Source: an uncultured Anaeroplasma sp. (lineage in GTDB: Bacteria; Bacillota_I; Bacilli_A; Acholeplasmatales; Anaeroplasmataceae). Taken from it: a stretch of DNA of 41,646 bases. The translations under genes and the position numbers were made by a program. The notes under the pieces are model-generated. The model saw nothing but the letters and a program-made list of their open reading frames with translations. It did not search any database and was not told the origin of the DNA. Location of the stretch: the NCBI GenBank assembly GCA_945920825.1, contig CAMEKD010000003.1, positions 1 through 41,646 on the forward strand, in the 5' to 3' direction. Position 1 is the stretch's first letter. Every line of letters begins with the position of its first letter. Positions 1 to 41,646 of the stretch are shown here, one piece after another.

Positions 1-51
1 ATGAACACCTGACTCTAATAATTGTTTCATTGAAACTACTGATTCAGACAT
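1..51 (-). CDS. rpsB: 30S ribosomal protein S2, N-terminal fragment truncated by window edge
   Basis: Minus strand reads GGAGG...ATG then MSESVVSMKQLLESGVH, matching the S2 N-terminus (SxxMKQLLEAGVHFGH). Confidence 0.85.
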   Translation of the reverse strand, partial: MSESVVSMKQLLESGVH

Positions 52-200
52 TTTTTAATTCCTCCATTTTATTTTTGTTTTTGTCCTCTGCTTTAATCAA
101 CGAAAGCCCCCAACAGTTTTACATGCACACGATGGCCTTCTCATAAAGCATGTGTATTTTGTGCCTTTAACATATTACCATAGATAAAGTACAATTTCAA
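52..200 (-). promoter_or_regulatory. rpsB promoter and structured 5' leader (candidate S2 leader)
   Basis: Minus strand TTGAAA-17-TAATAT followed by a leader of roughly 100 nt with possible hairpins (TACACATGC...GCATGTA; GCTTT...AAAGC) before the SD. Confidence 0.45.
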
Positions 201-218
201 CCATTTTTTCAAAAATAT

Positions 219-253
219 AAAAAGGCATGGAATAAATTTCAAACCATGCCCTT
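219..253 (-). terminator. Rho-independent terminator
   Basis: GGCATGG...CCATGCC stem followed by TTTTTAT on the minus strand, just after the 270..1250 CDS. Confidence 0.7.
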
Positions 254-269
254 ATATATAAATATATAA

Positions 270-1250
270 TTATCTTCTTCTATTATCTTTTGGACGCTTA
301 ATCCAAGCATAAATTGCCTTGAAGAACTTACCATTTAATGTGCCATTCTTATATAAAGTAAATCCAACTAGGAAATATAAAATAAGTAATGCGCCAAAGA
401 CAGATCCTAATACAATACCAACAATAGCTCCTGCAGATAATCCAGAATTATTTTCTTCTTCTGGTTCAACTGGTGTACTTGGAACTGTTGGTTCTTTCGA
501 TGCTTCTAGTGTATTTGCTGCATCTCCAAAGTACTTATCTAAATCTACAACTTTTATTGTACCTAGTGTATTTAAAGCTAGTGTACCATCCTCTTTTACC
601 TCTTTACCAGTTTCTGTAACGAAGGTTGCATAAATTGGTAAGAATACATAATTTTTTAAAACAGGCTGATTCGATACATAATGAATTACATAAACAGGCA
701 TATAGACGATAGATAAGGATACATCCTCGCCATCCTTAAATACTTTATATGCAGGCTTAGTAGAAATACTTCTAGAATAATCCTTGGATGTTGTGATTGT
801 AAATTCTACACTAAGCTTTTTTCCAATACCCTTTTCTTGGTCATATGCTTGCGTTAAAATTTGAGTCTTTTCCTCATCATAAATCGCATCAGAATTCTGG
901 ATTCCAAAGGATAATGTATTTATTGTTACCGTATTGTTTCTTTCGCCATTAAAAGAATTGAAATAGGTTGTAAGATCATATTCATAAGCAAAAAGGCTTG
1001 CGTTAGCATCCTTTGCTACAAATAAATCATAATACGTATTATTTTTTGTATCTTCATCTAACTTTGATGAAGTTTCATCCTCATGTGTTGCATCATAAAA
1101 TAAATTTAATGCAGTAGATACTTCTGTATCAATTTTTGTAATTTGGCGTACTGTTGAATAATCCACATTAGCTCCCCTCACACAGGAGGTTAAAGCTAAG
1201 AAGGATAAGCAAGCTACACCTAAAGAAATGAACTTAGTCTTCATAATCAT
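270..1250 (-). CDS. Putative lipoprotein with C-terminal transmembrane segment
   Basis: 326-aa ORF; lipobox-like LALTSC, C-terminal hydrophobic helix and basic tail. Confidence 0.7.
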   Translation of the reverse strand: MIMKTKFISLGVACLSFLALTSCVRGANVDYSTVRQITKIDTEVSTALNLFYDATHEDETSSKLDEDTKNNTYYDLFVAKDANASLFAYEYDLTTYFNSFNGERNNTVTINTLSFGIQNSDAIYDEEKTQILTQAYDQEKGIGKKLSVEFTITTSKDYSRSISTKPAYKVFKDGEDVSLSIVYMPVYVIHYVSNQPVLKNYVFLPIYATFVTETGKEVKEDGTLALNTLGTIKVVDLDKYFGDAANTLEASKEPTVPSTPVEPEEENNSGLSAGAIVGIVLGSVFGALLILYFLVGFTLYKNGTLNGKFFKAIYAWIKRPKDNRRR

Positions 1251-1320
1251 TGCTCCTTTTCTTTTCGAACATTAGCATTATATCAAAGTTAGGTTTGAAT
1301 TACAAGAAAAATCCAACATA

Positions 1321-2256
1321 TCACTTTTTCTTCTCTTCAACATCGATTCTTTTTGCTCTTGGATGAGATAATTGATACTCCTTCATCATCATGTTGTAAT
1401 CGACATGAGCATAAATCGATGTTGTCGATAAGGACTCATGACCCAAAAGCTCCTGAACGCTTCTTAAATCCGCTCCATTCTTTAAAAGCGCTGTTGCGAA
1501 GGAATGCCTTAGCATATGGGGATATATATGAAAATGCTCACCCGCTTTTTCTACAAGCCCCTCTAAAATCTTTCTTACACCTACTCTAGAAAGCTTAGTT
1601 CCATTTTTATTTAAAAATACATAACGATTTTCTAAATCCTTCGTATTATATAATAATTCCACACGGAATGTTGAAATATAATGCCTTAAGGCCTCATCTA
1701 AGCCCTCATACATAATGACATCTCTATCCTTAGAGCCCTTGCCATGAATTCTTATCGTCCTTTTTGCATAATCGATATCCTTTATTTCCATATTGCATAA
1801 TTCAGATACACGAAGTCCACAGCCATATAGACAGCCTAATATGCAATAATTTCTGAATCCTAGCTTATTCTCTAAATCGCAGGCCTCAAACAGCATAACA
1901 ACCTCTTCATCGGTAATTTTCTTTAATAATCTTTTACCAATCTTAGGTGTTTCTACGTCTTTAAAATAATTATCTTTAATTAATTCCTGCTTATAAAAAT
2001 AAGTATAGAAGCTATTTAAGGAGGATATCTTTCTATGAATGGATGTGGATGCGAGATTCGAATTCGAAAGATAGGTTACATAATTTTTAGGTATAATTGG
2101 ACGAAGACGAAAAAGGTTTGGAGCCATTTTTTCACTCTTTAGGAAATCCTTAAACTCTAAAATGTCCTTTTGGTACCCCAAAACTGTATTTTCGCTATAA
2201 TTCTTAACATGAGCTATGTAATTTAAAAATTCAGCGATAGCCTCTTCATCAGTCAT
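1321..2256 (-). CDS. xerC: Tyrosine recombinase XerC-like
   Basis: N-terminal SAM-like domain; catalytic HMLRHSFAT and LLGHESLSTTSIYAH motifs; overlaps trmFO as in Bacillus codV-gid. Confidence 0.88.
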   Translation of the reverse strand: MTDEEAIAEFLNYIAHVKNYSENTVLGYQKDILEFKDFLKSEKMAPNLFRLRPIIPKNYVTYLSNSNLASTSIHRKISSLNSFYTYFYKQELIKDNYFKDVETPKIGKRLLKKITDEEVVMLFEACDLENKLGFRNYCILGCLYGCGLRVSELCNMEIKDIDYAKRTIRIHGKGSKDRDVIMYEGLDEALRHYISTFRVELLYNTKDLENRYVFLNKNGTKLSRVGVRKILEGLVEKAGEHFHIYPHMLRHSFATALLKNGADLRSVQELLGHESLSTTSIYAHVDYNMMMKEYQLSHPRAKRIDVEEKKK

Positions 2257-3547
2257 TTAAACTTTTAATCTCCTTTTCCATTACTTCTATGGCTCTTTTG
2301 CCATATAATGCCTTTCTTTCATTTTTCTTATGAGGAAAATCTAAATCCGCCATAATCCCAAAATTCGCACTCATCGGCTGAAAATCCTTCTCACTCGCAT
2401 TTGTTATATATAAGGATAAGGACCCTAGTGCTGTAGTATTTGGGAATACATGTAATTCCTTACCTTTCAAATAACGGTCCATATTGATTGCTGCATATAT
2501 ACCGGATGCTGCGGATTCTACATACCCCTCAACTCCTGAAACCTGTCCTGCAAAGAATATATTTGGATATTTCTTTGTTTGAAAGGTAGGATTTAATATC
2601 TTGGGTGCATTAATATATGTATTCTTATGCATTCTACCATATTTTGCAAACCTACAATTTTCAAGCCCTGGAATCATTTGGAATACTCTTTTTTGTTCGC
2701 CAAATTTTAAATGCGTTTGGAATCCTACGATGTTATACATGGTCTTGGCCGCATCATCTTGTCTAAGCTGTACTACCGCATAAGGGCTTACCCCATCTGG
2801 AGTTCTTAATCCTACAGGCTTCATTGGACCAAAGGTTAGGGTTTGAGGTCCTCTTTTGGCCATAATTTCTACTTGCATACAGCCTTCAAATACTTTAAGT
2901 TCAAAATCCTTCTCCTCTACGCATTGTGCAGTAATTAAGGCATGATAAAACTTATCAAATTCTTCCTTTGTCATAGGACAATTATAATAGGATGCAACCC
3001 CCTTATCATATCTACTTTTTAAATATGCTTTATCATAATTGATAGAATCTGCATAAATAATTGGAGCTTGGGCATCATAAAAATAAAAATCATCTAGTCC
3101 AAATAAATTCTTAATCTCATCGCATAATGCTCCACTAGTGAGTGGTCCAGTTGCGATAATAGTAGGAATGGATGTATCTATTTTAGCTACCTCCTCATGG
3201 ACAATTTTTACATTAGGTAATGCCTTAATTCGGCTTGTTACCTCTAAAGAGTATCCTTCTCTATCTACGGCTAGTGCACCTCCCGCATCTACAGGATGCA
3301 ATCTTGCACATTTCATCACAATAGAATCTAGCATTTCCATTTCTTTCTTTAAGATTCCACAAGCATTCTCTAAGGAATCACTTTTCAAGGAATTTGAGCA
3401 TACAAGCTCTGCAAATTTTTCTGTTTTATGTGCAGGAGTCATCTTCTTTGGTCTCATTTCAAAAAGGGTAATATCATACCCTTTTTTTGCTAAATACCAT
3501 GTAGCCTCAACACCAGCTAAGCCTGCACCTATAATATTTATATTCAT
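2249..3547 (-). CDS. trmFO: tRNA m5U54 methyltransferase, folate/FAD-dependent
   Basis: N-terminal GAGLAGVEATWYLAKKGYDITLFEMRP, CSNSLKSD, GQVSGVEGYVESAASG motifs. Confidence 0.95.
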   Translation of the reverse strand: MNINIIGAGLAGVEATWYLAKKGYDITLFEMRPKKMTPAHKTEKFAELVCSNSLKSDSLENACGILKKEMEMLDSIVMKCARLHPVDAGGALAVDREGYSLEVTSRIKALPNVKIVHEEVAKIDTSIPTIIATGPLTSGALCDEIKNLFGLDDFYFYDAQAPIIYADSINYDKAYLKSRYDKGVASYYNCPMTKEEFDKFYHALITAQCVEEKDFELKVFEGCMQVEIMAKRGPQTLTFGPMKPVGLRTPDGVSPYAVVQLRQDDAAKTMYNIVGFQTHLKFGEQKRVFQMIPGLENCRFAKYGRMHKNTYINAPKILNPTFQTKKYPNIFFAGQVSGVEGYVESAASGIYAAINMDRYLKGKELHVFPNTTALGSLSLYITNASEKDFQPMSANFGIMADLDFPHKKNERKALYGKRAIEVMEKEIKSLND

Positions 3548-3555
3548 ATAAACCT

Positions 3556-4056
3556 CTATTTATAAATTACAATACTGTCTAAATCTTTTCTCTTATTATG
3601 AGGTAAAACCTCTTTTGGATATCCAATCGGAAGCATAATATCGATATGTAAATGATCACTAAGCCCTAAAATTTCTCTTGCTAGCTTCTCCTTAAATGAG
3701 CATACATAACAAGAGGCAAGCCCTAAGCTTGTAAGAGCTAAAACCATTTGTGTTGCCACAATCGTACTATCTACTATACCATGGTCTACTCCATCATTTC
3801 CCCTATGCCAGGATTCATTTTTATCGTGACAAACAATCAATATCGTCTTTGCATTAAAGGTATATCTTGTAGCCTCCTTTAATCTTTCTATTATAGATGG
3901 ATCCTCTACAACAACAATCCTTTCTGGCTGATAATTACATGCCGTTGGGGCTAAAAGACCTGCTTGTAGCACACCCTCTAATATCTCCTTTGAAACCTTC
4001 TCTTCCTTAAAGCTTCTACAAGAGAATCTTTTTTGAATACATTCAAAATAATCCAT
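3556..4056 (-). CDS. Nitroreductase family protein
   Basis: RFSCRSFKEEKVSKEILEGVLQAGLLAPTACNYQPERIVVV pattern. Confidence 0.88.
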   Translation of the reverse strand: MDYFECIQKRFSCRSFKEEKVSKEILEGVLQAGLLAPTACNYQPERIVVVEDPSIIERLKEATRYTFNAKTILIVCHDKNESWHRGNDGVDHGIVDSTIVATQMVLALTSLGLASCYVCSFKEKLAREILGLSDHLHIDIMLPIGYPKEVLPHNKRKDLDSIVIYK

Positions 4057-4057
4057 G

Positions 4058-4681
4058 CTATTCCTCCAAAAATAAATCCTTTGCTAAATCATCGATAAAT
4101 ACTCTTACTAATTCCTTTTTATGCTCCCATATTTCCTTAGCAAGGGGTGTTACCATATAATCCTGCTTTAAAATATGCTTCGCATGCTTTAAGGCCTCCA
4201 TGGCATCATAATAATCCTTATTTTCCATTTTTCCTAAGGCCATTAAATCCCAAACAATACCTAAGGCACCTTCCTCATCTAATAGGTCCGCCTCTAAAAG
4301 TAGGACAAGCTCGTTTGAGGAATTCTTATCCTTAATTTGATTTTTATCGGAATGATGTTCAATTAAATCATAAACCCTATTCGTAAATTCTTCACTGAAA
4401 TTATGATCTTTTGCATATTCCTTAAAGATTAAAGCACCAACATGGGCATGATTTTCTTTTAGACTACCCCTTCCTACATCATGAAAAATCGCTGCAGTAT
4501 ATAATACTTCTAAATCACATTCCAAATCTGTATGAATTCTTTTGCACCATTCATATACCCTTTTCGAATGGTAATATCTATTTCTAAAATCATGAAGCGG
4601 ATTCTTAGAGGCAATACCATCTGTCGCTTCTAATTTTTCTTTGATAAATTCAAGCATTAAATCATAATTCATGTGCTTCAC
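4058..4681 (-). CDS. HD-domain phosphohydrolase
   Basis: AAIFHDVGRGSLKENHAHVGA ... HHSDKN HD-type motifs. Confidence 0.85.
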   Translation of the reverse strand: MKHMNYDLMLEFIKEKLEATDGIASKNPLHDFRNRYYHSKRVYEWCKRIHTDLECDLEVLYTAAIFHDVGRGSLKENHAHVGALIFKEYAKDHNFSEEFTNRVYDLIEHHSDKNQIKDKNSSNELVLLLEADLLDEEGALGIVWDLMALGKMENKDYYDAMEALKHAKHILKQDYMVTPLAKEIWEHKKELVRVFIDDLAKDLFLEE

Positions 4682-4721
4682 CTCTTTAATAGTTAATTAT
4701 ACCATTAAATTCTTATTTATT

Positions 4722-4967
4722 TCACTCATTTTCTTCATTTTCTTCTATTTTATCCTTCTTAAAGAAATAGATTACCCCTCTTCCAATGAAGAATAAACCA
4801 AATCCTGGGAATATTCCTAAATAAAGAATACGAAAAATCCAAAGGACGACATCCCCATGATTTGAAAAATCGGAAAAACAATAAATCATAATAAATGTAA
4901 AGGCAATTAAAATTCCAATAAATACGGATACGATCCCTGAAATAATATCTAATGGATTATGCTTCAT
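4722..4967 (-). CDS. Small membrane protein, two predicted TM helices
   Basis: 81-aa ORF with two hydrophobic segments and an acidic C-terminus. Confidence 0.6.
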   Translation of the reverse strand: MKHNPLDIISGIVSVFIGILIAFTFIMIYCFSDFSNHGDVVLWIFRILYLGIFPGFGLFFIGRGVIYFFKKDKIEENEENE

Positions 4968-5016
4968 ATCATCACCTCAAAACTTATTAGGTAGTATACC
5001 ACAAATATTTTAAAAA

Positions 5017-5050
5017 AGGAACGGATATCCAAATGGATATCCAGTTCCTT
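5017..5050 (-). terminator. Rho-independent terminator
   Basis: GGAACTGGATATCC-ATTT-GGATATCCGTTCC followed by TTTTTT on the minus strand. Confidence 0.8.
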
Positions 5051-8000
5051 AAATCATAGTTCTTACAATATCAGAGATTCTACCACTATAGGTAGTAAAT
5101 GCGCTCGTTAGATTTTCACCTAAGCCATTCGCCTCACCATAATAATACTTCGTACCAAACGTACCCTTATAGGCTAGCCACTTGTCTTTATTTACTTTAG
5201 ATGAAGTATTGAAATAGAACCTTATATTCTTTGCCTCATTCTTAGAATTCATATAGAAGGCATCGGATGCAACCGCTTCTACTGTACTACTAAAATATAC
5301 ACTTGTAAGATTTTTACAATTCTTAAATGCATTATCTCCAATAATTCTAAAGCCATCATTAAATACAATAGATGAAATATTTTCCTTGCCTGTGAAGCAA
5401 GTATATTTATTATTATCACTATCTACATTAATTAATAATGATCTTAAAATCTGATAGGAATTATGAATATATACATATTTAGGTAATATTACCCTTATAC
5501 TTGTAGATTCTTGATAGCTGAAGCCTGTTACGCTTAACAATTCCTCACCACTCGATTGATCATATCCAAACGATAGATAATCATAGGTTGCATAATATGA
5601 AGATAAGGTAATATCCTCGTGAAGAATTTCATGAATATTACCATAATGATATTCAACTTCCTCGTTATACCAATAATTAATTTTCATATGATTATAAATA
5701 CTATTTGGTAATAGGCTAGAAGAAAAATCCATATGCTTTGGTAATACTATAGCCTTATAAAGCTTATCCTTAAATTTATGATAATCATAATCTAAGGTAA
5801 CCTTATAATAATCTTCTAGGCTAGATAGATCACTATATAAATAAATATAGCCAACACCATCTAAGAAGGTTACATATTCATTGTATAAGATAGCTAATAC
5901 ATCATAAGTTAAATATGTAGATTCAAAACAGAAATAAATGTCATTCGCCTTCAAGTAATAATCCTGAGTTAAGCTTAGGCTTGTACTACTCGATAAATCC
6001 ATATAATAAGAATCATCAATATATACCTTATAGGAAATGATTTCCCATTTTGCATATAAATCTAAATCATGATTTGGCATAGAGGATATATCGATGAAAT
6101 CTCCATCTAAGCTTAGGCTATAGCCTTTGAATATATAAGAATTGCCTAAGGCATCTGTATAAACCTTTTCATTTAAATATTCGGATAAATCCTCTCCATT
6201 ATATAAAGAATAATTCTTATCTCCGCTAATGGAATGAACATTCAAATTATAATAGCTTACCTCTTCCCACTTTGCATAAAGAGTAATATTAGAATCTCCA
6301 ACACTAGTTTCTAAATAAAGTTCATGTAGGTATTTATCCTTATACCAGCCCTTAAATAGATAATATTTTGAAGAATCCTCTACTACCTCAAGCTCGGGGA
6401 ATAGAATGGCAGTACCATACTGACCAGTAAAATATTGGTTTTCTCCATGATTTAAGATGAATGTAATCGTATGATTTCTCTTACCATAATAGGAATCATT
6501 CTTATAAATTAAATCCGTGCCATAGCTATAAGATGAAATAAAGCTTACTACATCCTCCATTTCAATATTCTTAAACCATGTATAACCATCAATATCCTCT
6601 AAATTTGTAAGCTTTAGGGAGCTTGTGGATAGATTTATTACAGAAACCAAATCGAAGTTAAAATCAACGATTTCTGTTAATGCATAGGCTGTTTGAACGG
6701 TTAAATCATCCTTCTTATATACTGCAATATTCTTTAATAATAATCCTAAGGATAAATCACCTAAATTGGAATTGCCTGTTAGGGATTTCATATTTAAGGA
6801 TATATCAAATCTATGATTCGAATAGGAATAGCTATTCATTACTGTACCTGCATCAACAACATATTCTTCGTTTGAAGAGGATGAATTAATTTTGTCTAGA
6901 ATACTCTTTGGCATACCTAAGGAGAAATCTAATAGGTAATAGATAATATCATCAAATAATTCTTCCTTTGTAATCTTAAGCTTATAGCTTGTACCATCAT
7001 TATCTAATCTATAGATATATACATATCCATCCTGATAATAGAAATATACATTCTTCTTTGATAAACCAATAAGCTTTGCTGCAGCGGTTATATCCGTTAA
7101 ATCGATATGAAGATAAACGAGTGGGCTTCCATCCTCAAGCACTCTTATTCTTGCATCGATTGGAACATTGATATCTGCAATAACAGGAAGCCCTAAGGTA
7201 ATGGTAGATGCAATCGCATAATCCTTATTCGCACCTGTAATCAATAAGCCATTCACTAGCTCATCTAAATCAGAAATATCATAATATCCATCTAAGGATG
7301 AAGGTGCTAAAATTTGAGCTGGATCTAAGGATACCATAACCTCATTTACATCCATTTTTGTATATTCATGATCAGATACATAATCTGTATATAAGCCATG
7401 AATCGATAAACGTAATGGAGTTGTATCATTCGATATTAAATCGAATTCTATCCAATTGGACTCTGGAATATTTTCACTTATTATATTTGAGCTTAAAGCG
7501 AAATGAATCGAATCCTCATAAATCTCTAAAGCCTTAAGAGCCTTAGATACGTCTATAATTTTATTATCCTTCTTAAATAGATCTGTCAATTGAGAGAAAT
7601 CAACATTTTCTAAGCTGGCATCTACATAATCCTTTAAGAAATCCAGTGGAATACCGAATACACTTGTAATGGATGCTAAAGTAGATAATAAGGAATTCTT
7701 ATCTAAATTGAATTTAATCTTACTTTCAAGATTGGATTCATTATTTCCATAAATGATATAAAGCATATCATCAATGAATGTTAATTCTACTCTGTGGATA
7801 ACCTTAATTCCTCCATTAGGATCATATTCTGTAATGGCTAAATTTAGACCTAAGGAAATGTAATCTAAGCTTAGCTTTTCACCTTCAGGAATATCTAAGA
7901 ATATCGATAAATCACCTAAAACATTTAAATGCTTACTACCATTATCGATTGTATCTAAATCGAAATGGACGTTGAATGCTTTATTCTTGATTAAATTAAG

Positions 8001-11000
8001 AATTCTTCTTACCATCTTTGCTAAAGATATAATATCTTCATTATTCAAATAAGATTCTGGTAATGTAATCGAATAGGAATCAATTTTTTCTATAGTTCCA
8101 TCAATATCCAATTCTGTAGAATCAATATTTAGATTAAAACTATCGAAATCCTTATTGTAGGTAAAGATGAATGTAATCTTAGTAATCATATCAATTAAGC
8201 TAGATAGATCAAGATCAAATCCATTAGACTTAATATTTAAATGATTTAAGATAGAATCGAGCTTATCTTGGGTTAGCTTTGGCATTTCTATTTCTAAGGC
8301 TTTAAATACATCCTTTAGGAATTCTACAGGTTGATTCATATCTATACCAAAGATAACATCTCCATAATATAGATAAAGTATACCCATATGATATTTGAAA
8401 TAGATATCATGAAGTGTAGAAGAAACCTCAATATGGAAATAACCCGATAGGTCATATTGATTGTCACTCAATAATAAATCTATATAACCATTTAAATCCA
8501 TCTTTATAGATGAAATATGAACACTTCCATCTAAAGAAATCCTGAAGGATTCCTTACTTAACCATGAAATAAGTTCAGATACACTAGATACCATATCGCT
8601 TAAATCGATATAGGATTCTTCTCTCTTTATCACCTTATCCATAGAATATGTAATACTTGAAGAGATACCAAAGGTATTCGATGTAAGATTTATCTTACCA
8701 TTTTCTAGTGAAATACTTAAATCCACATAAGATAAATCATTAAAGAATGAATTTAATATATCTATATTGGATAAATTCATATTCATTTCAAATGAATTCG
8801 AATGTATTACCATCGCTTGAATCATAGAAATGAAATCAGAATCGAATAGAATATCTAAAATATCCTTTATAGTAATGTTTGTAGCATCTGTTATGAATAA
8901 GGATACAGGAATTGAAATATGATTGTTATATAAATCAATGAATAAGACCTTTTCATGATCAAAATAGGATACATTAAATGAAATGTTTAAATCTTTAAAA
9001 CTTGCGACAATCGTGGATGTTAATGCGATTTCCTCCTTGAAGGAGAATTGAAGATCACCTTGAACATTTAAAATATCATGATTAAATTCTAAATGAAGTA
9101 AAATACTTTCATTATTCATCATATCTTTAAGGTATGCTACAAAATCATAAAGCATACCTAAATCCTGATATTCCACCTCTTTCAATTCAAAATCCTTATA
9201 GGAATCATTTACCAAAAGGGAAATATCAAATAAATCCTTAATGGATATGTCTAAATCTAAGCCATCTAAGGAATCCTTCAAAATGATTTGTACCTTAGAT
9301 AGGCTATCAAGAATTCCATTTAAATTCAAATCAAGCTCAAATTGTTCTTCTGTAATTCTTAAGCTATCGATTATACTTTCAAAATCCATTTGAAGGAAGC
9401 TATCTAAGGACATATCAGAATCCATAAACAATCCTATCATCTTGGATAAATCATCCTTAGATATCTTTAAATGAATATCTTCTAAATCGAAGTATAGAAT
9501 ATCCTCTAGATAATATAAATCTATATGAATATTCTTATTCTTATAATCGAAATCTATAGCCATATTGGCCTTTAGCTTTTCATTAAAATCTAAATTACCA
9601 TCTGCATGAATAGATAAATCCTGGTATACCATGTCTAAGGAAACCTTTAGCTTTTTATTCTTACAAATAATTAAGATATCATCTATGAAGCCTTCTAAAT
9701 AAACTAAATAATTATATTCACTATCCTTTATTTCTCTTACATTATAGCCTAAATCACCTAAGCTAAGGGATGCCTTTATATCATTTATAGATATACTTCC
9801 ATCAAATCCCTTATTGGAATCCTGAATCGAAAGCTTTATTTCATTTATGCTGTCTACAAATTGCTTTAACGATATAGCGATATCTAAAGAATCCTCTTCA
9901 ATAACTAATTCTTTTAGTAAGGAATCATAATCGATTGTAAAGATTGTCTTTAATAGACTCGCCATATCAAAATCATTAGAAAAATCTATGGTTTGGTTTG
10001 TATATTTTTGAACGAATCTCAATAAATCCTTGGTTGTAATCTTTACATTAGCATTCATCATGGATAGATAAATGACATCATTAAAATAATATAGATCCAT
10101 GGAAATAGATTTGTTTTTATAGGAAACCTCTACATTCATATCTACATGGATGCCATCTTCAAAGGATATATTTCCTAATGCTGTACCTTTAATATCCTGG
10201 TATTCTAATATGAAATTGAAATCAACACTCTTATTCTTAATAATAGATGCAATATCACAAGCGATAAATTCTAGATTTGCTAAATCCATAAAATCATTAT
10301 GTGACTTAGGAGAAATCTTTTTATTCGATTCTTTAATAGAAAGCTCTACTTTTGTACCAAATAAATCTACATTAGCATATGCACTCTTTAAAGCATAGGT
10401 ATCCTCTACACGCTTAATATCAAAATGAATAGAAAGCTTTATTCCAAGGATATCTAAATTGGTATCGATAGATACATTTTCTCCATCGAGAACTAAAATA
10501 GATTTAGATAAATCCTCCAAAATCTTATTGACATCTAAGGATGAACCATCTGAATCAGACTTTGGGAGCTCATCTGTAATTTGAGAGATAATATTCATTA
10601 AGTCTTTAACATTCGTCTTTACCTTTATTCCGCCTATCGATATATAAATATTATCTGTATATTCTACATATAAATCACCAAAATCAGCATATAGCTTGAC
10701 CTTAGTCAAATCCGATATATTTAATGCGACAAGACCATTTTTCTTAAAACCATCCCCTGCTATATCCAATTCCAATGTCTTATTGGATTTGTCACTATTT
10801 TGTAAGGATTCAACGATTATACTCATTGGATCCGCTGTATTTTCCATTGGATTTTCTTCGTCATCTAATACAGATAAATATGCATAGGATTCAAAATAAT
10901 TATATGGTTCTTCATCAAAGGCTACATTTTCATAGAAAAATTCTTCATGACAATTCGTCTTAGTAATTGCCTCAACACCCATAGATTTTACCTTATAGGT

Positions 11001-11747
11001 TTCTTGAACATCTGAAGAAACAATCTGCCAATTGGAATTGATTTTCATCTCATAATGGATATATGAAAATTCTGGTATAATGGATGAATTCGCATTGGTT
11101 AATACTTCTCTTCTATACCAGAAGGGTGCCTTATTTCCATCAGGATCCAAATCAAAATATAGGGTATAGGTACCATCTTGGTTATCCACCATTTTCATTT
11201 CTTCCTTATGGATATAGGTATCACTACAAATGATATAGCCTGTGGCTTGGAAGGGAAGCCATCCATAACGTTGGATAAGTGTTTTGTAGGAAACACATTC
11301 AGGCTCAGAGGTAATCCATGTTGCCGTATCACCACTGATGCTTGTAGCATCTCTTACTAAAACCTTATCCTTCATAAAATATCTTTGTTTTGCTGTAGAT
11401 ATAAGGCCTGATGAAATCATTGTAACCATAGCCTTACCATCATGAACAACTCTTTTATTATAAATCTGCTGAGTTGCAATGGATGCTTGAGCAGTACCTG
11501 TAGTTAATGAATAGAATTCATTCGTATGGGCAATAGTCCAAAGGGCATATGCAACATTTTCCTCAACGGAATGCTCGCTTGGGTTTGTGCCATCCTTTGG
11601 TGCCTCAAGTAGTGTCGATTCAAAATCTGCTTCGGAATCCTCAATGGTCGCAGGGCCTTGATTTAAGGCAAAAATAAAATAACCTCCTACACCTAAGAGA
11701 ACTGTTGTTAATAATATAATTATTGTAATAATTATCTTTTTTTTCAT
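5049..11747 (-). CDS. Giant N-terminally anchored extracellular repeat protein with InlB B-like repeats and a C-terminal BspA-like LRR
   Basis: 2232-aa ORF; N-terminal TM; repeated '(K)NK-I-DLYY--DILY-DL--I-LKI--DDL' modules; 'F-GWYKDKYLHELY..ITLYAKWEE' (Listeria-Bacteroides repeat type); 'IIGDNAFKNCKNLTSVYFSSTVEAVASDAF' LRR_5 type. Confidence 0.85.
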   Translation of the reverse strand: MKKKIIITIIILLTTVLLGVGGYFIFALNQGPATIEDSEADFESTLLEAPKDGTNPSEHSVEENVAYALWTIAHTNEFYSLTTGTAQASIATQQIYNKRVVHDGKAMVTMISSGLISTAKQRYFMKDKVLVRDATSISGDTATWITSEPECVSYKTLIQRYGWLPFQATGYIICSDTYIHKEEMKMVDNQDGTYTLYFDLDPDGNKAPFWYRREVLTNANSSIIPEFSYIHYEMKINSNWQIVSSDVQETYKVKSMGVEAITKTNCHEEFFYENVAFDEEPYNYFESYAYLSVLDDEENPMENTADPMSIIVESLQNSDKSNKTLELDIAGDGFKKNGLVALNISDLTKVKLYADFGDLYVEYTDNIYISIGGIKVKTNVKDLMNIISQITDELPKSDSDGSSLDVNKILEDLSKSILVLDGENVSIDTNLDILGIKLSIHFDIKRVEDTYALKSAYANVDLFGTKVELSIKESNKKISPKSHNDFMDLANLEFIACDIASIIKNKSVDFNFILEYQDIKGTALGNISFEDGIHVDMNVEVSYKNKSISMDLYYFNDVIYLSMMNANVKITTKDLLRFVQKYTNQTIDFSNDFDMASLLKTIFTIDYDSLLKELVIEEDSLDIAISLKQFVDSINEIKLSIQDSNKGFDGSISINDIKASLSLGDLGYNVREIKDSEYNYLVYLEGFIDDILIICKNKKLKVSLDMVYQDLSIHADGNLDFNEKLKANMAIDFDYKNKNIHIDLYYLEDILYFDLEDIHLKISKDDLSKMIGLFMDSDMSLDSFLQMDFESIIDSLRITEEQFELDLNLNGILDSLSKVQIILKDSLDGLDLDISIKDLFDISLLVNDSYKDFELKEVEYQDLGMLYDFVAYLKDMMNNESILLHLEFNHDILNVQGDLQFSFKEEIALTSTIVASFKDLNISFNVSYFDHEKVLFIDLYNNHISIPVSLFITDATNITIKDILDILFDSDFISMIQAMVIHSNSFEMNMNLSNIDILNSFFNDLSYVDLSISLENGKINLTSNTFGISSSITYSMDKVIKREESYIDLSDMVSSVSELISWLSKESFRISLDGSVHISSIKMDLNGYIDLLLSDNQYDLSGYFHIEVSSTLHDIYFKYHMGILYLYYGDVIFGIDMNQPVEFLKDVFKALEIEMPKLTQDKLDSILNHLNIKSNGFDLDLSSLIDMITKITFIFTYNKDFDSFNLNIDSTELDIDGTIEKIDSYSITLPESYLNNEDIISLAKMVRRILNLIKNKAFNVHFDLDTIDNGSKHLNVLGDLSIFLDIPEGEKLSLDYISLGLNLAITEYDPNGGIKVIHRVELTFIDDMLYIIYGNNESNLESKIKFNLDKNSLLSTLASITSVFGIPLDFLKDYVDASLENVDFSQLTDLFKKDNKIIDVSKALKALEIYEDSIHFALSSNIISENIPESNWIEFDLISNDTTPLRLSIHGLYTDYVSDHEYTKMDVNEVMVSLDPAQILAPSSLDGYYDISDLDELVNGLLITGANKDYAIASTITLGLPVIADINVPIDARIRVLEDGSPLVYLHIDLTDITAAAKLIGLSKKNVYFYYQDGYVYIYRLDNDGTSYKLKITKEELFDDIIYYLLDFSLGMPKSILDKINSSSSNEEYVVDAGTVMNSYSYSNHRFDISLNMKSLTGNSNLGDLSLGLLLKNIAVYKKDDLTVQTAYALTEIVDFNFDLVSVINLSTSSLKLTNLEDIDGYTWFKNIEMEDVVSFISSYSYGTDLIYKNDSYYGKRNHTITFILNHGENQYFTGQYGTAILFPELEVVEDSSKYYLFKGWYKDKYLHELYLETSVGDSNITLYAKWEEVSYYNLNVHSISGDKNYSLYNGEDLSEYLNEKVYTDALGNSYIFKGYSLSLDGDFIDISSMPNHDLDLYAKWEIISYKVYIDDSYYMDLSSSTSLSLTQDYYLKANDIYFCFESTYLTYDVLAILYNEYVTFLDGVGYIYLYSDLSSLEDYYKVTLDYDYHKFKDKLYKAIVLPKHMDFSSSLLPNSIYNHMKINYWYNEEVEYHYGNIHEILHEDITLSSYYATYDYLSFGYDQSSGEELLSVTGFSYQESTSIRVILPKYVYIHNSYQILRSLLINVDSDNNKYTCFTGKENISSIVFNDGFRIIGDNAFKNCKNLTSVYFSSTVEAVASDAFYMNSKNEAKNIRFYFNTSSKVNKDKWLAYKGTFGTKYYYGEANGLGENLTSAFTTYSGRISDIVRTMI

Positions 11748-11837
11748 AATACTAACTCCTAAAGCAATTAACCCATCGTAGTAATTATATTACTAATGTC
11801 TAAATATGTCAAATTTAGTTGACATTTTGAAAATGCA

Positions 11838-11865
11838 TAAGAAAAGGAGCTATCTAGCTCCTTAT
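11838..11865 (-). terminator. Rho-independent terminator
   Basis: AAGGAGCTAGATAGCTCCTTTTCTT. Confidence 0.65.
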
Positions 11866-12707
11866 GCTTCTACGGTATATGTAGTTACATTGGTTACAGT
11901 TTCACCATCAATTTGTAGTGCCATTGGATGTGTGAAGGTTACTGTAATCTTCTTTCCTGTAAGAATGGTAGACATTTTCTTATTCTTCACATGCTCGCCC
12001 TTAAAAATCTTAGGGAAAATCAATAAGGTACGTAATTTACCTGCGTTATGAATAACGCTTAAGGATAGTGTATCCCCAAGTCTATCTTGGCCTGGTGCAA
12101 TCTTCATTCCACCACCATAATATCTTCCATTCATGGCAGAGCATAGCCATACCTTTTTAAATTGATATTCCTTTCCATCAACTACTGCAGTAGCCATAGG
12201 GCACTTATATCCATGAAGCAAAAGCTTAATGGATAGGCTTGCATAATTGATATCCGTTTTGCCCTCAGCCTTCATTTTATCTGCAACCTCGCAAACCATT
12301 CCATCAATACCATAGCCAATTCCATTAATGTAATATCTTGTCATACCATTAACCGTAATTTTAGGTAATCTTTTAAAATAAGGGTTTAAATGAACAAGCT
12401 TTTGGTCAGGTGCTTCCTTTACATCCTCCAAAAAGTCATTGCCATTCCCACCTTTATAATAATATAAATCACAATCTACATTATAATTTTTAATATTATT
12501 CACGAAAACATTTAGGGTACCGTCTCCACCTAAAACTAAAACCTTATCCTCACTCTTTAAGCTTGGAAAGAATTCTTCAGGCTTATATTCTTCAAGATTA
12601 ACGGCGGTATATTCTTGAAATTCCTTATCGATATCAGATTTTGCTGCTTCAAAATTTTCCTTTCCCTTACCTGCACTTGCAAGAGGATTATATAATACAT
12701 AATTCAT
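11862..12707 (-). CDS. Diacylglycerol kinase family lipid kinase
   Basis: NPLASAGKGKE, VLGGDGTLNVFVNNI, GGNGNDF motifs. Start reassigned to ATG at 12707 (MNYVLYNP), because the ORF-track start overlaps the upstream gene and its terminator. Confidence 0.88.
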   Translation of the reverse strand: MNYVLYNPLASAGKGKENFEAAKSDIDKEFQEYTAVNLEEYKPEEFFPSLKSEDKVLVLGGDGTLNVFVNNIKNYNVDCDLYYYKGGNGNDFLEDVKEAPDQKLVHLNPYFKRLPKITVNGMTRYYINGIGYGIDGMVCEVADKMKAEGKTDINYASLSIKLLLHGYKCPMATAVVDGKEYQFKKVWLCSAMNGRYYGGGMKIAPGQDRLGDTLSLSVIHNAGKLRTLLIFPKIFKGEHVKNKKMSTILTGKKITVTFTHPMALQIDGETVTNVTTYTVEA

Positions 12708-12807
12708 AAAACTCACCTTTTCCTTCTCTATTTGTAAATAATTGTAGCACAAATTGATTAATTTATTACAAAAAATGTAAAAAATGCTTAACTTTTTTAT
12801 TGCATAG

Positions 12808-12837
12808 AAAAAGTCAGGACATAAGCCTGACTTCTGT
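12808..12837 (-). terminator. Rho-independent terminator
   Basis: AAGTCAGGCTTATGTCCTGACTTTTTCT. Confidence 0.7.
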
Positions 12838-13845
12838 TTAAATTTCTTCAAATGTATAGGAAATATATTCCTTATATTGCTCCTTTGGCTTTAATAATGC
12901 CTTATCTACATTTTCCATATTTATTCCATTAGGGATATATTGGCATTCTAAGGCAATGGCTTGATATTTCTTCTCGTGCTTACAATTCTCATATTCCATC
13001 TTGGTAGGATAATTATCCGTATAAACTACAACCGCTGGATAAGAGGTATGAATGGTAAGGCTTATACCTTCCTTCTTATTCTTTAGTTTTGCTGCAAATG
13101 AATCCTCTTCCTTTGTTTTTACAAAGAAATGATCATAACCAAAGGAGGTGTGATTTTGTAAATATGGATCCTCTATATATTTACCAATTTCATGTCCCTT
13201 TGTAAAATCCATTATAGGATTTACCTCACAAATGGATTTAGCAATAAGGTTCATATCTAAATCACCATAATATTTACAGCCTAAGGTCAAGATTTCATCT
13301 AAGACTACATCTTTACCACTCGATAATGTAAAATAAGCATGATTTGTTAAATTTACTATTGTTGTTTTGGAAGTATATGCTTCCATATCGAGTAATATTT
13401 TATCTATATTTTTATACACATGGTATGTAATCCTATAGGAAACATCTCCTGGTAGGTAGGATTCCTTCTCAAGGAATGTGAAGATAACATCTATAGATTC
13501 ATCCTCTTCCTTTATTTCATAATCAAAATTGGAAAATGAAATCCCCTTAGGTCCACCATGTAAGGAGTTCGTGCCATTCCAATTCTTTGGTAGATCATAA
13601 GTTCTTCCATCAATTTCACATGTAGCATCCTTGATTCTTCCTGAAAATCTACCAACAAGCTTTCCATAATACTGCTCATTATAATAGAATTCCTTATGAT
13701 TTATAGGTGTCATTATACGGTTTTTACCTTTATACACAATACGATAAAATGAAGCACCTAAAGTACATAGAGTCACCTCTAAATTTTTATCATTTTTAAT
13801 TTCAATGAAGGATACTTCCTCATCCTTTATAATTCTTTTATCCAT
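12838..13845 (-). CDS. Aldose 1-epimerase (galactose mutarotase) family
   Basis: NSLHGGPKG, NLTNHAYFTL, ALECQYIPNG motifs. Confidence 0.9.
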   Translation of the reverse strand: MDKRIIKDEEVSFIEIKNDKNLEVTLCTLGASFYRIVYKGKNRIMTPINHKEFYYNEQYYGKLVGRFSGRIKDATCEIDGRTYDLPKNWNGTNSLHGGPKGISFSNFDYEIKEEDESIDVIFTFLEKESYLPGDVSYRITYHVYKNIDKILLDMEAYTSKTTIVNLTNHAYFTLSSGKDVVLDEILTLGCKYYGDLDMNLIAKSICEVNPIMDFTKGHEIGKYIEDPYLQNHTSFGYDHFFVKTKEEDSFAAKLKNKKEGISLTIHTSYPAVVVYTDNYPTKMEYENCKHEKKYQAIALECQYIPNGINMENVDKALLKPKEQYKEYISYTFEEI

Positions 13846-13861
13846 AGATACCTCCTCGAAA

Positions 13862-13889
13862 AATAAAAGGGAGTAAAACTCCCTTAAAT
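13862..13889 (-). terminator. Rho-independent terminator
   Basis: AAGGGAGTTTTACTCCCTTTTATTTTT. Confidence 0.7.
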
Positions 13890-13895
13890 GATAAA

Positions 13896-14738
13896 TTAAT
13901 GACGTTTAAATGTCAACTCAACAAACTGTACTTCATTCTTAGAATCTAATGCCTTAACTGCCATTAAATTGATTAAACCAAGCTTGTTTGCCTTCTTTTT
14001 TGTGTAATAAGTGTATAATGGATGTCTCCAAATATCTGCAATTCTTACACTCCACTTTGAAATTTGTGCATCATCATCTACTGAGAAATAGAAGCCAGCA
14101 TTATTCTTAACCTCATCCTCATCGTATCTTGTCTTTAAAATTTTAGGTAAGCCATCTCTTGATGCAGCATCAAATACCATCATACCATCTGGGAAGTTTA
14201 CTGCAATATTTGCAACAATTCTCTTAACATCCTCACGCTTCATATAATGGAATAAATCTAATGCATAGAAGAAAATACCATCATCTCTTGTCCATTCGAT
14301 CTTTTCAAACCAAGAAAAATCATCCTCTAGGATATCCGCAATAATACCTTGCTCGCGGTCTCCCTTACCAACGGCTTCCTTTCTTGCGATTAAAACATCA
14401 CGTGTATCTACATTATATGCACGGCACTGACCATTATCAATTTGCTGGAATACAGTAGAAAATCCACAAGATAAATTAACAAAAATAGCCTTTGGATGAT
14501 CCCTTAAATATTTCTTAGCAACCTCTACGGTATTATACTCCGCAATTAATAATCTAGCAGCATCCATTTTACTAATCTTATCTGCATATTTTGCAGGCTT
14601 ATATGCATAATCCTCAAATAACTTTACACAGCCCTTATCCATGAAAACCTCAGGCCACCAATCTAGCGCAAGTTTTCTTGGATATAAACGCTCTAAGCAT
14701 TTTTCTTCAACGCTTCCCTTTTTAACTTCGTTAGCCAT
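13896..14738 (-). CDS. Class I SAM-dependent methyltransferase, LCM/TcmP-like
   Basis: FVNLSCGFSTVFQQIDNG...YNVDTRDV motif I/II pattern; LDLFHYMKREDVKRIV. Confidence 0.7.
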   Translation of the reverse strand: MANEVKKGSVEEKCLERLYPRKLALDWWPEVFMDKGCVKLFEDYAYKPAKYADKISKMDAARLLIAEYNTVEVAKKYLRDHPKAIFVNLSCGFSTVFQQIDNGQCRAYNVDTRDVLIARKEAVGKGDREQGIIADILEDDFSWFEKIEWTRDDGIFFYALDLFHYMKREDVKRIVANIAVNFPDGMMVFDAASRDGLPKILKTRYDEDEVKNNAGFYFSVDDDAQISKWSVRIADIWRHPLYTYYTKKKANKLGLINLMAVKALDSKNEVQFVELTFKRH

Positions 14739-14892
14739 ATTCTTCCTCCAAAAATAATAAAGAAATAGATATTTCTATCCCCTTTTTCATAAGAATTATT
14801 ATAGCATAGTCATTAATGAAATTAAAGCAAAAAATGAATAAAGTACGTATTTTTATATTTTTGTTTCATATTTCAAACAAAAAAATGAATTT

Positions 14893-15459
14893 TTATAAAA
14901 TTTCAACATGTCCTGTGCTTGTATGATAAATTCCACCTTTAATTAAAACATCCTTATATCTCTCATCCTTCTTTATTATGAGATTCTCAATTTTATGTAC
15001 CGTAGAGATTACATTTTTCTTACATGCAATATTTGGATTATTTTCATTTCCAATTGAATTTTTAATTTCATTTATGATTTTACCAACGAAGGAATCAGAT
15101 GCCCCCTCTAAGCTCGATTGAATTGCCCCACACTTTGTGTGTCCTAAAACTAAAACGAGCTTACAGCCTAGGTGATCTATTGCATATTCAATGGATCCAA
15201 GTCCAAAATCATCTAATACATTCCCTGCTTGACGAATGACAAATAAATCTCCAATGCCCTTCATAAATATTGCCTCAGGAATTACCCTTGAATCACTACA
15301 GGTAACAATCACTGCGAAGGGATTTTGACCATGGTGATGGGTATATATTCTTTTTTCTTTTGAAATATCCCCATGATTATGAATGGAATCCATATAATCC
15401 CTATTTCCTTCTTTTAGCCACTTAAGGGCAACATCACTTTCTATTATCTTATTTACCAT
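14893..15459 (-). CDS. Beta-class carbonic anhydrase
   Basis: VTCSDSRVIPE and LGHTKCGAIQ zinc-ligand motifs. Confidence 0.93.
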   Translation of the reverse strand: MVNKIIESDVALKWLKEGNRDYMDSIHNHGDISKEKRIYTHHHGQNPFAVIVTCSDSRVIPEAIFMKGIGDLFVIRQAGNVLDDFGLGSIEYAIDHLGCKLVLVLGHTKCGAIQSSLEGASDSFVGKIINEIKNSIGNENNPNIACKKNVISTVHKIENLIIKKDERYKDVLIKGGIYHTSTGHVEIL

Positions 15460-15489
15460 AACAATAACCTCTTTTTTCTATTTTACCAT

Positions 15490-15521
15490 AAAAAAAGAAC
15501 TAGCAAAACATTGCTAGCCCT
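15490..15521 (-). terminator. Rho-independent terminator downstream of the microprotein cluster
   Basis: GGGCTAGCAATGTTTTGCTAGTTCTTTTTTT on the minus strand. Confidence 0.7.
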
Positions 15522-15548
15522 TTTCCAAAACAAAACACTCAAAACACT

Positions 15549-15707
15549 TTAAATATTTTTCTTTTCTGCAATTTTTTCTGCGATCTCGTAATCCTTAGAG
15601 TTGCACTTACCTGCACCAAGACCATTCATGTCAGATACAGCGTGATATAAATATACGATAACAGGTACTGCTAAAATTAATAATGCGAATGTTAAAATTG
15701 TATGCAT
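15549..15707 (-). CDS. 52-aa single-TM microprotein, paralog 1: MHTILTFALLILAVPVIVYLYHAVSDMNGLGAGKCNSKDYEIAEKIAEKKNI
   Basis: Translated by hand; GGAGGAATTCATTATG start context; gapless alignment to two adjacent ORFs. Below the ORF-track length cutoff. Confidence 0.88.
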   Translation of the reverse strand: MHTILTFALLILAVPVIVYLYHAVSDMNGLGAGKCNSKDYEIAEKIAEKKNI

Positions 15708-15748
15708 AATGAATTCCTCCTCATTTCGCTATAAATTATTAATTTAAA

Positions 15749-15907
15749 TTACTTATTTAACTTTGCTGCAATTTTATCTGCGATGTTGTAATCCTCTTCA
15801 TCACATTTTCCTGCTCCAAATCCTCTATAATCGGATAAGACAGTGAAGAGATATACTAAAACAATAGTCGCAAATGCAATTAATGCTAACATAATGAATG
15901 TGTTCAT
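15749..15907 (-). CDS. 52-aa single-TM microprotein, paralog 2: MNTFIMLALIAFATIVLVYLFTVLSDYRGFGAGKCDEEDYNIADKIAAKLNK
   Basis: GGAGGGATTAAGATG start context; same length and motif as its neighbours. Confidence 0.9.
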   Translation of the reverse strand: MNTFIMLALIAFATIVLVYLFTVLSDYRGFGAGKCDEEDYNIADKIAAKLNK

Positions 15908-15965
15908 CTTAATCCCTCCTTTTAGGTTCTTCTATATTTATAATTTTTTAATTCTTTTTTTCGTA

Positions 15966-16124
15966 TTAGTTATTCTTTCTTTGCGCGATCTTATCGGCAA
16001 GCTCATAATCAGCAGAACTACATTTACCTTTCGCGTTACCACCCATATCAGGTAATACGTTGGAAAGATAAGTAATGACTGCTATTACTAAAGCTACTAA
16101 TACAACTATAAGTAGTGTATTCAT
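15966..16124 (-). CDS. 52-aa single-TM microprotein, paralog 3: MNTLLIVVLVALVIAVITYLSNVLPDMGGNAKGKCSSADYELADKIAQRKNN
   Basis: GGAGGGATAAAGATATG start context; same length and motif as its neighbours; promoter TATAAT at 16149-16154. Confidence 0.9.
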   Translation of the reverse strand: MNTLLIVVLVALVIAVITYLSNVLPDMGGNAKGKCSSADYELADKIAQRKNN

Positions 16125-16148
16125 ATCTTTATCCCTCCTACAGCCTGT

Positions 16149-16176
16149 ATTATATACCTATATGGAAGAATGAAAA
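16149..16176 (-). promoter_or_regulatory. Promoter for the microprotein cluster
   Basis: Minus strand TTTTCA-16-TATAAT (TATAAT at 16149-16154). Confidence 0.6.
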
Positions 16177-16349
16177 CATGTAACCATTTTCACAAAAACA
16201 TGAAAACTTTTTCATTTCATTTTCATAACGAAAAGTGTGATTTTTGGCCTATTTTTATGATTTTTAACCGTTTTTATCGTTTTTTTACTTTTCTTACATT
16301 GCTTTTACATTTCGTTTTAATATATTTTCATAAAATGTGCTGGTTGCAA

Positions 16350-16384
16350 AAAGAAAAAATGAGAGTCAGCCTCTCATTTTACCA
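16350..16384 (-). terminator. Rho-independent terminator
   Basis: AAAATGAGAGGCTGACTCTCATTTTTTCTTTTT. Confidence 0.75.
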
Positions 16385-16969
16385 ATTCGGTATACATACC
16401 TTCTTTAGCATATCTAAAATTATCTTTGAAACAGTGATAATAGAACCATTATTTGCAATTAGGGCATCCTTAAGCTCCTTATTTCCTACATCGACATGAG
16501 GTGTGATGGTGTCATCCTTATCCTTTAAAAAGGTAGTTGCCATAGCATGCTTTGAAAAATGAACGGAATCACATGCAAATTTATACACCCTGCCAAAGCC
16601 AGGATAGGTATCATCTACTAATCTTTTCAAATAGCCATCACTCATGTTTTGTTCTTCACTTACCATATAGTTATTTACACGCTCGTTATTTTGAATCATA
16701 TCCATAACCTGCTTAAGTCCAAGCTCTATGACCGATTGTATTGCAAGACAATTATCACATAATAATCTTAATAAGGATATTTGAACAGTTATATTATATT
16801 TCCTCAAAGCATATTCTAAGGAATCTAATATATCCAAGGATTTCTTTATGATCATTCCTGCAAAAACTACTTCTCTTGTCAATGTATTCTTATAATATTT
16901 AACAAGTGCATCCATAAAGGATTGCATCTGTTGCATCATATCTTCTAACCTTTTTATTTCTTCATTCAT
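16379..16969 (-). CDS. Conserved hypothetical protein
   Basis: Start reassigned to MNEEIKRLEDMMQQM (ATG 16967-16969). The longer ORF overlaps the AEC transporter gene. Confidence 0.65.
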   Translation of the reverse strand: MNEEIKRLEDMMQQMQSFMDALVKYYKNTLTREVVFAGMIIKKSLDILDSLEYALRKYNITVQISLLRLLCDNCLAIQSVIELGLKQVMDMIQNNERVNNYMVSEEQNMSDGYLKRLVDDTYPGFGRVYKFACDSVHFSKHAMATTFLKDKDDTITPHVDVGNKELKDALIANNGSIITVSKIILDMLKKVCIPNW

Positions 16970-17022
16970 ATTGCACCTCAAAAAATAAGCCGATTCCATT
17001 GTACCATGAAATCGGCATATTT

Positions 17023-18000
17023 TTAAAGTATGTTTACAAGTAAAGTAACCATTGGAATAGTTACCATGCATAATATCGTCGAAACCAAAACGCAATTTGC
17101 AGCAAGTTCTTCTTCGGCATGATGAATCTCTGCCATATTCAAGATTACCGAGGCACATGGCACTGCAGAAATGATTAATATTGCCTTTTTAAAGTCAGGG
17201 GTAAGAAAAGGTAGGAAGTATACGGTAAAAAAGCAGGCAACCGGAAAAATTATCATTTTGAAGAAGCAAATTAAATAAATGAATGGTCTAATCCATAAGG
17301 TTTTAAAGGAAACTGTCGCAAGACGAATACCTAAAATGAGCATACAAAGTGGAGTCGTCATTTGCCCTAATAAATTAATACCAGAAGCAAATGCATCAAC
17401 TATAGTAAAGCTTACAATTTTATCCCCAAAAATGAATGCAGGAACTGCAAGCAATAATCCAAAGGTTGTTGGATTCATTAACGCGGATTTTATGCTCATA
17501 TATTTTGTGTCATTTGTAAGACAAAATACCCCAACAGTAAATACTAATAAATTCATTGTTATAACATATATAGAAGAATAACAAGCCATTAAAGGATTTC
17601 CAGGCACTAAGGATACTACTAAAGGAAGTCCAAAGAAGCCTACATTACCTAAAACAGACCCACAGGTCAATAATCTATATTTTGCATCCTCATATTTCCT
17701 TCTTAATATAAAATATAGGATAAGCATAAATATGGCCTGTAATAAAAATGTTGCGATAGCAAAATATAGCATATCTAATGCCATTTGTCCTTTATTTAAA
17801 TCATTTATGCTTGCAGATACCGCAGCATTATAAAATGAATAAATAATCATACAAGGTCCGCAAATATATACTAGAATTGTTGACATCGTAGATAAATGCT
17901 TTTCAGATACTCTTTTAGTCTTGCATAAAAGAAATCCAGGTATTGCAAAGCATAAGGATACAGCAACTCGAATGACGCAGGTAATAAATGTATCAAGCAT
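17023..18000 (-). CDS. AEC (auxin efflux carrier) family transporter
   Basis: About ten hydrophobic segments; CGSVLGNVGFFGLPLV, GQMTTPLCMLILGIRLA, and terminal 'AEEELAANCVLVSTILCMVTIPMV'. Confidence 0.88.
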   Translation of the reverse strand: MLDTFITCVIRVAVSLCFAIPGFLLCKTKRVSEKHLSTMSTILVYICGPCMIIYSFYNAAVSASINDLNKGQMALDMLYFAIATFLLQAIFMLILYFILRRKYEDAKYRLLTCGSVLGNVGFFGLPLVVSLVPGNPLMACYSSIYVITMNLLVFTVGVFCLTNDTKYMSIKSALMNPTTFGLLLAVPAFIFGDKIVSFTIVDAFASGINLLGQMTTPLCMLILGIRLATVSFKTLWIRPFIYLICFFKMIIFPVACFFTVYFLPFLTPDFKKAILIISAVPCASVILNMAEIHHAEEELAANCVLVSTILCMVTIPMVTLLVNIL

Positions 18001-18109
18001 AATACCACTCCTTTAATGGTAATTATAATAGATAGAGTCCTGCACTGCAAAATGATAACATTTTCAAAAATGCACTCATTTCATTAAGATCTATGAATTA
18101 TTACAAAAA

Positions 18110-18136
18110 CAAAAAGCCAGCCTAAGCTAGCTATTT
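18110..18136 (-). terminator. Rho-independent terminator
   Basis: AATAGCTAGCTTAGGCTGGCTTTTTG. Confidence 0.6.
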
Positions 18137-18850
18137 CCATAATACTTGTTTATTCTTTATATCTATAGATAATATATCATATTCAAAATCATTGAAGCAT
18201 AATTCTCCATCTACGCCCAAGAAATCGAATTGATTCTTCAAGTTATTATCCATACTCGCTCCTGCAATGATTTTTAATTGACTCTTTTGGGTTAATGTAA
18301 AGAACATAAAATCACCAGATAACGTTCTTCCTAAGGAAGGATAATAATATTCTCTTCTATACGCATATTGAGCATGAGTGCAAATGTTTTGTCTAAATAT
18401 GCTAACGCACGCGCCCGTATCTAATATAAAAGGATGAGAACCTTCCTTAATCATACCAAGCACATCAACGTCATTAAAGATAATATAGTTTTGCTCTTTG
18501 ATCGTTTTTACAGTGTAATCAAAGCAAGAATTTGTTTCTATCGCTTCAAAAGAAAAAGAAACATAACCTTCCTTGATACGAATCGTTAAGCCATTCTTTA
18601 AAATGACATCTAAGCCGATTAATCCAGAAATATCATCATTAAGCTTATCTTTAGCAATTTGAGATAGCTTTTCCATTCTATCCTTTATAATTTCATTAAA
18701 GCCAGAGCTTTTATAAATAACACCATCGATTTCTATTCCATTCTTTTTAAAAAAACTATAAGGAGAGCCTGTATCAATTAAGAATAGATCCTTATCAATC
18801 TTTACAAATTTTAAAGCATCCACAGTAACTAATTCATATTTTTGATTCAT
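18131..18850 (-). CDS. Putative aspartic-protease-fold protein with two DTG motifs
   Basis: LFLIDTGSPYSFF and PFILDTGACVSIF, plus ISGLIGLDVIL and FDFLGVDGEL. Start placed at MNQKYEL with upstream GAGGTGG. Confidence 0.65.
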   Translation of the reverse strand: MNQKYELVTVDALKFVKIDKDLFLIDTGSPYSFFKKNGIEIDGVIYKSSGFNEIIKDRMEKLSQIAKDKLNDDISGLIGLDVILKNGLTIRIKEGYVSFSFEAIETNSCFDYTVKTIKEQNYIIFNDVDVLGMIKEGSHPFILDTGACVSIFRQNICTHAQYAYRREYYYPSLGRTLSGDFMFFTLTQKSQLKIIAGASMDNNLKNQFDFLGVDGELCFNDFEYDILSIDIKNKQVLWK

Positions 18851-18912
18851 AAAATCCACCTCAATCATCTATTTGTAGCATAACATTTTAAAGTATTTAA
18901 AACAATAGAGGA

Positions 18913-18942
18913 AAAAGAAAAGGATGCTTGCGCATCCTAATT
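18913..18942 (-). terminator. Rho-independent terminator
   Basis: TTAGGATGCGCAAGCATCCTTTTCTTTTT. Confidence 0.7.
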
Positions 18943-18949
18943 CATTCAA

Positions 18950-21115
18950 TTACTTTTGAATCCAGCTAACGATTAATTCCCATAAGGACTTCATACCTGG
19001 AGCAGTTAATACTGGAATTAAAATTAAGGAAATAACAGACATAAGCTTAATTAAAATATCCATAGCTGGGCCTGCAGTATCCTTTAATGGATCACCAACA
19101 GTATCACCAGTTACTGCTGCATGATGAGTTTCAGAGCCCTTACCACCAAAGTTACCCTCTTCGACATACTTCTTTGCATTATCCCAAGCACCACCAGAGT
19201 TTGCCATGAATACAGCAAGCATGATTGCAGAAACTAATGCACCAATTAGAATACCACCTAAGCCGGCAGCACCTAATACTAAACCACCAATAATTGGAGA
19301 TATTACAGCAATTACGCCTGGTAGAATCATTTCTCTTAAGGACGCCTTAGTTGAAATATCAATACAACGATTATAATCAGGCACTACTTCACCTGTTAAA
19401 ATACCAGGATGTGTTGAGAACTGATCACGAATCTCTTCTACCATCTTATTTGCAGCCTTACCTACAGACGAAATAGTTAGCGCTGAGAATAAGTATGGAA
19501 GCATTGCACCAACAAGCATACCTACAAGTACTGCAGGGTTAGATAAAGAAATATCAACATGAGCAGCCTCAATAAATGAAACGATAAATGCTAAAGATGT
19601 TAACGTTGCAGAACCAATACAGAAGCCCTTACCAATGGCAGCAGTTGTATTACCAACAGAATCTAGATGATCCGTAATATGTCTTACATCCTCAGGTAAT
19701 TCAGCCATTTGAGCAATACCACCTGCATTATCAGAAATTGGACCATATCCATCAACAGAAACTGTAATACCTGCAGTAGATAGCATACCTACAGCAGCAA
19801 GTGCGATACCATAAGATCCAGCAAAGAAATAAGAAACTGCAATAGCAATTGCTAAAACAGCAATAGTTAAGCCAGTAGATTTCATACCAGAACCTAAACC
19901 AGCAATGATGTTTGTAGCATGACCAGTTTGAGATTCAGCAGCAATTCTCTTAACTTCCTTATAATCTGAAGAAGTATAAATTTCTGCAATGAAGCCAACA
20001 CCAATACCAGATGCTAAACCAGCTACAACAGCAATAATTAGCTGCCAACCAGAAATTGACTTTCCAGCTTGAGTTTCCACAGGATTAAGTCCAACGAAGA
20101 AAATTGCTAAGAATACTGTAGCAAGCAATACAATACCAGTTGCAATATATGTTGCAATATTTAATGCCTTATGTGGATTATTCCACTTTTTAGCACGGAA
20201 AATTAATACAGAAAATACTGCAGAAAGTACACCAACTCCGCAAATTAAAACAGGGAATAAAACATACTTTAAAGATACAGCGTCTGTAAAATTAAATGTT
20301 AATAAGGCCATAGTTAAGCATGAAATAATAGAACCAACATAGGATTCTGTTAAGTCAGAGCCCATACCTGCGATATCACCAACGTTATCACCAACATTAT
20401 CAGCGATTGTAGCTGGGTTTCTTGGGTCATCCTCTGGCATATTCTCTTCAACCTTACCAACTAAGTCAGCACCAACGTCAGCAGCTTTTGTATAAATACC
20501 ACCACCAACACGGCTGAATAATGCAATTAATGAACATCCTAAGGAATAACCAGCTAAAATGCTAACTGGAGCATTTACTAAATCTTTTAATTCTGCTCCT
20601 GGATTTATAGCATATTCAATACCAAATGAAGCTAAGAATATAGTTGCTAAACCTAATAGACCAAATCCTACAACGGATAAACCTAATACTGCACCACCTG
20701 AGAATGCAACCTTAAGTGCACTAGATAATCCTTCATCATTTGCACGAACAGCAGTTCTCGCATTAGCCTTTGTAGCAACAAACATACCAATCCAACCAGC
20801 TGTAGCTGAGAATACTGCACCAATAGCGAAGCAAATTGCAGCCTTCCAGCCTACTGCTTCTGCATCTTGAAGTGCAGGAATGAAGCCTAAGCAAGTTAAT
20901 AAAATTGCTACACCAATAATAAATGGTATGATAATCTTATATTCTCTTACTAAGAATGTCATTGCTCCTTTATGAATATATTTGTGGATTTCATCCACCT
21001 TTGCATTTGTAATCTTAACTCTAGATACCTTATGAAATAATACAAATACATAAAGTATTGTGATTAGAGTTGCAATGATTACTGCAAGTAGAACAAACAA
21101 TACTGTCTTGTCCAT
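18950..21115 (-). CDS. hppA: Membrane-bound ion-translocating pyrophosphatase, K+-dependent type predicted
   Basis: [53 protein letters not shown]. Confidence 0.96.
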
Positions 21116-21269
21116 ATTTTAATACACCTTCCTCGTTTTTGTTTTAATACTATATAATAGCGCTTTCATATAAAATTAGTGCAAAAAAAATAATGCTTTT
21201 TTAAAAAGAACTTAAAATGCATCTTCTTTTAATCAGCTCATTCTATTAATAAGTATTGTTATGGAGTCT

Positions 21270-21298
21270 ATTATACCTATTTTTACAATATATGTCAA
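21270..21298 (-). promoter_or_regulatory. Consensus sigma-A promoter upstream of hppA
   Basis: TTGACA-17 bp-TATAAT (minus strand), with a leader of roughly 140 nt before the hppA ATG. Confidence 0.85.
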
Positions 21299-21358
21299 CA
21301 TGAACACGTTGTTTTTATAACGTAGTTACATAAATTTTAATAAAATGTCGTAAAAAAG

Positions 21359-21390
21359 ATAAAAAATCCGACCTAAATCGGATTTTTATC
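21359..21390 (-). terminator. Rho-independent terminator after the aquaporin gene
   Basis: AAAAATCCGATTTAGGTCGGATTTTTTA. Confidence 0.8.
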
Positions 21391-21396
21391 ATTCTT

Positions 21397-22143
21397 TTAT
21401 TCTTTTGTTTCTACTGTCTCAAGAGTTTCTGCTTGATCATCACAAGCCTTCTTTTCAAAGAATAAGCTATATACAACTGTAGCTAATGCACCACCAGCAA
21501 ATGGAGCTAACACCCAAATCCATACTTGACTTGCACTAGTTGTATTATCACCTGCAAATAGCTGACAAATCGCTGCTGAGAAGCCTCTTGCTGGATTAAC
21601 AGATGTACCAGTAAAGCCAATACCAATTAGATGAACTAGTGTTAATGCTAAACCAATAACAATTCCACCTAGCTTGCCATTTCCAAACTTCTTATCCGTA
21701 ACACCTATAATTGCAAATACAAAGATACAAGTTAATAAAACCTCAATTAAGAATGCTCCCATATAGCTCCATGCATCTAATTCTAATGTTTCATGGTTAT
21801 ATAATACTACACTAATCTCATTGCCACCTAAAGCGTCAAATTGTCTTGTGAATGCAGCAAGAAGCATTGTACCAACAAATGCACCAATAAATTGAGAAGC
21901 GCAATATACGCCAAACTCCTTCCATGTAATCTCTTTACGAATAGCCATAGCTAAAGATACAGCTGGATTGATATGACATCCTGAAATATTACCAATGGAA
22001 TAAGCCATAGCAACAATAACTAGACCAAAACCTAAGGATGTTGCAACTAAATTACCATTTGAAAAAACAGCAACACCGCAAGCAACAAGTGTTAATACAC
22101 AAGTACCAAAGGCTTCAGCAAATGCTTTTTTTAATAAATTCAT
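21397..22143 (-). CDS. Aquaporin (MIP family, AqpZ-like water channel)
   Basis: GCHINPAVS and TGTSVNPARGF NPA boxes; LVHLIGIGFTGTSVNPAR resembles the AqpZ H5/LE region. Confidence 0.93.
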   Translation of the reverse strand: MNLLKKAFAEAFGTCVLTLVACGVAVFSNGNLVATSLGFGLVIVAMAYSIGNISGCHINPAVSLAMAIRKEITWKEFGVYCASQFIGAFVGTMLLAAFTRQFDALGGNEISVVLYNHETLELDAWSYMGAFLIEVLLTCIFVFAIIGVTDKKFGNGKLGGIVIGLALTLVHLIGIGFTGTSVNPARGFSAAICQLFAGDNTTSASQVWIWVLAPFAGGALATVVYSLFFEKKACDDQAETLETVETKE

Positions 22144-22223
22144 TTTGATTTTCCTCCTTATGGATAATTATATCACTTATTTTCCATAATATAACTATGT
22201 TTTGTGCTTTGTGAAAAAAGAAA

Positions 22224-22250
22224 ATAAAAAAACGCCAAAACTGGCGTTTA
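22224..22250 (-). terminator. Rho-independent terminator
   Basis: AAACGCCAGTTTTGGCGTTTTTTTATT. Confidence 0.8.
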
Positions 22251-23240
22251 TTCATGCATATAATCATAACTATAAATATAACTTCCTCTAAACAATAAGC
22301 CAAATAAATATTTATGAGAAGAAGATTCATTTAATGTATATAGTAAATTATTAGAATATACAATTCCTTCAACCATAGGAGAAACCTTGATGGACTTAAC
22401 TAATACTTCATCATTGTATACATAATATGGAATATCATGTCCATCTATTTTAATGGTTGATTTAGATGATGTAGGAATTTGATAAATAGCAATTTGAGCT
22501 GGATTTATCGCATAAGATTCTGAAAATGCAACACCATCAGGAGTAAATGCCATCCCCTGTACATCATTTGGAATAGAATATGCCTTGGTTGGAGCACTTC
22601 CAATTGTACCATCACTATTTAAATTATAGCTTAACATAATTGCCTTTGCATCCTCTGGCATCCAAGCTCTATTGGTTGTTGCTTTAACATCATATGTTTT
22701 ATGACCATCATGATTAAATTCACCAACGTATAATATATCATCTTCTACATTTATAAAAGCAGTACCAACATAAACATCACATTCTGCCTTTGCAGTTATA
22801 TATTCTCCATTCTTGGCATTATATGCTTCTAAAAGATTGAATGTATAAATGAATTGTCTTCCTGTTGAAGCACCATTACCACCAGATAGCAATAAATAAT
22901 CCTTATAAATGGTTACACCACCAAAGTGATCTTTGCAAACATCGCCAGTAGTAGATTTTGCATAAATCCATTTTACATTTTTATCCTTGTCTACAAAATA
23001 GATTCTGCCTTCTTTTTCTGTATATCCAGAAATTATAAATGTATTTGTCTTTTCATCTAGTTCTAATCCCTGCGGAGTAAATCCATCGAATAAACCAGGA
23101 ATTGGGATTTCTCTAGTAGCATAATCGTAAAAATCCTTTAATACGATATGTCCTGTGATTCTCATAGTTACATATAGCAAAGCTATGGCAAGTAATAAAA
23201 AGCCAAGAACTTGCATAATTCTTTTTAGTATTTTCATCAT
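22248..23240 (-). CDS. Membrane-anchored protein, possible beta-propeller extracytoplasmic domain
   Basis: N-terminal TM; 'GFTPQGLELDEKTNTFIISGY', 'VQGMAFTPDGVAFSES'. Confidence 0.6.
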   Translation of the reverse strand: MMKILKRIMQVLGFLLLAIALLYVTMRITGHIVLKDFYDYATREIPIPGLFDGFTPQGLELDEKTNTFIISGYTEKEGRIYFVDKDKNVKWIYAKSTTGDVCKDHFGGVTIYKDYLLLSGGNGASTGRQFIYTFNLLEAYNAKNGEYITAKAECDVYVGTAFINVEDDILYVGEFNHDGHKTYDVKATTNRAWMPEDAKAIMLSYNLNSDGTIGSAPTKAYSIPNDVQGMAFTPDGVAFSESYAINPAQIAIYQIPTSSKSTIKIDGHDIPYYVYNDEVLVKSIKVSPMVEGIVYSNNLLYTLNESSSHKYLFGLLFRGSYIYSYDYMHE

Positions 23241-23396
23241 ATCACATCCTTTTTATTTCTTATAGCAAAAGAACAAAATGGTAAATAAATTTCCCCTTAA
23301 GGAGCTTAGGCTTTTTTAGTGCTTCATTATAATTTCTACTTAATACAAGTATATACTAATAGTGAAAATAAATAAAGTTTAAAATTTGCGAATAAA

Positions 23397-23425
23397 AGAA
23401 AAAAGCGACTATATAAAAGTCGCAT
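23397..23425 (-). terminator. Rho-independent terminator downstream of tRNA-Ser
   Basis: ATGCGACTTTTATATAGTCGCTTTTTT. Confidence 0.8.
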
Positions 23426-23435
23426 CAATCCAACG

Positions 23436-23526
23436 TGGCGTCGACGGAGGGATTCGAACCCTCGCGCCAGTTACCCAACCTACTTCCTTAGCAGGGAAGC
23501 CTCTTGAGCCTCTTGAGTACGTCGAC
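23436..23526 (-). tRNA. tRNA-Ser(GCU), CCA encoded
   Basis: Minus strand GTCGACG...CTTCC CTGCTAA GGAAG (anticodon GCT)...long variable arm...GGGTTCGAATCCC...CGTCGACGCCA. Confidence 0.96.
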
Positions 23527-23617
23527 ATCTACCAAGGTTGCTACATCATTATAGCAAATTGAAAATCCAAAGTCAACAGAAATTTAGGGACTCTTAGCGA
23601 GTCCCATATTTCATAAA

Positions 23618-24598
23618 TTATAAAGCACGAACCTTATCTTCGATTTCCTTTGCAACCTCAGGATTATTTAATAAGAATTCCTTTGCATTCTCTCTACCCT
23701 GGCCAATTTTATTTCCTTCGTAAGAGAACCAAGCACCGCTCTTATGAATAATATCTGCATTCACAGCCATATCGACAATTTCACCAATTTTAGAAATACC
23801 CTTACCGTAAACGATATCTACCTCAGCAGTCTTAAATGGTGGGGCAACCTTATTCTTTACAACCTTAATAGCTGTACGGTTACCAATGACGGTTGTGCCA
23901 TCCTTAATAGCTTCGCCCCTTCTGATTTCCATACGGATGGAGGCAAAAAACTTTAATGCTCTACCACCGGTTGTAGTTTCAGGGTTGCCAAACATAACAC
24001 CAACCTTCTCACGAATTTGGTTGATGAAGATAGCAACACAATTTGTTTTAGCAATAATACCAGATAGCTTACGCATAGCTTGGGACATTAATCTTGCATG
24101 TAAACCAACATGAGAATCTCCCATATCGCCATTTAATTCAGCCTCGGGAACTAATGCTGCAACGGAGTCAATAACTATAATATCTACAGAACCACTCTTT
24201 ATTAATGCTTCTGCAATCTCTAGTGCCTGTTCGCCTGAGTCTGGCTGAGATAAAATTAAATTTTCAACATCAACACCTAAATTTTTTGCGTATACAGGGT
24301 CTAGTGCATGCTCTGCATCAATAAATGCTGCATAGCCACCGGTAGCTTGTGCATTTGCAATTGCATGAAGTGCGAATGTAGTCTTACCTGAGGATTCAGG
24401 ACCATAAATCTCAATAACTCTTCCCTTAGGGTAGCCACCTACGCCTAGGGCCTTATCTAATCCAATAGAACCAGAAGGTATAACCTCAACCTTTTGATCT
24501 ACTCTATCTCCAAGACGCATAACAGAGCCTTTTCCAAACTCCTTTTCAATGGTCTTAAGTGCATTTTCAAGAGCTTGTTCTCTTGTGACTTCTGCCAT
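23618..24598 (-). CDS. recA: Recombinase A
   Basis: [52 protein letters not shown]. Confidence 0.98.
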
Positions 24599-24613
24599 AT
24601 ATTTTTCCTCCTA

Positions 24614-25246
24614 TTATACTGATTCGAGTAATATATCCTTAGCATTCTTTAAATAAACGATACCAGAATATATTGTGAGTATTACTGAAACATATACTAA
24701 TACTAACGCAAGGATTGCAATAGATACATGTACGGTTGCAATAAATGCAAAAATTAAAGCAATCATAGTAACAAATGTCTTAACCTTACCAGACATTCCA
24801 GCAGCAATTACCTCGCCCTTTTGTGCGGCAACAAGTCGAACTCCTGAAACCATAAGCTCACGAATTAAAATGATCGCAACTGCCCAAAGTGGTGTAACGG
24901 TAAGATGATATGGCCATCCTTCCAATACAGATGCAGGATAATGCTGTAAATCATTTTGAACCATTAAGATTAAAAAGGATGTCAATACAAGCATCTTATC
25001 TGCAAGTGGGTCTGCAAATTTACCAAATGTAGTAACCAAATTATATTTTCTTGCAATGTGACCATCCAAAAAATCGGTAATCGATGCAAGAATAAATATC
25101 ATTAAATTAACGAAATTTGCAATAGTCAAATAACAACCACTATCATGAAAAATATAATGATTATTTAATGCAGGAATACATGCAACCGTAACCATTAGAG
25201 GTACTGCTATAATTCTACCTATTGTTAGTTTATTAGGTAATGTCAT
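24614..25246 (-). CDS. pgsA: CDP-diacylglycerol-glycerol-3-phosphate 3-phosphatidyltransferase
   Basis: LPNKLTIGRI; DFLDGHIARKYNLVTTFGKFADPLADKML CDP-alcohol phosphatidyltransferase motif. Confidence 0.93.
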   Translation of the reverse strand: MTLPNKLTIGRIIAVPLMVTVACIPALNNHYIFHDSGCYLTIANFVNLMIFILASITDFLDGHIARKYNLVTTFGKFADPLADKMLVLTSFLILMVQNDLQHYPASVLEGWPYHLTVTPLWAVAIILIRELMVSGVRLVAAQKGEVIAAGMSGKVKTFVTMIALIFAFIATVHVSIAILALVLVYVSVILTIYSGIVYLKNAKDILLESV

Positions 25247-25392
25247 AAAATCACTTCCTATGAAAAATATCAAAGATATTATATCATAGAAACGATTATT
25301 CTAAAAGAAATAAATCAATCTTCTTTCAAAAAGTATTTTATCTTAGTTTTAAAACTATTAGCCGCTTTCGTCGACAAATTCATTATACCACA

Positions 25393-25424
25393 AAAATATG
25401 GCTTAGTTAAGCCATTTTTTAATT
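25393..25424. terminator. Hairpin with U/A tracts on both sides, possible bidirectional terminator
   Basis: AAAAATATGGCTTAGTTAAGCCATTTTTTAA. Confidence 0.5.
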
Positions 25425-25489
25425 TCACAACGCCTCGTAAAATGTCCTTATTTTTTATTATTTTTTAGGTTATTTTTATCAAATTATGC

Positions 25490-25495
25490 TATAAT
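25490..25495 (+). promoter_or_regulatory. Extended -10 promoter for mutY
   Basis: TGCTATAAT; the ATG follows 15 nt after the -10, implying a very short 5' UTR. Confidence 0.6.
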
Positions 25496-25510
25496 ACTCA
25501 TGGTGATTTT

Positions 25511-26524
25511 ATGAATACATTCTATTCGTTAATCCTCTCTTGGTTTAAGGAAAACAAAAGAGACTTACCTTGGAGAGGAAATGTAGATTCCTATCAAATA
25601 TATTTAAGTGAAATAATGCTTCAGCAAACAAGAGTTCAAGCAGTAATTCCTTATTTCAATCGTTTTATTCAAGAGGTTCCAAGCTTCTATGATTTAGCAA
25701 ATATAGCAGAGGATAAGCTATTTAAATTATGGGAGGGTCTCGGATATTATTCTAGAGCCAAAAATTTAAAAAAATGCGCTATAGAGATTGTAAATCATCA
25801 TAATGGTGTATTTCCTAATTCCTATAAGGATGCAATCCAGCTTCCTGGTATTGGAGCATATACAGCTGGTGCTATATTATCTAGAGCATATAATTTAAAA
25901 TATGCAGCTGTAGATGGTAATGTTTTAAGAATATTTACAAGATTGAATCTAGATGATTCTGATATATTAAAGGAATCAACAAAAAAGCAATATAAGGAAT
26001 ATATTGAATCGATTATGGATAAGGATTATGGTGCATTCAATGAAGCCCTAATGGATCTTGGTGCAACCATTTGTATGCCAAAGGTTGCCTTATGCGATAA
26101 ATGTCCATTAAATGACTTATGTAAAGCCTATAAGGAAAATAAAGTATTTGAATTCCCTAAGAAAAAGATAAAGCCAGAAAAGGAATATTTCGAATATAGC
26201 ATGATTTTTATAACAGATCAGGATCGATATATATTTCTTCCAAAGGAGGATGGTGTATTAAAGGGCTTAAATGCACCTATACTACTCGACTCCTATATGA
26301 GTGAATTTGAAATCATAGATTCCATTAAGGAAAAATATGATCTAGATATTCAAAATATTACTCCAATTAAGAAGGGTAAGCACATCTTCTCTCATCAGCT
26401 ATGGAATATTAAAGCCTATATAGCTTACACAAGAGATTTAAAGGATTATCCATCCTATAGTATAGAAGAAATAAATACACAAATTGCACTTCCTACGGCT
26501 TATAAAAAATTTCTTCCATTTTGA
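25511..26524 (+). CDS. mutY: A/G-specific adenine glycosylase
   Basis: WRGNVDSYQIYLSEIMLQQTRVQAVIPYF; LPGIGAYTAGAI; 4Fe-4S C-X6-C-X2-C-X5-C. Confidence 0.95.
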   Translation: MNTFYSLILSWFKENKRDLPWRGNVDSYQIYLSEIMLQQTRVQAVIPYFNRFIQEVPSFYDLANIAEDKLFKLWEGLGYYSRAKNLKKCAIEIVNHHNGVFPNSYKDAIQLPGIGAYTAGAILSRAYNLKYAAVDGNVLRIFTRLNLDDSDILKESTKKQYKEYIESIMDKDYGAFNEALMDLGATICMPKVALCDKCPLNDLCKAYKENKVFEFPKKKIKPEKEYFEYSMIFITDQDRYIFLPKEDGVLKGLNAPILLDSYMSEFEIIDSIKEKYDLDIQNITPIKKGKHIFSHQLWNIKAYIAYTRDLKDYPSYSIEEINTQIALPTAYKKFLPF

Positions 26525-26581
26525 GCATGAAAGTAATGAAAACGCATGCTTCTTTAAACATGGAAAAATTTAAATTTTTAC

Positions 26582-26610
26582 TTGATTTAGTATTTCTGTA
26601 ATGATATAAT
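26582..26610 (+). promoter_or_regulatory. rpsT promoter
   Basis: TTGATT-17-TATAAT. Confidence 0.75.
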
Positions 26611-26643
26611 TGTCATTGCATGTGATAGCGGAGGTGAAAAACT

Positions 26644-26907
26644 ATGGCAAACATTAAACAACAGATTAAGCGTGTTGGTACAAATGAAAAGGCTAGAAAA
26701 GCAAATGTAGCATTCAAATCATCTTTAAAAACTGCAATGAAGGCTGTATTCGCTGCAGTTGAGGCTAAAGATGCTGCTAAAGCACAGGAAGCTTTAAGCT
26801 ACGCTTATAAGAAGTTAGACAAGGCACAGGCTAAGGGCATCGTTCATAAGAATTATGTTGCTAGACATAAGTCTGAATTAGCTTCTGCAGTTAATACATT
26901 AAAGTAA
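26644..26907 (+). CDS. rpsT: 30S ribosomal protein S20
   Basis: MANIKQQIKRVGTNEKARKAN...; upstream GGAGGTG. Confidence 0.97.
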   Translation: MANIKQQIKRVGTNEKARKANVAFKSSLKTAMKAVFAAVEAKDAAKAQEALSYAYKKLDKAQAKGIVHKNYVARHKSELASAVNTLK

Positions 26908-26922
26908 TAGATATGTTTTAAC

Positions 26923-26957
26923 TTAAAAAAGAACTGTTTGAGCAGTTCTTTTTTTTG
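26923..26957. terminator. Bidirectional terminator between rpsT and holA
   Basis: AAAAAAGAACTGTTTGAGCAGTTCTTTTTTTT, convergent genes. Confidence 0.85.
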
Positions 26958-26967
26958 TTTTATTTAT

Positions 26968-27903
26968 TTATTTTAAGAAGAATAATTCTAATCCTAAATC
27001 ATCCTTAATTTTACCACTTTTGATATCCGCCTCTAATTGAACTAAATCCTCTAAATTTGACTTTATTTTAGATAAAGAGGAGGATTTCGCATTACGTACC
27101 ATATAGTAGGCTCTACCAGAGGATACATTAAATAAAGCGGCAATATCATTTTGGCTCATGCCACCTTTAAGTAAAATAGAAACATTATACATTTCCTGAA
27201 ATTTATTAATCAGCAAAGAAACCAAGAAGGAGGATTGAATTTTTGTTAAAATCTTCAAATCCCTATAAATAGAAAATACTTCCTTTGTGTGATAGCTTAA
27301 AAATGCACTAATCAATTGATATACATCATTATCGAGTGGCTTAGATACCATAAGTTCAACATCTGGGGTTGTAATCTTTTTCTCCTCTGCCTTATATAAT
27401 TCTAGGATTTCTATTGCTCTTTGTAAGCTAGATAGGCTATCTACATAGGTAATGAGTAGATTTAGCGTTTGCTCTTGAATCTTATATCCATCCTCTTCAA
27501 ACTGCCTTTTGGCATATTGATCTAGGGGGATATTCTTTATTCTAATATCGATATAGGTTGCATATTTTCTTAAGTTTTTGAATTTTTCGCTCTTTTGGTA
27601 GTCTGTATCCTTTGTGAATAAGAAAATCAATACATTTTCTGAACTTCTGTCATTCATAGCTGTATATAATTCCTTAAGGGCAGATTCCGATTGCTTAGTA
27701 ATTGCCTCAGCACCCTTTACAGTAATGAATTTTAATGTATCAAATAAGGATATGGTTGTAAGCTCATCGACTAAGGATAATACACCTTCCTCTTCGATAT
27801 CATAGCCTATTTCATCATACTCGGATGACAGGCTTTTTTTAATTTGTTCAATTTTTTCGTTTGCGGCACTTATGTCATCCGTAGTTATGATGTAATTATA
27901 CAT
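26968..27903 (-). CDS. holA: DNA polymerase III delta subunit
   Basis: MYNYIITTDDISAANEKIEQI...; full-length HolA-like organisation. Confidence 0.85.
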   Translation of the reverse strand: MYNYIITTDDISAANEKIEQIKKSLSSEYDEIGYDIEEEGVLSLVDELTTISLFDTLKFITVKGAEAITKQSESALKELYTAMNDRSSENVLIFLFTKDTDYQKSEKFKNLRKYATYIDIRIKNIPLDQYAKRQFEEDGYKIQEQTLNLLITYVDSLSSLQRAIEILELYKAEEKKITTPDVELMVSKPLDNDVYQLISAFLSYHTKEVFSIYRDLKILTKIQSSFLVSLLINKFQEMYNVSILLKGGMSQNDIAALFNVSSGRAYYMVRNAKSSSLSKIKSNLEDLVQLEADIKSGKIKDDLGLELFFLK

Positions 27904-27904
27904 A

Positions 27905-29368
27905 TTATCGATTTGAATCCTTTGTAATCCACTTAATATAATTTAATAAATCTTCACTGAAGTCCTCAGGCTTTGCCATATATTGCCAGTTGCCAGATGC
28001 TTTCGATGGAATATTCATTCTACCTTCTTCATCCATTAATCCCAAATAATCCTGAAGTGGAATAATACAAGTATCACAGGCCGTTCTCATACACCATTCA
28101 ATAATTTTTCTTGCTGGCCAATCTCCCCAGTTAATACCCACAAGCGCATTAATCTTTAGCTTCTGCCATTCCTCTAACGATTCATAGAAGGATGCAATCA
28201 TTTGGTTATCATGCGTACCAGAATAGAATACGTTGTTGGTTGGATATCCCTTATAAATAGGTACTCTCCAGTTCCAATCTCCCCACTCAAATTGGAAGAT
28301 ATTCATTCCTGGGAAGCCACACTGTGCTAATAGTTCTTCTACATCCGGAGTTAATAAGCCTAAATTCTCAGCTACAATATTGGCATTAGGGCATTCCTGC
28401 TTAATTTTTTCAAATAACTCGTATCTAGGGCCATCCTCCCAATGTCCACCCTTTGCGTTTGGTGCACCATAAGGAATAGAGAAATATCCCGCAAAGCCTC
28501 TAAAATGGTCAATTCTTAAAATATTAAATACCTTTAGGGCATGCTTCACTCTAGCTACCCACCAAGCATAGCCCTCTTGCTTCATTCTGCCCCAGTTATA
28601 AAGAGGGTTACCCCAAAGCTGACCATCGGCACTGAAGGCATCTGGTGGACATCCTGCAACCGCATATGGCTTTAGCGCACCATCCAGCTGGAAATCACCA
28701 GGGTTTGCCCAAACATCTACAGAATCATATGCACAATAAATTGGCATATCCCCCATAATAGATACTCCGTGAGCGTTCGCATATTTCTTTAATCTAAGCC
28801 ATTGATCATAGAATATGAATTGGTAGAATTGCCATTCAAGAATTCTTTCCTTTTCCTCTTCCATGAACTTCTCTAAGGCCTTGGGATTTCTAAATTTAAA
28901 ATCATCCTCCCATGTATCCCAGGATGCATAGTTATGGTTTTCCTTTAATACCATATAAACAGCATAATCCTTTAGCCAATATTCTTCCTCGTCACGGAAT
29001 TTTTTAAATTTAGCTTGAACCTTTCTTCTTCTTTTGAATGCCTTTCTTAAAACATTAAAGCGATTATTAAATAAATAACCATAATCTGCCTTGTAGCATC
29101 TTCTTTTCTCTGGAAGTTCAGATTCCTCTAATAATCCATCAGAAACTAATAGTTCTAAATCAATAAAATATGGGTTGAACGCAAATGCGCTCACGCCTTG
29201 ATATGGAGAATCACCATAGGAAGTTGGTCCTATAGGCATAATCTGCCATACCTTTTGTCCTGCTTTTTCCAAAAAGTCAATAAATTGATAAGCACTCTTA
29301 CCAACGGAACCAATGGAATACTCACTTGGAAGTGATGAAATGTGAAGCAACATTCCAGCTTGTCTCAT
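27905..29368 (-). CDS. malQ: 4-alpha-glucanotransferase (GH77)
   Basis: RQAGMLLHISSLPSEYSIGSVG; RIDHFRGFAGYFSIPYG; YSGTHDNQM. Confidence 0.95.
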   Translation of the reverse strand: MRQAGMLLHISSLPSEYSIGSVGKSAYQFIDFLEKAGQKVWQIMPIGPTSYGDSPYQGVSAFAFNPYFIDLELLVSDGLLEESELPEKRRCYKADYGYLFNNRFNVLRKAFKRRRKVQAKFKKFRDEEEYWLKDYAVYMVLKENHNYASWDTWEDDFKFRNPKALEKFMEEEKERILEWQFYQFIFYDQWLRLKKYANAHGVSIMGDMPIYCAYDSVDVWANPGDFQLDGALKPYAVAGCPPDAFSADGQLWGNPLYNWGRMKQEGYAWWVARVKHALKVFNILRIDHFRGFAGYFSIPYGAPNAKGGHWEDGPRYELFEKIKQECPNANIVAENLGLLTPDVEELLAQCGFPGMNIFQFEWGDWNWRVPIYKGYPTNNVFYSGTHDNQMIASFYESLEEWQKLKINALVGINWGDWPARKIIEWCMRTACDTCIIPLQDYLGLMDEEGRMNIPSKASGNWQYMAKPEDFSEDLLNYIKWITKDSNR

Positions 29369-30090
29369 ACTTTTTCCTCCTCAATAATTTCTTTTAAAAG
29401 TTTTTCTTCTTCTTTATTTAATTTGTATTTGTTTAACAAATCCGGCCTTTTTTTATAGGTTCTTCTTAAGGATTCCTTTTTTCTAAATGTTTCAATATTC
29501 TTATGATTTCCACTTAATAAAACATCAGGAACTCTCATACCATCATATTCAATAGGTCTTGTATATTGTGGATATTCTAATAGTCCTATAGAGAAGGAAT
29601 CCTCCATATGAGATTCCTTTCTTATCGCATGATCTAATAATCTTATAACAGAATCCGAAATGACCATTGCGGCAATTTCTCCACCGGTAAGCACGAAATC
29701 ACCAATGGAAACCTCCTCATCAACATAGCTTCTAATTCTTTCGTCAAAGCCCTCATAATGTCCACAAAGAAGGACAAGCTCATCGAGCTTAGAAAGCTCT
29801 AATGCCTTCTTCTGATTATAGGTTTCACCCTGGGGTGTCATCATGACGATATGGCTATGTTCATTTGTATTTGCCTTGATGCACCTATCGACAACATCAA
29901 CTGCCATTACCATGCCAGCGCCACCTCCGCAAGGTGTATCATCCACATGCTTATGCTTATCTTGCGAATATTGTCTTATATCAATTAAAGAAACCTCAAC
30001 AACGCCCTTTTCAATAGCACGCTTTATAATAGATTCATCAATAAATCCGGTAAACATATCCGGAAATAAGGTTAAAATTTTTATTTTCAA
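29365..30090 (-). CDS. trmD: tRNA (guanine-N1)-methyltransferase
   Basis: KILTLFPDMFTGFIDESIIKRA; LCGHYEGFDERI; SIGDFVLTGGE. Confidence 0.97.
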   Translation of the reverse strand: MKIKILTLFPDMFTGFIDESIIKRAIEKGVVEVSLIDIRQYSQDKHKHVDDTPCGGGAGMVMAVDVVDRCIKANTNEHSHIVMMTPQGETYNQKKALELSKLDELVLLCGHYEGFDERIRSYVDEEVSIGDFVLTGGEIAAMVISDSVIRLLDHAIRKESHMEDSFSIGLLEYPQYTRPIEYDGMRVPDVLLSGNHKNIETFRKKESLRRTYKKRPDLLNKYKLNKEEEKLLKEIIEEEKV

Positions 30091-30578
30091 AACAATCCCT
30101 CAATTTCCTTTACAACGATTTTTTCAGAAACATCACCAATGAATTCTTCCATAAATGGAACAAGGTGAATCTTATCCTTATAGCGAATGGCTAAATATTT
30201 CTTATGAGGCATTTCTCTTATTTCTTCTACAATACCTCTATCTTCTCCATCTTGATTGATAACCCTCTTACCAATCAAATCGGAATAATAGAATTCTCCA
30301 TCCTCTAGAGTATCTCTTCTATCCTCTTCAGCAATATAAATATCATCACTATGGTACTTTTCAACGAAATTAATATCCTCTAATCCATCAAAGCGAACAA
30401 GAAGGTAATTACCAAAGCTAGAGGCCTTTAATACCTTAACTAGGATATAATCCTTTCCATGTAAAATATATAATTTTGCACCCTTTTGAAAGCGATCAAA
30501 ATCAGAATAATTTTTCACTTTTAAATCCCCATGAATACCATGAGTTGTCATAATATGGCCACACATATAATACTTCAT
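30087..30578 (-). CDS. rimM: Ribosome maturation factor RimM
   Basis: HIMTTHGIHGDLKV; EFYYSDLIGKRV; terminal VPFMEEFI. Confidence 0.92.
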   Translation of the reverse strand: MKYYMCGHIMTTHGIHGDLKVKNYSDFDRFQKGAKLYILHGKDYILVKVLKASSFGNYLLVRFDGLEDINFVEKYHSDDIYIAEEDRRDTLEDGEFYYSDLIGKRVINQDGEDRGIVEEIREMPHKKYLAIRYKDKIHLVPFMEEFIGDVSEKIVVKEIEGLF

Positions 30579-30630
30579 AAAATCGACCTCACTAATTACC
30601 TTAAGTATACTATTTTAACCCTAAAAAATC

Positions 30631-30658
30631 AATAAAAATGGCCGAAGCCATTTCTATT
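30631..30658 (-). terminator. Rho-independent terminator after addA
   Basis: AAATGGCTTCGGCCATTTTTATT. Confidence 0.65.
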
Positions 30659-33600
30659 ATAATTCGATTTTTTCAATTTTCTTTTTTAGTAAAGATAATA
30701 AATAGCAATCCACTTTCTTTCCGCTAGATTTTTCTGCGTATTTCTTATAAATCGATAGCTGTCTTCTATATTCTATAGAATCTATATTGGATAGCTTATA
30801 ATCGATAATATCAATATGATCCTTATATTCAAGCATTAAATCGATACTACCATGATAGGTATTATTTCCATCACTCAAATAGAATTCATGTTCATGATAA
30901 TCCTTTGCATTAGAAATATTTTTAAATATTTCGTTCTTTAATACTTCCTTTAAGGTTTCTTTAATAAACGAATCCATAGGCATAGAATCTAAATCTATAT
31001 TCTTAAAATCGATTGCCTCTAATGCTAGATGGAATTTAGTACCTAGCTCTAATACTTTCTTTTCCTCTTTCGAAGGAAGATGAGATAATTCCTTAGAGAT
31101 TTGTTGCTTAAATACCTCCTTAGGGAATTCCTCATTCTTGTATTCTAGCTTGATACTTCCATTAAATTTTTCTTTTTTCTTCAAGGATAGCTTATAATCA
31201 GAGATATCATAATCCGCAAGCTCTATATCCTTATAATAGCTATTTAAGCTATTCGCATAAGAAATCATATCCGCAAAGGATTTCATATTATTCTTTGTTA
31301 TATTCTTTGGCGCGCTCTTTGGAAGAATTAGAATCATCTTTTCTCTTGCACGTGTTAGGGCAACATAGAACAATCTTACCTTTTCGGATAAATCCTCATC
31401 ATGAACCTCCTTAGAATATAGGCTTTTTATAATCGTTGAGGATTGTCCATCATCCACGAAAGGAATGAAAATACCATATTTTTTCGATAAGCCTACCGTC
31501 GCTCTCATATCTGCCTGATTAAAGCCCTTGGTCAAAAGTGGGAAATAGACATAAGGGAACTCTAAGCCTTTCGACTTATGAATCGTCATAATTCTTACGG
31601 CATCCTTTCTAGAGGATTCTGGCTTATATTCCATTTTAATTTCAGAATCTAATAAAGCCTTGATATAGCCTTTTGCCTCATGAATATCATAGCCAAGCTC
31701 ATCAAAGCTTGAGATTATGGTATGCATATATTCTAAGACTACTAAGGATGAATCCACATCACCAATTTTAGATAATCTATCATAAATATGAAATACATCA
31801 TTCATTTTATAAAATAAAGTACTATAGGAAGAATCAAGATAGGGGATTAAGGAATGAAAATCCTCTAAAATCGGATAATTCTCCTTCAAGTAAATGAATC
31901 GATAAATATCCTCATCTGTATATTCATATAAGAAGCTTCTTGCGATACTAGCTAAAGCGTGATAGTATTCTTGGTCATACTTCTTTTCTAAGGTATTCGA
32001 TAATACAATAAAGATATTCTTAAATAATGTTGGTAATATCGATTGCTTTAAATCTAAGGATGCTTCAATCGATAATGGAATATTTAAATATTCAAAAATC
32101 GATTTAAAGGTTAAGAATTCCTTTGCATCCGATATAAGTATCGCAAAATCGTTATAGGATATAGGAGAGAATCCTTCCTTATGTAATGCCTTTATATCCA
32201 TGGAAAGCTTAGTTTTTATATCCTTTGCAATAATGAATGCTTCAATTTCTGCTTGGCTGAAATTAGATTCCTCATCCATTTCATAGCTTAATATATCTAA
32301 ATTGAAATCGATATTCTGTTCTAATTTTAAATAATCCTTTTGACCAAATTGCATCTGATGATCCTTTATATAATTCGCATCACCTAAATCGTCACTCATT
32401 AAAGAATTAAATAATAAATTAATATTATCTAACACCTCAGATCTAGATCTAAAATTATAGGTTAAATCAATTTTATAGCCTGAATCATGTGCGGAAAAGC
32501 GATTATATTTTTCTTTAAAAATATAAGGATTTGCATTACGGAAGCGATAGATTGCTTGTTTAATATCACCTACCATATATCGATTATTATTTTCAATTAA
32601 GGATAGGAAGGTTTCTTGGATATCTGAGGTATCCTGATATTCATCTACTAATATTTCATCGTAGGAATGCATTAATTCTAATCTTATTTCTTCATTATTC
32701 TTGACTAAAGCAATCAAAAGCTTAGCGATATCCATAAAGCCAAACATATTGACTTCCTTTTTATATTCAAATAAACGATCCAAGACCTCCTTAGTCATAT
32801 CAAGTAGGAATAATACATCCTCCTTAATGGAAAGTATTTCCTCCTTCATTGATGAAAGACTCTCATAATTCTTAAAAACATTCTTTTTCAAATCAGATAG
32901 ACGATCTGAGACCTCTTTCTTTAATTCCTTGACTCTATCGCTTGCCTTAGGGCTTACTCTAGGTAGTTCAAAGCCACCTAGTTCGCTATATAAATTTTCA
33001 TAAGAATCCTGAATAGAAATATGGGATAGGAATAAATCTAAGGTTTCATATAAGGATACACTTGGAGAATCATAGGATGCCAGAAGCTTTAAATCCTTTA
33101 ATAAATCGATTACTATAGATACCTCTTCTTGTGTATATTTATAATAACAGTTTAGAATTTCATCCATCTTGGAATTTGAAAAATAATCATTCTCATAATT
33201 TTTTATAAATAGATCTAAATCAACGATTAATTCTAAGGCATAAGACATATCATATACCATTTTAAATACACTCTTATCATCCTGAAGGGAGTATTTTTTT
33301 AAGAAGGATAGAAATTTTTGATTTTCACTCAAGTAATATTCTGTAAATAAATTTCTTATGATTTCTTCCTTCTTAACCGAAATTAAAGCACCATCCATGA
33401 TAGAAATGCCTTTTTTTAAGCCAAGCATATAATAATATTTTTTCACAATAGATAAAGAGTAGGAATCAAAGGTTGTGATGTAGGTAGAATCAATAAGTTC
33501 AGCTTGTTCAAATAATTGGTTTTCCTTAAGCTTCTTTCTGATTCTTTCCTTCATTTCAAAGGCTGCAGCCTCAGTGAAGGTCAAGACCAATACTCTTCTT

Positions 33601-33737
33601 ATATCGTTTCCCTGCTTGCAATAATCTAGTATTCTTTCTGAAAGTACTGCAGTTTTTCCACTACCTGCACCCGCAGAAACAATAATCGATTCTCCTCTTC
33701 TATGAATAGCTTCATCTTGTTCTTTTGTCCAAGCCAT
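30657..33737 (-). CDS. addA: Helicase-nuclease AddA
   Basis: UvrD Walker A SAGAGSGKTAVLSERI; VDEYQDTS; C-terminal nuclease GSIDLMLEYKDHIDIIDYKL. Confidence 0.94.
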   Translation of the reverse strand: MAWTKEQDEAIHRRGESIIVSAGAGSGKTAVLSERILDYCKQGNDIRRVLVLTFTEAAAFEMKERIRKKLKENQLFEQAELIDSTYITTFDSYSLSIVKKYYYMLGLKKGISIMDGALISVKKEEIIRNLFTEYYLSENQKFLSFLKKYSLQDDKSVFKMVYDMSYALELIVDLDLFIKNYENDYFSNSKMDEILNCYYKYTQEEVSIVIDLLKDLKLLASYDSPSVSLYETLDLFLSHISIQDSYENLYSELGGFELPRVSPKASDRVKELKKEVSDRLSDLKKNVFKNYESLSSMKEEILSIKEDVLFLLDMTKEVLDRLFEYKKEVNMFGFMDIAKLLIALVKNNEEIRLELMHSYDEILVDEYQDTSDIQETFLSLIENNNRYMVGDIKQAIYRFRNANPYIFKEKYNRFSAHDSGYKIDLTYNFRSRSEVLDNINLLFNSLMSDDLGDANYIKDHQMQFGQKDYLKLEQNIDFNLDILSYEMDEESNFSQAEIEAFIIAKDIKTKLSMDIKALHKEGFSPISYNDFAILISDAKEFLTFKSIFEYLNIPLSIEASLDLKQSILPTLFKNIFIVLSNTLEKKYDQEYYHALASIARSFLYEYTDEDIYRFIYLKENYPILEDFHSLIPYLDSSYSTLFYKMNDVFHIYDRLSKIGDVDSSLVVLEYMHTIISSFDELGYDIHEAKGYIKALLDSEIKMEYKPESSRKDAVRIMTIHKSKGLEFPYVYFPLLTKGFNQADMRATVGLSKKYGIFIPFVDDGQSSTIIKSLYSKEVHDEDLSEKVRLFYVALTRAREKMILILPKSAPKNITKNNMKSFADMISYANSLNSYYKDIELADYDISDYKLSLKKKEKFNGSIKLEYKNEEFPKEVFKQQISKELSHLPSKEEKKVLELGTKFHLALEAIDFKNIDLDSMPMDSFIKETLKEVLKNEIFKNISNAKDYHEHEFYLSDGNNTYHGSIDLMLEYKDHIDIIDYKLSNIDSIEYRRQLSIYKKYAEKSSGKKVDCYLLSLLKKKIEKIEL

Positions 33738-36070
33738 TATTCCACCTCACTTCCAAATTTCTTTTCCTCTAAGAAAACATAATCTTCATATTTCTTGAAG
33801 CAAATATCCTTATATTTACAGAATGTACAGGAAACATCATTTCCTTCAATTCTTTTTGGTGCTATATCAAATTGTGCTTCCATAATTCCATCTTTAGTTT
33901 TATGAATAAACACATCCACAAGCTCGATTAAATCCTCCTCTTGTTCTTCACTTAATAGCTTCGCAAATCTACCAAAATTCCCATTTTTCGTTGTCATCAT
34001 AGATTGAATATAATCACTTTTATTATAGAATGGATCAAGCATTAAAATTAAAGCTGGATCGGATATTGTAAAGCCTTGAAGACGGAAGCTTTTTTCTCTT
34101 TGCTCAAGCTTATCTAAATTACGATCTAATGCAATCATATTTACCTTTTGTAAATAAATACCAATAATATGAATTTTTTTACCCTTAAATCTTTCTGCTT
34201 TAGATAATAAATACATATAAGAAGGCAGCTGTAAATGGAATCCATCTTCTACATTATCTAATGTAATATAATCCTTGCCTGTTTTATAGTCCATAATTGC
34301 TGCATAAATCTCACCGTTGATTTCTGTATATAAAAGCTTATCGATAAATCCATGGAATTTTAAATTCCCTTCTTCAAATATAATATGCTCTTCACATAAT
34401 ACATTTTTAAGCTCACTTAATTCCTCATGACGCTTATTATAGTGAATTAAATCCATTAATATTTCATTCATTTGACTAAAATAGAATTTATCCTTAAGGG
34501 CATCCTTTGAATTAAGATCCTTAATTCCTTCATTAAGGTTCTTTTCTGTCGATTTTACAAAATCAAAATCGCTATTATAGGAATCCTGTAAAACCGCATG
34601 AGAATAGGTACCTAATCTTGTTGCAGAGGTCGATTCAAAGGTAGATAGCTTTAAGATATTATCGCAATAATAATGGAATGGACATTCGAAATAATACTTC
34701 ATTGTAGAATAGGATAAGGAAATGGATGCATTCTCCTTAAATCTTTCTTCCATGTGCTTTTTTGAAATACCCTTGAATGTATTATCATAGGTGTTATATG
34801 GAATATGTTCTACATTGTAGAATTCAAGCTTAGGTGAAATCTCCTTTGTTTTATCGTATATAGACATATCCACACTAAGCCTTAAATTATCCTCAGCTAA
34901 GGAATAGCCAAGAGGGGCATCCTTCGTGTAGGTCTTTAAATCTAACGCTTGAATTAAGGAGGATGGATATAATTCATTAACCTGAACCTTAATCGGATAG
35001 GATATAAATAAATTCTTTGTATTTTCTATAAAGAATATTAATTTATTTCGTTCTTCAATATTCTTTTCTACCGATGTAGAAAGTCCTAATTCGTGAAGTA
35101 AGGAATCGGATAAATATTCCTCATCCTTATAGATTTTTGGAGAAACTCCTTGGTTAAATCCCATATAAAAGGCATAATCCATATCTCCTAAGGATACGAT
35201 ATCCGATACATTTACCATATCCTCATATAGAGTATCCTCATATTTAAAGTTTTTAAATTCTCTTTGAAAGAAATCGATATAATCTTTAGGGCTTTTATCC
35301 TCTAAGGAATAATCGCTAATTAATGCCATTAAAGGCTTAATATAGTTTGAATCTCCTACTGTGGCAAGTATTTCACTAAAGGATTCCTTTTCCTCTAATA
35401 AATGAAGGAATTTTTTAGCAAATGCCGTATGAGTTATATTTCTTATTGGTTTAAAGTGAATAGGAATATTATAGGTTTTCGATAATCTTTTGAATATGAA
35501 TTCATGATTGCTACTCATATTTATCAAATACATTCTTTGATAGGGAATACCCTCCTCGTGTAGCTTTTTCATTTCATTCATAATGCCATAGCATTCTTCC
35601 TTAATTGATTTATATTCATAAACGTTTGGTTTTAGTTTTAAGGATTCCTTAGTAAATAGAATAACCTCTGTTTTCTTTTTTAATTCCGCAATAATATTTT
35701 GAAGCTCTTTCGTATAATTACTGGTTAAAAAGGTTATGGGGAATTGATTTAATCTATAATTAAATAATGGATTATCCTCTATGAATCCCATCTTCTTTAA
35801 ATAGGATTTCGCACTGACTAAGGAATCTAATTTTATATTATTATAGGTTTTATCCAAAACATAAGGTATATATTTCATATATTCCTTTGCAAGATCATAG
35901 GATAAGGAATATTGATCCATCAAAGAGAATAAGGCTTCCTTCTTTACACCACCATATATATTTTTTAAAAGAATGTTCGGAGTCATAAAAATATAATTTT
36001 TCATTGTATTTTCTTCGAGAATTCTTCTTTTTTCCTCTTCCTCACATATAACAAATCCTTCTTTAAGCAT
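33737..36070 (-). CDS. addB: AddB-like nuclease subunit, short form
   Basis: PD-(D/E)XK 'HGFIDKLL...AAIMDYKTGK'; Fe-S cysteine pattern CPFHYYC...CTFCKYKDIC; start codon overlaps nothing and is adjacent to addA. Start at ATG 36070 with AAAGGAG. Confidence 0.85.
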   Translation of the reverse strand: MLKEGFVICEEEEKRRILEENTMKNYIFMTPNILLKNIYGGVKKEALFSLMDQYSLSYDLAKEYMKYIPYVLDKTYNNIKLDSLVSAKSYLKKMGFIEDNPLFNYRLNQFPITFLTSNYTKELQNIIAELKKKTEVILFTKESLKLKPNVYEYKSIKEECYGIMNEMKKLHEEGIPYQRMYLINMSSNHEFIFKRLSKTYNIPIHFKPIRNITHTAFAKKFLHLLEEKESFSEILATVGDSNYIKPLMALISDYSLEDKSPKDYIDFFQREFKNFKYEDTLYEDMVNVSDIVSLGDMDYAFYMGFNQGVSPKIYKDEEYLSDSLLHELGLSTSVEKNIEERNKLIFFIENTKNLFISYPIKVQVNELYPSSLIQALDLKTYTKDAPLGYSLAEDNLRLSVDMSIYDKTKEISPKLEFYNVEHIPYNTYDNTFKGISKKHMEERFKENASISLSYSTMKYYFECPFHYYCDNILKLSTFESTSATRLGTYSHAVLQDSYNSDFDFVKSTEKNLNEGIKDLNSKDALKDKFYFSQMNEILMDLIHYNKRHEELSELKNVLCEEHIIFEEGNLKFHGFIDKLLYTEINGEIYAAIMDYKTGKDYITLDNVEDGFHLQLPSYMYLLSKAERFKGKKIHIIGIYLQKVNMIALDRNLDKLEQREKSFRLQGFTISDPALILMLDPFYNKSDYIQSMMTTKNGNFGRFAKLLSEEQEEDLIELVDVFIHKTKDGIMEAQFDIAPKRIEGNDVSCTFCKYKDICFKKYEDYVFLEEKKFGSEVE

Positions 36071-36165
36071 TAAAACCAACTCCTTTTTCTATTTCTAATA
36101 GCATTATAAATGCTTTTTTGACATTATTTATGTCTATTTTAAATTTTTTTAAAAAAATATGAAAA

Positions 36166-36190
36166 GAAAGCAGCCCTTAGGGCTGCAATT
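36166..36190 (-). terminator. Rho-independent terminator after the amylase gene
   Basis: TTGCAGCCCTAAGGGCTGCTTTCTTTTC. Confidence 0.65.
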
Positions 36191-36198
36191 CTATTCAA

Positions 36199-38256
36199 TT
36201 AAATTGTACAAACCTCAATGACATCCTCTTGCATCTTATAATCACTTGTTTGACCGGTCTTATCGTCCCAAACACTTGCTGAGGTGCCATATAAGGATTC
36301 AATATCATAATCCTTAGGGAAAGATGCTAATAAATAATTAGACTTTGCAATTAATGAATTGCCTTCTTCATCCACAGGAACTTTAATATATGCAACATCA
36401 CCAGAAACAACAACCTCTTCCCAATGACCGTCCTTACCTGTTGGCCATACCCAAGCAAGGTATCGATTTGCAGCAATATCCTTTAGACCAGAAATTGCAA
36501 CATAGCCATCTCTCTTTTCTACTTGATAATACTTATATACCTCAGTAACGGTCTTGTTATCCTTCTTTACCGTAACGCTAAGTGTAGCAACACCTTCATC
36601 ATCTGGAGTTAAGGTTACATTTGTTTCTGAATCAAAGGCTACCTCATCACCACCATTGATACTATAGGATGCTGATGTTGCATTCTTTGGAGAAACTGTA
36701 ACATCATAAGTGTCATAGAAATATCCCATTTCACTAGATACGACTACCTCAGGAGTAATATCTGGTTCTGACTTCATTAATACCATAATACCTGCAGTAG
36801 ACATTGTGCCCTTAATTACACCATTAGAAACAACAATCTCTTTACCAGTTACATGATCATAATATTTACCATCCGCAATCGCCTTAGCCTCAAATTCAAC
36901 TTCCTTTTCCTTTTTAACAGAGAAGCTTGATAAGATAGCAACACCATCTGTTCCTCTTTCAACTAAAACATGATTGTTTTGGTAGGAAATTGTTTCATTC
37001 TTTCCAAGCATTGCATTATGGAAATTATTAATTGCAGCAACCTCTGCAGATTTCCATGACTTTGTACCCATTGCACCCATTGCAGTAGATGAATTAGGTC
37101 TTGCGAAATATAGTGGCGCAGCACCGCTTCTAGCTGCCTCAAGAGCGTAAATTCTATTCATTGAATCCTGAGTTGCACCCTGGGTTGTACCATCGGCATA
37201 GGTATCATGAGATTCAGCCCAAACTACAGCCTTAGTTCCATCATCACTAAAGGAATAATTTAATGAATTTAGGATATATTTAGAAGACAATTTAGACTGA
37301 ATGTTTGTACCATGTTTATTATCTGTAATACTCATATACTTTGTGTAGGAATCATATTTTCTTCCTCCACCACAGGTATTTAAAATCTCACCATAATAAT
37401 ATAATTTTGTGCCATAGGTCTCATCTGCATATTTTGTTGCAGCAGATAAAACATTTGGCCAATAATTCGAAGCATATCCACCATCATCTGGCGTTTCAAT
37501 ATGCTTTGCAGCATCAAATCTAAATCCATCAACACCGCAATCAATACATTCCTCAAGTAAAGAAATAACTCTTCCTTGAACATATTCATTACTTGTATTT
37601 AAATCCGGTAGGTTCGATAGCATATAATAAGTAACCGTCTTTGCGTTATCATCCGATACATTATGATTTGTCAAATGGAAATACTTATTTTTATTTGCAA
37701 AAATCTCTGGCTCATAGGTTTCAATGGCCTCAGCATATGTACCAGCCTCACCAGTATTGTCATTTCCCAAATGGTTCGATACTATATCTACTATGACCTT
37801 AACGCCATAGGATTCTGCAACCTGACACATTTCCTTAAGCTCTTCTTTTGTTCCCAAATAAGAATCCTCAGCAATACTAAAGGCAACAGGCTGATATAGC
37901 TTATGCCATTCGGAAGACCAAGCGCCTTGATTCGTTGTTGATTTACATTGCTGTACTGGAGATGTTTGAACTGCTGTATAGCCACTCTTTGCAATCATCT
38001 CCATATTTTCTTTAATTGTGTTGTAGCTCCAATTCCAAGCATGTAGGATTGTACCATCTTGGATATCATCCGCTAATCCCTTATCATTTAAGGTACCTGT
38101 TGAATAACGTGCATCAAATGTTACCACATTAGATGGAGCTGCTGTTGTAGTTGTAGGTTGTTCTACTGTTGTAGTTTCTGGGTTATTTCCACCACCGCAG
38201 GAAGCTAATGCAAGTATAGATATACCTAGTGCAATAGCGCTAAAATATTTTTTCAT
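36199..38256 (-). CDS. Secreted GH13 alpha-amylase lipoprotein
   Basis: Lipobox ALASC with T/P-rich linker; VDIVSNHLG, DGFRFDAAKHIE, VVWAESHDTYA catalytic motifs. Confidence 0.93.
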   Translation of the reverse strand: MKKYFSAIALGISILALASCGGGNNPETTTVEQPTTTTAAPSNVVTFDARYSTGTLNDKGLADDIQDGTILHAWNWSYNTIKENMEMIAKSGYTAVQTSPVQQCKSTTNQGAWSSEWHKLYQPVAFSIAEDSYLGTKEELKEMCQVAESYGVKVIVDIVSNHLGNDNTGEAGTYAEAIETYEPEIFANKNKYFHLTNHNVSDDNAKTVTYYMLSNLPDLNTSNEYVQGRVISLLEECIDCGVDGFRFDAAKHIETPDDGGYASNYWPNVLSAATKYADETYGTKLYYYGEILNTCGGGRKYDSYTKYMSITDNKHGTNIQSKLSSKYILNSLNYSFSDDGTKAVVWAESHDTYADGTTQGATQDSMNRIYALEAARSGAAPLYFARPNSSTAMGAMGTKSWKSAEVAAINNFHNAMLGKNETISYQNNHVLVERGTDGVAILSSFSVKKEKEVEFEAKAIADGKYYDHVTGKEIVVSNGVIKGTMSTAGIMVLMKSEPDITPEVVVSSEMGYFYDTYDVTVSPKNATSASYSINGGDEVAFDSETNVTLTPDDEGVATLSVTVKKDNKTVTEVYKYYQVEKRDGYVAISGLKDIAANRYLAWVWPTGKDGHWEEVVVSGDVAYIKVPVDEEGNSLIAKSNYLLASFPKDYDIESLYGTSASVWDDKTGQTSDYKMQEDVIEVCTI

Positions 38257-38310
38257 ATAAAGGGCTCCTTTTTTGTCGTTTTTTATATTATAACAATTTT
38301 TTTGTAAAAC

Positions 38311-38336
38311 AAAAAGAGGGTTTTCCCTCTTTTTTA
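38311..38336 (-). terminator. Rho-independent terminator after khpA
   Basis: AAAAGAGGGAAAACCCTCTTTTTG. Confidence 0.8.
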
Positions 38337-38579
38337 CTTTGCGTCAATATCTAGGTGTATCTTTTTTCCTTCTTTAGAAGCTCCAGCATATAATACAGTA
38401 CGGATAGCCTTAGCAATGACTCCACCCTTACCGATTACTCTGCCTAAGTCACTTGGATTAACCTTTACCTGATACTGAAGGTCATCTTCAGAATCATTCA
38501 AACGTATAATTTCAACGTCCTGAGGATAAGCTACTAAAGGAAGAATTAAGCTCTTGATTAACTCTTCAAACTTTACCAT
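38334..38579 (-). CDS. khpA: KH-domain RNA-binding protein
   Basis: GRVIGKGGVIAKAIRTVLYAGA KH motif; downstream of rpsP. Confidence 0.93.
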   Translation of the reverse strand: MVKFEELIKSLILPLVAYPQDVEIIRLNDSEDDLQYQVKVNPSDLGRVIGKGGVIAKAIRTVLYAGASKEGKKIHLDIDAK

Positions 38580-38590
38580 AGCAAAACCTC

Positions 38591-38836
38591 TTACTTAGAA
38601 ATAACTTTGTTTGCTACTAAAATGTTCTTAACAGTAGTCGTTGGCTGTGCACCCTTTGCAATCCAAGCATTAACCTTTTCAGCATCTACATTTACTGTAG
38701 CTGGGTTAGTTAATGGGTTATAAGTACCTAAAATCTCTAAGAACTTACCATCTCTTGGGGATCTTGAATCTGCTGCAACAATACGATACTTAGGAGCCTT
38801 GTGAGCACCAAATCTCTGTAATCTAATTTTAACCAT
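38591..38836 (-). CDS. rpsP: 30S ribosomal protein S16
   Basis: [41 protein letters not shown]. Confidence 0.98.
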
Positions 38837-38881
38837 ATATAATACACTCCTTTTATAAGTTTTTTATAATACGTGAATCAT

Positions 38882-38910
38882 TATATCATAAAATAAAAAG
38901 GTGTCAAGTA
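38882..38910 (-). promoter_or_regulatory. rpsP promoter with inverted repeat across the -35
   Basis: Minus strand GTGTCAAGAAAAAATACTTGACACC...: TTGACA-16-TATAAT; the -35 is inside the inverted repeat GTGTCAAG-N8-CTTGACAC. Confidence 0.8.
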
Positions 38911-38932
38911 TTTTTTCTTGACACTTTAGAAA
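38909..38932 (+). repeat. Direct repeat copy 1 (TATTTTTTCTTGACACTTTAGAAA)
   Basis: Shares TTTTTCTTGACACTTTAGAA with copies at 39711 and 40025. Confidence 0.85.
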
Positions 38933-38995
38933 TAATAGGCCCAGGGCCGCAGCCCTGGGTTATTAACTGTTCGACATATTGGAATTGGTTAAGCT

Positions 38996-39445
38996 TTACA
39001 GAAACAAAGCAAGTTCTATTTCATCCTCATCTGCATTCCCAGTTTCTTTGAAACCATAATTCTTATACAGATGCAGTGCAATGAAGTTATCCCTGTTGCA
39101 TGTTAATACTATTTTGTTTGATGGACCAAATGGTTTGGATGCAATATAATCCAGACATTTTTTTAAGGCAATCGCTCCAAATCCTTGGTGTTGATATGCA
39201 ACATCAATCATCATATGCCAAATATTATACTCAGCAAGGTCATAATCATATATCACCATCACATAGCCAATCATTGTATCGTCATCAAATATTCCGAACG
39301 GGGTGCATTGATTATAATATACATATGCTTGTGCTAAACTTCTGATTGGATGTGAAACAAATTGCTCTTGTGCCTTATCTAACTTTAAGTTAAAAGCCTG
39401 TATAAAGTTGTTTTCATCAATTCTTGATAATTTAATATTACGCAT
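38996..39445 (-). CDS. GNAT family N-acetyltransferase
   Basis: DVAYQHQGFGAIALKKCLDYI acetyl-CoA motif; LHLYKNYGFKETG. Confidence 0.9.
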   Translation of the reverse strand: MRNIKLSRIDENNFIQAFNLKLDKAQEQFVSHPIRSLAQAYVYYNQCTPFGIFDDDTMIGYVMVIYDYDLAEYNIWHMMIDVAYQHQGFGAIALKKCLDYIASKPFGPSNKIVLTCNRDNFIALHLYKNYGFKETGNADEDEIELALFL

Positions 39446-39471
39446 AATTCCTCCTGTTTGTTGTGGAGGGA

Positions 39472-39537
39472 TTACAGCACATAGTATCCCTCCAAATTTA
39501 ATGTTTCAATATTCATAAGATTATAGTTTCTATTCAT
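39472..39537 (-). CDS. Candidate 21-aa leader peptide MNRNYNLMNIETLNLEGYYVL
   Basis: Strong SD (AAAGGAGATG); its 3' end overlaps a GGAGGGAT/ATCCCTCC hairpin just before the GNAT SD. Confidence 0.55.
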   Translation of the reverse strand: MNRNYNLMNIETLNLEGYYVL

Positions 39538-39650
39538 AAATGAACATCTCCTTTCAATTTGGGGTATCTATGTAAACACAAATGTGTAATTGTATCGATA
39601 GAAATACAAGCTTATACGACAGTCCGTCAAATTCAAGTTTGTCTAACAGT

Positions 39651-39679
39651 ATTATAGCAGACCCCCCACCCAAATACAA
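39651..39679 (-). promoter_or_regulatory. Promoter of the GNAT unit
   Basis: TTGTAT-17-TATAAT. Confidence 0.7.
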
Positions 39680-39708
39680 GGGCCATCATTATAGAGCGTC
39701 TGGGGCCT

Positions 39709-39733
39709 TATTTTTTCTTGACACTTTAGAATT
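39709..39733 (+). repeat. Direct repeat copy 2 (TTATTTTTTCTTGACACTTTAGAATTT)
   Basis: See copy 1. Confidence 0.88.
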
Positions 39734-39744
39734 TCTTTATAAAC

Positions 39745-39768
39745 AAAAAAATCCCTCCTCAGGGACTT
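39745..39768 (-). terminator. Rho-independent terminator of the 59-aa ORF
   Basis: AGTCCCTGAGGAGGGATTTTTTTG. Confidence 0.75.
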
Positions 39769-39947
39769 TAGCATGCTTCAGCAAAAAGCTCATCCATGCT
39801 AGAAGAAAAATCTTTTGTATTCGCAAATACAATGTACCAATACGTTCCCTTAGATGCAAGTGTCATTAAAAGCTCACGAGAAGCATGAATCCCTTTATTT
39901 TTTAGCATCCTTAGCTCAGAACATATTCTTTTTGCTTCACTTTTCAA
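39768..39947 (-). CDS. Hypothetical 59-aa protein, TTG start
   Basis: AAGGAGG SD before TTG; own promoter TTGCAA-16-TATAAT (39973-40000) and terminator. The ORF-track start at 40037 lies upstream of this promoter. Confidence 0.65.
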   Translation of the reverse strand: MKSEAKRICSELRMLKNKGIHASRELLMTLASKGTYWYIVFANTKDFSSSMDELFAEAC

Positions 39948-40022
39948 TATATTACCTCCTTGTAGGAGTATTATTATATAACTTTTTTCTTCTTTTGCAA
40001 GTAAAAACTCATTTCTATAGAA

Positions 40023-40047
40023 TATTTTTCTTGACACTTTAGAATTT
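40023..40047 (+). repeat. Direct repeat copy 3 (TATTTTTCTTGACACTTTAGAATTT)
   Basis: See copy 1. Confidence 0.88.
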
Positions 40048-40195
40048 AATTTAAGACTCCTTCGTTTTTCCCATTATAATATTTTGAAAACTCATCTTTT
40101 GCTAATTGCGTTGTATATTGTCTACAACAAGTAAAAAGGGAAGTTAATATTGTTAAAAATAATAGGCATATCTTCTTCAATTTAGAATCCTTCAT
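40046..40195 (-). CDS. Small lipoprotein-like ORF (49 aa) MKDSKLKKICLLFLTILTSLFTCCRQYTTQ...
   Basis: Signal peptide with LTSLFTC; stop codon overlaps repeat copy 3; may be a truncated remnant. Confidence 0.4.
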   Translation of the reverse strand: MKDSKLKKICLLFLTILTSLFTCCRQYTTQLAKDEFSKYYNGKNEGVLN

Positions 40196-40315
40196 TCACA
40201 ATTAAATCCCAAATCCAATATAGGGTTACCAAAACAAATATAAACCATCCTCATTCCTAATGACATTACTCCTGTTGCTGTTATGTTTCCATATTCATCC
40301 CCTAATGGATGATTT

Positions 40316-40487
40316 TTACCATTCGCAAAGATAGATTATTTCTACATTTTGTACTCTTTCCATCAATCGATTATGATTCATGTACTCTAATTTCTTTTAT
40401 TAACTTAGTTAAAATTTCTTTAGGTAAGTCATCATTTAAAGAATATTTGGAGACCTCATCAATGAATATAGTAATACTGATGTAATG
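40316..40487 (-). pseudogene. C-terminal remnant of a serine recombinase/resolvase
   Basis: Minus-strand fragments '...EVSKYSLNDDLPKEILTKLIKEIRVHES*SID' then, one frame over, 'ERVQNVEIIYLCEW*', resembling the C-termini of large serine recombinases (LI--I-VHE----GKR-Q-VEI-Y). Confidence 0.5.
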
Positions 40488-40943
40488 TTATCGTTTTATT
40501 AATTGTAAAATTTTTTCTTTTGTCTTTTTTTTATCCAAATAAATACAAATAGACTTATTTACAGATTTAATTATTAGTGCATTTGTCTTATATACGCCCA
40601 AAATAACTGCCGGAATTTGTTTCTCGGAAAACTCAAGAATTTCATCAAAGGAGATACTTATTGTTTTTCTAAAAGGCTTTTTTGAATAGATATTCTTTTC
40701 ATCAAAAGAAATCTTTTCAAAACACCCCCATATAATCAATAATAAAGACAATGCTATTAGAATTCCGAATACCGCAGTGGTGACAATTAGTGAAACAATA
40801 AAATGTTCATTTGTTTTGTTAAGAATACCAAATATTAAAACTAATGTATAACCAACAATGAAAAAAATGGTTGTAAATAATAGTATTATTGAATCAAAAA
40901 AAATGTTGTAAAACGATCTATATTTCATAAATACTCGCCTCAC
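40488..40943 (-). CDS. Two-TM membrane protein, candidate immunity protein
   Basis: Overlaps the Rhs C-terminal ORF stop by ATGA; two N-terminal hydrophobic helices. Confidence 0.55.
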   Translation of the reverse strand: MRRVFMKYRSFYNIFFDSIILLFTTIFFIVGYTLVLIFGILNKTNEHFIVSLIVTTAVFGILIALSLLLIIWGCFEKISFDEKNIYSKKPFRKTISISFDEILEFSEKQIPAVILGVYKTNALIIKSVNKSICIYLDKKKTKEKILQLIKR

Positions 40944-41646
40944 AGATTTCTCCTAATAATATCGATTCCGTATTTGAATGGAAAAGTAAATTCTTGTGCA
41001 AAAGGAAATTTAGCATACCATTCAACAGAACGCAAGAATTTTCCCTTTGTTCCTACAGTTCCTACTGAACCTAGAATACCTCCCATCAAGAAATTCATGG
41101 CTCCTTCTGCAGCAACAAAGCCTCCATTTGCCAATGCTTTTCCAAAATCAGGTGTTCTTCCATTTATCCATTCTTCTGTTGCATATCCTAATGATCCAGC
41201 AGCAAAATGAAACTCCAAGACTAATACCAAATGCCGTTCCCGCTGACATTACACGAGCAGCTGCTGTTCCTGCTTAGACTGGGCCTAAGAAACCAACACC
41301 CATCGCAAGAGAGAGTCCTGTAGCTGCACCAACAAGTGTATTATTAATAGTCTTTCCCCAATCAACCTTTGAAAAGTCCCAGTTATTATCAATCAGTTCT
41401 TTTCCTCAGAAAATCCAAATCCAGTTGCAGCACCTATAAAAGTTCCTGCAATTAACATAATTGCTAGAATACCAGAATGTCCCTCTTCATCTATCATATT
41501 AACCGGATCATTACCACAATTAGCATATAGATTTAATCCAATAATACTCGATGAATCTAGGTATTCTATAGAATCTGGGGTAATAAATCTTAATAATACA
41601 GGATTATAAAATCTACTCTTTAGATAATATAATTCTATATCTGTAT
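40940..41646 (-). pseudogene. Rhs/YD-repeat polymorphic toxin C-terminal region, disrupted; continues beyond window
   Basis: ELYYLKSRFYNPVLLRFITPDSIEYLDSSSIIGLNLYANCGNDPVNMIDEEGH (Rhs core), then a frameshift with TGA at 41393-41395, a TAA at 41274-41276 and a second frameshift near 41205-41220. Confidence 0.85.

Follow-up and report, generated by a model that had tools for sequence, protein, structure and literature searches.

Three short open reading frames (ORFs) lie in tandem on the minus strand of the window, the whole 41,646-nt stretch of DNA analyzed here (contig CAMEKD010000003.1, from an uncultured Anaeroplasma sp.). Copy 1, the first gene of the putative operon, spans 15966..16124 (−; MNTLLIVVLVALVIAVITYLSNVLPDMGGNAKGKCSSADYELADKIAQRKNN), copy 2 spans 15749..15907 (−), and copy 3 spans 15549..15707 (−); each has 52 codons (159 nt) and an ATG start behind a strong Shine–Dalgarno (SD) sequence (GTAGGAGGG, AAGGAGGG, and GAGGAGG). 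The predicted products, here called microproteins, align without gaps at pairwise protein identities of 44–50%. A first-pass annotation, made from the letters of the window, had described these three minus-strand ORFs of 159 nt and their gapless alignment, and we found its coordinates to be right, its translations to agree letter for letter, and the SD sequences to be clear. A scan of the 41.6-kb window for ORFs of 40–70 codons with an SD sequence and an N-terminal transmembrane (TM) helix returned four candidates, three of which were the microproteins, and chance does not explain this.

The microprotein genes are flanked by a Mem_trans transporter gene, a gene we call DUF198, a carbonic anhydrase gene, and a gene we call MT280, with no feoB among them; DUF198 and MT280 are labels coined in this analysis and not database families. 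DUF198 (16379–16972, −) encodes 196–198 aa, has no Pfam or NCBIfam match, and was found in 21 of 28 genomes of the genus; the automatically called ORF of 259 aa, with its start at 17158, is probably too long, as orthologues start near 16972. The carbonic anhydrase gene (14893–15459, −) occurs in 15 of the 28 genomes in differing surroundings, and the protein of genome G023 is unusually divergent, forming a long branch. MT280 (13896–14738, −; 280 aa) likewise has no Pfam or NCBIfam match and, at 92% identity to its counterpart in genome G020, is the best-conserved gene in this block. Farther out, we observed a 2232-aa ORF (5049–11747, −) bearing, in its C-terminal part, a BspA-type leucine-rich repeat (PF13306) and a Listeria–Bacteroides repeat (PF09479), a candidate large surface protein with 35–44% identity to its G020 counterpart, compared with 81–92% for three adjoining genes. 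On the other side lie ORFs of 245 and 330 aa (18131–18868 and 22248–23240, −), which have G020 orthologues and no Pfam or NCBIfam match, as well as genes for an H+-translocating pyrophosphatase (PF03030; 18950–21115, −) and an aquaporin-type channel (PF00230; 21397–22143), which have the lowest dS to G020 among the flanking genes (0.54 and 0.59).

Distribution of the microprotein family

A profile built from the three window sequences, as the first-pass annotation had proposed, recovered five further members, of which G020 carries three and G023 two, giving a family of eight members in three species of one genus. Copy 1 orthologues are 77% identical in G020 and 60% identical in G023, and a public contig (JAILGR010000174.1, from the metagenome-assembled genome Acholeplasmatales bacterium RUI103) carries the same genes as the G023 contig. 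The same profile search found no members in the other 25 of the 28 genus genomes, and beyond the genus, in samples of 161 genomes from the order and 398 each from the class and the phylum, the remaining matches all had E values above 5e-4. We examined two of these weak matches individually, those in G001 and G151. One in G001 was attributed to chance, with in-frame stops and overlap with other genes, and those in G025, G133, G355, and G390 were taken as chance because they covered long frames only in part. The match in G151 (a FeoB-associated type of protein, E 0.0065) fell in a small multi-Cys gene adjoining a feoB-like gene and was also rejected, as it spans positions 4–34 and the likeness lies chiefly in the TM helix. 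No member scored above the cut-off in Pfam, NCBIfam, or PHROGs, and no match was found among PDB sequences, phage records, or plasmid records, which agrees with the earlier statement that the family was not a recognized one.

The gene order transporter (PF03547), DUF198, microproteins, carbonic anhydrase (PF00484), and MT280 is common to all three species. In the DUF198 tree the three microprotein carriers form one clade (support 100/98), though the carrier clade was not resolved in the carbonic anhydrase tree. From the sequences sampled, the microprotein family thus appears to have arisen in, or to have been kept only by, one clade. Because the three carriers are a single clade, co-occurrence of the microproteins with their neighbors gives no functional link. 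In addition, carbonic anhydrase and DUF198 homologues are present in genus members without microproteins, in other surroundings, so a functional tie to either is not indicated.

Coding potential, constraint, and duplication

Gap-free pairs among the eight members differ by 210, 201, and 369 changes at codon positions 1, 2, and 3, and this third-position excess across three species confirms, as far as sequence comparison can, that the microprotein ORFs are coding. Codon-level conservation in related genomes, a check that the first-pass annotation had put forward, is present, with pN/pS ranging from 0.25 to 0.63 by region. The purifying selection suggested at that stage is strongest in the Cys-bearing tail (0.25 from position 32 on, compared with 0.63 in the TM segment); the linker also has a value of 0.63. 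Twelve positions are invariant in all eight members: M1, T3, L9, Y19, L20, G33, K34, C35, D39, Y40, A47, and N51. The motif first drawn from the three window copies therefore stands for M-x-T, YL, GKC, and DY, but D26, G29, and the KI of KIA vary once all eight members are considered.

In a DNA tree of the members, copy 1 from all three species grouped together (92/97), and the other branches were poorly resolved. Grouping of the three copies 1 implies that a duplication predates the split of the species, consistent with the old duplication that had been proposed.

Membrane helix, tail, and cysteine

The microproteins have a single TM helix at approximately residues 3–22, as the first-pass annotation held: hydropathy over 19 residues is 2.3–2.8 in all eight members, and AlphaFold2, run on the eight-member alignment, predicted a helix at residues 2–23, a loop, and a second helix at 37–50. 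The invariant GKC falls in the linker, and the second helix corresponds to a conserved, charged segment at the C-terminus. Confidence in this model is modest (mean pLDDT 72.7, pTM 0.37), with pLDDT of 84–87 for helix 2–23 and about 77 for residues 41–50. The first three residues are uncharged in all members, and the net charge of the C-terminal tail ranges from −1 to +1. The N-terminus lacks the positive charge of a signal-peptide n-region. This speaks weakly against a classical signal peptide and for an N-out/C-in arrangement with a probably cytoplasmic tail, but the net charges do not settle topology.

Every member contains exactly one Cys, and its conservation in all eight suggests that it is likely functional. 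Lipidation had been among the roles considered for this residue, but the lipobox [LVI]-[ASTVI]-[GAS]-C is absent from all eight members and the residue preceding the Cys is always Lys, so the microproteins are unlikely to be bacterial lipoproteins. Metal or redox binding and disulfide dimerization, the other roles suggested at that stage, are possible for this Cys.

Transcription unit and box array

Upstream of copy 1 we found a predicted operon promoter that matches the consensus, TTTTCA and TATAAT separated by a 16-nt spacer (16149..16176, −), and at the equivalent site in all three species the hexamers and spacer are identical. The 100 nt preceding the start codon are 73–82% identical across species. 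Alignment revealed a conserved array of ATGAAAA/TTTTCAT boxes, in direct and inverted orientation, that overlies the −35 element and the DNA upstream of it (16170..16228, −). Within the window, box density peaks at the array, a level that 5000 shuffles of each upstream region never reached. In the three carriers the long array patterns match solely at the microprotein promoter, and the second long pattern is found in none of the 25 other genus genomes; a regulon search with these patterns yielded only one additional site, a poor G020 match to a wrongly spaced version of the first, and this restriction holds for the long patterns used. The conserved array points to dedicated regulation of the microprotein operon.

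Terminator-like hairpins lie on both sides of the genes. One, called by a scanner and with an equivalent in G020, ends DUF198 and parts it from the microprotein operon (16356..16380, −). The other, CTAGCAA-TGTT-TTGCTAG (15517–15500) followed by a T-rich run, was read directly after copy 3 (15490..15517, −); the scanner was silent here in the window, but equivalents were called in G020 and G023. Bounded by these predicted terminators and preceded by a conserved promoter, the microprotein genes appear to be their own transcription unit. In an Rfam scan, a tRNA was the sole hit in the window. Relative to the first-pass annotation, the operon's own promoter with its box array, its own terminators, and its confinement to one clade are new.

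Possible functions of the microproteins

We tentatively favor the explanation that the two to three paralogous microproteins, bitopic in the membrane, encoded by an operon of their own, and restricted to one clade of a genus in Acholeplasmatales, serve as accessory subunits or regulators, a reading we consider plausible, though short of probable. The paralogs may form homo- or hetero-oligomers in the membrane whose conserved tail, GKC-x3-DY-x6-A, would be available to a partner, and the single Cys may then serve as a ligand or in redox chemistry. AcrZ and MgtS are the nearest functional analogy, from which we infer that the microproteins would assist or regulate a membrane protein as small subunits; a regulator that recognizes the boxes of the ATGAAAA/TTTTCAT array would control their expression. 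Against this reading, the surroundings point to no partner, as the operon appears to be transcribed apart from the adjoining genes.

The Cys itself suggests another, more doubtful reading, in which the juxtamembrane thiols of several protomers together bind a metal or work as a redox switch, much like small Cys-bearing membrane proteins linked to FeoB. GKC is invariant in all eight members, and PF12669, the family of FeoB-associated Cys-rich proteins, weakly matches one member at the profile level (E 0.062). However, those proteins have several Cys and are found beside feoB, the FeoB-associated match in G151 again reflects mainly the TM helix, and a single Cys per protomer requires an oligomer.

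Exported or processed peptides, whether signals or bacteriocin-like, would also have a hydrophobic leader and a Cys-bearing tail that could be released or cyclized as in AgrD-type systems, and the microproteins do resemble peptide precursors in size, N-terminal hydrophobic part, single Cys with a charged tail, tandem copies, and own promoter. Several observations make this improbable: the tail is conserved instead of hypervariable, the positive charges of an n-region are absent, and no annotation for peptide processing or export occurs among the eight nearest genes, though three of these have no family match. AgrB (PF04647) was not found above the cut-off in eight genus genomes, with a weak sub-cut-off match in G023 and no match in G000 or G020 (G000, G020, and G023 are 92%, 98%, and 84% complete), and no AgrD or bacteriocin model was reached in Pfam or NCBIfam, the nearest being a YxzE-like bacteriocin (E 0.11, one member). 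An AgrD-type pheromone in particular is unlikely, given the missing AgrB in G000 and G020 and the missing AgrD model match.

Copy 1 is unusual at the nucleotide level, with a dS between the window and G020 of 0.21, compared with 0.54–2.06 for eleven flanking genes, and its changes in this pair are spread evenly over codon positions (6, 8, and 7). This low dS could reflect strong expression or constraint on the DNA or RNA, and recombination is a possible source, but pN for this pair (0.12) shows no such reduction. Together with the shared promoter, it raises the question of whether the 5′ part of the operon contains an RNA- or DNA-level element and is not shaped by protein expression alone. A similar hairpin is predicted in the first 60 nt in the window and G020, but it differs in G023, an Rfam match is absent, and amino-acid constraint is clear across the eight members, so we assign such an element a low probability.

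A bolder version of the preferred accessory reading is a clade-specific, strongly expressed complex of two to three paralogous Cys-bearing microproteins, placed under a dedicated regulator through an otherwise unused box array and carrying out an activity known from no described small protein, which we regard as quite improbable. Type I toxins are often small TM peptides with polar tails. That the microproteins, which have this general look and are encoded in tandem, are such toxins with translation restrained by an antisense RNA is very unlikely, since several ORFs share one promoter with a strong SD sequence each, the modelled leader leaves the first SD sequence unhidden in the window and G020, no opposing promoter is shared in position by the three species, and the genes are kept in place in these species instead of being patchy.

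Comparison with known systems

AcrZ (49 aa) and MgtS (31 aa) are small bitopic proteins that bind and tune transporters (PMC10710835). The microproteins resemble them in being short with a single TM helix, and an accessory role like theirs is what we propose (PMC10710835), but AcrZ and MgtS are single genes with known partners, whereas the microproteins are tandem paralogs with an invariant Cys and no match to a family model. Members of PF12669 are similar in length (~50 aa), N-terminal TM helix, and Cys in the tail, but their tail is Cys-rich, and the microproteins have one Cys, no adjoining feoB, and only sub-threshold similarity. Precursors of the AgrD type share size, a hydrophobic N-terminus, one Cys, and a charged C-terminus; they differ in that their Cys region is variable, whereas that of the microproteins is conserved and is accompanied by no AgrB above the cut-off in eight genus genomes.

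Genus-restricted families of this kind are common. GMSC lists 96.7 million small-protein families of at least three members, more than half of them genus-specific, and 15.3% of families are predicted to be transmembrane or secreted (PMC11364881). With genus-restricted families numbering tens of millions (PMC11364881), the general view of small membrane proteins is unchanged by our results. What they add is a real, previously unannotated microprotein family, well supported by evolutionary evidence and with a defined transcription unit, from an Acholeplasma-related lineage that has received little study, and the box array offers a direct route to asking which signal drives the operon. Tandem paralogs, fixed synteny, and a conserved promoter array of their own set the microproteins apart from the genus-specific orphan families of GMSC.
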